This document shows, piece after piece, positions 1-64,000 of a DNA stretch of 64,000 bases (positions are counted from its first letter, which is position 1; each line of letters opens with the position of its first letter). The stretch is from Streptacidiphilus neutrinimicus. GTDB taxonomy: Bacteria > Actinomycetota > Actinomycetes > Streptomycetales > Streptomycetaceae. The stretch lies in assembly GCF_000787815.1 (NCBI RefSeq), contig NZ_BBPO01000042.1, positions 5,092 through 69,091 on the forward strand. Direction: 5' to 3'. Position numbers and translations under genes: made by a program. Below the pieces are notes generated by a model. That model saw only the letters and a list, made by a program, of their open reading frames with translations, ran no database searches and was not told the DNA's origin.

Positions 1-2822
1 CGCTCGGCCTGGCCGGGCCGGCGGGCGCCCTCCACCAGCGCGACGGCGATGTTCGCCAGCGTGACCGCCTCTCCCGCGGCCCGTCCGCTGAGCCGGTGCA
101 GCTCCAGGGCGCGGGTGAGGCTCGCGACGGTCCCGGTGACCTCTCCGGCGGCCCAGTGGCACGCGGCCAGGTTGTTCAACGCAACGGCCTGGCACGCGGG
201 CCACTCCGCCTGGCCGGCCAGCGCCGCCGCGTCGGTGAAGTGGGCGACGGCCGACTCCCGGCGGCCGGTCATCGCGTCGCACATGCCGAGCCCGAGGGCG
301 GTGGCGGCGCGTGCCTGCGCGTCCCCGTGCCTTCGCGCGGCGGCGTGGGCGGCTTCGGCGACGGTGCGCCACTCGATCCGGTGGCCGCGCAGCAGGAAGT
401 ATCCGGTCATCAGGTCCGCCAGGCCCCACGCTGCGGCCTGCTGGGGGTGCGCCGCCAGATGCTGCACCAGAGCGACGAGGTTGGACCGCTCGGCGTCGAG
501 CCAGTGCAGGGCGGCCGTGGAATCGGCGAACAGGGGGGCCGCCTGCGGGGTTTGAGCCGACCGCGGAGCTCCGGGCGTTCCCGCACGGGGCGCGTCGGCC
601 GCAGGCAGGTGCAGCAGATGGGGGTAGAGCACTCCGGCGCCGGCGGCGAGGCGCCGGCGGTAGTGCGCCGCCAGGCGTCCGAGGGCGGCGTCCTGCTGAC
701 GCTCGCTCTCCTCGGCCCGGCCCAGTGACGCCGCGTGCAGCCGCAGCAGGTCGTGCTGCCCGTAGCGGCCGGGCGTGTGCTCGTGCACCAGGTGCCGTCC
801 GGTCAGCCGGTCCAGGGCGGTCTGCGCCGCGTCGGCCGTCGTGTCGGCCAGCGCGGCGGCGGCCCCGACCGTGAGGTCGGCTCCCGGCGCCAGTCCCAGC
901 AGCCGGAACATGCGCCGCTCGGCCGCCGGCAGGTTGGCGCAGGACAGCTCGAAGGTGGTGCGCAGGGCGCTGGCCGGGTCGGCGTCCGCCGCCAGCAGGC
1001 CCAGCCGGTCGCCGGCCAGGAGCCGGGCGTTGAAGTCGGCCACCTGGTGGCCGGGGCGGGCGGCCAGGTTGGCGGCCGCGACGCGCAGCGCCAGCGGCAG
1101 GTGCGCGCACAGGCGGGCCAGTTCGGCCACCTCGGCGCGGTGCGCGGCGGAGCGCCGCGGACCGAGCAACTGGCCGAGCAGGGCCACGGACTCGTGCTCG
1201 GCAAGGGGGTCCAGCCCGACCAGCCGCGCGCCCTCGCGCGCGACCAGGCCGGTCATCCGCTCGCGGCTGGTCACCAGGGCCAGCGAGCCCGGCCCCGTCG
1301 GCAGCAGCGGACGCACCTGCTCGGCGTCGTGCGCGTCGTCGAGCAGCACCAGCAGCCGCCGTTCCGCCGTCTCGCTGCGGTACATGGCGGCGGCCTGCGC
1401 CTCGTCGTCGGGGATCCGGTCGACCGGCACGCCGAAGGCGTGCAGGAAGCCGGCCAGCGCCTCCAGCGGACGCACCCGGCCCCCGTCCCGGCCCGCCCGC
1501 AGGCCGACGTGGAGCTGACCGTCAGGAAAGCGGGCGCGCGCACGGCGGGCCCAGTGCACCGCCAGCGCGGTCTTCCCGACGCCGCCCATGCCCGCCAGCA
1601 CGACCACGCGCACCGGCCCGGCCTCCGCGCCGCCCGCGGGCAGCATCGTGTCCAGCACGTCCAGATGGGCCTCGCGGCCGGTGAACGCGTGGATGTCGCC
1701 CGGCAGTTGCGCGGGCACGGGCGCGACCGAGCCGGACGCGACCGGGGCGGACGGCGCCGACGGGTGGGGAGCCGGGCCGGCGGAGACGGGGAGCTTGCCG
1801 CGCAGCACGCGCAGGTGCGCCGACCGCAGCTCCGGGCCGGGCTCGACGCCGAGTTCGGCGTCGAGCCGCTCGCGCACCGTGTCGAACAGGCCCAGTGCCG
1901 CGGCCTGCCGGCCGTCCCCCGCCAGCGCCAGCATCAGCCGTGCGGCGAGGCCCTCGTGCAGCGGCTCCTCGGCCAGCACCGCGTGCAGCGGTCCGGCCAC
2001 CTGCTCGTACCGCGCGATCCGGAAAGCGGCGTCGGCCCACTCCAGCACGGTCTGGACGCGCTGCTGAGCCAGCGCGACCGCGGCCGGATGCCCGCGCAGA
2101 CCCGGATCCGCCCCGGCGAGCGCGGGACCGCGCCAGCACGCCCACGCCTCCGCGTACAGCTGGCAGGCCGCCTGCGCCGCCCCGTCCGCCCACGCCTGAC
2201 GGGCCAGCGAGCTCGACCGCGCGTAGCGGTGGAGATCCAACTGGTCCGGTTCGAGGTCGAGGCGGTAGCCGACGCCGCTGCGGCGCAGCAGCCGCGCCGG
2301 GACGCGCGGACCGCGCCCGGGCTCGAGCACCCGCCGCAGCTGCCCGACGTAGGTGTGCACCAGTTGGAGGCAGGTACGCGGCGGCTCGTGCGGCCACAGC
2401 AGGTCGACGATGTCGCCCGCCGCGACCGGCCGCCCCGGCTGGATCGCCAGCAGCGCCAGCAGGGTCCGCTGCATCGCCGAGGGCAGCTCGACCTCCGTCC
2501 CGCCCCGGCGCACCGAGAGCGGGCCGAGCACGGCGACGCGCAGCTCCGCGTCGACGCCCGGTGCGTCCGGTCCTGCGTCCCCGCCCGCCGGGCGGACACC
2601 CTCGTCGCCCGCGAGCAGCGCGGCCAGATGCTCGGGGGAGACCGCGAGTGCCTCGGCCAGGCGGCGCAGGGAGGCGGCATGCGGCCGGGCGACGTCACCA
2701 CGCTCCAGGGACCGCAGCGTCCGCACGCTCACCCCGGCCCGCAGCGCCAACTCCTTCTGGCTCAACCCGATCCGCACACGCAGCAGCCGCAGCCGGTCGC
2801 CGCGATCGCCGGGGACGCTCAT
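1..2822 (-). CDS. AfsR/SARP-type regulator with HTH, BTAD, NB-ARC and TPR regions (3' end outside window)
   Basis: Transcriptional activator of the SARP/AfsR kind. The minus frame is open for about 940 codons from an ATG at 2822 to the window edge. In order: an Xre-like helix-turn-helix (residues about 8-60, motif LSQKELALRAGVS), an OmpR-like winged helix (about 92-190), a BTAD domain (about 195-340, ending LGVEPGPEL), an NTPase domain with Walker A GMGGVGKT at about 411-418 and a kinase-2 strand LLVLLDD, then helical TPR-like repeats. The N-terminal Xre HTH in front of the SARP winged helix is an extra DNA-binding module. It is divergent from the lectin gene at 3087. Target unknown; no antibiotic cluster is visible nearby. 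Family assignment is secure. Confidence 0.9.
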   Translation of the reverse strand, partial: MSVPGDRGDRLRLLRVRIGLSQKELALRAGVSVRTLRSLERGDVARPHAASLRRLAEALAVSPEHLAALLAGDEGVRPAGGDAGPDAPGVDAELRVAVLGPLSVRRGGTEVELPSAMQRTLLALLAIQPGRPVAAGDIVDLLWPHEPPRTCLQLVHTYVGQLRRVLEPGRGPRVPARLLRRSGVGYRLDLEPDQLDLHRYARSSSLARQAWADGAAQAACQLYAEAWACWRGPALAGADPGLRGHPAAVALAQQRVQTVLEWADAAFRIARYEQVAGPLHAVLAEEPLHEGLAARLMLALAGDGRQAAALGLFDTVRERLDAELGVEPGPELRSAHLRVLRGKLPVSAGPAPHPSAPSAPVASGSVAPVPAQLPGDIHAFTGREAHLDVLDTMLPAGGAEAGPVRVVVLAGMGGVGKTALAVHWARRARARFPDGQLHVGLRAGRDGGRVRPLEALAGFLHAFGVPVDRIPDDEAQAAAMYRSETAERRLLVLLDDAHDAEQVRPLLPTGPGSLALVTSRERMTGLVAREGARLVGLDPLAEHESVALLGQLLGPRRSAAHRAEVAELARLCAHLPLALRVAAANLAARPGHQVADFNARLLAGDRLGLLAADADPASALRTTFELSCANLPAAERRMFRLLGLAPGADLTVGAAAALADTTADAAQTALDRLTGRHLVHEHTPGRYGQHDLLRLHAASLGRAEESERQQDAALGRLAAHYRRRLAAGAGVLYPHLLHLPAADAPRAGTPGAPRSAQTPQAAPLFADSTAALHWLDAERSNLVALVQHLAAHPQQAAAWGLADLMTGYFLLRGHRIEWRTVAEAAHAAARRHGDAQARAATALGLGMCDAMTGRRESAVAHFTDAAALAGQAEWPACQAVALNNLAACHWAAGEVTGTVASLTRALELHRLSGRAAGEAVTLANIAVALVEGARRPGQAE

Positions 2823-3086
2823 GGGAACCAGCGCTCCTCCCTGGGCCTGTCCTCGGGATCAGGCCGGGGACATCGTGTCATGTGCCCGGCAGCGGCGCGC
2901 AAGGGCGACGCGGGCACCATTCTCGCCCCCGCCGCGCACGCGGATCTGCCGCTTCCTGCCGCGCTACCGGGCCGGACCAGCCCTGTTCCGCCTGCAGTGC
3001 CGCTGCAGCGCCGCGCCCCCGGCCGCCTCCTACCGTCGTGACGTGGCCCCGATCGGGGCCACGCCGACCAAGCAGGGGGGAAACCC

Positions 3087-3650
3087 GTGAACACCAAGCG
3101 CATCCGCCGCGTATCCGCCGCCCTCACCGTCGCCGCGGCAGCCGCGGCGATCGCGCTCGGGCCGGGGGCCGGCGCCGCCAACGCGTCGACGTCCTACGGC
3201 TCGACGCCGTACTGGATCGCGCCGGTCTACGACTCGCAGGAGATCGCGGTCGCCGACTCCTCCGGCTCCGTGGGCGCGCGCCTGATCCAGTGGTACAACG
3301 ACGGCGGCAACGAGCAGAAGTGGTACTTCGACGGCGTCTACAACGCCCAGGGCCAGTACCAGGGCTTCGATCTGCGCAACAAGAACAGCGGGATGTGCAT
3401 GGACACCGACGGCAACGCCGGCGACACGCTCTTCCAGACGTACTGCAACGAGGCCGACACCGGCCAGATCTTCACCAACTACGCCAACTTCAACGAGTTC
3501 GGCGTCACCGTCAGCTACACGTTCATCAACAAGGAGACCGGGCTGGCACTCGACGTGAGCGGCTACAGCTACGGCGAGGGCGCCAACCTCGACCTGTGGT
3601 ACCAGAACGGCCAGGCCAACCAGGCCTTCTTCCTGACCCAGACGTCCTGA
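3087..3650 (+). CDS. Secreted ricin-type beta-trefoil lectin domain protein
   Basis: 187-residue exported protein. GTG start preceded by a strong AGCAGGGGGG ribosome site. Residues 1-33 form a Sec signal peptide (arginines, long alanine-rich core, cleavage near ANA-ST). The rest is a beta-trefoil lectin-like fold with the repeated QW-type features expected of ricin B repeats (QKWYF, LRNKNSGMCMDTDG, INKETGLALDVSG, NQAFFL). It probably binds carbohydrate outside the cell. No catalytic domain is attached. It is monocistronic, followed at once by a strong hairpin, and divergent from the SARP regulator, which is a candidate activator by position only. Confidence 0.8.
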   Translation: MNTKRIRRVSAALTVAAAAAAIALGPGAGAANASTSYGSTPYWIAPVYDSQEIAVADSSGSVGARLIQWYNDGGNEQKWYFDGVYNAQGQYQGFDLRNKNSGMCMDTDGNAGDTLFQTYCNEADTGQIFTNYANFNEFGVTVSYTFINKETGLALDVSGYSYGEGANLDLWYQNGQANQAFFLTQTS

Positions 3651-3672
3651 CCCAGGCGTCCGGAATCCGGGG

Positions 3673-3713
3673 AACAGGCGAACCCGGCCCCGACGGGGCC
3701 GGGTTCGCCTGTT
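3673..3713 (+). terminator. Rho-independent-like terminator after the lectin gene
   Basis: Perfect 19-bp inverted repeat: left arm 3673-3691 (AACAGGCGAACCCGGCCCC), 3-nt loop GAC, right arm 3695-3713, followed by TT. It starts 23 bp after the lectin stop codon. Confidence 0.85.
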
Positions 3714-3945
3714 TTCGGCGGGCGCCGCGGCGGCCAGGCACCAGCTCACCCACGTCGGCCCGCGCCTGATCGACCGGTCCGCCCGTCCCTCGGACAGCCG
3801 CTGAGCCAGACGACGGCCGCACCGCGTAGCGTGCGTGACGCCGGCACAGCACAAACGTCCGACAACCGCCGGCGCACTTTCTGTTGTTCGCGCGCCAAGG
3901 TTCGGTCTCCGAAAGCAGGAGACCCAACCGGCGGAGAGGACGGAC

Positions 3946-5823
3946 GTGGCACGGCAGCACGAGCGCAACCAGGCACAGGACGAGGCCCTGATCGAGGAGG
4001 CACGCGCAGGGAACCGGCAGGCCGTCGAGCTCCTGCTCGCCAAGTCCCTCCCACTGGTCTACAACATCGCCGGCCGCGCCCTGGACGGGCACCAGGACGT
4101 CGACGACGTCGTCCAGGACTGCCTGCTGCGCATCGTGCGCGGGCTGCCCGCCCTCCACAGTCCGCACGCCTACCGATCATGGATGGTGGCGATCGTCGTG
4201 CGACAGGTCCGCGACTGGATGCGCGCGCAGCAGCAGATCCGCACCCGGCAGGTCGACATCGACCACGCCGAAACCCTCACCGACCCGGCCTCGGACTTCA
4301 CCGCGCTGACGATCCTGCAGCTCGGCCTGGACGACCAGCGCCGTGAACTGGCCGAGGCCACACGCTGGCTGGACCCGGACGACCGTGACCTCCTGGCCCT
4401 GTGGTGGCTGGAGGAGACCGGCGACCTCACCCGCGCCGACCTGGCCGCGGCGCTTGAGGTGTCCTCCCGCCACGCCGCCGTGCGCGTCCAGCGCATGAAA
4501 GCGCAGATCACCACCGCACGTCAGGTGGTTCGCGCCCTGTCCGCGTCATGCTGCCCCGAGCTGGCCGACCTCACCGCGCCCTGGGACGCCACCCCGAGCC
4601 CGCTGTGGCGCAAGCGCCTGGCCCGCCACATCCGCGACTGCGACCGCTGCGCGGTGGCCGAGGGCCCGCTCGTCCCCGCCGAGCACCTCCTCGCCGGCCT
4701 GCCGCTCCTGGCTCCGCCGCCCGGCCTGCACCGGGCCGTCGTCCACGCCTCCACCCACGGCACGCCCCACACCGTCACCGGCCCCCGACCGGGCCGGAGC
4801 CGGGGCGACAGGCGCACGCGGAGAAGGGCCGCGCGCCACCGCGGTGCGACCGTCTCCGTCGGAGCGGCTGCCGCCGCAGCGGCCCTGCTCGCGGTCGTCC
4901 TCGTCGCAGACCACCGCGCCGCACCGGCCACTCCCGTCGCCGCCGCGACGACCCCCGGCCCCGCCCCGAGCAGCCCCGCACCGCCCTCCGCCGCGGCTCC
5001 GACGCCCAGCTCCGGCGCCCACCCCCGATCGGCCCTTCCCGCCACCACGCCGACGCCGACGCCGTCCACGGCCCCGTCCATCACCCCTGATGGGAAGAAG
5101 GGCGTCGCCGTCTGGACCTTCTCCGGCGCCGACCAGGCCCTCACCCAGGCCCACCCCGCCTGGTACTACACCTGGTCCGCCCAGAACCCCGGGCTCAGCG
5201 GCCGCGGCGGACCCGGCTTCGTCCCGATGATCTGGGGAGCGGACTCGGTCACCCCGCAGGCCCTGGCCCAGGCCGGCCAAGCGGGACCCTACCTGCTGGG
5301 CTTCAACGAACCGGACATGGCCAGCCAGGCGAACATGACGCCCGACCAGGCCCTCGCCCTGTGGCCGAAGCTCATGGACACCGCGGCGATCCTCGGCAGC
5401 CCGGCCGTCGCCTACGGCGGCGACACCCCGGGCGGCTGGCTGGACCGCTTCATGACCGGCGTCCAGCAGCACGGCTACCGTGTCGACTTCATCGCCCTGC
5501 ACTGGTACGGCGGCGACTTCACCACCCCCGACGCCGTCGCACAACTGCGCGCCTACCTCGAGGCCGTCCACGCCCGCTACCACAAGCCGATCTGGCTCAC
5601 CGAGTTCGCCCTGACCGACTTCTCCCAGGGCACCCCCCGCTACCCCACCGACGTCCAGCAGGCCGCCTTCCTGAGCGCCGCCGTCTCGATGCTCGACACG
5701 CTGCCGTACGTCCAGCGCTTTGCCTGGTTCGGCCTGGGAACCGACCAGTCCGGCCCCGGCACCACCTTGTTCCGCGCGGGCGCCCTCACCCCTGAGGGCC
5801 AGGCCTTCCTGTCCACTCCGTGA
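3946..5823 (+). CDS. Sigma-70/ECF sigma factor fused to zinc-finger anti-sigma motif, one TM helix and extracytoplasmic glycosidase-like domain
   Basis: 625 residues from a GTG at 3946 (ribosome site GGAGAGGA just upstream). An in-frame start 37 codons earlier is possible but the extra residues look non-coding. Sigma region 2 (about 10-100, with DVDDVVQDCLLRI), sigma region 4 (about 135-195), then a zinc-binding anti-sigma-like motif H228-x3-C232-x2-C235, a basic stretch, one membrane helix (about 302-321), a Pro/Thr/Ser-rich linker (about 325-382) and a TIM-barrel glycosyl-hydrolase catalytic-core domain of the Asl1 type (about 385-620) with GFNEPD (E455), ALHWYG and WLTEFALTDF (E553) as acid/base and nucleophile candidates. 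The order puts sigma in the cytoplasm and hydrolase outside. Inferred role: cell-wall or glycan sensing coupled directly to transcription, presumably with release by proteolysis. Confidence 0.88.
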   Translation: MARQHERNQAQDEALIEEARAGNRQAVELLLAKSLPLVYNIAGRALDGHQDVDDVVQDCLLRIVRGLPALHSPHAYRSWMVAIVVRQVRDWMRAQQQIRTRQVDIDHAETLTDPASDFTALTILQLGLDDQRRELAEATRWLDPDDRDLLALWWLEETGDLTRADLAAALEVSSRHAAVRVQRMKAQITTARQVVRALSASCCPELADLTAPWDATPSPLWRKRLARHIRDCDRCAVAEGPLVPAEHLLAGLPLLAPPPGLHRAVVHASTHGTPHTVTGPRPGRSRGDRRTRRRAARHRGATVSVGAAAAAAALLAVVLVADHRAAPATPVAAATTPGPAPSSPAPPSAAAPTPSSGAHPRSALPATTPTPTPSTAPSITPDGKKGVAVWTFSGADQALTQAHPAWYYTWSAQNPGLSGRGGPGFVPMIWGADSVTPQALAQAGQAGPYLLGFNEPDMASQANMTPDQALALWPKLMDTAAILGSPAVAYGGDTPGGWLDRFMTGVQQHGYRVDFIALHWYGGDFTTPDAVAQLRAYLEAVHARYHKPIWLTEFALTDFSQGTPRYPTDVQQAAFLSAAVSMLDTLPYVQRFAWFGLGTDQSGPGTTLFRAGALTPEGQAFLSTP

Positions 5824-5837
5824 ACCACCGCGACGCT

Positions 5838-5870
5838 GCCGGTCCGAGGAGAAGCCTCCCTCGGACCGGC
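5838..5870 (+). terminator. Terminator after the sigma-glycosidase fusion gene
   Basis: Perfect 12-bp stem: arms 5838-5849 (GCCGGTCCGAGG) and 5859-5870, 9-nt loop, followed by GGCTTTCGTGTTT. It lies 14 bp after the stop codon. Confidence 0.8.
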
Positions 5871-6015
5871 GGCTTTCGTGTTTCCGAAGCCAGCCTTACA
5901 GGAGCCTTACGCGCGGCCTCCGTCGGGCTTCACCAGGCCCGTGGTGCGCCATAGTCGGCCCTGAGCATGTCACCGCGGAGGCGTCAGCCACCCGACACGC
6001 TCCCGTGGAGGTCGC

Positions 6016-6642
6016 ATGCCCGTACGCCGCGAGGTCCGCTACACGTTCGCCCGCCAGCCGCGCCTGGTCCGCGTCGCCTGCCGGGTCGTCGCGCAGCGCG
6101 TCCACGCGTGGGGCGCCCGGCTCGACGAGCAGACCGGCAGCACCCTTCGGCTCCTGATCAGCGAGATCGTCACCAACGCGCTCCGGCACACGGCGACACC
6201 GTTCATCCGCCTTCGTCTGAGCGTCGCCGACGCCAGCCTGCTGGTGTCCGTGCAGGACGACTCGCCGATCCTGCCCGTCGTGACCGCCCCCGACCCCGAG
6301 GCCTGGGAGAGCGAACACGGCCGCGGACTGCTGATCGTCGCCGCCCTCGCCGACCTGCACGGGTGGCGCCGCGCCGGCCGCGGCAAGTGCGTCTGGTTCC
6401 AACTCGCCCTGCCCGAGGCCCAGCGCGCGCACCCGCCCACAGGCCGCGCCCAGCAGCACAAGGCTGCCACCCCGACGTCCGTCTGCAGCCGCGCTCACCG
6501 GCCGGACGGACCCCCGCACGCCAGGGGCTCCTCCCGCCCCGCGGCCTCGTGCCGGCGTGCTCCGCGACCGAGGGCGGCGCAGGTTCGGTCCCTGCGCTGC
6601 CCTCGGCCCGCCCGCTTCTGGCGAGAAGGGCGAGGCTCGTAG
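6016..6642 (+). CDS. RsbW-like serine/threonine-protein kinase / anti-sigma ATP-binding protein
   Basis: 208 residues; ATG preceded by GGAGG. The first 140 residues are a HATPase_c domain of the small actinobacterial anti-sigma kind: N box SEIVTNALRH at about 49-58, G1-like VQDDSP, and G2-like HGRGLLIVAAL. Such proteins bind ATP and either phosphorylate anti-anti-sigma (STAS) proteins or hold sigma factors. The last 65 residues are low-complexity and probably disordered. No partner is adjacent; the STAS protein at 34600-34995 is a possible but unproven partner. It stands alone between a terminator and a small membrane gene. Confidence 0.8.
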   Translation: MPVRREVRYTFARQPRLVRVACRVVAQRVHAWGARLDEQTGSTLRLLISEIVTNALRHTATPFIRLRLSVADASLLVSVQDDSPILPVVTAPDPEAWESEHGRGLLIVAALADLHGWRRAGRGKCVWFQLALPEAQRAHPPTGRAQQHKAATPTSVCSRAHRPDGPPHARGSSRPAASCRRAPRPRAAQVRSLRCPRPARFWREGRGS

Positions 6643-6749
6643 CGGCGCGCCGGGGGCTCAGGGGACCTCGCCTTTGCGCCCGGCAACGAGTGCTGCCTGA
6701 GCCCGGTGTACCTTGTGCTCTCGTAAGCCGTCCGAACCGAGCGGGAGCC

Positions 6750-7070
6750 ATGAGTCGGCGTCACGAGGCGCTCAGCCGCGCCGGAATCGGCCGCCTCGGC
6801 GCGCTGCTGCTCGCGACCGGGGTGATCGCCTACGTCCTCGCCGCGGACGGGGGCCACTGGTGGGGGCCTGAGATCGTTCCGCGCGACTGCGCGGCCGTCG
6901 GCGTCGGCGACAACTGCACCCAGGTCCTGCTGCCGGGGCCCGACTACGTCCCGCACGGCCCCTACGGCTGGCTCGGCTGGCTCGCGGTCCTGGCCTCCCT
7001 GGCGGGGGTGACGCTGCTGATCGCGCGACTCCTCCGGGCCGGCGCGTCCGGGGCAGTCCTCCGCCGGTAG
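6750..7070 (+). CDS. Small two-helix membrane protein
   Basis: 106 residues, ATG after GGGAGCC. Two hydrophobic segments (about 16-32 and 73-93) flank an outward loop with two cysteines (PRDCAAV and DNCTQV) that could form a disulfide. I do not recognise the family. Coding is supported by codon bias and the hydrophobic pattern. It begins about 110 bp after the RsbW-like gene, in a different transcriptional context, and converges on the ABM gene. Confidence 0.55.
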   Translation: MSRRHEALSRAGIGRLGALLLATGVIAYVLAADGGHWWGPEIVPRDCAAVGVGDNCTQVLLPGPDYVPHGPYGWLGWLAVLASLAGVTLLIARLLRAGASGAVLRR

Positions 7071-7141
7071 GTTCGTCCGGTCGCGCACCAGCGGAGTCAC
7101 GCACGACCCGCCGTCCTGCTGCTGCCGCCCGCCTCGCGCCG

Positions 7142-7465
7142 TCAGTCGATGGTGAGCTCGCCCATCGCGCTCCAGCCCGTCGCGCCAGGAATCGTGGTGC
7201 TGACGATGTCCGGGGTGTGCCGCAGCAGCGGACGCATCGCCTCCAGACCGGCCCGGAAGTGGTCGGACGTCACATGCGCCTCGGCAGCGCCGTCCTGGAA
7301 CGCCTCGACCAGCACGAAGGTGTCCGGCTCCTCGAGGCTGCGCGACCACTCGAACCACAGGTTGCCCGGCTCCCTGCGCGTACCTTCGGTGAAGGCGGCG
7401 ACCTTCTCGGGCCACTGCTCGGTGTATTCGGGCTTCACGGCGAACTTCACCACGATAAAGATCAT
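7142..7465 (-). CDS. Antibiotic biosynthesis monooxygenase (ABM/YgiN-type) domain protein
   Basis: 107 residues from ATG at 7465 with GGGAG upstream; a longer upstream start exists but the family begins at MIFIVVKF. Single ferredoxin-like ABM domain: strand IFIVVKFAVKPEY, helix WPEKVAAFTEGTRREPG, then FEWSRSLEEPDTFVLVEAFQD and HVTSDHF. Members are small cofactor-free monooxygenases, quinol oxidases or simply dimeric binding folds, so the substrate cannot be told. Single gene, convergent with the small membrane protein and divergent from the aldo/keto reductase. Confidence 0.85.
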   Translation of the reverse strand: MIFIVVKFAVKPEYTEQWPEKVAAFTEGTRREPGNLWFEWSRSLEEPDTFVLVEAFQDGAAEAHVTSDHFRAGLEAMRPLLRHTPDIVSTTIPGATGWSAMGELTID

Positions 7466-7789
7466 CCGAGTGCACTCCCATTGCATCCGCGCCGCCTCGA
7501 TCCCGCGGCCCGGTCGGTCAGGATCGTCGTAGGCGAGGATCTCACGTGGTCGCCGCCTCACGCCGGACCAGCGGGCCGGGGCACCCGGGCAGCTGTGTCG
7601 AACTTGGCATCAAAGCGGTCCCAGATGCCGTCGCATTCGGCCCTGGTCAGACGCTTGAGGGGTTCATCGACCACCCGACGAATCCAACCCCAGCCCGCGG
7701 CGCGACACCCGCACGGCCGCCGGAGCAGTGCCGCTCGCCCACGGCTACATTCGGTGTTCGTCCGCCCGGCTTGTCGAGAGGAACCCGCC
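7466..7789. other. Intergenic region between divergent ABM and aldo/keto reductase genes
   Basis: 324 bp that must hold both promoters. On the minus strand about 38 codons ending at 7558 have protein-like composition (ECDGIWDRFD) but lack a good start. I see no clear operator palindrome. Confidence 0.4.
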
Positions 7790-8785
7790 ATGCCCGCCCT
7801 GCCGTTCACCGACCGTTTCGTCAACCCGCCGGTCCGGCGGTTCGGTCTGGGTACCGCGGCTGTCGGGCGCCCCGGCTACATCACGCTGGGCCGGGAGCTC
7901 GACCTCCCGGCCGAGCGGACCGTCACGGCGTTGCGCGAGCGCACGCACGCGCTGCTCGACAGCGCCTACGCCGCGGGCGTGCGGTACTTCGACACGGCCC
8001 GCTCCTACGGGCGCGCCGAGGAGTTCCTCGGTGAGTGGCTGACGGCCCGCCCCGAGGCGGCCGCCGAGGTGGCGGTGGGCAGCAAGTGGGGCTACACGTA
8101 CACCGCCGACTGGCGCACCTCGGGCGTCGCCGCGCACGAGGTCAAGGAGCACTCGACGGCGGTGTTCGACCGTCAGATCGCCGAGACCCGGTCCCGGCTG
8201 GGCAGCCACCTCGAGGTGTACCTGGTCCACTCCGTCACCCCCGACAGCCCCGCGCTCGCCGACCCGGCCCTGCACGCCCGCCTCGCGAAGCTCGCCGCCG
8301 AGGGGGTCCGGGTCGGGCTGTCCACCAGCGGACCGGGGCAGGCCCAGGCCCTGCGTGCCGCGCTGGGCGTCACCGTCGACGGGCAGCCGCTGTTCAGCGC
8401 CGTGCAGGCCACCTGGAACCTGCTCGAACCCTCCGCCGCGCAGGCGCTGGCCGAGGCGCACGCGGCCGGGTGGCTGGTCGTGGTGAAGGAGGCCATGGCC
8501 AACGGCCGCCTCGCCGGCCGCAACGCCACGGGACCCGACACCGCCGTGCTGCGCTCCGTCGCCGCTCGCACCGGCTCCTCCCCGGACGCCCTCTCCCTCG
8601 CCGCGGCTGCTGCCCAGCCCTGGGCGGACGTGGTTCTCTCCGGGGCGGCCAGCGCGGAGCAACTGTCCTCCAACCTCACAGCCGCCGATCTCGCTCTCAC
8701 CCCGGACGACCTGGCCGAGCTCGCTCCGCTCGCCGAAGCCCCCGAGACCTACTGGCACACACGCGCGGCACTGCCCTGGGCCTGA
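7790..8785 (+). CDS. Aldo/keto reductase family oxidoreductase
   Basis: 331 residues; ATG at 7790 after GAGAGGAA. NADPH-dependent TIM-barrel reductase. The AKR tetrad is visible: Asp in YFDTARSYG, Tyr in SYGRAEE, Lys in VGSKWGY and His in VYLVHSV. The C-terminal cofactor region GAASAEQLSSNL matches the AKR11/12-like pattern of binding the NADP 2'-phosphate. Usual family length. Stand-alone gene; the physiological carbonyl substrate is not predictable. Confidence 0.92.
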   Translation: MPALPFTDRFVNPPVRRFGLGTAAVGRPGYITLGRELDLPAERTVTALRERTHALLDSAYAAGVRYFDTARSYGRAEEFLGEWLTARPEAAAEVAVGSKWGYTYTADWRTSGVAAHEVKEHSTAVFDRQIAETRSRLGSHLEVYLVHSVTPDSPALADPALHARLAKLAAEGVRVGLSTSGPGQAQALRAALGVTVDGQPLFSAVQATWNLLEPSAAQALAEAHAAGWLVVVKEAMANGRLAGRNATGPDTAVLRSVAARTGSSPDALSLAAAAAQPWADVVLSGAASAEQLSSNLTAADLALTPDDLAELAPLAEAPETYWHTRAALPWA

Positions 8786-8929
8786 GGCGGTCGCGCCGCA
8801 AGCAGCAAAGGGACACGTCCGCGTGCATTGCGGCGCTGGGACGAGTGAGGAGCCGCTTGGCGCGCACCCGACGAAGGCGGTGCGGAAAATGTCTGGTGAC
8901 GGGGACCGGTGCCACCGCACGATGAGGTC

Positions 8930-9721
8930 ATGGACGACACGAGCTTGGTATCCCGCTTCCTGCGCGACGGCTTCGTGAAGCTGGAGGGCGCGGTCGCGCC
9001 CCGCGTGGCCGCGGACTGCGCGCGGCTGCTGTGGTCGGAGACAGGCTGCGACCCCGACGACCCGGCGACGTGGACGCAGCCCGTGCACTGGGTGGGCGGC
9101 ATGGCGCAGGGGCCGTTCGCCGCCGCGCCCAACTCACCGTCCCTGCACCACGCGTACGACCTGCTCGTCGGCGCGGGACGATGGGAGCCGCGCTACTCGC
9201 TGGGCACGTTCCCGCTGCGCTTCCCGCACGAGGAGGAGCCGGACGACGCGGGCTGGCACATCGAGGGGAGCTATCTGCCGGAGGGGGAGACCTGGTACTT
9301 CACGAACCTGCGCTCCCGTGACCGGGCCCTGCTGATGCTGTTCCTGTTCAGCGAGGTCGGCGAGGAGGACGCACCGACCCGGATCCGGGTCGGCTCGCAC
9401 CTCGACGTGCCGAGGGTGCTGGAGACGTACGGGGAGGACGGCGCCAGCGGGCTGACCCTCGCCCCCGAACTGGTGGCGGCGTCCGACCACCGGCCCGTCG
9501 CCCTCGCCACCGGATCCCCGGGCGACGTCTACCTGTGCCACCCGTTCCTGGTCCACGCGGCGCAACCGCACCACGGGGCCCGGCCGCGCTTCATGGCCCA
9601 GCCGCCGCTGATGCCCGCCGCGCCGTACGAGCTGGACCGCGCGGACGGCGCGTACTCACCCGTGGAGATCGCGATCCGTCGGGGCCTGGGGCAGGACACC
9701 CCGGCCGCCAGCCCTCGTTGA
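8930..9721 (+). CDS. Phytanoyl-CoA dioxygenase (PhyH)-family Fe(II)/2-oxoglutarate oxygenase
   Basis: 263 residues from ATG at 8930 (TGAGG upstream). Double-stranded beta-helix oxygenase: iron ligands are probably the His and Glu of GWHIEGSY (about residues 109-111) and the distal His of LCHPFLVHAA. The basic residue near ARPRFMAQPP would bind 2-oxoglutarate. Glu instead of Asp in the HxD/E triad is unusual but occurs in the family. It follows the aldo/keto reductase on the same strand with a 144-bp gap, so co-transcription is uncertain. Substrate unknown. Confidence 0.82.
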   Translation: MDDTSLVSRFLRDGFVKLEGAVAPRVAADCARLLWSETGCDPDDPATWTQPVHWVGGMAQGPFAAAPNSPSLHHAYDLLVGAGRWEPRYSLGTFPLRFPHEEEPDDAGWHIEGSYLPEGETWYFTNLRSRDRALLMLFLFSEVGEEDAPTRIRVGSHLDVPRVLETYGEDGASGLTLAPELVAASDHRPVALATGSPGDVYLCHPFLVHAAQPHHGARPRFMAQPPLMPAAPYELDRADGAYSPVEIAIRRGLGQDTPAASPR

Positions 9722-10081
9722 GCCCCTGCCTGTGCCGACCATCCGACGATCCGTCGGTGGACGGTATCCGACCGCGTCCACCGAAGAACCGGGAGCCCGC
9801 ATGCCCCTCGCCAGAACTGCCGTCCGCACCGCCCCGTGCTCGGCGGCTCGCCCTGACCGTGTTCGGCCCCTTCGCCCCCTGAGCCCCCGGGGGGCGTCGG
9901 CGACCGTGCCCGCGCTCGTCGTCGGGCTGGTCATGCCGTCCTGGGCGAGCCAATACTGAGAGTTCGCCACCAATCCGACCAGGATCCTCCGCTTGTGGCC
10001 AAAGTCGCTGGCGGGACCCGGTAGCGTATGCGCATTCAGGTCGCTGCCATGGACGCGACCAGCGCACGAGGGGGTCCGCCC
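9722..10081. other. Intergenic region upstream of the secreted lipase
   Basis: 360 bp. A plus frame from the ATG at 9801 to 9959 has weak coding character (alanine/valine-rich end) and could be a remnant. I could not assign it, and no convincing operator or hairpin stands out. Confidence 0.3.
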
Positions 10082-11437
10082 ATGTCTACTTCGCGAATAG
10101 TCCGCAGTCGTTTGCTGGTCCGGGCGGCCGGCACTCTCGGGGCGGTCGCCATCGGCCTGGGCGCGACGGTTTCCCCCGCCGCCGCGAGCACTCCGCACCA
10201 CGGCACCGAGCCCGGCAACGCCGCCCCCGACGCCCCGTTCGACGACACGGCCGTCGCGAAGGCCCAGGCCGCCGCGAACGCCGCCGCCCACGGCGGACAC
10301 CTCGAGACGCGGGCCCTGCCGAAGTCCCGCGCGGCGCCCACCGGTCAGAACGACTCGGGGGTCACGCCCGCCATCCCGGCCCCGACCGGTCCCTACCAGG
10401 TCGGCACGGTCAACCTGCACCTCGTCGACAGGACCCGGTACGACCCCTGGGTGCCGACCTACCCCCGTCGCGAGCTGATGGTCCAGCTCTGGTACCCGGC
10501 CACCCAGACCTCCGGGCACGCGCTCGCGCCGTGGCTGCAGTCCGAGGCCGCCGACAGCTTCCTGAGCAGCTGGAACGTCTGGCCCGGCTCGATGGACGTC
10601 CCCACCACCGCCGGGCACCTGGGCGCGCCGGTGGACCCCAAGGCCGGCAAGCTGCCGGTGCTGCTCTACTCGACCGGCCTCCACTCGGACCGCTCGCAGG
10701 GCACCGCGCTCGCGGAGGACATGGCCAGCCGCGGCTACCTGGTCGTCATGATCGACAGCACCCATGAGGCCAACGAGGTGCAGTTCCCCGGCCCCCGCCT
10801 GGAGACGGCCACCCCCGCCAGCTCCAAGTACACGCTGACCGTCCGCGCCGCCGACGCCAAGTTCGTCGTCAACGAGCTCGGCCTGATCGCCGGCGGCAAG
10901 GACCCCGACGTCGACGGCGCCGCGCTCCCCTCGGGGCTGTCCGGCAACGTGGACATGTCGCGCATCGGCATGTTCGGCTGGTCGTACGGCGGCCCGACGG
11001 TCCTGGACTCGATGACGCTCGACCCGCGGATCGCCGCCGGCGCGGACCTCGACGGCCAGCTCTACGGTCCGCAGGACGCGGAGAACCTGAACCGCCCCTT
11101 CCTGCTCTTCGGCGCGTCGTACCACGACCGCAGGGAGGACAGCAGCTGGGCCAGCGTCTGGTCGCACCTGACGGGGCCCAAGTACGAGCTGAAGCTGGCC
11201 GGCACCGAGCACCTGTCGTTCAGCGACTACGAGACGCTGTTCTCCCAGGCGGGCGAGGAGATGGGCCTGACCCCCGGCCAGGTCCAGCAGGACATCGGCA
11301 CCCTGGCCCCGAGCCGGGCCATCTACATCATGCGCACCTACCTGGCCGCCTACTTCGACACGGTCCTGCACATCAAGACCAACCCGCTCATGAGCGGGCC
11401 GTCCAAGAGCTTCCCCGAGGTCTCGTTCATCCGCTGA
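10082..11437 (+). CDS. Secreted alpha/beta hydrolase, PAF-acetylhydrolase (isoform II)-like lipase
   Basis: 451 residues from ATG at 10082, after a GAGGGGG ribosome site. Signal peptide at residues 1-36 (ending PAAAS). The body matches the platelet-activating-factor acetylhydrolase-like family: oxyanion region VLLYSTGLHSDRSQG, nucleophile elbow FGWSYGG, Asp in AGADLDGQLYG and His in GTEHLSFSDY, which completes a Ser-Asp-His triad. It likely hydrolyses phospholipid or other short acyl esters outside the cell. Monocistronic, closed by a strong hairpin. Confidence 0.9.
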   Translation: MSTSRIVRSRLLVRAAGTLGAVAIGLGATVSPAAASTPHHGTEPGNAAPDAPFDDTAVAKAQAAANAAAHGGHLETRALPKSRAAPTGQNDSGVTPAIPAPTGPYQVGTVNLHLVDRTRYDPWVPTYPRRELMVQLWYPATQTSGHALAPWLQSEAADSFLSSWNVWPGSMDVPTTAGHLGAPVDPKAGKLPVLLYSTGLHSDRSQGTALAEDMASRGYLVVMIDSTHEANEVQFPGPRLETATPASSKYTLTVRAADAKFVVNELGLIAGGKDPDVDGAALPSGLSGNVDMSRIGMFGWSYGGPTVLDSMTLDPRIAAGADLDGQLYGPQDAENLNRPFLLFGASYHDRREDSSWASVWSHLTGPKYELKLAGTEHLSFSDYETLFSQAGEEMGLTPGQVQQDIGTLAPSRAIYIMRTYLAAYFDTVLHIKTNPLMSGPSKSFPEVSFIR

Positions 11438-11453
11438 GCAGCGCCGCTGACCG

Positions 11454-11484
11454 GGCTCGGCCGCCCCGCCGTGGCGGCCGAGCC
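11454..11484 (+). terminator. Terminator after the secreted lipase gene
   Basis: Perfect 12-bp inverted repeat GGCTCGGCCGCC (11454-11465) / 11473-11484 with a 7-nt loop, 16 bp after the stop codon. No T-run follows, as is common in high-GC actinomycetes. Confidence 0.7.
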
Positions 11485-11648
11485 GGGGGCAGCCGACCCA
11501 CAGCGCCAGTACGGCAAGGCGCCTGGGGAACGCCGTGAATCGCGCCGTACCGCGTCTGCCGCAGCCTCCACGGCCATAACCCGTCCGAGTGACTGACCCG
11601 GAACACCTACTCCAGGTAGCGTGGAATAACGCTTACCGCGGAGGCTTG

Positions 11649-11804
11649 ATGCCCGATCAGCCGTGCAACGCGTGCAGCGGTCAAGGCGGAACCGACAAGG
11701 TCGAGTACACGTACGAGACGGACAGCGAAGGCAAGCTCGTCGCCAAGGAGCACCGGTTCTACAGCCCGTGCGCCTCGTGCGGCGGATCAGGGAGGATCGC
11801 CTGA
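11649..11804 (+). CDS. DnaJ-type zinc-finger mini-protein
   Basis: 51 residues. The ATG at 11649 is chosen because GGAGG sits 8 bp upstream; an in-frame start at 11589 lacks that. Two CxxCxGxG-type knuckles (CNACSGQG near the start and CASCGGSG near the end) are separated by an acidic/basic hairpin-like stretch, the arrangement of half a DnaJ cysteine-rich domain. It probably binds one zinc and may act as a tiny chaperone-like or nucleic-acid/protein adaptor. Its stop overlaps the start of the next small zinc protein (TGATG), so the two are translationally coupled. Confidence 0.75.
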   Translation: MPDQPCNACSGQGGTDKVEYTYETDSEGKLVAKEHRFYSPCASCGGSGRIA

Positions 11805-12067
11805 TGGACGACGACACCGCCAGGTCGGTGTTCCTGTGCCTCGACTGCGGGGCGCACTTCCTGCCGCCGGCCGCCATGCGATATCCGTCCGGGTCGGCAT
11901 CCGAGGCGTACTGCACCGAGTGCCAGCCGAAGCACTCGCCGGCCGAGCAAGCCCGTACGGGCATCAACCTCAGCGAGAACCAAGCCAAGCCTCGCGCACG
12001 ACGGCCGCGACGGGCCGGAACAGCGCCGGCCAAGGGCGGCAGCACACAGCGCAGCAAGCTCCTGTAG
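11804..12067 (+). CDS. Small zinc-ribbon protein coupled to the DnaJ-type mini-protein
   Basis: 87 residues. ATG overlaps the upstream stop by one base. A zinc-ribbon pair is clear: CLDC at about 12-15 and CTEC at about 37-40, followed by a basic tail rich in Arg/Lys (KPRARRPRRAG). The tail suggests nucleic-acid binding. I do not recognise a named family. Together with its partner it forms a two-gene operon of tiny metal-binding proteins. Confidence 0.65.
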   Translation: MDDDTARSVFLCLDCGAHFLPPAAMRYPSGSASEAYCTECQPKHSPAEQARTGINLSENQAKPRARRPRRAGTAPAKGGSTQRSKLL

Positions 12068-12339
12068 GCGCAGGGGAACGCCGTGGCCGTCGGCGACGGC
12101 TTCGCAGCCCGCCCGGCTGTCCGTGCGCACCGCCGCGCAGCAGTGATTTCACCGTGCGAGAAGGTTGCCGTCATGACCGGTGGCGCGAGTGCGGGCAGCG
12201 ATGTTGTCCTTGAAACCACTCGCCTGCTGCCAGGCCCTGGCGGGTAGCCGAGGCCTCCGTCCAAACCCTGTTCACCACGAGACGGCTCTGGAGCACCCCG
12301 TCCGGCCTTGCGGGCGGCCCTGATCGGTGAGAGTCGCCG

Positions 12340-12486
12340 CCCTCGAGGAGTCGTCGCGCGTGGGTTCGAAGCCGGTGTCGGCGGACAGCTCGCCGCGCTG
12401 GACGGCCTGTTCGAGCATGCGGGTGGCATTGCCGCGGCGCGTGTCGCGGACGGCGGTCAACAGGGCCTGCTGCAGTTCGAGGTTTC
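12340..12486 (-). pseudogene. TetR-family regulator C-terminal fragment
   Basis: About 49 minus-strand codons read NLELQQALLTAVRDTRRGN...MLEQAVQRGELSADTGFE, a typical TetR ligand-domain stretch. It is bounded by an in-frame stop upstream and loses homology after GFEPTRDDS. No DNA-binding domain is present. Read as a decayed remnant; medium-low certainty because it is short. Confidence 0.45.
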
Positions 12487-12618
12487 AGCTGAGGAGCCGA
12501 CGGCAACGCGATGAGCGGTGCGGCCGTCGAGGACGGGAGACGGATCCGCGCCGCGAGCCCGGACCTCGCCTGTCGCATGCGGGGCACAGATGGCGGCGCG
12601 GATGTTCGCGTCGGTGGG

Positions 12619-12726
12619 TCAGCGGTTGCGGCGGTGGCGCCCTGCGGGGCCGTGGAACCCGGAGGTCGAGGCCAGGATCCCGGCCAGGGCGAGCGGGGCG
12701 AACAGCAGGATTTCCGTGATGGTCAT
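12619..12726 (-). CDS. 35-residue single-helix membrane peptide
   Basis: ATG at 12726 with GAAAGGG six bases upstream, TGA at 12619. One hydrophobic segment (ILLFAPLALAGILAST) followed by a basic tail (GRHRRNR). Unknown function. Its strong ribosome site and position downstream of the hydrophobic-protein gene on the same strand argue for a real small gene, but a hairpin at 12781-12809 separates the two. Confidence 0.45.
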   Translation of the reverse strand: MTITEILLFAPLALAGILASTSGFHGPAGRHRRNR

Positions 12727-12780
12727 GCAGGGCCCTTTCGGATACCGGGGGAGCGGTCGGCTGCTCGGAGTCTGTGTGGT

Positions 12781-12809
12781 GCGGGAGCCGCACTGGTGGC
12801 GGCTCCCGC
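12781..12809 (-). terminator. Hairpin between the two minus-strand mini membrane genes
   Basis: Perfect 10-bp stem GCGGGAGCCG (12781-12790) / CGGCTCCCGC (12800-12809), 9-nt loop, 24 bp beyond the hydrophobic-protein stop. Confidence 0.65.
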
Positions 12810-12832
12810 ACGCGCTCATGCCCCCGTGGTCG

Positions 12833-12997
12833 TTACCAGCGGTACCAGCGGCCCCGGGATTCGCCGGCGCCGCGGAAGAAGAACCCGGCGATCCACAGCA
12901 CGAGCACCACCAGTGCGACCCACCAAAGGACATGTACGGCGAAGCCGAGGCCGCCCAGGATCAGGGCCAGCAGCAGTACCAACAGCAGAGCACCCAT
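12833..12997 (-). CDS. Small 'hydrophobic protein' (two-helix, about 54 aa family)
   Basis: 54 residues; ATG at 12997 with a very strong GAGAAGGAGG site. Two adjacent helices (LLLVLLLALILGGLGFA and LWWVALVVLVLWIAGFF) and the C-terminal GRWYRW match the short membrane protein family found in many actinomycetes and Listeria-type bacteria, often linked to stress. Function is not known. Monocistronic. Confidence 0.75.
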   Translation of the reverse strand: MGALLLVLLLALILGGLGFAVHVLWWVALVVLVLWIAGFFFRGAGESRGRWYRW

Positions 12998-13279
12998 AAT
13001 GTTTGCCTCCTTCTCGAGGCCACGTGTGCCCGCGAACCGGACGGTCATGCGCCGCATCCGCAGGACGCACGCCGTCCGGACCGCGTGGGCGGCCTCCCTG
13101 GAAGCCGGCGGCTCGGACGTGGCGCTCGTGCCGCCGTTCGACACGTGGCGACGGGGTGGTTCCCCCGGGCCGAGCTGACGGGGTCCGAGTCCGCTGGGCC
13201 GAAAGGGAACGGGAACAGGCGCCCGCCGCCACGGTGTGGGATCCCGGGCGGATGCCGAGGCGTTGGATACCGTGAGGTC

Positions 13280-13546
13280 ATGGCAGCGAGGCTCGTCACC
13301 GACGTCCATCCGTTTCCCGAGGAGACGGACACCGATCCGCGCCACCACATGTGGGTCCTGACTGTCACTGAGCCGGTGCCGGTCGGCTGGTGGATCAGCG
13401 TGGGCAGCGGGCACAACACGGAGGTCGCGCAGGTCGACGCGTGCGATCTCGCGGACCCGTACTACGTGTGCAGGCTGGCGACACGACTCGCGAACGAGCA
13501 CAAGGCCGGCGAGGACGTCACGGTCATCGGCGAGCTCCCGGACTGA
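13280..13546 (+). CDS. Hypothetical small protein, unknown family
   Basis: 88 residues; ATG at 13280 with GTGAGG upstream. Acidic, tryptophan-containing ([17 protein letters not shown]), with a likely mixed alpha/beta fold; no motif recognised. It sits 88 bp ahead of the alcohol dehydrogenase on the same strand and might be co-transcribed with it. Confidence 0.6.
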
Positions 13547-13634
13547 GCAAGCCAGGGCCGCCGCCGCGAAGTGCGCGTTGCCGCGTCCGCCGGCTGAGCC
13601 CGGCCCCGTACCGCCTTTGAGGAGTACCCAGTCC

Positions 13635-14675
13635 ATGCGTGTCAACGCCTACGCCGCCCCGGCCGCCGGTCTGCCGCTGGCCCCGACCACGGTGGAGCGT
13701 CGTGCTGTGGGGCCGAACGACGTCCTGATCGCGATCCGGTACGTCGGTATCTGCCACTCCGACATCCACACGGTGCGGGGCGAGTGGGGTCCGCAGCCCT
13801 TCCCGGTCGTCCCCGGGCACGAGATCGTCGGCACCGTCGTCGAGGTCGGTTCGGACGTCACCAGGCACCGGCCCGGTGACCGGGTCGGTGTCGGCTGTCT
13901 GGTCAACTCCTGCGGCCGGTGCGCCCCGTGCCTGGGCGGCGACGAGCAGTACTGCGCGCGGGGCCCCGTCTTCACCTACGCGTTCACCGACCACGACGGC
14001 ACCATCACCCAGGGCGGCTACTCCACTCACATCGTCGTCGACGCCCACTTCGTGCTCTCCGTCCCCGACAGCCTTGATCCGGCCGCGGCAGCCCCCCTGC
14101 TGTGCGCGGGCATCACCACCTACGCCCCGCTGCGCCGCTGGGGCGCGGGCCCGGGCAAGCGCGTCGCGGTTGTCGGGCTCGGCGGCCTGGGCCACATGGC
14201 CGTGAAGATCGCCCACGCGTTGGGGGCCGAGGTCACCGTGCTGTCCCAGTCGCTCAAGAAGCAGGAGGACGGCCGCCGCCTCGGCGCCGACCACTACCAC
14301 GCGACCGCCGACCCGGCCACCTTCACCGAACTCGCCGGGCGCTTCGACCTGATCGTGAACACGGTCAGCGCCGAGGTCGACGTCAACGCCTACCTCGGCC
14401 TGCTCACTGTCGGCGGCGTCCTGGCCAGCGTCGGGGCAGCCCCCGGTCCGCTGGTCGTCGACGGCTTCCTGCTCAGCAGCGCGGGCCGGGTCCTGGCCGG
14501 TTCCATGATCGGCGGGATCGCGTTGACCCAGGAAATGCTCGACTTCTGCGCCGAACACGGCATCGGCGCCGACATCGAGGTGATCTCCGCCGACCAGGTC
14601 AACGAGGCCTACGAGCGGGTCCTGGCCTCCGACGTCCGCTACCGCTTCGTCATCGACACCGCCACCATCGGCTGA
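13635..14675 (+). CDS. Zinc-dependent NAD(P) alcohol dehydrogenase (MDR family, YahK/CAD-like)
   Basis: 346 residues; ATG at 13635 after GAGGAG. Catalytic zinc ligands are Cys in GICHSDIH (about residue 40), the GHE motif of VPGHEIVG and a later Cys (LLCAG). The structural zinc site is the four-Cys lobe [15 protein letters not shown]. The Rossmann motif [13 protein letters not shown] lies at about 177-190. The sequence is of the cinnamyl-alcohol dehydrogenase/YahK group of NADP-dependent aldehyde reductases. Stand-alone, physiological substrate unknown. Confidence 0.92.
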
Positions 14676-14754
14676 TCCACGCCGACACGAACGGCGGCAG
14701 GCTCCGCGCCCTCTCGCCGTCCCACCTGCCCGCACGCTGTGCGGACGCGGCGGC

Positions 14755-14826
14755 GAAGCCTTCCCCGCGGCCCGTCCGGACGCCGTCGACGAAGCCCTCC
14801 CCGCGGCCCGTCCGGACGCCGCCGAC
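14755..14826. repeat. Two-copy 36-bp tandem repeat
   Basis: Units 14755-14790 and 14791-14826 differ at two positions (GAAGCC[T/C]TCCCC... and CCG[T/C]CGAC). The repeat lies in the intergenic DNA between the alcohol dehydrogenase and the secreted hydrolase. Confidence 0.85.
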
Positions 14827-15002
14827 GAACCGTCACGTCACCAGCACCGTCGCCCTTGGGCGTCCGCGCTGAGCCCGATCGGACGCAGCCTGCGGGTCCG
14901 GACGGGTGGACTCGCCGGGTGAAGCCCCGGGAGGTGGGCCCTGGGCGCGGTGCCTGCGCCAATGATCTCCGGCAAGGTCACCTCTACGGAAGAGCCGAAC
15001 AG

Positions 15003-16211
15003 ATGCCTGCCTTGCGTCGTCCCTCCGGCCGCCGATTCGTCGCGGCCATGGTTGCCCTCGCCGCCGCCGGTTCTGCCGTCCTCGCCGGGCCGTCGGTCCA
15101 GGCCGTGGAGCGGCAGACCGGCCACGTGGCCGCCGGTCGGTCCGCGGACGACTGCCGACTGGATCCCGCGCTCGTCGCCCGCCTCGACAAGGCGATCCGG
15201 GCGACGATGAAGGAGACCGGGACCCCGGGCGTGACCGTCGGCCTGTGGCTCCCGGAGCGGGGCGACTACGTGCGGTCGTTCGGGGTGGCGGACAAGGCGA
15301 CGGCCGCGCCGATGCGGCCGGGCCTGTTCATGCGGATCGGCAGCGAGACCAAGACGTTCACCGCCACCGCCGTGCTCGAACTGGTGGACCAGGGGCTGAT
15401 CAAGCTCGACGCCCCCGTCGCGAGGTACCTCCGCGGTGTCCCGGACGGCCGGCACATCACCATCCGTCAGCTGCTGGAGATGCGCAGCGGCCTTTTCCCG
15501 TACAGCGCAGACCCTGACTTCATCAAGGCGTTCCTCGCTGACCCGTACCGCCAGTGGACTCCGCAGGAGCTGCTCTCGTACGCCTTCCGCCACAAGAACG
15601 TCTTCCCGCCGGGGGCGATGTTCCAGTACTCCAACACCAACTACGTCCTGCTCGGCCTGCTGGTGGAGAAGTACGGCCGGATGCCGCTGGCCGACTTCGT
15701 CCGCGAGCGCATCCTCAAGCCGTCCCACCTGGACCACACGCTGTTCCCGACCGGAGCCGAGTTCCCGGCCCCGCACGCGCACGGCTACACCAACCAGACG
15801 CCCACCGGCGCGGTCGCCGACGCGACGCACTGGAACCCCAGCGCGGCCTGGGCGGCCGGCGCGATGGTCTCCGACCTGCACGACATGCGCCTGTGGGCCA
15901 AGGACGTGGCCACCGGCACGCTGCTCTCCCCGGCCACCCAGGCGGAGCGGGTGAAGTTCATCCCCGCCGGCTTCCCCGACGCGGGGTACGGCCTGGGCCT
16001 GTTCGAGACGGCCGGCTGGCAGGGGCACAACGGGTCGATCCCCGGCTACCAGAGCGCGGTGGTCTACCTGCCGCAGGAGGACGCCACGCTGGTGGTCCTG
16101 CTCAACACGGACATCTCGAACAACGGCGCCGAGCCGAGCACCCGGTTCGCGAACGCGATCACCTCCCTCGCGACCCCGAACCACGTCTACAACCTCCCGG
16201 CCACGGGCTGA
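15003..16211 (+). CDS. Secreted serine hydrolase, class C beta-lactamase / D-Ala-D-Ala carboxypeptidase family
   Basis: 402 residues. Signal peptide at 1-34 (RRPSGRR then an alanine-rich core ending VQA). Penicillin-binding-protein-like motifs: SxxK as S114-ETK117, YxN as YSN in MFQYSNTNY, and HxG as HNG near residue 342. The long middle region and Leu/Met-rich lid fit the esterase/DD-peptidase branch rather than true AmpC. It acts outside the membrane on peptidoglycan peptides or esters. Monocistronic with a strong hairpin after it. Confidence 0.88.
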   Translation: MPALRRPSGRRFVAAMVALAAAGSAVLAGPSVQAVERQTGHVAAGRSADDCRLDPALVARLDKAIRATMKETGTPGVTVGLWLPERGDYVRSFGVADKATAAPMRPGLFMRIGSETKTFTATAVLELVDQGLIKLDAPVARYLRGVPDGRHITIRQLLEMRSGLFPYSADPDFIKAFLADPYRQWTPQELLSYAFRHKNVFPPGAMFQYSNTNYVLLGLLVEKYGRMPLADFVRERILKPSHLDHTLFPTGAEFPAPHAHGYTNQTPTGAVADATHWNPSAAWAAGAMVSDLHDMRLWAKDVATGTLLSPATQAERVKFIPAGFPDAGYGLGLFETAGWQGHNGSIPGYQSAVVYLPQEDATLVVLLNTDISNNGAEPSTRFANAITSLATPNHVYNLPATG

Positions 16212-16243
16212 ACCTCCGCGCCGAGCCGCGCCACGTCCCGTCC

Positions 16244-16274
16244 GGGCCCGGCCTTCCTGCGGAAGGCCGGGCCC
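16244..16274 (+). terminator. Terminator after the serine hydrolase gene
   Basis: Perfect 14-bp stem GGGCCCGGCCTTCC (16244-16257), 3-nt loop TGC, right arm 16261-16274. Confidence 0.75.
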
Positions 16275-16403
16275 AGCCCGTTGGGCCTGCTCCGTCGCGG
16301 ACGTCACCGCCACGTTTCGCGCCGTGACAGGTCGTCCGCCATGTGAGAGATGCACCGGAGACGCCTTGACCGGGATGGGGACCCTCTGCTGAACTCACGT
16401 CTC

Positions 16404-16481
16404 ATGAACCCGCGCGTGGATTTGACCCGGCGGCGCCACATCGATCTGGCGCACGTCTCCAGCGCGTTCTGTTGCCGCTGA
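16404..16481 (+). CDS. Cysteine-ending leader peptide of the sulfonate operon
   Basis: 25-codon frame, ATG 16404 to TGA 16481. The sequence contains RRRHIDLAHVSSAF followed by Cys-Cys-Arg-stop. Short leaders with RRHIDL...SAxC at the end occur ahead of sulfur-assimilation genes in actinomycetes and are thought to let translation stall when charged tRNA-Cys is short, changing downstream RNA folding. Here it precedes a sulfonate uptake/desulfonation operon by about 330 nt, which fits that job exactly. The ribosome site is weak. I did not resolve the alternative hairpins in the 16482-16809 leader. Confidence 0.8.
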   Translation: MNPRVDLTRRRHIDLAHVSSAFCCR

Positions 16482-16809
16482 CGCCGGACGCGGTTCTCGT
16501 CGCGACGGCCCTTTGACGCCGAAGTCCTCCGCTTCGCCGTCCGCGTGGGTGTGCCTCGGCACGTCTCCTGGGCTGACGTGTCGGTCGTCGCCTGATCGGC
16601 CGCCATCCGGCCGCTGACGGGCCGTCGGCACCTCTTCCTTCCCCGCGCTCTTTCCTCGGACCTTCGTTCCGTCCTTCCGGGCCTTCCTCGGTCCACCGCC
16701 CCGCCCGCTGCGGCGCGAGGCGGCGTGCCCGTGCGCCCGTGCCTGCTTCCTACCGACTACTGACCCCTTCTTCCCGGCACTGCGCCGGCCTCTGTGAGGA
16801 GATCCCGCC

Positions 16810-17706
16810 ATGTCCCTGCGCCTTCGCAAGCTCACCAGCCGTATCGGCGCCGTCGCCGACGGTGTCGACGTCACGGCGGTGCCCGACCTGCCCACGATCA
16901 GGGCTCTGCGCGAGGCTCTCAACGAGCACAAGGCACTTGTCTTCGACGACGTCGACCTCGACAACGCAGGCCAGGAGCAAGTGGCCCGATGGTTCGGTGA
17001 GCTCACCACGGCCCACCCCAACGTGCCCGCCGCGGACGGCACAGCCAACGTGCTCGCCGTCGACAGCGAAACCTCCAAGGCGAACGCGTGGCACACCGAC
17101 GTCACCTTCGTCGTCAACCCGCCCCAGGTCACGACCCTGCGCTCGCTGGTGACCACGCCCTACGGCGGGGAGACGATCATCGCCAACACCGGCGCGGCCT
17201 ACCGCGACCTGCCCGAGCCGCTGCGAGCACTGGCGCAGTCGCTGCGCGTGGTGCACACCAACCAGTTCGACTACGCCCGCCCGCAGGCGGGGACGGAGCA
17301 GGAGCGCGAGTACGACCGGGTGTTCGTGGCGACCCCGTACGAGGCCGAGCACCCTGTGGTGCGCGTGCATCCGCTGACGGGCGAGCGCGGGCTGTTCATC
17401 GGCGGGTTCGCCAAGCGGATCACCGGGCTGTCCGCCGCCGACTCCGCCGATCTGCTGCGACTGTTCCAGTCGTACGTCACGCGCCCCGAGAACGTGCTGC
17501 GATGGACCTGGTCGCCGAACCAGCTGCTGGTCTTCGACAACCGGATCACCCAGCACTACGCGGTGGACAACTACGACGACCACCCGCGTCGGCTCAACCG
17601 GGTCACCGTCGCGGGCGAGGTGCCGGTCGGCGTCGACGGACGCCGCAGCGTGCAACTCCTCGGGGACGCCTCCCACTACACCTCCGTGCTGGAGGTGGCG
17701 GCATGA
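16810..17706 (+). CDS. TauD/TfdA-family Fe(II)/2-oxoglutarate dioxygenase
   Basis: 298 residues; ATG with GAGGAGA upstream. Cleaves the C-S bond of sulfonates such as taurine, releasing sulfite, with 2-oxoglutarate and O2. Iron ligands: H95-T-D97 in NAWHTDVTF and the distal His in NRITQHYAVDNY; the Arg in DDHPRRLNRVTV should bind 2-oxoglutarate. First structural gene of a five-gene sulfur operon; its stop overlaps the permease start (ATGA). Taurine is the default guess; sulfate esters or other sulfonates are possible. Confidence 0.88.
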   Translation: MSLRLRKLTSRIGAVADGVDVTAVPDLPTIRALREALNEHKALVFDDVDLDNAGQEQVARWFGELTTAHPNVPAADGTANVLAVDSETSKANAWHTDVTFVVNPPQVTTLRSLVTTPYGGETIIANTGAAYRDLPEPLRALAQSLRVVHTNQFDYARPQAGTEQEREYDRVFVATPYEAEHPVVRVHPLTGERGLFIGGFAKRITGLSAADSADLLRLFQSYVTRPENVLRWTWSPNQLLVFDNRITQHYAVDNYDDHPRRLNRVTVAGEVPVGVDGRRSVQLLGDASHYTSVLEVAA

Positions 17707-18596
17707 CCGAGGCCGGACTGATCGCACCCGTCGCCGAGAATCGGGCGACGCCTGCGACGGCGAAGCCGCGCCCACGCGAGGTCTTCCTGCCGCGTGACGC
17801 CCGACCGCGCACCGCGCTCAGCAAGGTGGCCGCGCGGCTGCGCTGGCCGCTCGGGATCTACACCACCCCCGTCGCCGCCCTGATCCTGTGGCAGGTCCTC
17901 GGCACCGCCGGCGTGCTCTCGCCGAGCTACGCCCCGGCCCCGACCTCGCTCGCCGGCTCGGCGGTCCGGCTGTGGCAGCAGGGCGTCCTCGGTCCGGACC
18001 TGGCGGTCTCGCTCCAGCGGGCCGGGATCGGCCTCGCCATCGGGCTCACGGTCGGCATCGCCGCCGGAGTGCTCGGCGGGCTGCTGCGCAGCGGCGAGTA
18101 CCTGTTCAACGGCGTCGTGCAGGTGTTCAACACGATCCCGCTGCTCGCGGTGCTGCCCCTGATGATCGTCTGGTTCGGGATCGACGAGCTCACCAAGGTG
18201 CTGCTGATCTCCTTCGGAGCCGGCGTGCCGATGTACCTGAACCTGTTCGCGGCGATCCGCGGCGTGGACCAGCGGCTGATCGAGATGGCACGGACGACGG
18301 GCGCCGGCACCTGGCGTCTGGTCACCAGGGTGCTGGCCCCCGGCGCGCTGCCCGGGTTCCTGGTGGGACTGCGCTTCTCGCTCGCCTACAGCATCCTCGG
18401 GCTCGTCGCGGCCGAGACGGTCAACGCCGACAAGGGGCTCGGGTTCCTGATCACCCAGGGGGAGACCTACCTCCAGACCGACCAGGTCTTCGTCGGGCTC
18501 GCGATCTACTCGGTCCTCGGCCTGCTCGCCGACCAGTTCGTCCGGACTCTCGAACGGGTGCTGCTGCGCTGGCGCCCGGGATATGAGGCAGCATGA
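17703..18596 (+). CDS. ssuC: Aliphatic sulfonate/taurine ABC transporter permease
   Basis: 297 residues, start overlapping the dioxygenase stop. A 45-residue cytoplasmic N-terminus (proline- and arginine-rich) is longer than usual for SsuC/TauC. Then about six membrane helices with the binding-protein-dependent permease EAA-like loop (IEMARTTGAGTWRLVTRVLAPGALPGFLVGLR). Partners are the ATPase at 18593 (ATGA overlap) and the lipoprotein at 19411. Assignment to sulfonates rather than nitrate rests on the flanking dioxygenase, monooxygenase and leader peptide. Confidence 0.85.
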   Translation: MTEAGLIAPVAENRATPATAKPRPREVFLPRDARPRTALSKVAARLRWPLGIYTTPVAALILWQVLGTAGVLSPSYAPAPTSLAGSAVRLWQQGVLGPDLAVSLQRAGIGLAIGLTVGIAAGVLGGLLRSGEYLFNGVVQVFNTIPLLAVLPLMIVWFGIDELTKVLLISFGAGVPMYLNLFAAIRGVDQRLIEMARTTGAGTWRLVTRVLAPGALPGFLVGLRFSLAYSILGLVAAETVNADKGLGFLITQGETYLQTDQVFVGLAIYSVLGLLADQFVRTLERVLLRWRPGYEAA

Positions 18597-19324
18597 GCAT
18601 CGCGACGGACACCCGCAGCCGGCAGCAGTCCGGTGTCGTGGTGGAGGGGGCAGTACGCCGGTTCGGCGATCGGACCGTACTCGACGGGCTGGACCTGACC
18701 ATCGCCGACGGGGAGCTGGTCGTCCTGCTCGGCCCCTCCGGCTGCGGCAAGAGCACCCTGCTGCGCCTGCTCGCGGGCCTGGACCGGCCCGACGGGGGAG
18801 TGGTGGAGGTCCCGGCCCGACGCGCCGTGGTCTTCCAGGGCGACCGGCTGCTGCCCTGGCAGCGCGTCCTGCCGAACGTGACCCTGGGCCTCCGCGGTCC
18901 CGACGCGCAGCAGCGGGCCCGCGACGTTCTCGCCGAGACCGGCCTCGCCGGGCGCGAGCGGGCCTGGCCCAAGGAACTGTCCGGCGGTGAGGCCCAACGG
19001 GTAGCCCTCGCGCGAGCGCTGGTCTCCGAGCCCGAACTCGTGCTGCTGGACGAGCCGTTCGCCGCGCTGGACGCCATCACCCGCCTGCGCATGCACGACC
19101 TGCTCCGGGCCCTGCGCGCCCGCCACGACGCGACGATGCTGCTGGTCACCCACGACGTGGACGAGGCCATCGCGTTGGCGGACCGCATCGTCGTAATGCG
19201 GGGCGGGCGCATCGGCAACGAGCACCGGATCGACCTGAGCGCCGCCGACCGCGAGGCGAGCGTCGCGCGTGAGGAACTGCGCGCCGCGCTGTTGGCCGAC
19301 CTCGGCCTGGCCCACCCGCACTGA
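18593..19324 (+). CDS. ssuB: Aliphatic sulfonate/taurine ABC transporter ATP-binding protein
   Basis: 243 residues. Walker A GPSGCGKST (about 49-57), Q loop VVFQGDRLLPWQ, signature LSGGEAQRVALARAL, Walker B LVLLDEPF, and switch His in LLVTHDVDEA. It is compact like SsuB/TauB/NrtD. It powers the SsuC-type permease and overlaps it by 4 bp. Confidence 0.88.
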   Translation: MSIATDTRSRQQSGVVVEGAVRRFGDRTVLDGLDLTIADGELVVLLGPSGCGKSTLLRLLAGLDRPDGGVVEVPARRAVVFQGDRLLPWQRVLPNVTLGLRGPDAQQRARDVLAETGLAGRERAWPKELSGGEAQRVALARALVSEPELVLLDEPFAALDAITRLRMHDLLRALRARHDATMLLVTHDVDEAIALADRIVVMRGGRIGNEHRIDLSAADREASVAREELRAALLADLGLAHPH

Positions 19325-19410
19325 CCGCCCCTGGGCCATCCGCACCGACCACCCCTGGCCGACCCGACCGAGAACCCCGACGACATCCCCGCGAACAGAA
19401 GGCAGAAGCC

Positions 19411-20472
19411 ATGCGCACCACGAGCACGACCACCAGAACCCTCCGCAGTGCCGCCCTCCTCGGCGCCCTCGCCCTTGTGAGCACACTGACCGCCTGCGCC
19501 ACCGACTCCCAGGCGGCCGCGCCGCTGAGCGACCCGAGCGGTTCCAGCGCCGCCGCCCACCCCGAGTGGAGCCACTACACCTTCACCATCGGAGACAACG
19601 GCGGCGACGGCAGCCAGACCCTGGCGAAGATCACCGGAGTCTTCGACAACGCCCCCTACAAGGTGAAGTTCGCCCGGTTCACCTACGGCCCGCCGCTCAT
19701 CCAGGCCGCCGCCTCCGGCGACATCGACCTCGGGCCGGTCGGCGACGTCCCGCCGATCACCGGTGCGGCGAAGGAGTACGGCTTCAAGATCGTGGCCGTG
19801 CAGCGCTCCCTGACACCGACCCAGTCGCAGGAGAACATCATCGTTCCCCAGGGATCGCCGATACGGACCCTCGCCGATCTGAAGGGCAAGAAGATCGCTG
19901 TCCCGCAGGGCAGCTCCGCCCACGGCCTGGCCCTGAACGCCCTGAAGAGCGTCGGGTTGACCCCCAAGGACGTGCAGTTGGTCTTCCTTGCCCCGGCCGC
20001 CGGCGCCACCGCCTTCGCGACCGGCAAGGTCGACGCCTGGTCCATCTGGAATCCCCAGTCCGCCATCGCCGTCGAGCACGGCGCGCGGATCCTGGCCAAG
20101 GGGCTCCCGCCGATCGACCAGACCAGCAGCTACTACGTCGCCAGTGACAAGTCGCTGAACGACCCCGTCAAGCGGGCCGCCCTCACCGACGTGCTGGAGC
20201 GGCTGTCCCGCGAGTTCGCCTGGGCCGTCAAGAACCCCGGCCAGTACGCGGAGGCGATCTCCGAGGAGGACGGCATCTCCCTGGCCGACGCCAAGACCTC
20301 CCTGACCGCCCAGGAGAGCCGGGTGACCCCGGTCCAGCCCGCCGACATCCTCGCCGAGCAGCAACTGAGCGACGCCTTCCTGCAAGCGGGACAGATCACC
20401 ACCAAGGTCGACATCCCCTCCATCGTCGACAGCATCCTGCCAGACGGGTACGACAGCTCGAAGCTCGGCTGA
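19411..20472 (+). CDS. ssuA: Sulfonate ABC transporter substrate-binding lipoprotein
   Basis: 353 residues, GAAGGCAGAAGCC before the ATG. Lipoprotein signal with lipobox LTAC (Cys about 29), then an SsuA/NrtA/TauA-type periplasmic-binding fold (YGPPLIQAAASGDIDLGPVGDVPPI; GKKIAVPQGSSAHGLALNALKSVGL; AFATGKVDAWSIWNPQSAIA). Anchored outside the membrane, it delivers substrate to the SsuBC pair. It sits 86 bp after the ATPase gene; the spacer holds short direct repeats (GACC..CCCCTGG) and no obvious terminator, so the operon likely continues. Confidence 0.88.
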   Translation: MRTTSTTTRTLRSAALLGALALVSTLTACATDSQAAAPLSDPSGSSAAAHPEWSHYTFTIGDNGGDGSQTLAKITGVFDNAPYKVKFARFTYGPPLIQAAASGDIDLGPVGDVPPITGAAKEYGFKIVAVQRSLTPTQSQENIIVPQGSPIRTLADLKGKKIAVPQGSSAHGLALNALKSVGLTPKDVQLVFLAPAAGATAFATGKVDAWSIWNPQSAIAVEHGARILAKGLPPIDQTSSYYVASDKSLNDPVKRAALTDVLERLSREFAWAVKNPGQYAEAISEEDGISLADAKTSLTAQESRVTPVQPADILAEQQLSDAFLQAGQITTKVDIPSIVDSILPDGYDSSKLG

Positions 20473-20513
20473 GCCGGGCCACGCACGAGACCACAGACGA
20501 AAGGAGATCACGC

Positions 20514-21854
20514 ATGACCACCGAGCGTCGCCGCCGACTGCACCTGAACGCCTTCCTCATGGAGGCCGGCCACCACGAGGCCGCCTGGCGCCTTCCCGAC
20601 AGCAACCCCAGAGCCGACTTCGATCTGCAGCACTGGATCAAGCTCGCCCGGCTCGCCGAAGACGCCAAGTTCGACTCGCTGTTCCTCGCCGACGGCCCCG
20701 CCGTCATCGGCACCGGCGAGTTCCGGCCTCCGGGCCAGCTCGAACCGCTGACCCTGCTCACCGCCCTCTCCCAGGCCACCAGCAGGATCGGGCTCATCGC
20801 GACGGTCTCCTCGACGTACAACGAGCCCTACAACCTCGCGCGCCGCCTCGCCTCGGTCGACCACGTCAGCGGCGGCCGCGCCGGGTGGAACATCGTCACC
20901 TCCGCAGGAGCCGACGAAGCGGCCAACTTCGGCCTGACGGACCGTCCCGCGCACGCCGAACGCTACGCTCGCGCCGACGAGTTCCTGCGGATCGCCAAGG
21001 CGCTGTGGGACAGCTGGGAATCGGAGGCGGTCCTCGCCGACAAGGCCGCCGGGCGCTACGCGGACCCCGGACGGCTGCACCGCCTGGACCACAAGGGCCG
21101 GTACTTCAGCGTCGCCGGGCCGCTCAACGTCGAACGTCCGCCCCAGGGGCACCCGTTGCTCGTCCAGGCAGGCTCGTCCGAAGACGGCAGGGAGTTCGCG
21201 GCGCGCCACGCCGAGGCGATCTTCACCGCCCACCGCACCTACGAGCGTGCCGCCGACTTCTACGCCGACATCAAGGCACGCGCCCGCGCGGCCGGGCGCG
21301 ACCCGGACGGCGTGGTCGTCCTGCCGGGCATCGTCCCCTACATCGGCTCCACCGAGGCCGAGGCCAGGGCCATCGCCCAGGAACTGGACGAGCTGCGGGT
21401 TCCCGCCTACGGTCTGCGGCAACTGGCCGCCGTGTTCGAGACCGAGCCGTCGGTCTTCGATCTCGACGCGCCGCTGCCCGGCTTCATCCTCGCCCGGCCC
21501 AAGCTGGAGGGTTCGCAGAGCCGCTCCGACCTGATCATCGAGCTGGCGGAACGCGAGCAGTTGACGGTGCGGCAGGTCATCTCGCGCATCGGCGGCGGGC
21601 GCGGGCACTTCGAGCTCGTCGGTACCCCGGATCAGGTGGCGGACGCCGTCACGGCCTGGTTCGAGGGCGGCGCGGCCGACGGCTTCAACATCATGGCGCC
21701 GGCTCTGCCGTCGGGGCTCGAGACCTTCATCGAGGAGGTCCTGCCGATCCTGCGCGCCAAGGGTCTGTTCCGCGAGGACTACCAGGGCACGACCCTGCGC
21801 GAGCACTACGGACTGCCGATCCCGGCCAACCAGTTCCACCACGCCGCAGGCTGA
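20514..21854 (+). CDS. NtaA/SnaA/DszA-family flavin-dependent monooxygenase
   Basis: 446 residues; ATG preceded by AAAGGAG. Bacterial-luciferase-like TIM barrel, NtaA/SnaA/SoxA(DszA) branch: LHLNAFLMEAGHHEAAWR at the start, RAGWNIVTSAGADEAANFG, RYARADEFLRIAKALWDSW and HPLLVQAGSSEDGREFAA. It uses FMNH2 from a separate reductase. In this operon the likely role is oxygenolytic C-S cleavage of sulfones or sulfonates, complementing the TauD-like enzyme. No flavin reductase is encoded nearby. Confidence 0.87.
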   Translation: MTTERRRRLHLNAFLMEAGHHEAAWRLPDSNPRADFDLQHWIKLARLAEDAKFDSLFLADGPAVIGTGEFRPPGQLEPLTLLTALSQATSRIGLIATVSSTYNEPYNLARRLASVDHVSGGRAGWNIVTSAGADEAANFGLTDRPAHAERYARADEFLRIAKALWDSWESEAVLADKAAGRYADPGRLHRLDHKGRYFSVAGPLNVERPPQGHPLLVQAGSSEDGREFAARHAEAIFTAHRTYERAADFYADIKARARAAGRDPDGVVVLPGIVPYIGSTEAEARAIAQELDELRVPAYGLRQLAAVFETEPSVFDLDAPLPGFILARPKLEGSQSRSDLIIELAEREQLTVRQVISRIGGGRGHFELVGTPDQVADAVTAWFEGGAADGFNIMAPALPSGLETFIEEVLPILRAKGLFREDYQGTTLREHYGLPIPANQFHHAAG

Positions 21855-21874
21855 CCCCGGCGGGCCGCCTGGCT

Positions 21875-21920
21875 CCGCCGCCCCCACGCCGTGCCCTCGG
21901 CCCGCGTCGGGGGGCGGCGG
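21875..21920 (+). terminator. Possible terminator of the sulfur operon
   Basis: 11-bp inverted repeat CCGCCGCCCCC (21875-21885) / GGGGGCGGCGG (21910-21920) with a 24-nt loop, 21 bp after the stop. The remaining DNA to 22271 holds no gene I can support. Confidence 0.45.
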
Positions 21921-22271
21921 GCCGGGCCCGTCTCAGGCTTTCGACCCCGGTCGACCCGTGCGGTTGCCGCTGGGCGCCCACCCCAGACGATCAACGGCAC
22001 GTGCGCTGGTCGACCCGCACCGGGCTGCAGGACCTCCGGCGATCCCGCGCGGACTCGTCGCCCACGCAGGTCCCATTGCCTGGCCTCGTCGAGTCGACCA
22101 CAACGGAGAGGCGCCCTTGCACACCCGCTGGAGACTGCCCTGGCCTTCTTGCTGAGCAACCGGGACATGCCGTGCGCCCTGTCCCGGGGCGGCGTGTTCC
22201 CCGGTGTGGCTTGTGTGGCTCGTGAGGCGTCCGGTGGGCTTCGCGGATCATACACACGTGCAGGTGTTCGT

Positions 22272-22287
22272 TTGAAGGTTTCTTCAA
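22272..22287. promoter_or_regulatory. Operator-like palindrome upstream of the roadblock-ArsR operon
   Basis: TTGAAG-GTTT-CTTCAA, a perfect 6-bp inverted repeat 44 bp before the roadblock start, in DNA that is locally AT-rich. ArsR-family operators often have TTGAA/TTCAA halves, so autoregulation by the downstream ArsR protein is the natural reading. Confidence 0.5.
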
Positions 22288-22330
22288 TTCCGCGATGAGC
22301 CAGTTCCGCACGTCTCTAAGGTCCGTGGGC

Positions 22331-22702
22331 ATGGCGAACACTGATATTGCCCTCAAGGAAGCGATGATGATCGAGGGCGCCCTCGGGGCAGCCCTGGTCG
22401 ACTACAACAGCGGCCTGGCCCTGGGCACCGCGGGCGGCAGCCGCGAGCTGGACCTGACGGCCGCCTCCGCCGGGAACACCGACGTGGTGCGGGCGAAGCT
22501 GCGCACGATGGAGATGCTCAAGCTCGACGGCGCGATCGAGGACATCCTGATCACCCTCACCGGCCAGTACCACATCATCCGGCCGCTCACCGGGCGGTCC
22601 GGCCAGGGCCTGTTCCTCTACCTCGCGCTGGACCGCGGCCGGGCCAACCTGGCCATGGCCCGGCGCAAGCTGCTGCTGATCGAGCAGGAACTGGACGTGT
22701 GA
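22331..22702 (+). CDS. Roadblock/LC7-domain protein
   Basis: 123 residues from ATG at 22331, chosen over an in-frame start at 22295 because family members begin MANTxxALKEAM. A single roadblock/LC7 fold covers the whole length (EGALGAALVDYNSGLALGT; NTDVVRAKLRTME; EDILITLTGQYHIIRPL; GLFLYLALDRGRANLAMARRKL). Such MglB-like proteins regulate small GTPases or act as dimeric scaffolds. No GTPase is adjacent. The stop overlaps the ArsR start by one base, so they are coupled. Confidence 0.85.
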   Translation: MANTDIALKEAMMIEGALGAALVDYNSGLALGTAGGSRELDLTAASAGNTDVVRAKLRTMEMLKLDGAIEDILITLTGQYHIIRPLTGRSGQGLFLYLALDRGRANLAMARRKLLLIEQELDV

Positions 22703-23070
22703 TGGCCGCCCCACCGCTCTACCAGGTCAAGGCCGAGTTCTTCCGGCTCCTGGGCCATCCGGTCCGGATCCGGGTGCTGGAACTGCTGCGTGACGGCCCC
22801 CGGCCCGTGCGGGACTTGCTGGACGACCTGCAGATCGAGCCGTCGGCCATGTCCCAGCAGCTTGCGGTGCTGCGCCGGTCCGGGATCGTCGTCTCCTACC
22901 GAGACGGCCCGCTCACCCTGTACCAGCTGGCCGGCACGGATGTCGCGGACCTGTTGGCCGCAGCGCGACGGATCCTCACCGAGCTGCTGTCCGATCGCGA
23001 CCACCTGCTCGACCAGCTGCGCCAGGCGGACCACCAGACCGCCACCACCAGCATGGCCAGGACCGCCTGA
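22702..23070 (+). CDS. ArsR-family winged-helix regulator
   Basis: 122 residues; ATG overlaps the roadblock TGA. Winged HTH: HPVRIRVLELLRDGPRPVRDLLDDL, recognition helix PSAMSQQLAVLRRSGIV, wing SYRDGPLTLYQL. A C-terminal helix follows (ADLLAAARRILTELLSDRDHLLDQL). No Cys cluster or clear His/Asp metal site is present, so it is probably not a metal sensor. The pairing with a roadblock protein suggests the two form a small sensing unit. Confidence 0.85.
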   Translation: MAAPPLYQVKAEFFRLLGHPVRIRVLELLRDGPRPVRDLLDDLQIEPSAMSQQLAVLRRSGIVVSYRDGPLTLYQLAGTDVADLLAAARRILTELLSDRDHLLDQLRQADHQTATTSMARTA

Positions 23071-23530
23071 AACCCACTCACCGCAGGACAATCCCAGCTG
23101 CTTGCGGGCACGCGAACCGCGTGCCCGCAAGCAGCGACACGACGCAGCGGACGGGGCCGGGCCTGAGAACGGGCCTGTGGCCCAACACGGTCCGGAGCGG
23201 TGCGGCGGGGCAGTCAGCAGCCGACCGCCGACGCATTGCGCATGGCGGGACGGTGCGGGCGAGACCAGCGAACTGCCGGACACCGGCTCCCCATCGACGG
23301 CGATGCGTGGCGTCTTCCGCGAAGCAGTCGATTCCGCTGACCCCGACGGCGAAAAACCGCGGCCGGTGACGGGCTGTCCCTGGCCGACATCACCTCCAGG
23401 GCGTGGCAGCCGGGGTGCGCGGCGAGCCTGACGACAAGCGCCGGCACGTCGTCACGGTCCTCCGACAGCCCGAAGAGAAATCGGGTGAAAGCCGATCAGT
23501 CCCTGGCCGGTGCCATCGCCTTTGGGGGGT
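23071..23530. other. Intergenic region without a supported gene
   Basis: 460 bp between convergent ArsR and TetR genes. Short open frames exist on both strands but none has a ribosome site or recognisable motif. A loose GC-rich inverted repeat (GCTTGCGGGCACGCG near 23099 / CGCGTGCCCGCAAGC near 23119) is a good ArsR-operon terminator: 15-bp arms 23099-23113 and 23119-23133. Confidence 0.5.
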
Positions 23531-24127
23531 TCATGGCAGGGGGTCGGCGAGGTAGCGCTGGATGGTGGGGGAGAGCAGCTCGGTCACGGCGTCGGCGGGG
23601 AGGTTGGCGATGTCGCCGACCTGCCAGATGTAGCGGTTCATGATCATGCCGTCGATCTGTGTGGCGATGAGGCTGGCGCGCAGGGTGCGTTCGGCGTCGG
23701 GCAGGCTGTGGGAGACCACGCTCAGGACGAGTTCGGAGAACAGCTGTCGCAGGCGCTGCAGGGCGGCGGGTTCCTGGGCGGCCGTGAGGATGATGGAGCG
23801 CAGGATCTCGGCGGAGGCGGCGTCCTCCCACAGCTGCAGGGTGGCCTCCACGAACGCGCGTCCTCGCTGGTGGAGGGGCTGTTGCGCGGCGGCGGCCACG
23901 GTGGCGCCGAATGCCTCGGGGGGTTGCATGACCGCTTCCAGCAGCCCGGTCTTGGTGCGGAAGTAGTAGTGCACCAGGCCCGGGTCTACGTCGGCGTCCT
24001 GGGCGACCGACCGAAGTGAGGTCGCGGCGTAGCCGCGGGTGGCGAAGGATCTGCGGGCGGCAGCGATGATCTTGTCCGCCTGCTCTCCGCGTTCCCCTCG
24101 GGGACCTCGTGCACCTCGCCCGGTCAC
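23531..24127 (-). CDS. TetR-family transcriptional repressor
   Basis: 198 residues from GTG at 24127 (GGAAGG upstream); an upstream ATG would run through the operator and is disfavoured. HTH at about 18-60: IIAAARRSFATRGYAATSLRSVAQDADVDPGLVHYYFRTKTGLLEAV. The C-terminal ligand domain matches the PsrA/RutR-like TetR_C type (LRASLIATQIDGMIMNRYIW). Divergent from the CocE-like hydrolase with two palindromes between them, so it most likely represses that gene and itself. Confidence 0.9.
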   Translation of the reverse strand: MTGRGARGPRGERGEQADKIIAAARRSFATRGYAATSLRSVAQDADVDPGLVHYYFRTKTGLLEAVMQPPEAFGATVAAAAQQPLHQRGRAFVEATLQLWEDAASAEILRSIILTAAQEPAALQRLRQLFSELVLSVVSHSLPDAERTLRASLIATQIDGMIMNRYIWQVGDIANLPADAVTELLSPTIQRYLADPLP

Positions 24128-24181
24128 ACCGCACCACCTTCCACGCCAGTTGAGAGAGGGACGCCCCTTGCCGTTCGCGGC

Positions 24182-24209
24182 AGTTTCATCATACGCTGAA
24201 ACTAGTTTC
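24182..24209. promoter_or_regulatory. TetR operator cluster between tetR and the CocE-like hydrolase
   Basis: Two overlapping palindromes: AGTTTCA-N8-TGAAACT (24182-24203, perfect 7-bp arms) and GAAACTAGTTTC (24198-24209, perfect 12-bp). All share the half-site GAAACT. The position 30-57 bp before the hydrolase ATG suits promoter occlusion. Confidence 0.75.
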
Positions 24210-24238
24210 CACATGTGAGGAAATTAGGAGTTGGTGTC

Positions 24239-25852
24239 ATGCGCACTCTCAAGGACGAATGGATCACGGCCTCCGACGGAGTCCGGATCTGCGCCGACGT
24301 GTACCTGCCCGACGGCGACGGCCCGTTCCCCGCGCTGTACGCGGTGGCGCCGTACCCGAAGGACCTGCAGCGCCTACCGGCCCTGCCGGCGTTCCGGTTC
24401 ATCGAGACCGGCCCGCTCGACTACTGGACCGGCCACGGCTACGCGGTCGTCGTCGGCGACCAGCGCGGCACCGGACGGTCCGCGGGACGGTTCGAGCTGT
24501 TCGGGCCCGCCGAGCAGCGCGACCTCTACGACACCATCGAGTGGATCGCCGCCCGACCCTGGTCGACCGGGAAGGTCTCCATGATCGGGGAGAGCGCCTA
24601 CAGCGTGAACCAGTGGCTGGCCGCCGCACAGCGTCCGCCGCACCTGACCTGCGCGCTGGTCTACAACGGGTTCACGAACCTCTACCACGACGCGGTCTAT
24701 CACGGCGGCGTCTACTCCATGGGCTTCCTCAACTTCTGGTCGACCGACCACATCCGCGCCAGCGCGACCATCGGCGGCGGCATCCCGCCCCGGCCCGGCG
24801 GCGTCACCACCGACATCATCGGCATGTCCCTGGACCGGCCCGTCTACGACGACTGGTGGGACCAGCGAGCGGCGAAGGTCGAGGACATCGACATCCCGGT
24901 CCTCAACATCGCCTGGTGGCACAACATCGGCGTGCACCTGCGCGGCCAGCTCGACGGCTACCAGCGGCTCCAGGGCACCGACAAGCGCCTGGTCGTGCTG
25001 GCCGGCAGCGACATTCAGGAGCGCCACTTCCTCGACAGCCAGGAGCTCTACTACCAGCCCGAGTTCCTCGACGCCTACATCCGTCCCTGGTACGACCACT
25101 GGCTCAAGGGCGTCGACAACGGGGTCATGGACAGCCCGCCGGTCCGCCTCCAGGTCGCCAACTCCGGGGGCCGGCTGCGCGAGGAATCCGAGTGGCCGCC
25201 CCGGCGGGCCACGGCGACCGCGTTCTACCTGAACCCCGAACCGGCCGGCGCCGTCGACTCACTCAACGACGGCAGCCTCACCACCACCACGCCGTCCGCC
25301 GGACAGCCGACCGTCTACGACTACCCCAACCCCGAGTGGACGGTGGGTACCACCGTCATCACCGACGGCATCCCCCAGCCCACCCGCGGCATCCTCACCT
25401 TCACCACCCCACCCCTGGACCGCGACACCGAGGTCACCGGGAAGATCACCCTGGTGCTCTACGCGGAGTCCGACCAGACCGACACCGACTTCCACGTCAA
25501 AATCTCCGAGCAGAAGGCGGTTCCGAGGCTCACCCAGGCCCTCATGCACCGGGTCGCCAAGAACGTACCGCCGCCCTCCGCGATGGTCACCCGCGGCTGG
25601 CTGAAGGCCTCCCACCGTACCCACCCGCCCCAGCCGATCGAGCCGGGGAGCATCGTCCGCTACGAGATCGAGGTGTGGCCGACCTCCTACCTGTTCCGCA
25701 AGGGCAGCCGCATCCGCCTGGAGATCGCCAACGGCGACTCCGCGGTCGCCGACGGCCTGATCCACCACTACTACGGGCACCAGGCGGGCCGCAATCTCAT
25801 CCACCACGACGCCGACCACCCCTCCCACCTCATCCTGCCCGTCATTCACTGA
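24239..25852 (+). CDS. CocE/NonD-family alpha/beta hydrolase (X-Pro dipeptidyl-peptidase-like)
   Basis: 537 residues from ATG at 24239 (AGGAG upstream). Catalytic alpha/beta domain with DQRGTGRSAG and nucleophile elbow MIGESAYSVNQW (GxSxx variant), acid/His regions in the WWHNIGVH and ERHFLDSQ segments, and a C-terminal jelly-roll (about 320-537, VKISEQKAV, LEIANGDSAVADG). Members hydrolyse esters or amides such as cocaine, glutaryl-7-ACA or alpha-amino acid esters. No signal peptide, so cytoplasmic. First gene downstream of the TetR operator; DUF6069 follows 28 bp later. Confidence 0.88.
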   Translation: MRTLKDEWITASDGVRICADVYLPDGDGPFPALYAVAPYPKDLQRLPALPAFRFIETGPLDYWTGHGYAVVVGDQRGTGRSAGRFELFGPAEQRDLYDTIEWIAARPWSTGKVSMIGESAYSVNQWLAAAQRPPHLTCALVYNGFTNLYHDAVYHGGVYSMGFLNFWSTDHIRASATIGGGIPPRPGGVTTDIIGMSLDRPVYDDWWDQRAAKVEDIDIPVLNIAWWHNIGVHLRGQLDGYQRLQGTDKRLVVLAGSDIQERHFLDSQELYYQPEFLDAYIRPWYDHWLKGVDNGVMDSPPVRLQVANSGGRLREESEWPPRRATATAFYLNPEPAGAVDSLNDGSLTTTTPSAGQPTVYDYPNPEWTVGTTVITDGIPQPTRGILTFTTPPLDRDTEVTGKITLVLYAESDQTDTDFHVKISEQKAVPRLTQALMHRVAKNVPPPSAMVTRGWLKASHRTHPPQPIEPGSIVRYEIEVWPTSYLFRKGSRIRLEIANGDSAVADGLIHHYYGHQAGRNLIHHDADHPSHLILPVIH

Positions 25853-25880
25853 CCAGGGCTCTTCGAAAGGGACAGTCACC

Positions 25881-26327
25881 GTGTCCACCGCATGGCACTC
25901 ACCAAGACCATCCGCCCCTCACTCAACGGGCACCCCGAGCCGACTGGTGCGCTCCACCGCCATCGGCCTCGGCCTCCTCGCGAACCTCCTGTACCTGCTC
26001 GTCCTCACCGGCGGCGCCGGGTATCACCTGAAGACCCCCGCGGAGTTCGGCCTGCCGGTCCACTCCATCCTGATCAGCCTGGTGGTCGCGGCCTGCGTCG
26101 TCCCGCCGCTGCTCGGCTGGGGACTGCTGGAGCTGCTGGAACGGCATGTCCCTCGCCGGGCCACCGTCATCTGGACCGTGCTCGCGGGCGTGATGCTCGT
26201 CGGCGACCTCCCCTACGGCGGGGCGGGAGTCACCGTGGCCGACCGGGTCCTGCTCGGCCTCATGCACCTGATCGTCGGCGCGGCCGTGATCCCCGCCTTC
26301 GTGATCACTTCACAGCGCCGATCCTGA
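25881..26327 (+). CDS. DUF6069-type four-helix membrane protein
   Basis: 148 residues; GTG start after GAAAGGGACAG. Four membrane helices (about 25-43, 61-83, 96-112, 125-142) with a short polar N-terminus. Pattern typical of actinobacterial DUF6069 proteins. Function unknown. It begins 28 bp after the CocE-like hydrolase and is probably co-transcribed under the same TetR control. Confidence 0.75.
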   Translation: MSTAWHSPRPSAPHSTGTPSRLVRSTAIGLGLLANLLYLLVLTGGAGYHLKTPAEFGLPVHSILISLVVAACVVPPLLGWGLLELLERHVPRRATVIWTVLAGVMLVGDLPYGGAGVTVADRVLLGLMHLIVGAAVIPAFVITSQRRS

Positions 26328-26451
26328 CATCGGCTCAGGCCCTCTGCGGAGCCCGTGGCCGTCATGCCCGGCTCGTCCCGCCTGCCTACCCCCGAACCGC
26401 CGCACCGCGCCCGGTCCGGGGCGGCCCGCACCGCACTCGTCTGGAGACGCC

Positions 26452-26919
26452 ATGACCATGGCCTACCTTGCCAACCGCGACCAGCAGCAGACCCTGGAAT
26501 GGCTCGACGGGGGACTGTTCACGGTCCTGCTCGACAGCCAGGCCACCCAAGGCCGGCTCACCGTCGGACGCTTCGACGTCGCCAAGGACGAGGCCCCGCC
26601 CTTCCACCTCCACACCCGCGACGACGAGGTGTTCCTCCTCCTCAAGGGCGAGGCGCTCGTGTGGGTCGGCGACGAGCGCCACGAACTGTCCGAGGGCGGC
26701 ATCGTCTACCTGCCGCGCAACATCCCCCACGGCTACCGCATCACCTCGGACCACGCAGACCTCCTCCTGATGGCCACCCCCGCAGGTATCGAGGAGATGT
26801 TCCGGCATGCCGGACGCGACATCACCACCCCCCGCCCTGAAGGGTTCGAGATCACCAAGGAGAAGCTCGCCGAGGCCGCCGCCCTGCGCGGCAACATCAT
26901 CCTTGGACCTCCCCGCTGA
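26452..26919 (+). CDS. Cupin-domain protein (quercetin 2,3-dioxygenase-like)
   Basis: 155 residues; ATG at 26452 after GGAGACGCC (a second ATG two codons on is equally possible). Cupin motif 1 is PPFHLHTRDDEVFLLLKGEALVWV, with metal ligands H, H and E; motif 2 is YLPRNIPHGYRITSDHADLL. One beta-barrel plus a C-terminal helical tail. The fold binds Fe/Mn/Ni; the substrate cannot be deduced. Confidence 0.82.
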   Translation: MTMAYLANRDQQQTLEWLDGGLFTVLLDSQATQGRLTVGRFDVAKDEAPPFHLHTRDDEVFLLLKGEALVWVGDERHELSEGGIVYLPRNIPHGYRITSDHADLLLMATPAGIEEMFRHAGRDITTPRPEGFEITKEKLAEAAALRGNIILGPPR

Positions 26920-26946
26920 CCGGCTCGAATCGAGTAGCCCGCGCCC

Positions 26947-27096
26947 ATGGACGAGCACGTCTGGGCGATGCAGGAGGCCAAGGGCTCGCTGGACGTGACC
27001 GTCATCGGCGACGGGGGCAGGCAAGGCATCGAGGTGTACGACCCGGTGCGGCTCGCACAGTCGGTGACGGGTGAGCCGGTTCCGCTCGGGCGGTGA
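26947..27096 (+). CDS. Short hypothetical protein, possibly a fragment
   Basis: 49 residues (MDEHVWAMQEAKG...VTGEPVPLGR), ATG to TGA. Good codon bias but no ribosome site and no known motif; it may be the tail of a lost gene. Confidence 0.35.
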   Translation: MDEHVWAMQEAKGSLDVTVIGDGGRQGIEVYDPVRLAQSVTGEPVPLGR

Positions 27097-27448
27097 ACTG
27101 GGCGGTGTTCTTCTGCCCCTGGTGGGGCGTACGCCAGATGTTCGTCGTCACGGACCCAGGCCAGGTGAGGCTGCTGCGCACGTCGTCCTCTCGAACTACA
27201 CGGATCCCAGCGACCCGCACCTCAGCCGCCGTCTCCAGCCCAGGGTCGGCACCACCTGGGTGAGGCCGACCCGACACCCCGAGCGTCTTGGGGCTCTGAT
27301 CAAGAATCAGCTCCACCCTGTCGCCCCGACGCCGAGGCAGTAGACGGCGAAGCAGAAGACGGCGAGGCAGCGGACGCCGAAGCCCCAACGGCCGTGAGCC
27401 CGCAGCGCCGGCGGGTCTTCCGGCCGTCGGCGCGAGCCCGCGGATCGC
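27097..27448. other. Gene-poor region with remnant-like frames
   Basis: A plus frame around 27160-27345 (VVLSNYTDPSDPHLSRRL...ALIKNQLHPV) looks once-coding but is not assignable and breaks into the 15-bp repeat at 27331. I call no gene. Confidence 0.35.
27331..27390. repeat. Four imperfect 15-bp tandem units
   Basis: Units of the form GCCGAGGCAGTAGAC, GGCGAAGCAGAAGAC, GGCGAGGCAGCGGAC, GCCGAAGCCCCAACG. In one plus frame they spell an acidic Ala/Glu/Asp/Gly repeat. Confidence 0.7.
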
Positions 27449-28038
27449 CTATCGGGTGAGGGTGTGGAACGCGAGGTGCCGCCCATGACCTTGCCCGATG
27501 GCGAGGGCGAACCACAGGCGCAGCACCCCGTCGACCACGTCCTGTTGGTCCGGCCCGAGATACATCGGCCGCAGGCCCACCGCTTCGATGAGCGCGTCCA
27601 TGTGGGCACGGTCGTTTCGGGGGCGGAGTAGAACATGTCGGCTCGGGCGCCGCCGAAGCCCGGGTCGGCGAGGTTCTCGCCGCCCAGGGTGTTGAACGCG
27701 CGGGCGTAGCGGGCCTTGGGCGCGTGGCGGGCGACGAGGTCGGCGTGGTGGGCGACGGGGCCGCCGATGTTGTTGGCGGCGTCGACGACGAGCTTGCCGG
27801 CCAACTGGGCGCCGTGGGTGATCAGGAGGTCTTCGACGGCGGTGGCAGGGACGGCGAGGACGACGGTGTCGGCCTTCGCGACGGCGTCGGCCACGGGGGC
27901 GGTGGTGGCGCCGCTGTCCTGGGCGGCGGTTTCGGTGTCGGGGGTGCGGGAGCCGAAGACGGTGGGGAGTCCCGCGCGGGCGAAGGCTCGGCCGAGGGTG
28001 CCGCCGATGAATCCGGTTCCGATGACTGCGACGGTCAT
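27449..28038 (-). pseudogene. NADPH-dependent F420-reductase-like dinucleotide-binding protein, frameshifted
   Basis: ATG at 28038. Rossmann start MTVAVIGTGFIGGTLGRAFARAG, then FGSRTPDTE, VLAVPATAVEDLL, VVDAANNIGGP and RAFNTLGGENLADPGFGG, the usual profile of the NAD(P)-binding F420-reductase/ProC-like family. The frame breaks near 27612 (a base appears missing in the run after ADMFYSAPET). The correct C-terminus (MDALIEAVGLRPMYLGPDQQDVVDGVL...GQGHGRHLAF) continues in another frame to a TAG at 27449. One base restores the whole gene, so this is either a recent mutation or a sequencing error. Confidence 0.8.
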
Positions 28039-28088
28039 GGTGCTTCTCCTAGCGAATGCTGCGCTTGCGAAAGGTGGGCGGGTTGCGG

Positions 28089-28871
28089 TCAGGCGCCGAG
28101 GGCGGCGATGACCGTCTGGGCGACCTTGCGGCCGGAGTACTGCTGCTGGCCGGTGACCAGTCGGCCGTCGCGGACGGCGAAAGCCTTGAACAGGCCCGCG
28201 CTGATGTAGTTGGCGCCGCGTGCGCGCAGTGCGTCCTCGGCGCGCCAGGGCATGACCTGTATGCCGGCGGCCCGGTCGCTGTAGTCCTCCTCGACGTTGG
28301 AGAAGCCGGTCAGGGTGCGTCCGGCGACCAGGGGCGTGCCGTCGCTCAGATCGCAGTCGACCAGGGCGGCGACACCGTGGCAGTACGCTGCGACGATCTT
28401 CTCCGTGTCCCAGAAGGTCCGGATGGCCCGGTGGAGCGGCTTGCTGTCGCGGAAGGTGAACATCGGGGACTGGCCGCCGGCGATGAGCAGGGCCTGGAAC
28501 CGGGACAGGTCCAGACTGTCCAGCGCCGGGGTGTCCTCCAGCAGGGCGGCCAGTTCGGGCGTGTTCACGAAGCCCATGGTGATCAGGTCCTCCGCCGCCC
28601 ACCTGGACGGGTCGCGGGGGTCGGACAGGGCATCCATGGCGACTGGTCCGCCGGACGGCGAGGCGATGGTGACCTGGAATCCGGCTTCGGTCAGCTCGTA
28701 GTAGGGGTGGGTGAGTTCCGCTCCCCAGAAGCCCACGGGCCAGTTGTTGTTGCTGCTCACGGACGGGTTGGCGACCACGATCAGGATTTCGCGCGGACGG
28801 CTGCTGAGGGAGTCGACGCGCATGTGGTGGTCGGACGAGAGGGCGGCGACATCCGCCGGGCTGTCGGACAT
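28089..28871 (-). CDS. DJ-1/PfpI-type (class I glutamine amidotransferase-like) protein
   Basis: 260 residues from ATG at 28871, chosen for GGAGG 9 bp upstream. Hsp31-like DJ-1 superfamily: ILIVVANPSVSSNNNWPVGFWGAELTHPYYEL, acidic residue in the ELTHPY segment, nucleophile Cys in VAAYCHGVAALVDC. Relatives are glyoxalase III/deglycase or chaperone-like. Its upstream region is the perfect palindrome at 28913-28930 shared with the divergent MarR-PDZ gene, so it is the probable target of that regulator. The frameshifted Rossmann gene follows 50 bp downstream on the same strand. Confidence 0.88.
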   Translation of the reverse strand: MSDSPADVAALSSDHHMRVDSLSSRPREILIVVANPSVSSNNNWPVGFWGAELTHPYYELTEAGFQVTIASPSGGPVAMDALSDPRDPSRWAAEDLITMGFVNTPELAALLEDTPALDSLDLSRFQALLIAGGQSPMFTFRDSKPLHRAIRTFWDTEKIVAAYCHGVAALVDCDLSDGTPLVAGRTLTGFSNVEEDYSDRAAGIQVMPWRAEDALRARGANYISAGLFKAFAVRDGRLVTGQQQYSGRKVAQTVIAALGA

Positions 28872-28912
28872 GACGAGAACCTCCGGACAATGGTGCATCG
28901 GTCGGAACCAGT

Positions 28913-28930
28913 TTGCTTGAGTTCAAGCAA
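28913..28930. promoter_or_regulatory. MarR operator between the DJ-1-type gene and marR-PDZ
   Basis: TTGCTTGA-GT-TCAAGCAA: an 18-bp site with perfect 8-bp arms and 2-bp centre, typical of MarR dimers. It lies 42 bp from the DJ-1 start and 37 bp from the MarR start, placed to control both promoters. Confidence 0.8.
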
Positions 28931-28966
28931 TCGTCCCGACGGAGGTATTCCCCTAATCTGGAGAGC

Positions 28967-29779
28967 ATGGGCATGGGCATGAGCCGAAGCGAGGAAACGG
29001 CGTCCCGCGACAGCGTCGACGCCGTCATCGACCAGTGGGCACGAGAGCGCCCTGACCTGCCCGTCGCCCCGGTCGGGGTGGTCACCCGCCTGGCCCGGGT
29101 CCGCACCCATCTGGATGCCGCCCTCGCCGAGGTGTTCGCCGGCTTCGACCTGACCCCGGCCGACTTCCAGGCCCTGGTCACCCTGCGCCGCATCGGTTCC
29201 CCGTACCGCATGGGCCAGGCCCGCCTGATGGACGCGCTCGGCCTGACCTCCGGCACCGTCAGCGTGCGCCTCGCGCGCCTGGAGCAACGCGGTGTGGTGG
29301 TCCGCGAACCGGACCCCGCGGACAAGCGCAGCAGCACGGTCCGCCTGACCGACAAAGGCCTGGAGCTGTTCGACCGGATAGCCCCCCTCCACCTCACCAG
29401 TGAGGACCGGCTCCTGTCCGCGCTCACTCCCGACGAGCAGACCCAGCTCGCGAACCTGCTCCGCAAGCTCCTCGCCTCCTTCGAGCACACCGGACCCCAA
29501 GCGGCCCGCATGTGGGGGATGACCCTCGAACCCGCCCGGACCGCCCGCCTGCGCCGCGCCGCGGTCGGCCTGAGCGACCGGCCCGGCCTCCTGGTCACCC
29601 ACGTCGCCGCCGACAGCCCGGCCCACCGGGCCGGCATCAAGTGCGGCGACCTCATCACCCACCGCACCACCCGGCCGGTGCGCACCACCGAGGACCTCAC
29701 CGCCCCCGACGGGCAGCCGGTCGCGCTGCGACTGCTGCGCGGCGACCGGCGCGTGGAGGCCACGCTCTTCGCGAGCTGA
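28967..29779 (+). CDS. MarR-family regulator with C-terminal PDZ domain
   Basis: 270 residues; ATG at 28967 with GGAG upstream (other in-frame starts lie 6-12 bases on). MarR wHTH at about 45-165: AGFDLTPADFQALVTLRRIG, MDALGLTSGTVSVRLARLEQRGVVVREPDPADKRSSTVRLTDKG. After a helix, about residues 190-270 form a PDZ-like domain: RRAAVGLSDRPGLLVTHVAADSPAHRAGIKCGDLI, then VALRLLRGDRRVEATL. PDZ domains bind C-terminal peptides and are rare on cytoplasmic one-component regulators. The combination suggests a peptide or protein-tail signal. It is divergent from the DJ-1-type gene over a shared operator. Confidence 0.88.
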   Translation: MGMGMSRSEETASRDSVDAVIDQWARERPDLPVAPVGVVTRLARVRTHLDAALAEVFAGFDLTPADFQALVTLRRIGSPYRMGQARLMDALGLTSGTVSVRLARLEQRGVVVREPDPADKRSSTVRLTDKGLELFDRIAPLHLTSEDRLLSALTPDEQTQLANLLRKLLASFEHTGPQAARMWGMTLEPARTARLRRAAVGLSDRPGLLVTHVAADSPAHRAGIKCGDLITHRTTRPVRTTEDLTAPDGQPVALRLLRGDRRVEATLFAS

Positions 29780-29860
29780 CCGCTTCCCGACCCGCCCGCT
29801 TTCCGACCCGCCCGCTTTCCGACCTGCCCGCTTTTCCGACCTGACCGCTCCCCGACCTGA
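29780..29860. repeat. Five tandem 16/17-bp units after marR-PDZ
   Basis: Units 29780-29795, 29796-29811, 29812-29827, 29828-29844 and 29845-29860 follow the pattern CCGCTTTCCGACC(C/T)G(C/A). They fill the whole spacer up to the ribosome site (AAGGGAG) of the next gene and start within the marR stop region. Confidence 0.85.
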
Positions 29861-29880
29861 CCCGCAAGGGAGTCCCAGCC

Positions 29881-30563
29881 ATGACCGAAGACCCGCTCGG
29901 CACCACGGCGGGGGCGGGGCCGGCCGGCTTCAGCACCGCCCGCCTCGAAGCCTTCAGCGACGGCGTATTCGCCATTGCGATCACCTGCTCGTCCTGGACC
30001 TCAACGTTCCGCAGCCCGACAGCCTGCATGGGACCTCGCTGGCGAACGCGCTGGCCCACCAGTGGCCCTCGTACTTCGCCTACCTGGTGAGCTTCCTGGT
30101 GATCGGCATCATCTGGATCAACCACCACACCATGTGCGCGCTGGCGCGGCGGGTGGACCGGCGGACGCTGTTCGCCAACCTCTTCCTCCTGCTGACCGTC
30201 TCCGTGATCCCGTACCCCACCAGGATGCTGGCCGCCTACCTCACGGTCCCCGGCCGCGACGGCCACACCGCCGCCGCCCTGTACGCCGCGACCATGGTCG
30301 TCATGGGCGCCGCGTTCAGCCTGCTGTTCCTTGCCTTCACACGTGACGCGCGTGCCCTGCACACTCCCATCGCCGCCGAGGATCTGCGGGCCGCGCGACG
30401 TCGCTTCGGCATCGGCGGCATGTGCTACCTCGCGACCGTCGGCCTGGCCTACCTCAGCCCGGTCGCCATGCTCGCGACTCACGCGCTGCTCGCCGTGTAC
30501 TACTGCTTCGACCAGCTCGGGGCGGCCCGCAGACGTCCGACCGCCCCGCCGCCTGGTTTGTAG
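29881..30563 (+). pseudogene. TMEM175-like (DUF1211) potassium-channel family protein, frameshifted
   Basis: ATG at 29881 with AAGGGAG upstream. The family hallmark RLEAFSDGVFAIAIT is present (RxxxFSD filter helix). The frame breaks at about 29984: ATCACCTGCTCG should read ITLLVLDLNVPQP with one more base. The correct protein continues in the next frame (SYFAYLVSFLVIGIIWINHHTM...) through five further helices to TAG 30563. Bacterial TMEM175 proteins are tetrameric K+ channels with six helices. Either a single-base deletion or a sequencing error. Confidence 0.82.
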
Positions 30564-30698
30564 TCCCGTAGCTGTTCTCCCGTGAACCGGTGAGAGTTGA
30601 CCGTGTGGGAGATTCGCGCGAAGGGGTGGAAAGGCCCGCTGTGCGAGTCCGGCGCCCCGGGCCGCCGGAGCCCAGCGGCAGTCGCCATCGAGTAACTT

Positions 30699-31403
30699 TC
30701 AAATCCTGTGTATCGATGAGTGTGGTCGGACTTCCCAGGTCGGCCGTTGGAGCTGATCGTTGTACACAATGATGTCGGCATGGTCGGTTGGGCGGGCTGT
30801 TGCGAAGTAGAGCCGCTGGGAGGGGATATACCGGTTGCGCCAGGACCGTTCGATTTCGGCGGCGTCGGTGGTGGATCCGGCCAGCGCTGCGCCTCGGTCC
30901 CGGGCCCGATCTACTGTCTGCTCGAATGGGACGGACACGAGGATGCGCAGGTCCCACCGGTCGATGAGTTCTGGGCGCAGGAGGAAGACACCGTCGAAGA
31001 GCAGTACGGCGTCTGCGGGGGCTGTCGTGGCCGGCAGGGACGATGGGGTGTCTGTGTCGGCGTCGTAGACCGCGTGTTGGAACCTTCGGTCTCCGCCTGG
31101 GCCCAGCGGGTCGAGCAGGACCCGGCACAGCGCGGCGTGGTCGTGGGCGTCGAAGTAGCAGCCTTCGGCGGAGTACTGGCCGCGTCGGTAGCGCTGTGCA
31201 CGGGGGACGAGGAAGTCGTCGATGGTCGCGCGGATGACGTCGCGTTCCTGCGCGCGCAGGACGACGGCAAGCTCATCGGCCAGCGTGGTCTTGCCGGAGG
31301 CGGGCGCCCCATCGATGGCGACCCGCAGTGGGTGCGCGGTCGTGACTGACCTGATCGCCTCGGCCAGCCGACTGATGAGCTCGCCGCGGGTGCCTTGGTC
31401 CAT
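30699..31403 (-). CDS. Uridine kinase / phosphoribulokinase-like P-loop kinase
   Basis: 234 residues from ATG at 31403 (GAGAGAGG upstream). Walker A GAPASGKTT at about 32-40, then ATIDDFLVPRAQRY (the DDF substrate motif of uridine-kinase-like proteins), HDHAALCRVLLDPLGPGG and VLLFDGVFLLRPEL (Walker B-like). The second half has R-rich lid helices (RARDRGAAL; RYIPSQRLY). Members phosphorylate nucleosides or related small molecules. Stand-alone gene; the exact substrate is uncertain. Confidence 0.85.
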   Translation of the reverse strand: MDQGTRGELISRLAEAIRSVTTAHPLRVAIDGAPASGKTTLADELAVVLRAQERDVIRATIDDFLVPRAQRYRRGQYSAEGCYFDAHDHAALCRVLLDPLGPGGDRRFQHAVYDADTDTPSSLPATTAPADAVLLFDGVFLLRPELIDRWDLRILVSVPFEQTVDRARDRGAALAGSTTDAAEIERSWRNRYIPSQRLYFATARPTDHADIIVYNDQLQRPTWEVRPHSSIHRI

Positions 31404-31434
31404 TGCTGCCTCTCTCACGGTGAAGCGCCGCACG

Positions 31435-31830
31435 TCAGGCTGCGGTCGCCGGCTCTCGTTCGATGAGATGACCGTTCTCGAAGCGGGCGCCGGCTCGGAC
31501 GACTGCGACGAGGTGGGGCGCGGTGACCGCCCGCCACCGGGCTTGGGCGGATTCGACGAGCTTGGAGACCATCGCGAGGGCGGCGGCCGGGCTGCCGACG
31601 CCGCGGGTGACCTTGGGTTCGCAGTTTGACCGTGCTGAACGTCGATTCGATTGGATTTGTCGTACGCAGATGGACCCAATGTTCCGCAGGGAAGTCGTAG
31701 AACGCCAGCAGTTCGTCGACCTCGCCGGTGATCTTCTTGACGGCGTTGGGCCACTTCGGCCCGTACGCCCTCTCGAATGCCTTGATCGCCTTCTCTGCGT
31801 TCGTGCGGTCCTCGGCGGTGTAGATCTCCT
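31435..31830 (-). pseudogene. IS256 (Mutator)-family transposase C-terminal remnant
   Basis: Minus-strand residues EIYTAEDRTNAEKAIKAFERAYG, WPNAVKKITGEVDELLAFYDFPAEHW, HLRTTNPIESTFSTVKLRT and then, after a one-base insertion near 31618, KVTRGVGSPAAALAMVFKL-type sequence to a TGA at 31435. TTNPIEST is the IS256 hallmark. The N-terminal two thirds with the first catalytic Asp are absent, so the element cannot transpose itself. It abuts a truncated Nudix gene. Confidence 0.85.
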
Positions 31831-31977
31831 CTCGCGGGCGGCGGCCTGCTCAACGGTCTCGCCGTCGTCCGCGATGCCGGCCGGGTGCTCCCAACCCCGC
31901 GTGTCGGTGATGAACCTGTGCTGCCGCCACCCTCGCGCGGTGGTCTGCGGCCAGTGCAGAACGGTGACGTGCGACAC
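31831..31977 (-). pseudogene. Truncated Nudix hydrolase
   Basis: From GTG at 31977 the frame reads VTVLHWPQTTARGWRQHRF, GWEHPAGIADDGETVEQAAARE: the first two thirds of the Nudix box (G-x5-E-x7-RE) are perfect. It then runs straight into IS256 transposase sequence, losing the rest of the box and the protein. Confidence 0.75.
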
Positions 31978-32058
31978 ATTCCTCGTCTCTTCCCATCCCA
32001 TGCCTGGACAGATTCGAAAAGCGGACAAAAGCTACGTTCGTCACATGAGGAGGTCCCC

Positions 32059-32355
32059 ATGGCCCCCGCGGTGCCAAAGGGGGAAGGCCGGAAAGAGGCA
32101 TCCGCTGACTGGCGCAGTCGTGCCAACTGCATCGGCGTCGACCCCGAGATCTTCTTCCCCATCTCCTCGACTGGGCTGGGGCGGATCCAGGCGCAGGCGG
32201 CGAAGCAGGTCTGCGGAGCCTGCACCGTCGCCAACGACTGCGCCCGCTGGGCGCTACGGCATGGCGAGCTCTACGGAATCTGGGGCGGTCTGGATGAGGA
32301 AGACCGGCGCGCCGCCCGTCGGGCTGTCTGGCGATCATCAGGCAAGAGCGCCTGA
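32059..32355 (+). CDS. WhiB-like [4Fe-4S] transcription factor
   Basis: 98 residues; ATG at 32059, ribosome site GAGGAGG. The four iron-sulfur cysteines are C24, C52, C55 and C61 (CxxCx5C), and the G[I/V]WGG turn is at 73-77, followed by the basic DNA-binding tail RRAARRAVWRSSGK. Wbl proteins bind sigma-A/region 4 and tune development or stress genes. Which Wbl it is cannot be decided; the short N-terminus lacks WblA or WhiD specific features. Single gene. Confidence 0.92.
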   Translation: MAPAVPKGEGRKEASADWRSRANCIGVDPEIFFPISSTGLGRIQAQAAKQVCGACTVANDCARWALRHGELYGIWGGLDEEDRRAARRAVWRSSGKSA

Positions 32356-32677
32356 AGCGGAATCCTGCTCGCGTCCATCGTCCTGGGCCGTCGGCGTGAG
32401 TGCGTCCGGCGGCGCGAGTGCGTGCGGACCGAGAGTCGCGAGGGGACCGGTTCCGCCGCGGTCTGTGAAACGCAGTCACCGCAGTGCATAAACGATGCGT
32501 CACCGATGCAAGGCGAGGCCGCCGGGCCCGGGTGCGGATCTTTGGAGCGAGGCGTGGGAAAGCACCGTGACGCCCGAACCTGCGACACCCGATCGCTTGT
32601 CCGTCCGGTCGAGACGTCGAAGTGCGATTCCTCGGCTGGCCGCCGCGTCTTGGACCACGAGCAGAAGGAAGAGTCTG
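32356..32677. other. Intergenic region between WhiB-like and PPOX genes
   Basis: 322 bp. No gene, hairpin or clear operator supported. Confidence 0.4.
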
Positions 32678-33115
32678 GTGAACACCGACGTCGACCGCCA
32701 CGCCCAAGATGAGGAATTCGCTCGGTTCTGGACCCAGCGGCACCTGTGTGTGCTCGCCACCTCCCGTCCTGACGGGTCCGTTCACCTGACACCGGTCGGC
32801 GCGACCTACGAGCCCGAGACCCGCACAGCACGCGTCATCACCAGCTCGACGAGCGTCAAGACGCGTAACATCACGGCGGCCGGAGCATCCGCCCGCGCGG
32901 CACTGACCCAGGTCGACGGACGGCGCTGGACCACCCTCGAGGGCACCGCCACGGTAACGGCGGATCCGGCCTCCGTTGCCGAGGCAGAGCGGCGCTACGC
33001 CGAACGCTACCGTCCCCCGCGGGCCAATCCCCGACGCGTCGTCATCGAGATCGCAGTCGACCGGGTGATGGGCACCGTCCAACCCCCTGCCGCGATTCAG
33101 TCGTTGCGCCCGTGA
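32678..33115 (+). CDS. PPOX-class (pyridoxamine-oxidase fold) F420- or flavin-dependent enzyme
   Basis: 145 residues from GTG at 32678 (GAAGGA upstream). Split-barrel fold: FWTQRHLCVLATSRPDGSVHLTPVGATYEPET, ARVITSSTSVKTRNI, ARAALTQVDGRRWTTLEGTATV. The pattern matches the actinobacterial 'PPOX class probable F420-dependent' subgroup, which reduces small molecules or biliverdin-like compounds with F420H2 or FMN. Cofactor choice is not certain from sequence alone. Confidence 0.85.
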   Translation: MNTDVDRHAQDEEFARFWTQRHLCVLATSRPDGSVHLTPVGATYEPETRTARVITSSTSVKTRNITAAGASARAALTQVDGRRWTTLEGTATVTADPASVAEAERRYAERYRPPRANPRRVVIEIAVDRVMGTVQPPAAIQSLRP

Positions 33116-33463
33116 TGGCCTGCGGACACCACCTCCCCGCAGGCCAGGCCGCCAGCAGATCCACCCAGGCGCCCCCGTTCCGGCGGCCGTGCACGCAGCC
33201 GCGCCGACCACGCATCGGCACTGTCATTCACCGCGAAGCCAGTGCGTGTCGTGCTCTCGCGTGGTTCGTGGGGCTATGGAAGCCTGACCTCTTGCAGTGC
33301 TGTTCCGCGCGCTGCTCCGAACATGACGAGCATGCACCGCCTGCTGCATCAAACCGTGGCCGACTCCATCCGCACGGCTGTGGACCGACCGCGTCGAAGA
33401 AGCGTTGAGCCACCCCGGCTGCCTGCCGCTGCAGCGCAGCTCATCTCCCACCGTGCCCTGGTC
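33116..33463. other. Intergenic region without a supported gene
   Basis: 348 bp between convergent PPOX and DUF2071 genes. Nothing recognisable on either strand. Confidence 0.4.
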
Positions 33464-34228
33464 TCAGCACACGAGCGACGGCGAGCCGAAGCGGACCTGA
33501 ACATGCGAGGCCCACGCGGCGTGGACCACAGGGTTGCTCAGCCCGGAAAGGCCGCACACATCGGTGAGAGTCTGCCGGATGAACTCTACGTGCATACGCC
33601 GAAGCGGCCACCTGTCGTGCTCGGTGGGCAGATACCAGGTTCTGCCCGCATGCCGGGTGTGGAGGCCCCAACGGTCGGTCAGAAAGTGATCGATGTCGTC
33701 ACGTGCGTGTGTGCCGGTCACCGAAGTCGCCAACCGTAGCTGGCGACATCGTCCCGCCCGCGTCAGGCCCTGAATCCGCCACTCGTGCCTGTTCCCCGAC
33801 GCCGCATGGTCCACCCGGGACCAGCGGTACGGAAGCCCGAATGCGACCCGCGCTGTCATGCAGGAGAGGAGCCTGGAGCACTCCAAGGTCAAGAACAGCA
33901 CCCCGCGGCGCCCCTGTCGATCAACCGTGTACAGGCGGATGTTGCACTCCCCGAACGAGCCGACCCAGGGCAGTACCGGCCCTTTCCCGATACCGAGGTC
34001 ACGCATCGCGAACGGCACCAGACCCACGTATGACCAGCCCTCGTACGAGTCGACGCGCACACCTGGAGGCATGAATGCCTCAAGAACACCCGGCCGGACA
34101 GGCCAGTGGAGGAACATCACATCCGTCCACTGCTGGTGCAGGATCGGACGGCCCACCGGCCTGGCAGCCTCGGCCGTCAGCTCCTCGGCGGAGCGCCACG
34201 TCGCATTCGCAGAAGAGCCCGCTGTCAT
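33464..34228 (-). CDS. DUF2071 (YqjF-like) protein
   Basis: 254 residues from ATG at 34228. Family features: QQWTDVMFLHWPVRPGVLEAFMPPGVRVDSYEGWSYVGLVPFAM, PVLPWVGSFGECNIRLYTVD, GRRGVLFLTLECSRLLSCMTAR, HFLTDRWGLHTRHAGRTWYLPTEHDRWPLR. YqjF/acetoacetate-decarboxylase-like fold, function unknown. A second copy, frameshifted, lies at 60226-60991; the two share segment order and motifs, so they are paralogs. Confidence 0.85.
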   Translation of the reverse strand: MTAGSSANATWRSAEELTAEAARPVGRPILHQQWTDVMFLHWPVRPGVLEAFMPPGVRVDSYEGWSYVGLVPFAMRDLGIGKGPVLPWVGSFGECNIRLYTVDRQGRRGVLFLTLECSRLLSCMTARVAFGLPYRWSRVDHAASGNRHEWRIQGLTRAGRCRQLRLATSVTGTHARDDIDHFLTDRWGLHTRHAGRTWYLPTEHDRWPLRRMHVEFIRQTLTDVCGLSGLSNPVVHAAWASHVQVRFGSPSLVC

Positions 34229-34599
34229 GGATCCCACAGTGCTTCGGCACCCACGTTCGGACACGGCGCATCGATCGTGCAGCACCCTGACGCGCTGCCG
34301 CGATGTCCACCTCGCCTTCGCCACCGCAGGTGAGGTCCAACGAGCCGTCGACCGTGTGCGTGCCGTCCCGGACGCACCGTGACTACGGTGGTGAAACCGA
34401 ACCCGCGCTGGGCCCTCCGCCGCACCTTCCCAGGCCATCACCGGTTCGGCGCGGGGAAGTTGCAAGGCTGATCGGGAGCGGCAGGTTGCGAGCAGACGGG
34501 CTGTGCAGAGAGAGGGAACCGGCACGTCGTCCCCGCTGTGGGCGGTGTGCCGGTGCCTGCCCCTGGCACCCATCCCGCCGGGCGGGCTCGGCTCCCGGA
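34229..34599. other. Intergenic region without a supported gene
   Basis: 371 bp downstream of the STAS gene. Long open frames here are antisense or compositional; no motif supports them. Confidence 0.4.
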
Positions 34600-34995
34600 C
34601 TACCCCGGCGTGTGTCCCAGGCGCTGGTCCGGTGGTGGCTGGGCTGCCGCGAGTGCGGTTTCGAGGTCCGGGTGGATCCGGAAGAGGCTGGTGGCCTCGG
34701 TGAGCTCCAGCACCCGGGCGGTTGCGGCGGGCAGTTTGCACAGGTGGATCGGGATGCCCAGGGGTTCGGCGCGCAGCCGCAGCCCGAGCAGGCCGTTGAG
34801 GGCGGTGGAGGTGAAGAAGGTGACCTCCGCGAGGTCGACCACGACGGCGTGGAAGCCCGCCAGCGGCTTGTCGAAGGCAAGCGTGTCCGTCGCGCCGTAG
34901 TCCAGGTCGCCGAAGAGGTGGTAGACCAGCACGTCGTTCAAGGACTCGGTGGTGCAGCGCGCCGGCCAGCGGGATGAATCGCCGGCGACGGTCAT
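34600..34995 (-). CDS. STAS-domain anti-sigma-factor antagonist
   Basis: 131 residues; ATG at 34995 overlapping the upstream gene's TGA by one base, GGAGG upstream. Single STAS domain: LVYHLFGDLDYGATDTLAF, AVVVDLAEVTFFTSTALNGLLGLRLRAEPLGI. The Ser/Thr in FFTSTALNG is at the place of the phosphorylatable Ser of SpoIIAA. Partner-switching protein that would bind an RsbW-type kinase; one such kinase is encoded at 6016-6642. Confidence 0.85.
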   Translation of the reverse strand: MTVAGDSSRWPARCTTESLNDVLVYHLFGDLDYGATDTLAFDKPLAGFHAVVVDLAEVTFFTSTALNGLLGLRLRAEPLGIPIHLCKLPAATARVLELTEATSLFRIHPDLETALAAAQPPPDQRLGHTPG

Positions 34996-35246
34996 CAGGC
35001 GGCCTCCGTCGGTGTGGTCGTCGCGGCGGCGGGGCTGTGGGCCAGGGCGGCGGCCGCGTCCTGCAGCGCGTCCCACAGATCCGCCGCACGACGAGACTCC
35101 ATGGCCAGCCCGGGGTAATCAGGGCGTGTCTCGGACAGGGCCAGATAGGCGTCCAGCGCTGTCAACGCCTGTTCGACCGAGCGAGGCGCGCCGCCCGCGC
35201 GTTCGTGCAGTCGCGCGGAGAGCATGTTGAGCTCATCCCGGGTCAC
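34995..35246 (-). CDS. Small helical protein coupled to the STAS gene
   Basis: 83 residues from GTG at 35246 (GGGAGG upstream). Mostly helix (ELNMLSARLHERAGG; VEQALTALDAYLAL; ESRRAADLWDALQDAAAALAHS), tail rich in Thr/Ala. Unknown family. One-base stop/start overlap with the STAS gene indicates coupled translation and a likely shared pathway. Confidence 0.65.
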   Translation of the reverse strand: MTRDELNMLSARLHERAGGAPRSVEQALTALDAYLALSETRPDYPGLAMESRRAADLWDALQDAAAALAHSPAAATTTPTEAA

Positions 35247-35402
35247 AGCACTACCTCCCGCGGTCCGGGGGCCGGGGCCGCAAGCGTCGACGGCCTTCTT
35301 AGGTTGCCCCTCAAGACTGACCCGCCCGGCCGCAGGTGTCAACCATGACATGAAACCAAGGTCATGTTTGCGATGTCACGACAGCATCGTCATGCTGGAG
35401 CC

Positions 35403-35768
35403 ATGGACCTTGCTCCCGCCCCGACCGGGTGGACCTTCCTGACCAACCACGCCCGGGTGTTGGTCCAGATCGCCCGTGATCCCGGCATCCGTGTCCGCGA
35501 CATCGCCAGGCACTGCCTGCTGACCGAGCGCGCGGTCATGCGGATCATCGCCGACCTGGAAGAAGCCGGGTACCTCACACACACGCGTGCTGGACGCTCC
35601 AACCACTACCGGGTGCTGCCCGGCACCGAGCTGCGCCATCCCGCCGACGCGGGCCCCAAGGTCGCCGACCTCCTCGCCGTACTCACCGCGGCACCCGACG
35701 GGCCCGCCGCCGCCGCCAAACAGGGCCAGCGAGGACGCCAAGAGGGCCAGCAAGGAGCACGCGCATGA
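35403..35768 (+). CDS. Winged-helix regulator (MarR/ArsR-like)
   Basis: 121 residues; ATG after GGAG. wHTH: TNHARVLVQIARDPGIRVRDIARHCLLTERAVMRIIADLEEAGYLTHTRAGRSNHYRVLP, then a Gln/Arg/Gly-rich tail (QGQRGRQEGQQG). The domain is the single-copy type that often acts on its own divergent promoter. It is divergent from the STAS pair, so it may regulate it; no palindrome was resolved in the 156-bp gap. Confidence 0.8.
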   Translation: MDLAPAPTGWTFLTNHARVLVQIARDPGIRVRDIARHCLLTERAVMRIIADLEEAGYLTHTRAGRSNHYRVLPGTELRHPADAGPKVADLLAVLTAAPDGPAAAAKQGQRGRQEGQQGARA

Positions 35769-35795
35769 GCGGCCATTTGAGTACGGAAGCCGAGG

Positions 35796-36357
35796 GCGGC
35801 CGGGTGCAGGCCCCCGACCGGGACCGTCGAGAAGTCCGTGCCGTCGGTCAGGACGGAGGGGGTGGCCTTCACGGTCCCGTCGGGGCGCGTCATGGTCAGG
35901 GCCTGCGGGTCGGCGGCGCCGATCGGCCGCCCGTTGGCCTGTGCGCCGGTGAACGACGCCGTCGAGAAGTCGGTCAGCGGCAGTATCCCGGCCGGACCGG
36001 TCGGGGCCTCGGCGATGACCTCGGCCGACGCCAGCTTCGCGCTGGCCGAGGTCATGTTGGCGGTGTGGGTCCAGCCCTGGGTGGCGTCGGCGATGGTGAG
36101 GGCGAACTGGTTGCTGCCGAGGCTGGTGACCGAGGCGGTGAACCGGTCACCGGCCCGCACCGGGTCCGAATAGGTGACGGGAGCGTCCGGATACATCTCG
36201 TACCAGGAGGAGTAGACCGGGACGCCGCCGGAGCAGTCGGCCTCGCTGCCGGTCTGCTCGGTGGTGGCGCTGCCGTCGCCGTCCAGTCCCACCCAGAAGG
36301 ACGACCAGGTGTCCTCGCCCGTGCACGTGGCGGTCGGTTGGGTCCAGCTGGCGCTGA
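35796..36357 (-). pseudogene. Peptidase G1 (eqolisin) remnant, both ends lost
   Basis: Minus strand reads SASWTQPTATCTGEDTWSSFWVGLDGDGS, TEQTGSEADC, YSSWYEMYPDAPVTY, VTSLGSNQFALTIAD, AEVIAEAPTGPAGILPLTDFSTASFTGA and DGTDFSTV: core of a secreted glutamic endopeptidase. There is no start or signal peptide; the 5' end is replaced at about 36357 by a sugar-epimerase fragment on the opposite strand, and the 3' end dissolves near 35796 by the wHTH gene. Confidence 0.8.
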
Positions 36358-36590
36358 CGCTGGTGACCGATGACGCGACGCTGTCCTACCTGTGCTCGGA
36401 GATGTACAACCCGAGCGGCGAGCACGGCATCCACCCACTCGACCCGGCCCTCGGCATCGCGTGGCCGGCGAAACGCCCGCAACTGTCCGCCAAGGACGAG
36501 GCGGCCCCCACCCTGGCCGAAGCCGAGGCGGCGTGCCTGCTTCCCCGCTACGAGGAGTGCCGCCGCTTCACCGAGTCCCTGCGCGGCTGA
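36358..36590 (+). pseudogene. dTDP-4-dehydrorhamnose 3,5-epimerase-like C-terminal remnant
   Basis: About 77 codons read DDATLSYLCSEMYNPSGEHG, IHPLDPALGIAWP, LSAKDEAAPTLAEAEAACLLP and a proper TGA at 36588-36590. This is the end of an RmlC-type epimerase for dTDP-deoxysugars; the catalytic N-terminal half is missing, cut exactly where the G1-peptidase fragment begins. Confidence 0.8.
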
Positions 36591-36913
36591 CGCTCGCGGC
36601 TCCCCGCGCCGATGTCGACGGCTGCCGAAGTCAGTTGACGCCCAGCTCGCCGCGCTGCCCGGTTCTGGCCTCCCGCGTGTGCCGGGCGCCTGCCCGAGTG
36701 GCACGTTTGCCGCATGGACGGGAGGGCACACGCTCGGCACGGCCGCGGGGAGGGTCCCGGCGGGCGGGGAGCGGCGCGAAGCCGCCCCCTGCTCGTTCGA
36801 GATCGTCCTCGAACAGGGCTGATCTCATGCTCATGGGCCGCCGGGCCGTCGAATCTCGGAGTGCGACTACCGGGCGGGCACTCATCCGCACAACAAGACA
36901 AGGCGCGCTGTCC
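36591..36913. other. Intergenic region without a supported gene
   Basis: 323 bp; no recognisable motif on either strand. Confidence 0.4.
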
Positions 36914-37213
36914 ATGCTGTACGCACAGATAGCAGGTTCTCTCGCCTGCTTCGTCATTGGCGTCATGCTGCTCAGAACGGGAGCCTGGTGGGGGAGCGGT
37001 AAGGCTCCTCGCCCCTCGGTGGCCCGGATGGGCCGCTTCCTGTTCCCGGATCAGTTCCGGGCCGGCTTCGAGCGGGGCGGCCTTGTGCTCGCGAGCTTTA
37101 CGGTGTTTGCCGGGAGCATGGTTCTGGCCGCCGGAATCGACGGGTTCGGCGGTGGTGACAAGTCCCGCGCCGTTCGCGCGATCGGCGTCACCGGATCCGC
37201 GCCTTCGGAATGA
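36914..37213 (+). CDS. Small two-helix membrane protein
   Basis: 99 residues from ATG at 36914. Helices at about 4-21 (IAGSLACFVIGVMLLRTG) and about 53-73 (GLVLASFTVFAGSMVLAAGI), basic loop between. Unknown family; start is the first ATG that places the helix near the N-terminus, but no strong ribosome site is present. Confidence 0.5.
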   Translation: MLYAQIAGSLACFVIGVMLLRTGAWWGSGKAPRPSVARMGRFLFPDQFRAGFERGGLVLASFTVFAGSMVLAAGIDGFGGGDKSRAVRAIGVTGSAPSE

Positions 37214-37479
37214 GCCCGGGACGTACGGGGCAGGGCGGTTCGAACGAGAAGCGCTGAGGTAGCACCGCGCAGCGAAATCTCCCGATATGCCCGGGTGAAC
37301 GTGGCGGCGCCCCGGCGTCTTGGAAGCAGGTGAGGCACGAACCGGCGTGTCGGCGCCGCGCGGGCCTGGGTGCCCGCCACCCGCTTGCCCCGCGTGAGCA
37401 GCCCGGACAAGCCGCACGGGCCGCCGGACGCCGACCGCGGGGGGCCACCTGTCAGGTCAGCCGGCGGCCCCGCGGATTC

Positions 37480-38991
37480 ATGTCCAAGACACAGACACTT
37501 CACAGAACGCGGGTAACGTCGCAGCGCTTCGGCCCGGGCCGAGGTGCCGAAACCGCGCCGCCGTACGAGTCTGGAGCAGGATCTTTGTTGAGCGCAGCCC
37601 GCAGACTCGTCGGCTCTGCCCGAACAACGCCGGGGGCTGTCCGAGCAGCCCCCGCGCCTGTTGCCCCGCCGGACCGCCGTCTCGGTCCGGGGCTGCTCCT
37701 CCTCGGCCTCGTCGTGTTCGGCGTCGCGCTGACGGAGTACATTCGCGTCGTCCAGGCCCATCCCGACCGGCTCTGGTCTCCGATCGACCTCCGTGTCTAC
37801 TACTGGGGCGGCACCACGGCGCGGCACAGCCACCGCGTCTACGACCTGGACTTCCGTCTCGGCAGCCTCGGGCTGCCGTTCACCTACACGCCTTTCGCGC
37901 TCGCCGTGTTCACGGTCCTCTCCTACGTCGACGAGCTCACGCTCCAGTGGCTGATCGCCTGCGGCAGCATTGCCGCGCTGGTCGCGTCCGCGTGGGTGGC
38001 CTGGGGTCTGGCCGGGTACCGCCGCAGCGTCGGCCGGCTGGGGGCTGCGCTCACCGTCGCCGGGCTCGCGCTGTGGACCGAGCCGATGATGCAGAATCTG
38101 GCGTTCGGTCAGGTCAACGTGTTCCTGATGCTCCTGGTGCTGCTGGACTTCGCCCAGCCGGACCGGTGGTGGAGCAAGGGCGTCGGCATCGGCCTGGCCG
38201 CAGGTTTCAAGCTGGTTCCGGCGATCTTCATCGTCTACCTGCTGGTCACCAGGCGCTTCCGCGCCGCCGCCGTGGCCACCGGGACCCTCGCCGCGACCGT
38301 GCTCGGCGGCTTCGTGCTGCTGCCCGCTGAGGCGCACCGGTACTGGTTGGACGGCCTCTTCGCTGACTCCTCCCGCGTCGGCGGCGTCAACTACGTCGGC
38401 AACCAGTCCCTCCAGGGGATGCTGGCCCGCACGCTCGGGCTCGACGCCGCCGGCGTCAAGCCGTACTGGCTGCTGGCCGCGGTGCTCGCCGCCGCGATCG
38501 CGATCCCGCTCTCGGTCCGGGCGCACCGGCGCGGGGAGGAACTGCTCGGCGTCGCCGCCACCGCACTGCTCGGCCTGTTGGCCTCACCCATCTCCTGGTC
38601 CCACCACTGGATCTGGATCGCGGTGTTCCTGAGCGTCGCGGGCCACCTACTGCACAGCCGCCGCGCGCCGTGGTGGGCCTGGTTGCCAGCCGTCGGCCTG
38701 TACCTGCCCTGGCTCGCCTGGCCGTCCGTCGCCTACGGCGACCGCAAGCCCGCGGGCCCCGGGACCAGGCTTCCCAACGGCCTGATCTGGACCGTCCCCT
38801 ACGACAACAACGCAGAGAACACCTGGACCGGGCTCCAGCTCCTGGTCGGCAACCTCTATCCGCTGCTCGGCGTCCTGCTGCTGGCCGGCCTCGGCCTGTT
38901 CCTGTGGCGAACCCGATCGAGCCGGACACCCGGCCACCCGTCTCCCCGACTCACCGGAACGGCACGCGATGCGCACGACCTTGTCCCATGA
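37480..38991 (+). CDS. GT87/DUF2029-type polyprenol-phosphate-dependent glycosyltransferase
   Basis: 503 residues from ATG at 37480 (a TTG at 37585 with GGAGCAGGA upstream is an alternative). About ten membrane helices. GT-C landmarks: an acidic pair in SPIDLRVYYWGG (first external loop), FTYTPFALAVF, FGQVNVFLMLLVLLDFA, GFKLVPAIFIVYL, NQSLQGMLARTLG and SWSHHWIWIAVFL. Relatives such as mycobacterial PimE add mannose from polyprenyl-phosphate-mannose on the outer face. It overlaps the acyltransferase gene by 23 bp, suggesting a joint role in surface glycolipid or glycan synthesis. Confidence 0.87.
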   Translation: MSKTQTLHRTRVTSQRFGPGRGAETAPPYESGAGSLLSAARRLVGSARTTPGAVRAAPAPVAPPDRRLGPGLLLLGLVVFGVALTEYIRVVQAHPDRLWSPIDLRVYYWGGTTARHSHRVYDLDFRLGSLGLPFTYTPFALAVFTVLSYVDELTLQWLIACGSIAALVASAWVAWGLAGYRRSVGRLGAALTVAGLALWTEPMMQNLAFGQVNVFLMLLVLLDFAQPDRWWSKGVGIGLAAGFKLVPAIFIVYLLVTRRFRAAAVATGTLAATVLGGFVLLPAEAHRYWLDGLFADSSRVGGVNYVGNQSLQGMLARTLGLDAAGVKPYWLLAAVLAAAIAIPLSVRAHRRGEELLGVAATALLGLLASPISWSHHWIWIAVFLSVAGHLLHSRRAPWWAWLPAVGLYLPWLAWPSVAYGDRKPAGPGTRLPNGLIWTVPYDNNAENTWTGLQLLVGNLYPLLGVLLLAGLGLFLWRTRSSRTPGHPSPRLTGTARDAHDLVP

Positions 38992-40117
38992 CGCCTACCT
39001 GGCCCTGCGGCGCTTCCCCGCGCTGGACGGCGCCCGCGCCTTCGCGGCGGTCTCCGTGGTGTTCTTCCACTTCCAAGGCCCCGCCCGGCTCCAGGGCTGG
39101 CTGGGTGTGCAGCTCTTCTTCGTCCTCTCCGGCTTCCTGATCACCACGCTGCTGCTGCGCGAGGAGGACGCGCACGGCCGGATCTCGCTGCGGGGCTTCT
39201 ACCTGCGCCGGGTCTTCCGCATCCTGCCCGTCTACTTCCTGCTGCTCGGCGTGGTCTGGGCGGTCTACGCCGTCCGCGGCCAGGTGGACAGCAGCGGACT
39301 GGGCGCCTCCCTGCACTACGAACTGACGTTCTTCAACGAGTTCCAGGGCGCCACCCCGTACGGGCAGTCCTGGTCGCTGGGCGTGGAGCAGAAGTTCTAC
39401 CTGTTCTGGCCGCTGCTGGCGTTCGTGCTGATCCACCGCTTCCGGCGCGCGCCGTGGGCGCGGCTGGCGGTGATCGGCGGACTGCTGGGCGTAGGCGTGG
39501 GGCTCATGTCGGTCCACGCCATCGCGTTCCGCCACCTCGCGTCCGGCTGGCCGGAGAACTACATGAGCATCCTGGTCGGCTGCCTGGTCGCTGCGCTGAT
39601 GCACGACCGGCGCACCTACCGGGTGCTGCGGCCGCTCACCCACCCGTACGTCGCGGTGGCCGTGGTGCTGGGGTTCGCGGTCTTCCAGTACGAGATCGAA
39701 CCGCTGGGCCATGTGCTGAGCCGGTACTTCTCCGCCTGGGGTAGCACGCCAGTGCTGCTGGTGCCCGTCTACGCGGTGGCGGTCGGTCTGCTCCTCCCCG
39801 CGCTGGTGGCGCCCGGCCCGGTCACCCGCGTCCTCGGTGCGGCACCGATGCGGTTCGTCGGCGAGCGGTCCTACTCGCTCTACCTGGTGCAGAACCTCGC
39901 CGCGCTGGCGGTCATGGGAGCGCTGCCGCGCCTGCACGGCCTGCCACTGGCGATCACCATGGCCACAGCGTCGCTGCTACTGGCGGACCTGATCTACCGG
40001 TACGTGGAGGTGCCCTTCATCGAACTGGGCCGCAAGGCAATCAAGAAGCGGGACGTCGCACCCCCGTCGCGGGCACTGGCCTCCGGTGACCTGCGGCTCA
40101 GTCGCGTCGGCGCGTAG
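38969..40117 (+). CDS. Acyltransferase-3 family membrane O-acyltransferase
   Basis: 382 residues, ATG inside the 3' end of the glycosyltransferase gene. Ten or so membrane helices. Family motifs: FPALDGARAFAAVSVVFFHF (catalytic His in the VFFHF segment), GVQLFFVLSGFLITTLLL, RRVFRILPVYFLLL and SWSLGVEQKFYLFWPLL. Transfers acyl groups (acetyl, succinyl etc.) onto exported sugars or lipids. The 23-bp overlap with the GT87 gene marks a two-gene operon. Confidence 0.9.
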   Translation: MRTTLSHDAYLALRRFPALDGARAFAAVSVVFFHFQGPARLQGWLGVQLFFVLSGFLITTLLLREEDAHGRISLRGFYLRRVFRILPVYFLLLGVVWAVYAVRGQVDSSGLGASLHYELTFFNEFQGATPYGQSWSLGVEQKFYLFWPLLAFVLIHRFRRAPWARLAVIGGLLGVGVGLMSVHAIAFRHLASGWPENYMSILVGCLVAALMHDRRTYRVLRPLTHPYVAVAVVLGFAVFQYEIEPLGHVLSRYFSAWGSTPVLLVPVYAVAVGLLLPALVAPGPVTRVLGAAPMRFVGERSYSLYLVQNLAALAVMGALPRLHGLPLAITMATASLLLADLIYRYVEVPFIELGRKAIKKRDVAPPSRALASGDLRLSRVGA

Positions 40118-40451
40118 TTCGGTGACCCGGTAGGGCGCACCGGGTGCCGCGTTTTGCGGCCTGGGCGCTGGACGACGGGGACGCGGGGTGAACCACCGTC
40201 CGGTTTCGAAGAGTTAGGTCGGCAGCGGCTTGAGCAGCCAGTGCTCGGCGGCGAAGTACTGCCGATCGTGCGGGTCGCGACCTCAGCCGGCGGCATCGCG
40301 CCCGGGTGATCGACCGGCCCAGAGCACAAGGGGCCGGTCGGCCTGCGCTTCCGGGCCGAACGGACGATCCGCACTCCCGCGCAGCTTCGCCGACGCTCGG
40401 GTTCCGCTCTTGGAACCGGCGCGCGCCGTCGGCGGCCCGCTCGGGACTGCT
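40118..40451. other. Intergenic region between convergent genes
   Basis: 334 bp. On the minus strand a short stretch ending at 40216 (HDRQYFAAEHWLLKPLPT then TAA) resembles the tail of a lost gene. Nothing else supported. Confidence 0.35.
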
Positions 40452-41123
40452 TCAGCCGATGGCGGCGTGCAGCAGGAGCTTCATGAAGACGAAGTAGGCC
40501 ACACAGGAGAGCGGCAGGGCCGTCAGCAGCGCTAGTCCGCGCGCCGCGAAGGTGCGGAGCATCAGCAACGGAACCAGCATCACGACCGCGGCGCATGCCC
40601 ACGCCTCGGTGGCGTAGTGCAGGACCCAGGCGTACTGGATGCCCTCCATGCCGAAGACCCCCGCAAGGGCGGCGACGGCGACGATGCGGCGGCGCGCGTC
40701 CCGCCCACACCACCACCCACCGGCGACCCCGAAAAGCGGTCCGGCGACAAACGCCATTCCGAGCCAGACAAGGGGAGCCGCCAGGGAGCCCATACCGTGG
40801 CGGCCCACCTGCGCGTAGCCGTAGTAGCCGACAACCAGGCCGGCCTCGGTGCACAGCCCCGCGACGGCCGCCGTCGGCAGGCTGGTCCGACGGGCGAGCA
40901 GGGCGCCGGCGACGAACGCGAAGACGGACCAGACGGACCCGGAGTTCGCGAGCTGGTTCCAGGCGCCCGGGAGCCAGCCCTGGGCGAGATTGGTCAGGAC
41001 GCCGAGCCCGAGCCCGGCGCCGAACGCGGTCGCCGTGGCGTGGATCCACGCCGACCTGACCGTACGGGGGATCGGGGTCGCGACGGGGGAGGCGAGGGTC
41101 GTGTCCATGGTGTGTTCGGTCAC
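40452..41123 (-). CDS. DUF6518-type seven-helix membrane protein
   Basis: 223 residues from ATG at 41123 (a second ATG five codons on is possible). Seven hydrophobic helices, glycine-rich (FGAGLGLGVLTNLAQGWLPGAWNQLANSGSVW at the start; LCTEAGLVVGYYGYA; FVAGPLFGVAGGWWCG; LPLSCVAYFVFMKLLLH). Pattern of actinobacterial DUF6518. Function unknown. Single gene. Confidence 0.78.
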   Translation of the reverse strand: MTEHTMDTTLASPVATPIPRTVRSAWIHATATAFGAGLGLGVLTNLAQGWLPGAWNQLANSGSVWSVFAFVAGALLARRTSLPTAAVAGLCTEAGLVVGYYGYAQVGRHGMGSLAAPLVWLGMAFVAGPLFGVAGGWWCGRDARRRIVAVAALAGVFGMEGIQYAWVLHYATEAWACAAVVMLVPLLMLRTFAARGLALLTALPLSCVAYFVFMKLLLHAAIG

Positions 41124-41249
41124 CTTTGCTCAGGTCTGCGGGTTCCTGGGGTCGTCGCCTCCAGTCTGGTAAGGAGACGCAACCAGATGCGGAATCGTTC
41201 CCGTCGCACGCGAGTGCGAGCCGAACCCCCGGGCGCGTTGAGGAGGCCT

Positions 41250-41556
41250 TCAGTCTTCAGCCAGCTCCACGATCGCCAGCGTGCCGCGGCTTCCGGAGCG
41301 AACCCTGTGCGGCGGTTCCCGCCGCGACCATGTACAGCTCGCCCGCCCGCACCGACAGCGGGGTGCCGTTCACCTCCAGCTCCAGCCGGCCGTCGAGCAC
41401 GAGGAGCGCCTCGTCGGCAGCGTGGCTCTCCTCCTCCATCGGCAGCTCGTCCATGCGCAGGACCTTCACGCACGCCGCCCCCACCCGGCCCAGCGGACGA
41501 GAGCTCCACGCCTGCGGAAGACCAGCCGCGGTCGCTGTCAGGTCGACCCTCATCAC
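41250..41556 (-). pseudogene. Small cupin protein, frameshifted
   Basis: ATG at 41556 (second ATG one codon on). Single cupin core MEEESHAADEALLVLDGRLELEVNGTPLSVRAGELYMVAAGT. An extra base near 41317 changes the frame; without it the family ending AHRVRSGSRGTLAIVELAED-stop (TGA at 41250) is restored. The His ligand of motif 2 (GTAHRV) is exactly at the break. Mutation or sequencing error. Confidence 0.75.
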
Positions 41557-41769
41557 GGCACGCCCCTTTCGGCGGCCCCGATCGGTCGTCCCGACCGGCC
41601 CCGCGCATCAAGATCAATGGATGCCTCGGAAGCTACCCGGTCAGGAGCACGAAGTGGTCGACCGTTTGGCAAATACCGCCGTCGGGGATCGCCGTCCTCG
41701 TGGAGACGGCCAAGCTGCGGGAGGAGTCCGTCGGGGCCCACCGCCAGGGCGTCAACGTGGCCCGCACAG

Positions 41770-42094
41770 GTCACCATCAGCTGCACCGTCGGCAAGCCGG
41801 TATCCACGTCCCTCAGCGCTCTGCCGTCGCGCACCCGGCTCGGGATCCCGGTCGTGCTCAGCGACCTGTCCTGCCCCACCGCGGGCTCCACGACCCGGCC
41901 CACCGGCCCTGTCACGTTCACCGGCACCACCACCGGCAAAACCCTCGGCACCGGGCGCCCGTGAGCCTCGGCAACTGCTCCGCGGCGGGCCAGTTCGCCG
42001 CCTTCCGCGCCACCGGCATCCACACCATCAACCGCCGTCTGCAGCGGTGACACCGTCTACCAGGGCAACAGTGCCAACCCCGAGACCACACCGT
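41770..42094 (+). pseudogene. Possible remnant of an Ig-like-domain secreted protein
   Basis: Plus-strand pieces in three frames read VVLSDLSCPTAGSTTRPTGPVTFTGTTTGKTLGTG, then VSLGNCSAAGQFAAFRATGIHTI, then VCSGDTVYQGNSANPETTP-stop at 42094. The Thr/Gly-rich beta pattern with paired cysteines is like bacterial Ig repeats. At least two frameshifts and no start. Confidence 0.4.
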
Positions 42095-42183
42095 GACCGC
42101 CAGTCCCTGACAGGGCGTCCGCAACGCATCAGGGGCCTTTGCCGGCCCATCCAAGATCCCAGACTGCCTAGCTCCGGAGAGAG

Positions 42184-42470
42184 TCAGCGCAGCAGCGCGA
42201 ACACGGGCCCTGCGACCAAGGCGCCGAGCAGGGTGCCGGCGATGGTCCGCGCGACCGTGTGGTCCTGGAGCTTGGCACGGGACCAACCGACCAGCCACAC
42301 ACCGGGTAGGCGATGAGAAACCACAGGCTGAGGCCGAGGGCGAGGACCGCGATGGCCCCAGCGCCCACCGCCGTGTGCACCGAGATCTTCCACCACACGG
42401 TGGTGAGCAGGACCACCGCGAGCGTGAGGAACATCGTCGCCATCAGGCGACAGAGTCCCACAGCGTCCCG
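42184..42470 (-). pseudogene. PAP2 (type 2 phosphatidic acid phosphatase) C-terminal remnant
   Basis: Reads MFLTLAVVLLTTVWWKISVHTAVGAGAIAVLALGLSLWFLIAYPV, then after a shift near 42297 LVGWSRAKLQDHTVARTIAGTLLGALVAGPVFALLR-stop. KISVHTAV carries the PAP2 motif-2 His, and GWSRAKLQDHT the motif-3 Arg/His. The N-terminal half with motif 1 is missing and is replaced by a KdpA fragment. Confidence 0.72.
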
Positions 42471-42574
42471 GCGAGGACGCGGGCGAGGTAGTCGCCGAGC
42501 GGGCGGTAGGACGCGGCGAGAGCGGCGACCAGGAGGAGCGCCTGGAGGAACCAGGCCAGGGCCGGGTTCGTCAA
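42443..42574 (-). pseudogene. KdpA N-terminal remnant
   Basis: From TTG at 42574: LTNPALAWFLQALLLVAALAASYRPLGDYLARVLAG. The YRPLGDY motif is diagnostic for the first helix of the potassium-transporting ATPase A subunit. Homology ends at about 42470 and the frame stops at 42443 inside the PAP2 fragment. Confidence 0.7.
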
Positions 42575-42736
42575 CGAAGATCACGTCGGCCATGCACAGC
42601 CCAGCTCTTCGGTTCGGTCCGGTACCGGTTCCCGGATCAGCACCGATTTGTCACCGAGCCTGCGGGCCAGCAAACGGCATCGGCCCGGGAATCGCCCGTT
42701 GGGGCGCGTCCCGGGCCGCCGGTAGCGGTCGCTCGG

Positions 42737-42811
42737 TCAGGAGCCGGCGCGTTTGCCGTGGTTGCCTGCCTTCTTGCGACGGTCGTGCTTCTTGCGGGCG
42801 CGCTTGGACAT
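42737..42811 (-). CDS. bL37-type mini ribosomal protein (24 residues)
   Basis: ATG at 42811, TGA at 42737; sequence MSKRARKKHDRRKKAGNHGK then RAGS. More than half the residues are Lys/Arg, with the family ending NHGKR. Homologs in mycobacteria and streptomycetes are 24-residue proteins seen on the 50S subunit. It is too short for most gene finders. The last residues (AGS rather than PNA/PNS) deviate slightly, so it may be a secondary paralog. Confidence 0.7.
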   Translation of the reverse strand: MSKRARKKHDRRKKAGNHGKRAGS

Positions 42812-42867
42812 CTCTTCGGGGTTCCTCGTGGTCGTGGGTGGCTGGTGGAAGGCGTGGTGGTGCACCT

Positions 42868-43734
42868 TCAGACGGCGGGCTCGAGGGCGGCCGTGAGCTT
42901 CTCGCTGAGCTTCAGCAGCCGGTCGACCGAGCGCTTCTCGGTCACCTGGGGGCCGGTCTGGCCGAGCTCCAGGCCCTCGTAGTAGCCGCCGTTGACGACG
43001 GTGAAGCCCGGGTCGCACAGGGCGACGACGGTCTCGGCGACCTCGCCGGCCGGACGGCCGGTGGTGCCGTAGAGGGGGCGGGTGGCGGTCTCGGCGACGC
43101 CGGGGTGCACGGTCAGCGCGGTGTGACCCTCCGGCAGCCAGTGCGCGAGGGCGGTGACGAAGGTGGTGAGCGCCAGCTTGGACTGCCCGTAGGCGGCGAT
43201 CCGGGAGTACCGCTTGGAGCGGGTCAGGTCGGTCCAGTCAATGTTGGCGGCGCGGTGCAGGGACGAGCCGAGCGCGACGGTACGGGTGTCCGTGCCGCGG
43301 GCGAGCGGGCGCTCCAGCAGCCGGGTCAGCAGGTAGGGCGCCAGGTAGTTGACCTGGAAGCTCAGCTCGTTGCCCTCCTCGGTGAGGGTGCGCCGCTCGG
43401 GCGCGGCGATGCCGGCGTTCAGCACCAGCAGGTCGATCCGCTCGTGCTGCTCCGTCAGCTGCTCGGCCAGCGTCCGCACCTGGTCCAGGTGACGGAAGTC
43501 CGCGGTGGCCTGCTCCAGGCGTCCGGTCGGCGCGCCAAGCTCGGTGAGGGCGGCGACGGCGACGTCGGTGTTCTGCGGGGTCTGCCCGTGCACGATCACG
43601 CGGGCGCCGCCGAGGGCGAGCCGCAGTGCGGTCTGCAGGCCGAGGCCGTTGGTGGCGCCGGTGACGAGTGCGGTGCGGTCGGCGCAGGCGTCGGCCGGCG
43701 TGGGCGGGTGGGCGCGAGGGCGCTGGACGCAGCG
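42868..43734 (-). CDS. Short-chain dehydrogenase/reductase; start codon unresolved
   Basis: Coding is clear from TALVTGATNGLGLQTALRLALGGARVIVHGQ (NADP Rossmann motif TGATNGLG) through LLVLNAGIAAPERR, SSLHRAANIDW and active site YGQSK, to the family C-terminus. Between that motif and the upstream in-frame stop (43735-43737) there is no ATG, GTG or TTG. The first start-like codon (GTG at about 43599) would delete the whole cofactor site. So the 5' end has been damaged by a frameshift, or the sequence has an error. Retinol-dehydrogenase-like SDR, substrate unknown. Confidence 0.75.
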   Translation of the reverse strand, partial: RCVQRPRAHPPTPADACADRTALVTGATNGLGLQTALRLALGGARVIVHGQTPQNTDVAVAALTELGAPTGRLEQATADFRHLDQVRTLAEQLTEQHERIDLLVLNAGIAAPERRTLTEEGNELSFQVNYLAPYLLTRLLERPLARGTDTRTVALGSSLHRAANIDWTDLTRSKRYSRIAAYGQSKLALTTFVTALAHWLPEGHTALTVHPGVAETATRPLYGTTGRPAGEVAETVVALCDPGFTVVNGGYYEGLELGQTGPQVTEKRSVDRLLKLSEKLTAALEPAV

Positions 43735-43961
43735 TCAGTGCGCGCGATGCGGCGGACGGTCCTCGAGCCGGGCGATCGCCGCGGCAGAGCAGCCCGGCGC
43801 GGCGAGCGCGCGGACGAGGCTGCGGAGGAGGTCCATGCCGACCATCCCAGCGACACTCGTCACTTGGGCGCAAGCGTGCGCCGGTGCCCCTGACGTCGCC
43901 GATATGTCCGGGATGCATTCCTTGACTCGGGCTTAGCAGAGGCGGGTTGTGGCGTCGGCTG

Positions 43962-44135
43962 TCATGTGCCGCCGAGGCCGGTCTCCTCCAGGTCGAGTTC
44001 GTGCTGGAGCCGGCGCGGCGTGGTGTCGCTGATCTCGTGGTCCTCGTCGAGGCGATGCAGCTCCGTGGTCTGTACGGCGATGACCCCGCGGCGCAGTTCG
44101 CGGTAGGCGGCGAGCACGCTGCGGCCGGTGCCCCG
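43962..44135 (-). pseudogene. NhaP/CPA1-type Na+/H+ antiporter C-terminal remnant
   Basis: Reads GTGRSVLAAYRELRRGVIAVQTTELHRLDEDHEISDTTPRRLQHELDLEETGLGG-stop (TGA at 43962). This is the cytoplasmic tail typical of actinobacterial CPA1 antiporters (YRxLRR...RxxxEISDxxxRRxQxELDLEE). The membrane part is gone; upstream is a KdpD fragment. Confidence 0.7.
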
Positions 44136-44238
44136 GCCTGAAGTCGGCTCATGTCGAGCAGGTTCTCCACCAGGCGGGAGAGGCTGCCCATCGACTCCTC
44201 CGCGGTGACCAGCAGGTCCGTCGGCTCCTCGGGGGGAG
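44136..44238 (-). pseudogene. KdpD sensor-kinase dimerisation-region remnant
   Basis: Reads EEPTDLLVTAEESMGSLSRLVENLLDMSRLQAG, the second helix of the KdpD HisKA domain (LxxLVxNLLDMSRLQAG is characteristic). It ends abruptly where the antiporter tail begins, near 44130-44140. Confidence 0.7.
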
Positions 44239-44439
44239 CGATCCCTCCCTTGTCCCCGGCCCGCCGGTTCCGTACCGGCGCCTTGCTGGTCCCGTACTGG
44301 TCTGCGGGTTTGCCGGTCGACGCGAGGGGTTACCTCTGGCGCGGGCCCGGTGCTGCGGACATACAGCGCCATGGGGTCCTGGGCGGGGAAGTCGGTGTCT
44401 GCTTCCCCCCGGGGCACGCTTCGGCTCTGCCCTTGCTCG

Positions 44440-44700
44440 TCGCCGGGTCCCCGACCTCTTGCGCCGGCGCAGGTGGCGTTCCGGGCCATGCAGGAGACGA
44501 CCGCCGGCCACCTGGTCAACAACGCGCAGATCGCGCGCGCCCAGCATGTCGAGATCGTCCGTCAGACCGCCCACGCGGTATACGCGTTCGGGCACACCAT
44601 CGAGTACCGGCGCGCCGTCGCCTGGGAGCCTGTCGCGTCCCTGGCCGCGGGCCCGGTCGCCCGGCGCTCGGGCCCTACGTTGTCCACTCGACGGCCGTGA
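44440..44700 (+). other. Possible coding fragment, unrecognised
   Basis: Plus frame AQVAFRAMQETTAGHLVNNAQIARAQHVEIVRQTAHAVYAFGHTIEYRRA has convincing helical, low-arginine composition, unlike shadows in this DNA. I cannot name it and it has no ribosome site. It overlaps the end of the hypothetical gene at 44675. Confidence 0.3.
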
Positions 44701-44980
44701 GGTCCTCGTCGCCCTCTTGGCCGGCTGGTTCGGCGTAGTGGCGGGCGGTGGGGTGGTGCAGGCCGGCGACGAAGAAGTGCATGGCCGTGGTGACGGCGGC
44801 TTCGAGGTCGGTGCCGCTGCCGACGAGTTCGCAGCCCCTCCGCTCGTCGGGCGAAGCGTAGACACTGTAGATGTTGCCGGCGCGCTCGGCCGTGCCGACA
44901 GCGAAGACGTGCCCGTCGCGGTTGAAGGTCAGCCCCCACGTCGCAGGGCCGGTCCGGCCGAGGGTGACGCTGACGGCCAC
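44675..44980 (-). CDS. Hypothetical protein, about 100 residues
   Basis: 101 residues from ATG at 44980. Mixed alpha/beta (TLGRTGPATWGLTFNRDGHVFAVGTAERAGNIYSVYASPDERRGCELVGSGTDLEAAVTTAMHFFVAGL), acidic C-terminus. Codon bias is right and the composition natural. No family recognised. Confidence 0.6.
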   Translation of the reverse strand: MAVSVTLGRTGPATWGLTFNRDGHVFAVGTAERAGNIYSVYASPDERRGCELVGSGTDLEAAVTTAMHFFVAGLHHPTARHYAEPAGQEGDEDLTAVEWTT

Positions 44981-45097
44981 GGCTTGACTCCCGGGGTGAG
45001 CGAAGGCGATGCAAGGGCGCGCCGTCGCCTTTCGCTTCCATCGTGGCCCTGGCGCGCCCGGTCGGCGCGCCAGGGCCAGGGGGAGGATCGGCTGCTG

Positions 45098-45487
45098 TCA
45101 GCAGTTGCGAAGCTCGGGCTTCTGGTTGAGGAGCTGGGTGCGTACGGAGGTGAACTCGCGGTAGGCGGCGTCGTGTTCGCTGCCGGGGCGGAACGCGGCG
45201 ACGTTGTGGCAGTTCACGAAGGCGAGGGTGACGTCGAAGTGCCGCTCCAGGCTGCCGCGGATCGCGTTGCTGGCGAGCGCGCGCAGCAGCTGGCCGCGTT
45301 CGGTGTCGGTGGGCGGGGTGTTGTCGTCGACGAACGGGTCGTCGGTGTGCGGGAGGCGGGCCGCGAGGGCTTCGACGGTCTTGTAGGCGTAGGGGAGCGA
45401 GTCGCGGACGGTGGCGACGAAGTCGGCTTCGTCGACAGGGCCGTGTTCGGCCTGGGCGAGGAGTTCGGGGGAGACGTCGAGCGACAT
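45098..45487 (-). CDS. SCO5389-family protein
   Basis: 129 residues from ATG at 45487. Begins MSLDVSPELLAQAEHGPVDEADFVATVRDSLPYA and contains RGQLLRALASNAIRGSLERHF and VNCHNVAAFRPG, matching the actinomycete SCO5389-like family. Function unknown. Its 5' flank contains a Zur-box-like sequence at 45536-45554 and it is divergent from the zinc uptake operon, so control by zinc is possible. Confidence 0.8.
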   Translation of the reverse strand: MSLDVSPELLAQAEHGPVDEADFVATVRDSLPYAYKTVEALAARLPHTDDPFVDDNTPPTDTERGQLLRALASNAIRGSLERHFDVTLAFVNCHNVAAFRPGSEHDAAYREFTSVRTQLLNQKPELRNC

Positions 45488-45535
45488 GCGGGGCTCCGTT
45501 CAGGGGAGGGGACTGGACCCAAGACCTGTAACGAA

Positions 45536-45554
45536 CATGAAAACCGTTACGCAT
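45536..45554. promoter_or_regulatory. Zur-box-like site upstream of the SCO5389-family gene
   Basis: CATGAAAACCGTTACGCAT: the ATGAAAACC half matches the two sites in front of znuA; the other half is degenerate. It lies 49 bp upstream of the SCO5389-family start. Confidence 0.5.
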
Positions 45555-45628
45555 AGAGACTGTCCGCCTGCGGAGCGTCCCGTCAACCCCCTCCCGACCC
45601 GATCGGACCCTGTCGCTGGTCAAGGTTT

Positions 45629-45684
45629 GGTAATGGTTTTCATCTCGGGCTTGGATCTATCTAGTGATGAAAACCATTTCCATC
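45629..45684. promoter_or_regulatory. Two Zur-box-like sites in the znuA promoter region
   Basis: GATGAAAACCATTTCCATC at 45666-45684 is a near-perfect 9+1+9 palindrome. Its half-site recurs inverted as GGTAATGGTTTTCATC at 45629-45644. The A/T-rich core TGAAAACCATTTTCA-like matches the Streptomyces/Mycobacterium Zur consensus as I recall it. The sites lie 49-104 bp before the znuA ATG, where a zinc-loaded repressor would block transcription. The Fur-family gene in the operon (49437) would be the regulator. Confidence 0.8.
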
Positions 45685-45732
45685 TAGCGTTGGGTGTCGT
45701 CAAGCCAGCCGATTCCCTTGGGGGTTCCTGCC

Positions 45733-46716
45733 ATGAGTGCGTCCACGTCGTCCCTGCGCCCCGCCCGTCGCCCGGTCAGACTGGTTCTCGGCGCTGCCGC
45801 GGTCGCCCTGGTCGCGACGGTGAGCGCCTGCTCGACCTCCTCCCCGGACACGACCGGCTCCGGGGCGGCCGGCGCGTCCGGCGCGGCGGCCGGGGGCAAG
45901 GTGATCCAGGTCGTGGCGGCGGAGAACTTCTGGGGCTCGATAGCCACGCAGCTGGGCGGCTCACACGTGCACGTGGCCAGCATCATCACCAACCCGGACA
46001 CGGACCCGCACTCCTACGAGCCCACCGCCGCCGACGCGCGCACCGTCACGACGGCGCAGTACGTGATCGTGAACGGCATCGGCTACGACGCCTGGGCGGA
46101 CAAGCTGCTGGCGACGAACCCCGGCAGCGGCCGGACCGAGCTGAAGGTCGGGGACCTGGTCGGCATCCAGCCGGGCGGGAACCCGCACCGCTGGTACTCG
46201 CCGACCAACGTGCACCAGGTCATCGAGGCGATCACGGCCGACTACAAGAAGATCGACCCGGCCGACGCCGCCTACTTCGACCAGCAGAAGCAGACCTTCG
46301 AGACGCAGACCCTGGCGCAGTACAACCAGCTGATCTCCGACATCAAGGCGAAATACGCCGGGACGCCGATCGGCGCCTCGGAGTCGATCGTGACCCCGCT
46401 CGCCGAGGGCCTGGGCCTGAAGATGCTGACGCCGGAGAGGTTCCTGGACGCGATGAGCGAGGGCACCGACCCCACCGCCGCGGACAAGGCCACGATCGAC
46501 CAGCAGATCAAGACCAAGCAGCTCAAGGTCTACGTCTACAACAGCCAGAACTCCACCCCCGACGTCGTCGCCCAGGTGAAGCTGGCGAAGTCGGAGGGCA
46601 TCCCGGTCACCACCGTCACCGAGACCCTCGCCCCGGCGAACGACACGTTCGAGCAGTGGCAGGTCGCCGAACTTCAGGGCGTCGAGCAGGCGCTGCACCA
46701 GGCCACCGGGAAGTGA
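45733..46716 (+). CDS. znuA: Zinc ABC transporter substrate-binding lipoprotein
   Basis: 327 residues from ATG at 45733. Lipobox VSAC (Cys about 34) after an alanine-rich signal. Cluster A-I metal-binding protein: DPHSYEPT (first His ligand), NPHRWYSP (second His), a buried Glu/Ser region GASESIVTPLAEGLGL and a final Asp near NDTFEQWQ. There is no long His-rich loop. It captures zinc (manganese is the alternative) outside the membrane and passes it to the two permeases. Zur sites upstream and the Zur and CobW genes downstream support zinc. Confidence 0.9.
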   Translation: MSASTSSLRPARRPVRLVLGAAAVALVATVSACSTSSPDTTGSGAAGASGAAAGGKVIQVVAAENFWGSIATQLGGSHVHVASIITNPDTDPHSYEPTAADARTVTTAQYVIVNGIGYDAWADKLLATNPGSGRTELKVGDLVGIQPGGNPHRWYSPTNVHQVIEAITADYKKIDPADAAYFDQQKQTFETQTLAQYNQLISDIKAKYAGTPIGASESIVTPLAEGLGLKMLTPERFLDAMSEGTDPTAADKATIDQQIKTKQLKVYVYNSQNSTPDVVAQVKLAKSEGIPVTTVTETLAPANDTFEQWQVAELQGVEQALHQATGK

Positions 46717-46723
46717 GGACTCC

Positions 46724-47632
46724 ATGAACCCCGCCGCACAGGCCCAGCAGCAGGACCTCCTCAAGGTCGAGCCGGCCTCGCCCGCCGCCTCCGGCGCGCC
46801 GGTGACGCCGACCACGCCGGTGCTGTGCCTGTGCGGCGCGGCAGCCCGCGTCGGCGGCCGGACGCTGTGGTCCGGCGTCGATCTGGAAGTGCAGGCCGGG
46901 GAGTTCGTCGCCGTGCTCGGCCCGAACGGCGTCGGCAAGTCCACGCTGGTCAAGGTGCTCCTCGGCACCGTTCCCGCCGCAGCCGGCGACATAAGGGTGC
47001 TCGGGCGCCGTCCCGGCGAGGCCGGCCACCGCGTCGGCTACCTGCCCCAGCGCCGCAGCTTCGACTCCGACCTGCGCATCCGCGGGATCGACATCGTCCG
47101 CATGGGCCTGGACGGCGACCGCTGGGGCGTTCCTCTGCCCTGGTCCCGTTCCCGGCGCGCCGAACAGGCCCGTGTGGACGAGGTGATCGAGCTGGTCGGC
47201 GCGTCCGCCTACGCCCACCGCCCGATCGGCCAGTGCTCCGGAGGCGAGCAGCAGCGGCTGCTCATCGCCCAGGCACTGGTCCGCCGACCTGAGATCCTGC
47301 TGCTGGACGAGCCGCTGGACAGCCTGGATCTGCCCAACCAGAGCGCCGTCGCCGCGCTCATCGGCCGGATCTGCCACCAGGAGGGCGTCGCGGTCGTCAT
47401 GGTCGCCCACGACGTCAACCCGATCCTCCACCACCTGGACCGGGTGGTGTACATCGCCGAGGGCGGCGCCGTGTGCGGGCCGCCCAGCGAGGTCATCAAC
47501 TCCGAGACGCTGACCCGCCTCTACCGCACCCCCGTCGAAGTCCTCTCCACCCAGGACGGACGCCTCGTCGTGGTCGGCCAGCCCGAGGCCCCCGCCGTCC
47601 ACACCGACCGCCACACCGGCCGGGAGAAGTGA
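46724..47632 (+). CDS. znuC: Zinc ABC transporter ATP-binding protein
   Basis: 302 residues. Walker A GPNGVGKST, Q loop VGYLPQRRSFD, signature CSGGEQQRLLIAQAL, Walker B EILLLDEPL, switch VAHDVN. A 30-residue Ala/Pro-rich N-terminal extension precedes the domain, longer than usual. Only 7 bp after znuA and 1 bp before the permease, so same transcript. Confidence 0.92.
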   Translation: MNPAAQAQQQDLLKVEPASPAASGAPVTPTTPVLCLCGAAARVGGRTLWSGVDLEVQAGEFVAVLGPNGVGKSTLVKVLLGTVPAAAGDIRVLGRRPGEAGHRVGYLPQRRSFDSDLRIRGIDIVRMGLDGDRWGVPLPWSRSRRAEQARVDEVIELVGASAYAHRPIGQCSGGEQQRLLIAQALVRRPEILLLDEPLDSLDLPNQSAVAALIGRICHQEGVAVVMVAHDVNPILHHLDRVVYIAEGGAVCGPPSEVINSETLTRLYRTPVEVLSTQDGRLVVVGQPEAPAVHTDRHTGREK

Positions 47633-47633
47633 G

Positions 47634-48533
47634 ATGGGCTCAGCGTCGTTCTCGTGGAACCTCGTCGGCGACTTCCAGCAGATGTGGTCCTATCCGTTCA
47701 TGGTCAACGCCTTCCGCGCCGGGGCGACCGTCGCCGTCGTGGCCGCGGCGGTGGGCTGGTTCGTGGTGCTGCGCCGCCAGACCTTCGCCGCACACACCCT
47801 GTCCGTCGTCGCCTTCCCCGGCGCCGCGCTGGCCACGCTCGCCGGATTCGCGCTGAGCCTTGGCTACTTCGGCTTTTGCGTCGCCGCCGCGTTGGCGTTG
47901 GCCCTGTTGCGGCGCGGCCGTGAGCCGGGCGGGTCGGGGGAGTCGGCGGCCATAGGCATCGTGCAGGCCTTCCTGCTCGCGTGCGGCTACCTGTTCATGG
48001 CCCTCTACAAGGGCCTGCTGGAAGGGCCGCAGACACTGCTTTTCGGCAGCTTCCTCGGAATCACCACCGGACAGGTCACCACCCTGGCCATGGCTGGCGT
48101 TGCGGTGCTGGGCGTTCTGGCGGTGATCGGTCGTCCGCTGCTGTTCGCCTCCGTCGACCCACAAGTCGCCGCCGCGCGCGGCGTCCCGGTCCGCGGGCTG
48201 TCGGTCGCCTTCCTGGTGCTGCTCGGTGCCGCGACGGCCGAGGCTGCGCAGATCACCGGCGCCTTGCTGGTCTTCGCGCTCATGGTGCTCCCGGCGGCGA
48301 CCGCCCAGGTCCTCACCGCCCGACCGGGGCTGAGCCTGCTACTCACGGTCGTGCTCGGCTTCGCGGCGACCTGGGCCGGGCTCGTCGCGGCCTGGTTCTG
48401 GCCCTACCCGCTCGGCTTCTTCGTCACGACCATCGCGTTCGCACTCTTTCTCCTCGCCCACGGCGCGCGCCTGCTGTCGACGGCACTCGCCAACCGAATC
48501 GCCTCGGCCACCATCCCGGCAGGTGCCGCATGA
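47634..48533 (+). CDS. znuB: Zinc ABC transporter permease (ABC-3 family), first copy
   Basis: 299 residues, eight or nine membrane helices. ABC-3 features: MVNAFRAGATVAVVAAAVGWFVVLRRQTFAAHTLSVVAFPGAALATLAG, LLFGSFLGITTGQV, AARGVPVRGLSVAFLVLLGAATAEAAQITGALLVFALMVLPAATAQ. Pairs with the second ABC-3 permease (4-bp overlap), implying a heterodimeric channel. Confidence 0.88.
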   Translation: MGSASFSWNLVGDFQQMWSYPFMVNAFRAGATVAVVAAAVGWFVVLRRQTFAAHTLSVVAFPGAALATLAGFALSLGYFGFCVAAALALALLRRGREPGGSGESAAIGIVQAFLLACGYLFMALYKGLLEGPQTLLFGSFLGITTGQVTTLAMAGVAVLGVLAVIGRPLLFASVDPQVAAARGVPVRGLSVAFLVLLGAATAEAAQITGALLVFALMVLPAATAQVLTARPGLSLLLTVVLGFAATWAGLVAAWFWPYPLGFFVTTIAFALFLLAHGARLLSTALANRIASATIPAGAA

Positions 48534-49396
48534 ACCTCTACCTGGCGTCCGCAGGAGCCAACGCCTGGTCGCAACCGTTCTTCCAGCATGCGCTCCTGGC
48601 AGGCACGTTCATCGCGCTCGCAGCCGGACTGGTCGGCTACTTCCTGGTGCTGCGCGCCCAGGTCTTCACCGGCGACGCGCTCAGCCACGTCGCCTTCACC
48701 GGCGCCATGGCGGCACTGGCCGCCGGCTACGACCTGCGCCTCGGACTCTTCACCGCCTGCATCCTGGTCGCCCTGCTCCTGGCGGGGATCGGGCGGCGCG
48801 GCAAGGCCGACGACGTCGTCATCGGCAGCGCCTTCGCCTGGATCCTCGGCCTCGGCTCGTTCTTCCTGACCCTCTACACCACCTCCGCCAGCGGCATGAA
48901 CGACGGCGGCGCGGGCGTGCGGGTCCTGTTCGGTTCGATCTTCGGCCTCGACGCCGGGCAGACCCTCGTCGCCGTCCTGGTCGCGCTCGGCGTCGGCGTC
49001 GCCGTGATGTTCCTAGGGCGTCCCCTGCTCTTCGCCACCCTGGACGAGTCGGTCGCCGCAGCACGCGGCGTCCCGGTCAAGGCCCTCGGGCTGGCCTTCC
49101 TGGTGCTTGTCGGCATCACCGCGGGCGAGGCGACACAGGCGGTCGGCTCCCTGCTACTGCTCGGCCTCCTCGCCGCCCCGGCAGGCGCCGCCGTCCGCCT
49201 CACCGACCGCCCGTTCCGCGGACTGGCACTGACGGCCGGACTGGCCGTCGCCGAGATGTGGGCCGGGCTCGCCGCCGCGGCGTGGATTCCCCGGTGCCCG
49301 CCCAGCTTCTCGGTCATGGCCGCCGCCTCCCTCGTCTACGCCGCGACCTACCTCAGACGTCCCACCACCCGCCGCAGCAGGACGGTGACCGCCTGA
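48530..49396 (+). CDS. Zinc ABC transporter permease (ABC-3 family), second copy
   Basis: 288 residues, ATGA overlap with the previous permease. FQHALLAGTFIALAAGLVGYFLVLRAQVFTGDALSHVAFTGAMAALAAG, FGSIFGLDAGQTL, AARGVPVKALGLAFLVLVGITAGEATQAVGSLLLLGLLAAPAGAA. Diverged from its neighbour, so it is an old duplication, not a recent one. Forms the transmembrane channel with it. Confidence 0.88.
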   Translation: MNLYLASAGANAWSQPFFQHALLAGTFIALAAGLVGYFLVLRAQVFTGDALSHVAFTGAMAALAAGYDLRLGLFTACILVALLLAGIGRRGKADDVVIGSAFAWILGLGSFFLTLYTTSASGMNDGGAGVRVLFGSIFGLDAGQTLVAVLVALGVGVAVMFLGRPLLFATLDESVAAARGVPVKALGLAFLVLVGITAGEATQAVGSLLLLGLLAAPAGAAVRLTDRPFRGLALTAGLAVAEMWAGLAAAAWIPRCPPSFSVMAAASLVYAATYLRRPTTRRSRTVTA

Positions 49397-49436
49397 CACC
49401 CACGTCACCCACATCCCCCTATTCCGCGAGGACCTT

Positions 49437-49883
49437 GTGACCAGCACCGACACCACCAGCGCGCCCGGGGAGGTCGCCCTGCTCGGGCGACCGACCCAGC
49501 AGCGGGCCACCGTGCTGCGCGCCCTGATCGACAGCGAGGACTTCGTCAGCGCCCAGGTCCTCCACGCCCGCCTCATCGCCGCTGGCAACCGCGTCGGCCT
49601 GAGCACCATCTACCGCACCCTCACCGCGCTCGCCGAGGCGGGCCTGGCGGACACCATGCGCGACTCGGAAGGCGAACGCCACTTCCGGCACCGGCCCGGA
49701 CCCGACCACCGCCACTACCTGCGCTGCCGCACCTGCGGACGCAGCGTGGCCGTCGACTCCCATCTCGTGGAGAGGTGGGCCGAACGGATAGGCGCCACCA
49801 GCGGCTTCACCGAGATCTCGCACACCGTCGAACTCACCGGCATCTGCGCCGACTGCACCGGCCCCACCGCCCCCGCCGCCTGA
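49437..49883 (+). CDS. zur: Fur-family zinc uptake regulator
   Basis: 148 residues; GTG at 49437 with GAGGA upstream. Winged helix RATVLRALIDSEDFVSAQVLHARLIAAGNRVGLSTIYRTLTALAEAGLADTMRDSEGE, then the metal-sensing part DHRHYLRCRTCGRSVAVDSHLVERWAE and a structural CxxC pair (CRTC, CADC). Genomic place inside the zinc operon, downstream of two Zur boxes, identifies it as Zur. Zinc-loaded protein should repress the operon, giving negative feedback. Confidence 0.9.
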   Translation: MTSTDTTSAPGEVALLGRPTQQRATVLRALIDSEDFVSAQVLHARLIAAGNRVGLSTIYRTLTALAEAGLADTMRDSEGERHFRHRPGPDHRHYLRCRTCGRSVAVDSHLVERWAERIGATSGFTEISHTVELTGICADCTGPTAPAA

Positions 49884-49932
49884 CCGACTGCGGCTCCTCT
49901 TCCACCCCGCCCTCGCGAAGGGAGACTTCGCC

Positions 49933-50234
49933 ATGCCCTCCTCCGGCTGCCCATCTCCAGGCTGCTGCGCCGTCAGCCGCCCGAGCACACCGCCCGGCTG
50001 ACCGCCATCAAGGGCCAAGTCCGCCATGAACTCGACCTCGCCGGCGACGACACCGTCGTCGTCCGCCAACTCGACTGCACCGAACCGGGATGCCCGCCCG
50101 TCGAGACCGTCATCGCGGTCCTCGCCGCCGACGGCACCACCCGCCGCTGGACCCTGCACCACCCCGTCATCGAGATCACCCCGCAACTACTGGCCGTCAC
50201 ACTCGCCACCAGTCCCGCCACCAGCGAACGCTAA
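49933..50234 (+). CDS. Small zinc-operon protein of unknown function, probable frameshift near the start
   Basis: Most of the stretch reads [81 protein letters not shown] in the frame ending TAA 50234, but that frame has no start codon back to the zur stop. The good ATG at 49933 with GAAGGGAG is in another frame and reaches a stop after 23 codons. One missing base near 49940-49955 would join them. Contains a C-x4-C pair ([10 protein letters not shown]). It lies between zur and the CobW gene and looks like part of the same operon. Family known to me only as a zinc-operon hypothetical. Confidence 0.6.
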
Positions 50235-50245
50235 GGAGCACCCGC

Positions 50246-51301
50246 GTGACCACCGACACCACCGACCTGCCCGAGAACGAGACCGAAGTCGGGGATGCCC
50301 TGGACACCCGCGTCCCCGTCACCGTCCTCACCGGCTTCCTCGGCTCCGGCAAGACCACCCTGCTCAACCGCATCCTGACCGAGCAGCACGGCCTGAGGAT
50401 CGCCGTCATCGAGAACGAGTTCGGCGAGGTCGGCATCGACGACGCCCTCGTCCTGGACGCCGAAGAAGAGATCTTCGAGATGAACAACGGCTGCATCTGC
50501 TGCACCGTCCGCGGCGACCTCATCCGCATCCTCGGCGCGCTCATGCGGCGCCGGGAGCGCTTCGACCGCATCGTCATCGAGACCACGGGCCTGGCCGAGC
50601 CGGCCCCGGTCGCGCAGACCTTCTTCATGGACGACGAGATCGCCTCCCAGCTGCGCCTGGACGCCATCGTCACGCTCGTCGACGCCGCCCACATCCGCGC
50701 CCACCTCGACGAGGTCAAGCCCGAGGGAGTGGAGAACGAGGCCGTCGAGCAGATCGCCTTCGCCGACCGCATCGTGCTGAACAAGACCGACCTCGTCGAC
50801 CACCAGACCCTCGCCGAGGTCGTCGCCCGCATCCGCGCGGTCAACGCCCTCGCCGACATCCTCCCCGCCCAGCAGGCCGCCGTGGATCTCCCGCGGATCC
50901 TCGACGTGCACGCCTTCGACCTGGACCGGGTCCTGGAAACCGACCCGCAGTTCCTCACCGAGACCGAGCACCAGCACGACACCACCGTCACCTCCGTCGG
51001 CATCGACCTGGAGGGCGAGCTGGACGAGGACCGCCTCAACACCTGGCTCGGCACCCTGCTGCGCGAGCGCGGCACGGACATCTTCCGCTCCAAGGGCATC
51101 CTCGCCCTCGAAGGCGCCGAGCGGCAGTACGTCTTCCAGGGAGTCCACATGCTCCTCGACGGCGAGATGGGCCGCCAATGGGGGATCGGGGAACCGCGCC
51201 GCAACCGGCTCGTCTTCATCGGCCGCAACCTCGACCGCGACGAGCTCAACGCCGGCTTCGCCGCCTGCCTCACCGCCACCCCCGCGGCGGTGACCGCATG
51301 A
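50246..51301 (+). CDS. CobW/COG0523 zinc metallochaperone GTPase
   Basis: 351 residues; GTG at 50246 with AAGGAG just upstream. G1 GFLGSGKTT (about 30-38), [11 protein letters not shown], the CxCC metal site in [15 protein letters not shown]3-like ETTGLAEP, and G4 NKTDLVDH. C-terminal CobW_C domain ([23 protein letters not shown]). COG0523 GTPases in zinc operons deliver zinc to target enzymes when zinc is short. It overlaps the WD40 gene by 4 bp. Confidence 0.92.
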
Positions 51302-52353
51302 GCACCGCCACCACGTTGGACGTCGACACCGCCTGGGAAACGGCGGTGGAGGACGCCCCCGTCGCCGTCCACTCCGCAGCCGGCCTCGTCGCCGTCGCCG
51401 GAGCCGACGGCACCTGCTGGATCCTCGACACCACCACCGGCGACATCGTCGCCACCGTCACCCTCCCCGGCGGCATCCTCGCCGCCCAACTGTCCCCGGA
51501 CGGCGCACATCTTGCCCTCGGCGGCCCGTTCGGCCACGCGACCTGGAGCCGCGCGACCAACACCACCCTGATCTCCAAGACCGGCAACTGGTCCGCCGCC
51601 GTCCGCTGGGGCGGCAACGACAAGGTCGCCGTCGCCTCCGGCCGCCGCGCGCTCGTCCTCGCGGCCGACGGTGAGCAGCTGTGGGCCACCGACCCCGCCC
51701 CCAGCACCGTCACCGACGTCGCCTGGCTGCGCGAGAACCGCCGCCTGGCCACCACCGCCTACAACGGAGTCCGCTGCTACGAACGCCACAGCGCCAGGCC
51801 CGTCACCGAGTACGGCTACCTCGGCTCCCACCTCGCCCTCGCCATCGCCCCCACCGGACGCTGGATCTGCAGCGGCAACCAGGACGCCTCCATCCACATC
51901 TGGCGCACCCTCCCCCAGCCTTCGGCCGGGGGTACCCCCATCGGCGGCGACCTGACCATGCACGGCTACCCCGACAAGATCGCCCGCCTCGCCTTCGACG
52001 ACACCGGCTACTGGCTCGCCTCCGACGGCGCACCCGACATCACCGTCTGGGACTTCTCCGGCAAGGGCCCTGAAGGCACCCGCCCCCGCACCCTGCGCGC
52101 CCACGAAACCGTGACCGCGCTGGCCTGGCGCCCAGGCGGCGCCGGGATCCTCGCCAGCGCCGGAGCCGAAGGCACCCTCGCCCTGTGGCGCGCCACCCGC
52201 GGCCGAGCAGGCGCCCGACTTCGCCCCGCCCACACCCGCGAACTCGACCAACCCGTCACCGCCCTCGCCTGGGCCGGACCCGACCTCCTCGTCACCGCCG
52301 ACTGGGAAGGCCGCGTCCACGCGAGCCGCCTGCCCGCGGCACTCCCGAGGTGA
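51298..52353 (+). CDS. WD40 repeat protein coupled to the CobW GTPase
   Basis: 351 residues, ATGA overlap with the CobW gene. About six or seven beta-propeller blades: [113 protein letters not shown] and [14 protein letters not shown]. No signal peptide, so cytoplasmic. WD40 proteins are protein-binding platforms, and position implies it works with the GTPase, perhaps as target receptor. A small palindromic repeat sits inside the gene (51912-51941). Confidence 0.88.
51912..51941. repeat. Palindromic Streptomyces-type mini repeat inserted in the WD40 gene
   Basis: CCCCCAGCCTTCGGCCGGGGG followed by TACCCCC: the same GC-rich hairpin (AGCC-TTCG-GCC flanked by C/G runs) is scattered between streptomycete genes. 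Here it is read in frame as PQPSAGGTP within the blade-connecting loop after WRTL. Confidence 0.65.
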
Positions 52354-52790
52354 ACGGCCGGATGCCCCAAGCGCCGGCCGGGCGAACCACCCTGCGCAGC
52401 CCCGGCCGCCCCTGCCTGCTCACCCTCTGCCGGGGCTGCTGCTGCGGCAGCCCCGGCAAGGGGCGCGACACTGCGGCAGCGACACAGCTCGCCCGCCTTC
52501 GCGCTGCGGCGGAGATGAGATCCGGAGCACGCTTCGAGGTCCGCACCTCCGACTGCCTCGGCCCGTGCGACCACGCCGATGTCGTGGTGATCCAGCCCTC
52601 CACCGCAGGCCGCCTACGCGGCGGCCGACCCATCCGGATCGGCTGGAGCGGCACCCGGGGCTGCACCGACGACCTGCTCACCTGGGTCGCGGCAGGAGGG
52701 CCGGGGATCGCGCCGCCCCCACCCGCCCTGGAGCTGCACGCCTTCCGGCCCGCCCGGCCGGCGCTCGGGCCCCGCCGTGCACGCCGCTGA
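52350..52790 (+). CDS. (2Fe-2S) ferredoxin-domain protein (CobW-associated)
   Basis: 146 residues from GTG at 52350, overlapping the WD40 stop (GTGA); an ATG four codons on is the alternative. Thioredoxin-like ferredoxin signature: CRGCCCGSPGKGRD at the front and TSDCLGPCDHADVVVIQPS. It resembles actinomycete proteins found beside CobW/zinc genes. Role probably electron transfer or metal handling; the extra cysteines of CRGCCCG might bind zinc. It overlaps the ArsR gene by 14 bp. Confidence 0.78.
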   Translation: MNGRMPQAPAGRTTLRSPGRPCLLTLCRGCCCGSPGKGRDTAAATQLARLRAAAEMRSGARFEVRTSDCLGPCDHADVVVIQPSTAGRLRGGRPIRIGWSGTRGCTDDLLTWVAAGGPGIAPPPPALELHAFRPARPALGPRRARR

Positions 52791-53184
52791 CCCGGCAGAT
52801 GGCCGACCAGGCACCCGGCCCGAACCCTGCGAGGCCGGGTGCCTGCTGGGCCTCCCGCGCCCGGCCTCGTCACGACTCGACCCCGGAACGGCAGCCCTGG
52901 TCGCCACCGCCCTCCAAGCCCTCGCCACACCCTCCCGGCTGCTCATCCTCGCCGCCCTGCGCGTGGCGCCCCACTCCGTCACCGAGATCGCCGACCAGGT
53001 CGGCATGGAACGCTCCGCCGTCTCCCACCAACTTCGCCTGCTGCGCACTCTCGGCCTGGTCTCCTCAGGACGTGACGGACGCCGGGCGATCTACCGGCTC
53101 CACGACGACCACGTCGCCCAGCTCCTCGACCAGGCCGTCCACCACACCCACCACCTCACCCTCGGCATCCGCGACCCGACGTGA
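52777..53184 (+). CDS. ArsR/SmtB-family metal sensor with an alpha5 zinc site
   Basis: 135 residues; GTG at 52777. wHTH ATPSRLLILAALRVAPHSVTEIADQVGMERSAVSHQLRLLRTLGLVSSGRDGRRAIYRL. The last helix reads DDHVAQLLDQAVHHTHHL: D-x-H followed by H-x2-H, the alpha5 zinc ligand pattern of SmtB/CzrA/ZiaR. A 45-residue N-terminus with two Cys (EPCEAGC) may add ligands, as in ZiaR/SmtB alpha3N sites. It derepresses when zinc is high, the opposite sign to Zur, and could control efflux genes elsewhere. Last gene of the zinc operon; a hairpin follows. Confidence 0.88.
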   Translation: MHAADPADGRPGTRPEPCEAGCLLGLPRPASSRLDPGTAALVATALQALATPSRLLILAALRVAPHSVTEIADQVGMERSAVSHQLRLLRTLGLVSSGRDGRRAIYRLHDDHVAQLLDQAVHHTHHLTLGIRDPT

Positions 53185-53186
53185 GG

Positions 53187-53214
53187 GTGACGCGCCGGCG
53201 GCCGGGCGCGTCAC
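53187..53214 (+). terminator. Terminator of the zinc operon
   Basis: 10-bp perfect stem GTGACGCGCC (53187-53196) / GGCGCGTCAC (53205-53214), 8-nt loop, three bases after the ArsR stop. Confidence 0.7.
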
Positions 53215-53447
53215 CGGGCGCTCGCGAACATGTGTGGGCAGACTGGCCGCAACGAGCACCTACTAGCTATAGCGAGGCGGAGTGTGGCCGTGCACGAGTC
53301 CCGCCCTTTCGGAAGCGCCATGAACGTCGCGAGGTTCCCGGTCACAGGCGTGTGGTGAAGGGTCCGTCGGGGAGCTTGCCCAGCCGGCCCCCATCGGCGA
53401 GCTTGAACAGCTTCCCGCGTCCCTCGCCTGGAGGGGGTGATGGTATG

Positions 53448-54278
53448 TCAGTTGCAGTCAGGCGTCTGGGCCAGGGGCGGTGCGATTGCCGCCGTGGCGC
53501 CCTGCTCGGGGGGCTGGGCGCTGCGCTTTTGGAGTTGTCTTGCGGCGTCGTGTGCTCGAACCGGGTCGTAGAGGGTCACCGTGGTACCCGGCGCGTGGGC
53601 CGCGGCCGCGCGCGGTGTGTATCGGCGGGCGCGGACGTCGTACCGCGTAGCCAGTTCGTCGACGGCGCCGTCGGGAACGTTCCACAACACCGCCAGTGCC
53701 GATCGCGTCAACCACTCGTCGGGAAAGAGAGAGCCAGGGCCGCTGTCGCTGCGGTACTCCACCGCGACCGGCTGCGGTCCCACCCGGGCGCTCAACCAGC
53801 CCTGTACGGCGCGGGCATCGACCGGGGACAGGCGAACGGAGAACGGTCCGCAGTCCACCGTGCCCGCGTCCGTGTGGAGCACCACCGTGACCGAGGTTCG
53901 CCGCCCCGCCCGCAGCCGCTCCACGACCTCCACGCGCCGCAAGTCGGTCAGGGCAAGGCTCGACGAGCGCAGGAAGCGCGCAACCGCCAAAGTGGTCACG
54001 CCGTCCTTGGAGCGGAATTCGATCCACCGCACCGTTGTCGTCGACAGCATGACGGCTGCGGTCAGGGCGAGGCCGACCACGGCCAGGGCGGTCAGAGTGA
54101 CGAGGAGCCACAGGACGCCCCACACGAACCCGCTACCGGTGAACGCCGCGATCGCAAGGCTCACGACCAGCAACGGGCCCGCGATCAACAACGGGACCAC
54201 GACGCTGCCGCCCAACGCGGAGCCCAACTCCCCGATCCGGCTGGGCACGAACACCAGCCGTTCACCCGCCGCAGCCAT
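53448..54278 (-). CDS. Two-helix membrane protein with PH-like domain
   Basis: 276 residues from ATG at 54278 (GGTGGG upstream; a GTG/ATG further up is possible). Two adjacent membrane helices (about 23-45, 51-76). Then a bacterial PH-like domain: WIEFRSKDGVTTLAVARFLRSSSLALTDLRRVEVVERLRAGRRTSVTVVLHTDAGTVDCG; a soluble rest (VQGWLSARVG, PDEWLTRSALAVLWNVPDG). Function unknown; PH-like membrane proteins often bind lipids or partner proteins. Confidence 0.7.
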   Translation of the reverse strand: MAAAGERLVFVPSRIGELGSALGGSVVVPLLIAGPLLVVSLAIAAFTGSGFVWGVLWLLVTLTALAVVGLALTAAVMLSTTTVRWIEFRSKDGVTTLAVARFLRSSSLALTDLRRVEVVERLRAGRRTSVTVVLHTDAGTVDCGPFSVRLSPVDARAVQGWLSARVGPQPVAVEYRSDSGPGSLFPDEWLTRSALAVLWNVPDGAVDELATRYDVRARRYTPRAAAAHAPGTTVTLYDPVRAHDAARQLQKRSAQPPEQGATAAIAPPLAQTPDCN

Positions 54279-54474
54279 CGACCCACCCCCGCCGCCGCCC
54301 ATGCAAGGCCATGCGTCAAATGTATGCACCCGTCGCGACATCCGTAAGTGGATTCTTCTGACCCAGCCAAAGGACACCGGGCCAGTACCTCAGTGCCGCG
54401 ATCACGTCCGACGTCAGCGCGCGGTTGGCAGTCTCTACCCCACACTCTCCCACCGGTCGGCAGAGTGATCTCCC

Positions 54475-54705
54475 ATGACCAGGCAAACGTTGTCTGATGC
54501 GGCACTCAATGATGGTGTGCCCGACCTGCACCACAACGACCCCGTAGCCCAGACCAACACGGCCATCGGCGCCCTCTTCCGCCAAGCCCCGAATGGACGC
54601 ATACCCGCCGGGGACCGAGCGGTCTCGGACGAGCTCCTGAGCGTCTGGCGCGCAGCCGTGAAAGCGCGGGACAGCGAGCAGAGGCCCGAACCACTTGCCG
54701 CCTGA
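54475..54705 (+). CDS. Hypothetical small soluble protein
   Basis: 76 residues, ATG at 54475. Acidic/polar with a helical C-terminus (SDELLSVWRAAVKARDSEQRPEPLAA). Codon bias supports coding. No family recognised. Its last three codons and stop lie inside the first unit of the 66-bp tandem repeat. Confidence 0.55.
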   Translation: MTRQTLSDAALNDGVPDLHHNDPVAQTNTAIGALFRQAPNGRIPAGDRAVSDELLSVWRAAVKARDSEQRPEPLAA

Positions 54706-54827
54706 AGGCCGGCGTAGGGTCCAGTCATGCCTTCGAACACCGCGCAGACCAGGTACACCGCTGCCGCCTGAAGGCCGGCGTAGGGTCCAGTCATGCCTTC
54801 GAACACCGCGCAGACCAGGTACACCGC
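54696..54827. repeat. Perfect 66-bp tandem duplication spanning a stop, promoter-like DNA and a start codon
   Basis: Unit 1 54696-54761 and unit 2 54762-54827 are identical (both begin TGCCGCCTGAAGGCC). Each carries a stop (GCCGCCTGA), TAGGGT and, eleven bases later, ATGCCTTCGAACACC. In unit 1 that start ends after 14 codons; in unit 2 it opens the 46-residue membrane protein. Confidence 0.95.
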
Positions 54828-54933
54828 GAAGCCTGGCGACACCCGTAAGGGCTGCTGCCTTGCTGTGGTGGCGACGATCCTCCTTGGGGCGCTAATCGTT
54901 GGGGTGCTGTTCCTGCTCGGTCCGAAGGGCTGA
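54793..54933 (+). CDS. 46-residue single-helix membrane protein
   Basis: ATG in the second 66-bp unit, TGA at 54931. Basic N-terminus (QTRYTAKPGDTRKGCC) then one helix CLAVVATILLGALIVGVLFLL. No Shine-Dalgarno; TAGGGT sits 12 bp before ATG, so leaderless expression from that box is plausible. Function unknown. Confidence 0.55.
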   Translation: MPSNTAQTRYTAKPGDTRKGCCLAVVATILLGALIVGVLFLLGPKG

Positions 54934-55059
54934 CCTCAGGCCCGCCCGTACAGCACAGCGTCGTGGCGGGTGGGGCTGCGATGGCCGTTCTCGATGTGGT
55001 GGTGGGCAATGCCGGACAGGCGGCCCTCCAGGGCGCCTGAGGGCGAAGGAACGACAGCT

Positions 55060-55905
55060 CGGTGGGGGCAAGGTGACGTTTTCTCCGGAGGATTGCGCGT
55101 TCCTGGCGGCTCTGCTGGTTCCACTGCCGCGGGAGCCCCTGCGTCGGCTGCGGCTGCTCGTCCGCCCGGACACGGTGCTGCGCTGGCATCGTGATCTCAC
55201 GCGGCGGCGCCACGCCCCTGCCGACCGAAGCGCCCCGGACGTCCGCCCACGGTCCGTTCGATCCGGCTCCTTATCCCGCGCCTGGCGCGCGAGAACCCCT
55301 CATGGGGATACGGGAGAGTGCACGGCGAACTCGCCGCTCTCGGCGTCAAGGTCGCCGCGTCGACGGTCAGGGAGACTCTCAAGGCCGAGGGCATTGACCC
55401 CGCACCCGACCGCAGCGCCACCACCTGGGTGGACTTCCTCCGTACTCAGGCCGATGCGTTGCTGGCATGCGACTTCATCGAGACCGTCACCCTGACCGGC
55501 CAACGCCAGTACCTCCTGGCGGTCATCGAGCACGCCACCCGCCGCGTCCGGATCCTCGGCACCGTCGCGCACCCTAACGCGAGCTGGGTCACCCAAGCGG
55601 CACAGAACCTGATCTGGCCGACGCCGGGATCCAGGCTGTGCTCACCGGCGTCCGGATGCCGCGCATGAACTCCATCATGGAGCGCTGGGCACATATCTGC
55701 CGCCACGAACTCCTGGACCGGACCCTGATCCGGAACGAAAGCCACCTACGCCGCGCGGTGGCGGTTATCGACCCTCCGCGGGGACGACGGACGCCGCTCC
55801 CGCTGCCGGAAACGGACCACGCAGGCCGTCCGGCCAAGACGGCGGTGATCACCACGACCTATCGCCCGTGGCGACCCGTCCTGATCAGCTCAGCCCTCGC
55901 ACGCC
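55060..55905 (+). pseudogene. Integrase-core (rve) transposase, decayed
   Basis: Fragments in different frames line up to one transposase: RRLRLLVRPDTVLRWHRDLTRRRHA, then GELAALGVKVAASTVRETLKAEGIDPAPDRSATTWVDFLRTQADALLACDFIETV (first catalytic Asp in ACDF), VIEHATRRVRILGTVAHP and NASWVTQAAQNLIW. Next, after an internal deletion near 55615, LADAGIQAVLTGVRMPRMNSIMERWAHICRHELLDRTLI (catalytic Glu region NSIMERW). At least three frameshifts and the deletion (second Asp lost) make it inactive. Plus-strand remnant, no terminal repeats found. Confidence 0.82.
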
Positions 55906-55944
55906 GGTCGCCGCGAGGCGATCCTGCGGCCCGCGCAACGACGT

Positions 55945-55973
55945 GACGCCCGGACGCGAGTGCGCCGGGCGTC
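55945..55973 (-). terminator. Hairpin at the 3' end of the small acidic-protein gene
   Basis: 9-bp stem GACGCCCGG (55945-55953) / CCGGGCGTC (55965-55973) with an 11-nt loop, 19 bp beyond the stop of the minus gene. Confidence 0.55.
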
Positions 55974-55991
55974 AGGGGTGCCGCGTGTCCG

Positions 55992-56156
55992 TCAGGGCTG
56001 GGTGCGGACCTCGTTGGGGCTGACCGTGCCCGGCTTGCGCGGCGGGGCGGTCGGGTCCGTCGCGGGGTCGACCGCGACGACGTCGTTCGCGAACGACGGG
56101 TCAGCCGCGACGGCCTCGGTCGGGTCGGACTGCTGCGGCTGCTCCGGCGTGCTCAT
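55992..56156 (-). CDS. 54-residue acidic proline-rich protein
   Basis: ATG at 56156 with GAGAGGAAC six bases upstream, TGA 55992. Composition: Asp/Glu/Pro/Ala (STPEQPQQSDPTEAVAADP; DPATDPTAPPRKPG), no hydrophobic segment, ends VSPNEVRTQP. Probably disordered. A RiPP-type precursor is conceivable, but no modification enzyme is adjacent. Downstream of the large SARP on the same strand (83 bp). Confidence 0.5.
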   Translation of the reverse strand: MSTPEQPQQSDPTEAVAADPSFANDVVAVDPATDPTAPPRKPGTVSPNEVRTQP

Positions 56157-56238
56157 GGTGTTCCTCTCAAGGGTGTTCAAAGTCGGGCGACCGAGGCGTG
56201 CTCGGCCTGGGCCTATCTTCGCGGGTGAGAGTCAACAT

Positions 56239-59223
56239 TCAATCAACGAGGCCGGCGACCAGCTGCACCGCCCCGACCTCCGATGCCTCCGGAGCGCCCA
56301 GCCGCTGGAAGCCGTCCCTGGCCAGGGTCAACTGGTCCGTCGCCCTTCGCCCGTCGCCCAGGGCCAGCAGCGCCCGTCCCATGGCCCATCTCGCCAGCGA
56401 CAGGTGGTAGTGCAGCTCGGACGCGTCCAGCAGGTCGAGGGCCCTTGCGGCGAGCTCCTGGGCGGGCCTGGCCTCGCCCAGGTCGAGCCGGCAGTGCGCC
56501 AGCCGGGCGAGCACCAGCGCCTCCAGGCCGAGCCGCTGTTGGGCGCGGTAGAGCGACAGGGCCTCGGCGAAGTGCGCTATCGCCGTGCGCGTGTCCCCGG
56601 AGCTGCTGAGCACGATGCCGAGCTGGTAGCGGGCGTCCGCTTCCGACCTGCGGCTTCCGGAGGTCAGCGCGGTCGCCAGGCCCTCCTCGGCCGCCTGCCG
56701 GGCCGGGTCCGGTCGGCCCGCGGTGAGTTCGCCGCGTGCGATGTTGCCGAGCAGGCGGGCTTCGTCGGCCACGTTGCCCAACTGGGCGGCGAGGCTGCGG
56801 GCTAGGCGCAAGTGCTTCAGCGCCTCCTCGGCCCGGCCCGCGGCGTTCAGGTTCACCGCCAGTTCCGCGACCAAGGTGTAGCGGATCTCCAAGCTCTCGT
56901 CGTCCGGCAGCAGCGCCAGCGCCACGCGGAACTCCGACTCGGCCTCGGTGACCCGGCCGGCCAGGGAATGGCGCAGGCCGGTGAGGTAGCGCAGGCGGGA
57001 CAGGGCGCGAGGGTCGTCGGTGCGTTCGGCGGCGAGAGCCGCGGCGGGGAGGATGTCGCGCAGTCCGGGGCCCGCGGACTCGTCCTCGAAGAGCCAGACC
57101 CAGGCGAGCAGCAGGTCGACGAGCGGGCGCATGCCAAGGCGCGGCTCGACGCGCAGGATCTGCTGGGCGAGTTCGTGGAGGACGGTGCGGTCGCCGCGCA
57201 GGGTGACCCACTCCAGCGCGGCGTCGCCGAAGCGCGTCGCCTCGTCGTCCGTGCCAGGGCGCGGCGGGTGGAGCCGCCAGCTCAGCGGGGCCTGCTCGTT
57301 GGCGGCGCGCCAGGCCGTGCAGACGTACTCCAGTTGCTGCTCAAGCAGCCGCAGCACGGCCGCCGACCACAGCTGCTCCGGCTCGGACGCGCGGGCCCGG
57401 GCGCGGGCGAAGACGCGGACCAGGTCGTGGTAGCGGTAGCGGCCCGCGGACTCGGCCTCAAGGAGGCCGGAGTCGACCAGCGACTCCGTCAGGACTTCGG
57501 CCTCGGCCAGCGGCAGTTCCAGCACCGCCGCGGCCGCGGAGAGCGAGAACCAGGAGACGGCGGGGATGGAGAGCAGCCGAAACGCCCACGCCTGCCGTTC
57601 GCTCAGCAGCCGGTAGCCCAGCTCGAAGGTGGACTCCACGGCCAGGTCCCCGACCCGCAGCTCCGCGAGGCGCCGCTGTTCGTCGCGCAGCCGGTCCAAC
57701 AGCGAGGCCACGGTCCAGCGGGGCCGGGTGGCCAGGCGGGAGGCGACGATGCGGACCGCGAGCGGGAGGTGTGCGCAGGCCGCGACCAGCTCGGTGGCCG
57801 CCGCGCCCTCCGCCGCCACCCGGGCGAAGCCGGCCACCGCCGCCAGGAGTTCCAGCGCCTCCAGTTCCGCCAGCGCGGTCAGCTCGGTGAGCAGCGCGCC
57901 GGGGATGCCCGCCAGCCGCGCTCGGCTGGTGACCAGGACCGCGCTGCCCGAGGTGCCGGGGATGAGCGGCAGGATCTGTGCGGCGTCCCGCGCGTTGTCG
58001 AGCACGATCAGCACCCGCCGGTCGGCCAGCCTCGAGCGGAGCAGCGCGGCGCGTTGGGCGGTGGCGTCGGGGAGTTGGGCGGCGGGGACGCCGAGGGCGA
58101 GCAGAAAGTCGCCCAGCACGGCCGCGGGGTCGGCCGGGCCGGGGGAGGTGCCGCTGAGCTCCGCGTAGAGCTGGCCGTCGGGGAAGGCGGCGCGGACGCG
58201 GTGGGCGATGCGGACGGCCAGGGTGGTCTTGCCGACGCCGCCGATGCCGGAGAGGCCGTGCAGGGTGACGGCGGAGCGTTCGGCCGCGCTGACCAGCGAG
58301 TGGCAGATGCTCTCGACCAGCGCGGCGCGCCCGGTGAAGTCGAGTGTGTCGCTGGGCAGTTGCGCGGGGACGGGGTCGGGTTCCGGTTCCACGGGTGCGG
58401 AGTCCGACGCCCGCCTGCCCTCAGTTGCCAACAGGCTGGGGTCGCCGGCCAGGATGCGCCGGTGCAGATCGGTCAGCTCCGGTCCCGGCTCGATGCCCAG
58501 CTCGTCGATCAGCAGCCGTCGGCCGGCGTCGAAGAGGGCCAGTGCCTCGGCCTGCCGCCCGCTGCGGTAGAGGGCCAGCATCAATGCGGCGCGTGGCCTT
58601 TCGCGCAGCGGGTGTTCGGCGACGAGCGGGCCGAGCAGGGCCAGCACCTGGTCGTCGTTGCCGCTGTCGGCCTCCGCGCCGGCCAGCGACTCCAGCACGC
58701 TCAGTCGGGCCTGGGCCAGCCGGTCGCGCTCGCGCTCGGCGAACGGGCCTGGCACGCCCGCCAGCGGTTCGCCGCCCCACAGGGCCAGGGCCTGCGTGAG
58801 CAGGGTCGCGGCGCGCGGCGCGTCCCCGGCGGTGCGGGCGGCCGCGCCGGCCTCGGTCAGACGCTCGAACTCGACCACGTCCGTGATGCTGTGGGGCGGC
58901 AGCCGCAGCGCGTACCCGTCGCCGACGGAGACCAAGACCCCGACCCGGTCGCGGCCGGCAGCCTCCGGAGCGAGCAGGGTGCGCAGCCGGGAGACATAGG
59001 TGCGGACCGTGCCGACGGCGCGGGCGGGCGAGTCCTCGCCCCAGAGGGCGTCCACCAGCTCCTGCGCCGCAACGGCCTTGCCCTGCGCGAGCAGCAACCG
59101 CACCAGCACGGCGCGCTGCTGCGGTGATCCGGCGTTGAGCGGGTCGCCGTCGCGTCTCACCACGACCTCGCCGAGCAGAGCGAACTCCAGCTTCTTGCCC
59201 GCCGAACCTCCCACCCCGGACAT
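56239..59223 (-). CDS. Full-length SARP/AfsR-type regulator (wHTH-BTAD-NB-ARC-TPR)
   Basis: 994 residues from ATG at 59223. OmpR-like winged helix (about 13-105), BTAD (about 110-260, ELGIEPGPELTDLHRRIL), NTPase with Walker A GIGGVGKTT (about 346-354) and kinase-2 RVLIVLDNARDA, winged helix, then seven or more TPR-like helices (LRDILPAAALAAERTDD... to the end). Like AfsR it should hydrolyse ATP and oligomerise to activate promoters. It lacks the extra N-terminal Xre HTH of the regulator at 1-2822. Divergent from a short SARP. Confidence 0.92.
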   Translation of the reverse strand: MSGVGGSAGKKLEFALLGEVVVRRDGDPLNAGSPQQRAVLVRLLLAQGKAVAAQELVDALWGEDSPARAVGTVRTYVSRLRTLLAPEAAGRDRVGVLVSVGDGYALRLPPHSITDVVEFERLTEAGAAARTAGDAPRAATLLTQALALWGGEPLAGVPGPFAERERDRLAQARLSVLESLAGAEADSGNDDQVLALLGPLVAEHPLRERPRAALMLALYRSGRQAEALALFDAGRRLLIDELGIEPGPELTDLHRRILAGDPSLLATEGRRASDSAPVEPEPDPVPAQLPSDTLDFTGRAALVESICHSLVSAAERSAVTLHGLSGIGGVGKTTLAVRIAHRVRAAFPDGQLYAELSGTSPGPADPAAVLGDFLLALGVPAAQLPDATAQRAALLRSRLADRRVLIVLDNARDAAQILPLIPGTSGSAVLVTSRARLAGIPGALLTELTALAELEALELLAAVAGFARVAAEGAAATELVAACAHLPLAVRIVASRLATRPRWTVASLLDRLRDEQRRLAELRVGDLAVESTFELGYRLLSERQAWAFRLLSIPAVSWFSLSAAAAVLELPLAEAEVLTESLVDSGLLEAESAGRYRYHDLVRVFARARARASEPEQLWSAAVLRLLEQQLEYVCTAWRAANEQAPLSWRLHPPRPGTDDEATRFGDAALEWVTLRGDRTVLHELAQQILRVEPRLGMRPLVDLLLAWVWLFEDESAGPGLRDILPAAALAAERTDDPRALSRLRYLTGLRHSLAGRVTEAESEFRVALALLPDDESLEIRYTLVAELAVNLNAAGRAEEALKHLRLARSLAAQLGNVADEARLLGNIARGELTAGRPDPARQAAEEGLATALTSGSRRSEADARYQLGIVLSSSGDTRTAIAHFAEALSLYRAQQRLGLEALVLARLAHCRLDLGEARPAQELAARALDLLDASELHYHLSLARWAMGRALLALGDGRRATDQLTLARDGFQRLGAPEASEVGAVQLVAGLVD

Positions 59224-59560
59224 AGGCGTCCCCCGGTCATCCGCGTACGTCGACCAGCGACGACTGCTCCCCGTACTGCGCCTCGGAGGGTAGCACCAGT
59301 GGCCGAAGGAATACCTCCTTCGTGCGGCTGCTCGGCGTTGATCCGTTGTGCATCGGGTCCTGCCAGGCTCTGTCGTGGCAGCCCCGAGGAGGGGACCGTC
59401 CCGCCGACGACGCAGAGCGAACAGGACCATGACGAGCAGCATCCTCCAACTCCCTCGCAGCAGGACCACGTGGCGTACGGCCGAGGCCGGCCCCGACGAG
59501 GCCTGCACGCCCTGGACCGGGCCGGTTGCCAAGGGGGGCGCCCGGCGGGGAGGGCGAGGG

Positions 59561-60082
59561 GTGGAGATCTCACTGCTCGGTCCGTTGCGTGCGTGGGACC
59601 GGGGCTGCCCGCTGTTCCCCGGGACACCCGTGCAGCAGGCGCTGCTGACCATACTGGCCCTGCGGGCCGGCATGGAGGTGTCGGTGGTGGAACTGGTGGA
59701 GGGGGTCGTGGGTTCGGTCGAGGGGGAGACCGGGCCCTTGGAGGAGGAGCTGCACGGGCACGTCGCGCCCGTGCAGCTCCTCCTGCGCCGCGGGGGCGTT
59801 GGGGGTGCCCTGCAGTGGACCGGCGGCGGCTACCGGCTGGCGATCAACCCCGTCCAGGTGGACGCGATCGCCTTCGAGTACACGATCGGCGACGCACGGG
59901 CGTTGATGGGGATCGACCCCGGCGCCGCAGAACTGCTGCTGGACAACGCCCTGGGGCGGTGGCGTGGCGCGCCGCTGCACGGCGTGCCCGGGCCGTTCGC
60001 GGAGTGGGAGCGGACGCGGCTGTGGGATCTGCATGACGAAGCCTTCGTCATGCTCCGTCGCCTGCGCTTGCTCCGGCGTTGA
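59561..60082 (+). CDS. Short SARP: winged helix plus partial BTAD only
   Basis: 173 residues from GTG at 59561 (GGGAGGGCGAGGG upstream). MEISLLGPLRAWDRGCPLFPGTPVQQALLTILALRAG, YRLAINPVQVDAIAFEY, LLDNALGRWRGAPLHGVPGPFAEWERTRLWDLHDEAF: a SARP DNA-binding domain and the first half of BTAD, ending before the usual C-terminal BTAD helices. The HTH section is unusually acidic (VELVEGVVGSVEGETGPLEEELHG), so DNA binding may be lost. Divergent from the full-length SARP; could be a decoy or a decaying paralog. Confidence 0.75.
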   Translation: MEISLLGPLRAWDRGCPLFPGTPVQQALLTILALRAGMEVSVVELVEGVVGSVEGETGPLEEELHGHVAPVQLLLRRGGVGGALQWTGGGYRLAINPVQVDAIAFEYTIGDARALMGIDPGAAELLLDNALGRWRGAPLHGVPGPFAEWERTRLWDLHDEAFVMLRRLRLLRR

Positions 60083-60225
60083 GCGGCGGAGTCCGGGACC
60101 GGCTCCCCAGGGCGCTCGGGGGGGCGCTCAGGGGAGCCTCCCGGACCTCGGCCTGCCCGACTGATCAGCCGGCGACCGTGACCCCGCCCTGTCGACAGCC
60201 CTCGGTGGCCTGGGACGCTGGTGCG

Positions 60226-60991
60226 ATGTCGCTCGCTCCCGCCTCCGCCGAGCCGATAACCGCAGATCCTGCGCGTGAGATCCCCGACACGCTGCTCACC
60301 CAGTCCTGGCTCGACCTGTCGTTCCTGCACTGGGCCGCCGACCCGGCGGACGTGGCACCGCTGCTGCCACCCGGGACGGTGCCGGACACGCTCGACGGGA
60401 TCACGTACATCGGCCTGGTGGCGTTCCGTATGCACCGCGTGGGGTGGTTCAAGACGCCCGGCATCCCCTACCTGGGCACCTTTCCCGAGACCAATGTGCG
60501 GCTCTACTCCGTGGACCACCACGGCCGCCGCGGCGTGGTCTTCCGCTCGCTGGAGGCCTCGCGGCTGCTTCCGGTGGCCTTCGCCCGAAGCGCCTTCCGG
60601 CTGCCCTATACCTGGGCCCGGATGACGATCCACCGGGAGGGGGACACGATCACCTACTCCAGTCGTCGCCGCTGGCCGGGACCGCGTGGCGCGCGCAGCC
60701 GGATCACGGTGCGCATCGGGGGGGCGGATCGAGGAGCCCACTCCGCTCGAGCACTTCCTGACCGCCCGCTGGGGCATGCACAACGCTTTCTTTGGCCGAC
60801 CCGTGTACCTACCCAACACCCACCCGCGCTGGCCGCTGCACCGCGCGGAACTCCTGGAGGTCGAGGACGAGTTGGTGGCCGCGGCCGGGCTGCCCATGCC
60901 GTTGGGGCCGCCGGTGAGCGTGCTGTACTCCTCGGGCGTACCGGTTCGCTTCGGCCGCCCCGCCCGTCCGGGAGGCCTGCCTACCCCCTGA
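60226..60991 (+). pseudogene. Second DUF2071 (YqjF-like) gene, frameshifted in a G run
   Basis: ATG at 60226. LTQSWLDLSFLHWAADPADVAPLLPPGTVPDTLDGITYIGLVAFRM, PYLGTFPETNVRLYSVDHHGRRGVVFRSLEASRLLPVAFAR, LPYTWARMTI, then a run of seven G at 60718-60724 shifts the frame. With six G the protein continues GRIEEPTPLEHFLTARWGMHNAFFGRPVYLPNTHPRWPLHR to TGA 60991. Otherwise a normal member, paralogous to 33464-34228. Confidence 0.82.
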
Positions 60992-61778
60992 CCCCCGACG
61001 GGCCGTGCGGATGGTCGCTGCAGACGCCAGGCCGCCCGGGATCATCCGGGAGGTCGGCGACGGCTGGGGATCCTGTGGGTGCCGATTATTGCGTCCATGC
61101 ACCCATGAGGGCCGGGCCTGTCAAGCGCACACGGGGTCCTGTCCTCGGGGTTTCCGGAGGTCTCCCCTGGGGTGGCGGTGAGGTGTGGCTTCCTCGTAGT
61201 GGCCGGGGACTGCCGCCGTGCGGGAGGGGTCCAGTTGGAGCGCCCGGAGCCCGGCGAGGGACGAGTGGGCGAGGACGAACGAGCTGGACGCCGACGAGCG
61301 GCGGCGGATGATGGTGGGCTGAGAAAGTGTGAAGTTGTTGTCGTGCTGCGGTTGTTCGGGACGGTCCCCTGGACGGAGCGTGGTCGGCGTGGTGGTTCAC
61401 ATGCACCCATTCGGCGTCTGACCGGTGTGGTCGGCGCCATGACCGTGGTCCGGGGGCCGGGGCTGCTCAGTCAGGTCATCGAGAGCTTTCGAGCGACGGC
61501 CGAGTGGGGGTCTTACGGCTCGAGGCAGGCGAGGGCGGTCGCTTTCAGACCTTCGGACGGGGCGATGGCCGCCACACGACACGACCTCATCCCTCTGACG
61601 GTGTCTGTCGAACCGCGTGCTGCGGTACCCGTCCGGCCGCGAGATCGTCGTTCAGCGGCGGCCCTGAACATCGACGTCCGGCCTGTGCACCGAGGCGCCT
61701 GGCCTGACCTCCGTGCCTGGTAGCCGACTTGATAGCTTGACCCGACCGGCAATCGGGTGACCTACGGGGGGTGGGATC
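60992..61778. other. 787-bp region without a supported gene
   Basis: Several open frames are antisense-like or arginine-rich and carry no motif. I cannot support any; promoter and leader of the RHS gene must lie at its right end. Confidence 0.45.
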
Positions 61779-64000
61779 GTGAGCGGACAGATCGCGCACG
61801 CCATGGAAGACGCCGCGCGCAAGGCCGAGCAGGGTCTGGCCCAGGACTTCAGCAAGGCATACCACTCCATCCTCAAGGACACCGAGGAGAAGACCACGCA
61901 GGTTGCCGAACACGCCGCCGAGAACGAGGCGAAGACGGTCGAGGACCTGGGCAAGTCCGCCGAGCACGCCACCACCGAGCCCCACGAGCCCCACCCGGAC
62001 GGCGGCGGCCCCGGCCCCCGGCCGGCCCCCGGGAACGACGAGAACCTCCTCGGCGACGGTCGCCAGCAGGTCGCGGACCCGCATGACGCCGGACGCGGCG
62101 ACGAGGGAATCTGCGAAGGCGGCGAACCGGTGGACATGGCGACCGGGCGCATGTTCATCGAACAGGTCGACGCGGCCCTGCCAGGCGTCCTGCCGCTGCG
62201 GTTGACCCGTCGCTTCGAATCGGGCTACCAGGCCGGCCGTTGGATGGGCCGTCGCTGGGCCTGCACGTTCGACGAGCGCCTTGAGATCGACGACGAGGGC
62301 ATCGTCCACCTCGGCGCCGACGGCCGAACCCAGGCCTACCCGCACCCTGAGCCAGGGGAGTGCGTGCAGGCGAGCGCCGGTGCCAGGCGCGATCTCGAGG
62401 TTGAGCCCGGCGAGCGTGGCTATGTGCTGACGGATCGGAAGGAGGGAATCGCCCGCGAGTTCACCGTGCAGCCCGGCGGCTCCGAGGCCCTGCTCACGCG
62501 GGTGCGCGGCCGCGGAGGAGACCATTACGACCTGGTGTACGACCGCCACGGAGTGCCGCAGGAGATACGACACAGCGGCGGGTACCGGCTGCTGGTGTCG
62601 GTGGCTGATGGTCGGCTGGCCGAGATCCGGCTCGCGGGCGCGGCGGCTGACGGCGGTGACCAGGCGCTGGTCGGTTACGGGTACGAGGACGGACGGCTGA
62701 CCGAGGTCCGCAATTCGTCCGGACTGCCCCTGCGTTTTCTCAACGACGCCTGGGGCCGCGTCACCTCATGGATCGACCGCAACGGCAGCCGGTACGACTA
62801 CGTCTACGACGCCGCCGGACGGGTGGTCGAGGAGGGCGGAGCGGACGGGGCACTGCACTTCACCTTCCGCTACGGCAGCCCGGACCCCCAGACCGGCGTG
62901 CGCCGCAACGAAGTCACCAACGCGCTGGGACACACCACCGCGTACGAGGTCAACGGCCGCCATCAGATCACCGCCGTCACCGACCCGCTCGGCCACACCA
63001 CCCGCTACGAGCGCGACGCCTTCGACCGGTTGTTGTCCCGGACCGATGCGTTGGGCCGTGCCGTGCGCTACGTCTACGACGAGCAAGGGGACTTGGTCGC
63101 CATCACGCGACCGGACGGCGAACAGACCCTGCTCGCCTACGCCGACGAACTCCCGCTGCCCACCCACATCACCGAGCCCGGAGGCCGGACCTGGCAGCAG
63201 CGCTTCGACCACAACGGGCACCGGGTCGAGCTCACCGATCCGCTGGGAGCCGTCACACGCTGGACCTACGACGAACAAGGCCATCTCGCGTCCGTCACCG
63301 ACCCCTACGGCGCCACGACCGCGGTGGTCTGCGACGCGGCGGGGCAGCCGGTCCAGGTCACCGACGCCCTCGGGGCGACGACCCGCATCGCACGCGACGC
63401 GTTCGGGCGCCCCTGCCGCGTCACGGATGCGCTCGGCCGGACCACCACGACGACATGGACGGTGGAGGGACAGCCCGCCACCCGCGTCCACCCCGACGGG
63501 GCAACGGAGTCCTGGACCTGGGACGGCGAGGGCAACCTGCTCAGCCACACCGACCCCGCAGGGCGGACCACGGCCTTCGAGTACACCCACTTCGAGACCC
63601 TGGCGGCGCGCACGACCGCCGACGGGGCACGCGTTGCCTTCACCCACGACGCCGACATGCAACTGGTGGGCGTCACCGACGCCCTGGGGCGGCAGTGGGC
63701 ATACCAGTACGACGCTGCGGGCCGGCTCACCGGTGAGACGGACTACAACGGCCGCACCACCCGCTATGACCTCGACGCGGCCGGTCAGATCGTCACCCGA
63801 ACCAACCCGGCGGGCCAGACCATCAGCTACCGCTACGACGTGCTCGGACAGCTGGTCGCCAAGGACGGCGACAACAGTGCCGTGTACGGCTACGACCTCG
63901 TCGGCAACCTGGTGAGCGCCACCGACGCTCAGAACCGTCTGCTCCGCACCCACGACGCACTGGGAAACCTGCTCAGCGAGAGCGTCGCCGGACGCACCCT
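61779..64000 (+). CDS. RHS/YD-repeat protein with DUF6531 domain (3' end outside window)
   Basis: 740 codons visible from GTG at 61779 (GGGGGGTGGGATC upstream). Residues 1-65: charged helical start (HAMEDAARKAEQGLAQDFSKAY, HAAENEAKTVEDLGKSAEHA). Then a Pro/Gly linker, a DUF6531 domain (EGGEPVDMATGRMFIEQVDAALPGVLPLRLTRRFESGYQAGRWMGRRW) at about 118-175, and from about 300 a series of YD repeats (VTDPLGHTTRYERDAFDRL, VTDALGATTRIARDAFGRP, YDAAGRLTGETDYNGRTTRYDLDAAGQ). Such proteins form a cocoon that encloses a C-terminal toxin; toxin and immunity genes would lie beyond the window. No signal peptide or WXG100 domain at the N-terminus. Confidence 0.92.
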   Translation, partial: MSGQIAHAMEDAARKAEQGLAQDFSKAYHSILKDTEEKTTQVAEHAAENEAKTVEDLGKSAEHATTEPHEPHPDGGGPGPRPAPGNDENLLGDGRQQVADPHDAGRGDEGICEGGEPVDMATGRMFIEQVDAALPGVLPLRLTRRFESGYQAGRWMGRRWACTFDERLEIDDEGIVHLGADGRTQAYPHPEPGECVQASAGARRDLEVEPGERGYVLTDRKEGIAREFTVQPGGSEALLTRVRGRGGDHYDLVYDRHGVPQEIRHSGGYRLLVSVADGRLAEIRLAGAAADGGDQALVGYGYEDGRLTEVRNSSGLPLRFLNDAWGRVTSWIDRNGSRYDYVYDAAGRVVEEGGADGALHFTFRYGSPDPQTGVRRNEVTNALGHTTAYEVNGRHQITAVTDPLGHTTRYERDAFDRLLSRTDALGRAVRYVYDEQGDLVAITRPDGEQTLLAYADELPLPTHITEPGGRTWQQRFDHNGHRVELTDPLGAVTRWTYDEQGHLASVTDPYGATTAVVCDAAGQPVQVTDALGATTRIARDAFGRPCRVTDALGRTTTTTWTVEGQPATRVHPDGATESWTWDGEGNLLSHTDPAGRTTAFEYTHFETLAARTTADGARVAFTHDADMQLVGVTDALGRQWAYQYDAAGRLTGETDYNGRTTRYDLDAAGQIVTRTNPAGQTISYRYDVLGQLVAKDGDNSAVYGYDLVGNLVSATDAQNRLLRTHDALGNLLSESVAGRT

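Follow-up and report, generated by a model that had tools for sequence, protein, structure and literature searches.

Sigma factors of group ECF53, and also of ECF52 and ECF48, combine a sigma part and a zinc-finger region with a transmembrane (TM) helix and a large extension outside the cell (PMC8999054, PMC10766802). Some ECF52 and ECF53 proteins are predicted to end in a glycosyl hydrolase or carbohydrate-binding domain; a 2024 review states that experimental validation is missing (PMC10766802). SCO4117 of Streptomyces coelicolor, assigned to ECF52, has this general layout, and a proteolytic release has been proposed for it (PMC5826349). In Clostridium thermocellum, RsgI is cleaved in or near its TM helix by RseP and then by ClpXP, which frees the sigma factor (PMC12203970). 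The gene described here was originally predicted to join a sigma factor to an outside glycosidase, with the remark that the class might already be known, around ECF52/53. This remark agrees with the literature (PMC8999054, PMC10766802): as fused sigma factors with glycosidase ends had been predicted in reviews, the protein belongs to a known kind.

The gene lies in a 64,000-nucleotide stretch of Streptacidiphilus neutrinimicus DNA (the window) and is a single frame of 625 residues at 3946-5823 on the forward strand, with a GTG start, a ribosome-binding site and no internal stop. Its parts follow in the order sigma regions 2 and 4, zinc motif, TM helix, Pro/Thr linker, GH128 domain (Table 1). 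We saw the sigma-GH128 fusion unbroken in 13 named relatives and in 29 of 103 surveyed family members, carriers being found in Streptacidiphilus, Actinacidiphila and some Streptomyces. The one long frame of the original prediction thus stands; with no internal stop and with the fusion kept in relatives, two separate proteins at this place are ruled out.

Table 1. Features of the transmembrane sigma factor gene, its upstream region and its product (window positions)
Feature	Position	Strand	Basis
Predicted autoregulatory ECF promoter, TTCTGTTGTTC-N14-GGTCTCC	3879..3910	+	PWM, conservation upstream of orthologues
-35 core GTTGT	3883	+	
-10 core GTCTCC	3905-3910	+	
Ribosome-binding site GGAGAGG	3933..3939	+	Sequence
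Transmembrane sigma factor gene with GH128 ectodomain, 625 aa	3946..5823 (including stop codon)	+	ORF and HMM
Sigma region 2, residues 10-96	3973..4233	+	Pfam PF04542; VIA Z 12-13 to sigmaE region 2 structures
Sigma region 4 helix-turn-helix, residues 141-192	4366..4521	+	TIGR02937 spans 26-189; model aligns with sigmaE to 193
Anti-sigma-like zinc motif region, residues 197-258, C203-x24-H228-x3-C232-x2-C235	4534..4719	+	Motif conservation
Predicted single transmembrane helix, Ala-rich, residues 303-321	4852..4908	+	Hydropathy and flanking charge, all complete orthologues
Pro/Thr/Ser linker, residues 324-381	4915..5088	+	Sequence not conserved; pLDDT under 50
GH128 subgroup I domain (predicted beta-1,3-glucanase), residues 382-625	5089..5820	+	HMM, structure comparison
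Predicted acid/base E455	5308-5310	+	Aligns with E102 of AmGH128_I
Predicted nucleophile E553	5602-5604	+	Aligns with E199 of AmGH128_I

Several neighbouring genes in the window, all on the forward strand, may be recorded. Just 5′ of the sigma gene is a gene for a secreted ricin-type beta-trefoil lectin (3087-3650; PF14200, E = 2e-23); a scan of both strands of the window showed no copy of the sigma promoter before it. A HATPase_c_2 gene for an anti-sigma-kinase-like ATPase (6016-6642) lies 3′ of the sigma gene, and a secreted alpha/beta-hydrolase resembling PAF-acetylhydrolases and PETases is encoded at 10028-11437. Loci of the Actinacidiphila type (L005, L006, L011-L013, L015 and L016) have a conserved gene group 5′ of the sigma gene: an ABC permease, a GH20 hexosaminidase and a secreted CBM3 protein, part of which weakly resembles GH16.

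Both sigma regions named in the original prediction were recovered. The protein matched Sigma-70 region 2 of Pfam with E = 2e-10 and scored 57.4 bits with the Sigma70-ECF model TIGR02937 (curated cut-off 42.9; E = 1.3e-15); having regions 2 and 4 only, and a score above the curated cut-off, it is an ECF sigma factor. Structure prediction of the whole protein, based on 14 sequences, did poorly (mean pLDDT 57.5); for this reason the sigma-zinc part was predicted again from 51 sequences, with a value of 86.4. Residues 5-193 of the predicted model could be aligned with sigmaE (Z 13.2). The fold comparison spans residues 6-199 only, so that the zinc region is outside its reach.

Behind the sigma part, the residues follow the pattern of a ZAS motif, C/H-x24-25-H-x3-C-x2-C. 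The HxxxCxxC motif noticed originally (H228, C232 and C235) is joined by C203, and all four residues are unchanged in 51 of 51 diverse family members. An HMM search of each segment had been proposed along with the original prediction; it gave matches for sigma region 2, ECF and GH128, and left the zinc region below zf-HC2 significance (matches in 14 of the 51 members, best E = 0.12; no match in the window sequence itself). From its motif, the region is a putative built-in anti-sigma domain. The single TM helix also agrees with expectation: residues 303-321 are the best hydrophobic segment of the protein (mean hydropathy 2.49). With seven K/R among the 15 residues preceding it versus one among the 15 following, the segment fits the predicted topology, N-terminus in the cytoplasm and C-terminus outside. 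The Pro/Thr linker is where it was anticipated, and its mean identity is 31% versus 68% for the GH128 domain.

What had been described as a glycosyl-hydrolase core with intact-looking catalytic glutamates is, more exactly, a GH128 domain of subgroup I, as judged by sequence, fold and catalytic glutamates. It matched PF11790 (GH128/Glyco_hydro_cc) with E = 2e-50, and Foldseek placed it with GH128 subgroup I at E of about 1e-17; its closest solved relative is the endo-beta-1,3-glucanase AmGH128_I (53% identity; 6uaq, E = 2e-80). The residues E455 and E553 occupy the positions that the crystallographers mutated in AmGH128_I (E102A and E199A/Q); they are invariant in alignment A1, and each of the 29 GH128 forms surveyed contains the motifs FNEPD and WLTE[FY]. 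Full conservation of this pair suggests that catalysis has been retained. The domain may serve as receptor, as enzyme or as both; full enzymatic activity, if it has it, might mean that it is no receptor. Solved members of subgroup I are endo-beta-1,3-glucanases, and the promoter of the gene is common to thaumatin-like genes (see below); both suggest that the probable ligand is beta-1,3-glucan, a polymer of fungal walls.

By description, the protein fits ECF53 (reference WP_030276194.1), an actinobacterial group whose C-terminal extension holds a zinc finger, one or two TM helices and a long outside part (PMC8999054). Membership in ECF52 is ruled out: the ectodomain is GH128 and not NPCBM, and the sigma part is unlike that of an ECF52-type member. 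We saw no NPCBM match in the window genome, and blastp of the window protein against an ECF52-type protein from a relative (L258, composed of sigma, zinc motif, TM helix and NPCBM) produced no significant alignment.

A long frame with the sigma-zinc module is present in 122 of 150 sampled Streptomycetaceae genomes; the GH128 sigma gene is present in 46 of the 150. The 103 family members that we fetched differ in their ectodomains: CAP is the commonest (58 members), GH128 was found in 29, an FHVASGGG-type domain in five and AbfB in one, the rest being cut, frame-disturbed or unclassified under the motif rule used. Two members reside in the window genome, the GH128 one and a CAP one (L110, G000:C160:47500-50700). 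In a tree built from the sigma-zinc part, proteins with GH128 formed one large supported clade and one separate pair, indicating that the cytoplasmic chassis stayed constant while the ectodomain was swapped a few times.

The two rarest ectodomains deserve a separate description. One, of ∼230 residues with the signature FHVASGGG...GAQQMWQNEYYYLDGTVTLH, sits on the same sigma chassis in L111, L124, L137, L181 and L185; a Pfam search of the L111 form returned no match. The other is the AbfB (arabinofuranosidase B) domain of L159 (G114; E = 6.5e-44).

One could suppose that the Cys/His motif is itself the true sensor, a redox or metal switch as in RsrA, and that the ectodomain is mere cargo. The invariance of C203, H228, C232 and C235 would suit such a switch, as would their spacing, which is like that of redox-responsive ZAS domains such as RsrA. 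Still, the type of ectodomain tracks the phylogeny of the sigma part and also the predicted thaumatin regulon described below, which is unexpected for cargo, and we regard this explanation as very improbable.

Alignment of upstream regions revealed a motif consisting of TTYYGTTRTYC, about 14 bases and (C/G)GTCTCC; its family form is GTTRT-N17-GTCTCC, with an ECF-like spacing of -35 and -10 elements. The motif was found 5′ of 76 of the 103 family members, at a median distance of 73 bases ahead of the start (0.08 expected from shuffled upstream regions); the reversed pattern had no occurrence upstream of the same 103 members. A motif that recurs before the factor's own gene across a family usually points to sigma autoregulation. 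On both strands of the window the site at 3879-3910 is the only one with a PWM score of 8 or more, and in the window genome it is the only intergenic, correctly placed match, other pattern matches being mostly intragenic on the opposite strand or having no gene start downstream. The motif was weak in the four main-clade Streptomyces (g14) GH128 orthologues tested. The two bases at the head of the -10 element also differ: GH128 members mostly have CG, CAP members GG or GA, which may hold the paralogues apart.

The -10 box of the window gene is overlapped by a perfect 7-bp inverted repeat, GGTCTCC-GAAAGCA-GGAGACC, at 3904-3924. Among the surveyed members it was present in three only: the window gene, its closest relative and L082 (as CGTCTCC...GGAGACG). 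It is a possible operator.

A stringent form of the promoter pattern matched 15 sites when run over 13 whole genomes; 12 of them precede the sigma gene, and the other three lie a short way before thaumatin-family genes (reversed-pattern control, 0). The 46 genomes with a GH128 sigma gene contained 46 such sites, of which 31 precede the sigma gene, 14 a thaumatin-like gene and one a CAP-type paralogue, with no site before any other gene (reversed control, one site). The 31 sites at sigma genes are there by construction, because the motif was derived from sigma genes; the 14 at thaumatin-like genes are not, and they make up 14 of the 15 sites outside the sigma gene itself. Most complete thaumatin-like genes of the 13 genomes have the promoter upstream or follow in tandem one that does. 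A looser pattern added, in these 13 genomes, mostly intragenic matches, plus further thaumatin-like genes and one paralogue. At seven loci (L237-L243) a thaumatin-like gene adjoins the sigma gene, mostly in divergent orientation, and each gene has its own copy of the promoter. When all 150 genomes were considered, 23 of the 24 having the promoter-linked class of thaumatin-like gene also had the GH128 sigma gene (Fisher p = 2e-13, uncorrected for kinship); a second, weaker-scoring thaumatin-like class was found in genomes lacking the GH128 sigma gene.

At their N-terminus the thaumatin-like proteins have a hydrophobic anchor, and they also contain a linker of low complexity. They match plant PR-5 structures with E of about 1e-45. 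Demonstrated beta-glucanases as well as plant defence proteins are among the GH152/thaumatin-like proteins (PMC11800479). In the literature consulted we found no paper describing a link between thaumatin-like genes and a sigma factor in Streptomyces. The window genome and that of its nearest relative contain neither a thaumatin gene nor a second promoter copy; self-regulation alone is therefore predicted for the window copy. In some Streptomyces (L246, L253 and L254) a divergent promoter copy faces a short frame that resembles only the N-terminus of a thaumatin-like protein; such frames are perhaps remnants of thaumatin-like genes.

We consider it probable, though well short of certain, that the protein is a one-protein transducer: the GH128 domain would sense beta-1,3-glucan, and release would free a sigma factor that amplifies its own synthesis and that of thaumatin-like proteins. 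Outside, the GH128 domain would dock on the glucan, most plausibly that of a fungal wall, and perhaps cut it; inside, the zinc motif region, as a built-in anti-sigma domain, would bar regions 2 and 4 from RNA polymerase. By analogy with RsgI and IutY, glucan binding could provoke cleavage of the protein within the TM helix or close to it and so set the sigma part free; no protease target site was identified. The freed sigma factor would read GTTRT-N17-GTCTCC, its own gene first (a positive feedback) and, where present, the genes for membrane-anchored thaumatin-like proteins (PF00314/GH152), whose products would attack or bind the same polymer, beta-1,3-glucan.

The same domains could serve feeding: the ectodomain would be mainly a tethered glucanase, the fused sigma factor would do no more than couple its synthesis to substrate, and the thaumatin-like proteins would act as auxiliary glucanases. 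Both catalytic glutamates are intact, as such a role would ask, and some Actinacidiphila loci adjoin genes for a GH20 hexosaminidase, ABC permeases and a CBM3/GH16-like secreted protein. However, the promoter is absent from any gene for a glucan transporter or beta-glucosidase, few members of the defence-type thaumatin-like family are proven enzymes, and feeding needs no positive feedback on the sensor. We think this nutritional role unlikely.

The original prediction spoke of a one-protein wall sensor. The one-protein transmembrane sigma factor has been borne out; the sense of a sensor for the cell's own wall has not, given GH128 subgroup I and a promoter shared with thaumatin-like genes. Were the ectodomain to watch the cell's own surface, the sigma factor would answer envelope stress and run wall or developmental genes, as proposed for SCO4117 (ECF52), a protein of similar layout with effects on development and antibiotics (PMC5826349); CAP domains with no link to glucan, moreover, are borne by many paralogues that share the chassis. 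Yet the fold of GH128 subgroup I targets beta-1,3-glucan, not peptidoglycan; the promoter is confined to sigma and thaumatin-like genes and occurs at no developmental or wall gene; and the ECF52-type protein L258 has no similarity to the window protein. Own-wall sensing thus seems to us a somewhat poorer candidate still than the nutritional role.

The glucan-sensing transducer, if true, would explain how bacteria of the Streptomyces type could detect fungi directly and respond with plant-type proteins, and would offer a modular one-gene sensor for engineering. One could go further and speculate that it is a one-protein counterpart of innate immunity, in which a glucanase-fold receptor for fungal beta-1,3-glucan switches on PR-5-type antifungals and amplifies itself, and in which the chassis swaps ectodomains (GH128, CAP, AbfB and one unnamed) for other ligands; to this broader view, antifungal purpose included, we give slightly less than an even chance. 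The sequence yields a small, concrete circuit that lends itself to testing, made up of a promoter, a target family of thaumatin-like proteins and, as likely ligand, beta-1,3-glucan.

In comparison with known systems, the protein shares its layout with ECF53, ECF52 and ECF48 members, for which we found in the literature consulted no regulon with a shared promoter, no GH128 domain and no thaumatin link. Judged from sequence, the GH128 assignment with intact catalytic residues, the family-wide promoter and the predicted thaumatin regulon appear to be new; we did not find them in the literature consulted. SCO4117 differs in its NPCBM-type outside domain and in its proposed promoter motif. AmGH128_I of Amycolatopsis mediterranei has the same catalytic pair as the ectodomain, but is a free enzyme with neither sigma part nor TM helix. 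IutY of Pseudomonas putida, too, is a single chain of sigma factor and transmembrane anti-sigma, with Prc and RseP bringing about its release (PMC8999054), although it serves cell-surface signalling by the siderophore aerobactin and has no glycosidase domain. RsgI and SigI of C. thermocellum are two separate proteins, whereas the window protein is a single chain; they differ further in an unrelated anti-sigma domain, an autocleavage step and plant-wall substrates. The likeness lies in the logic: there, an outside carbohydrate domain senses a polysaccharide, and the freed sigma factor activates glycosidase genes (PMC12203970).
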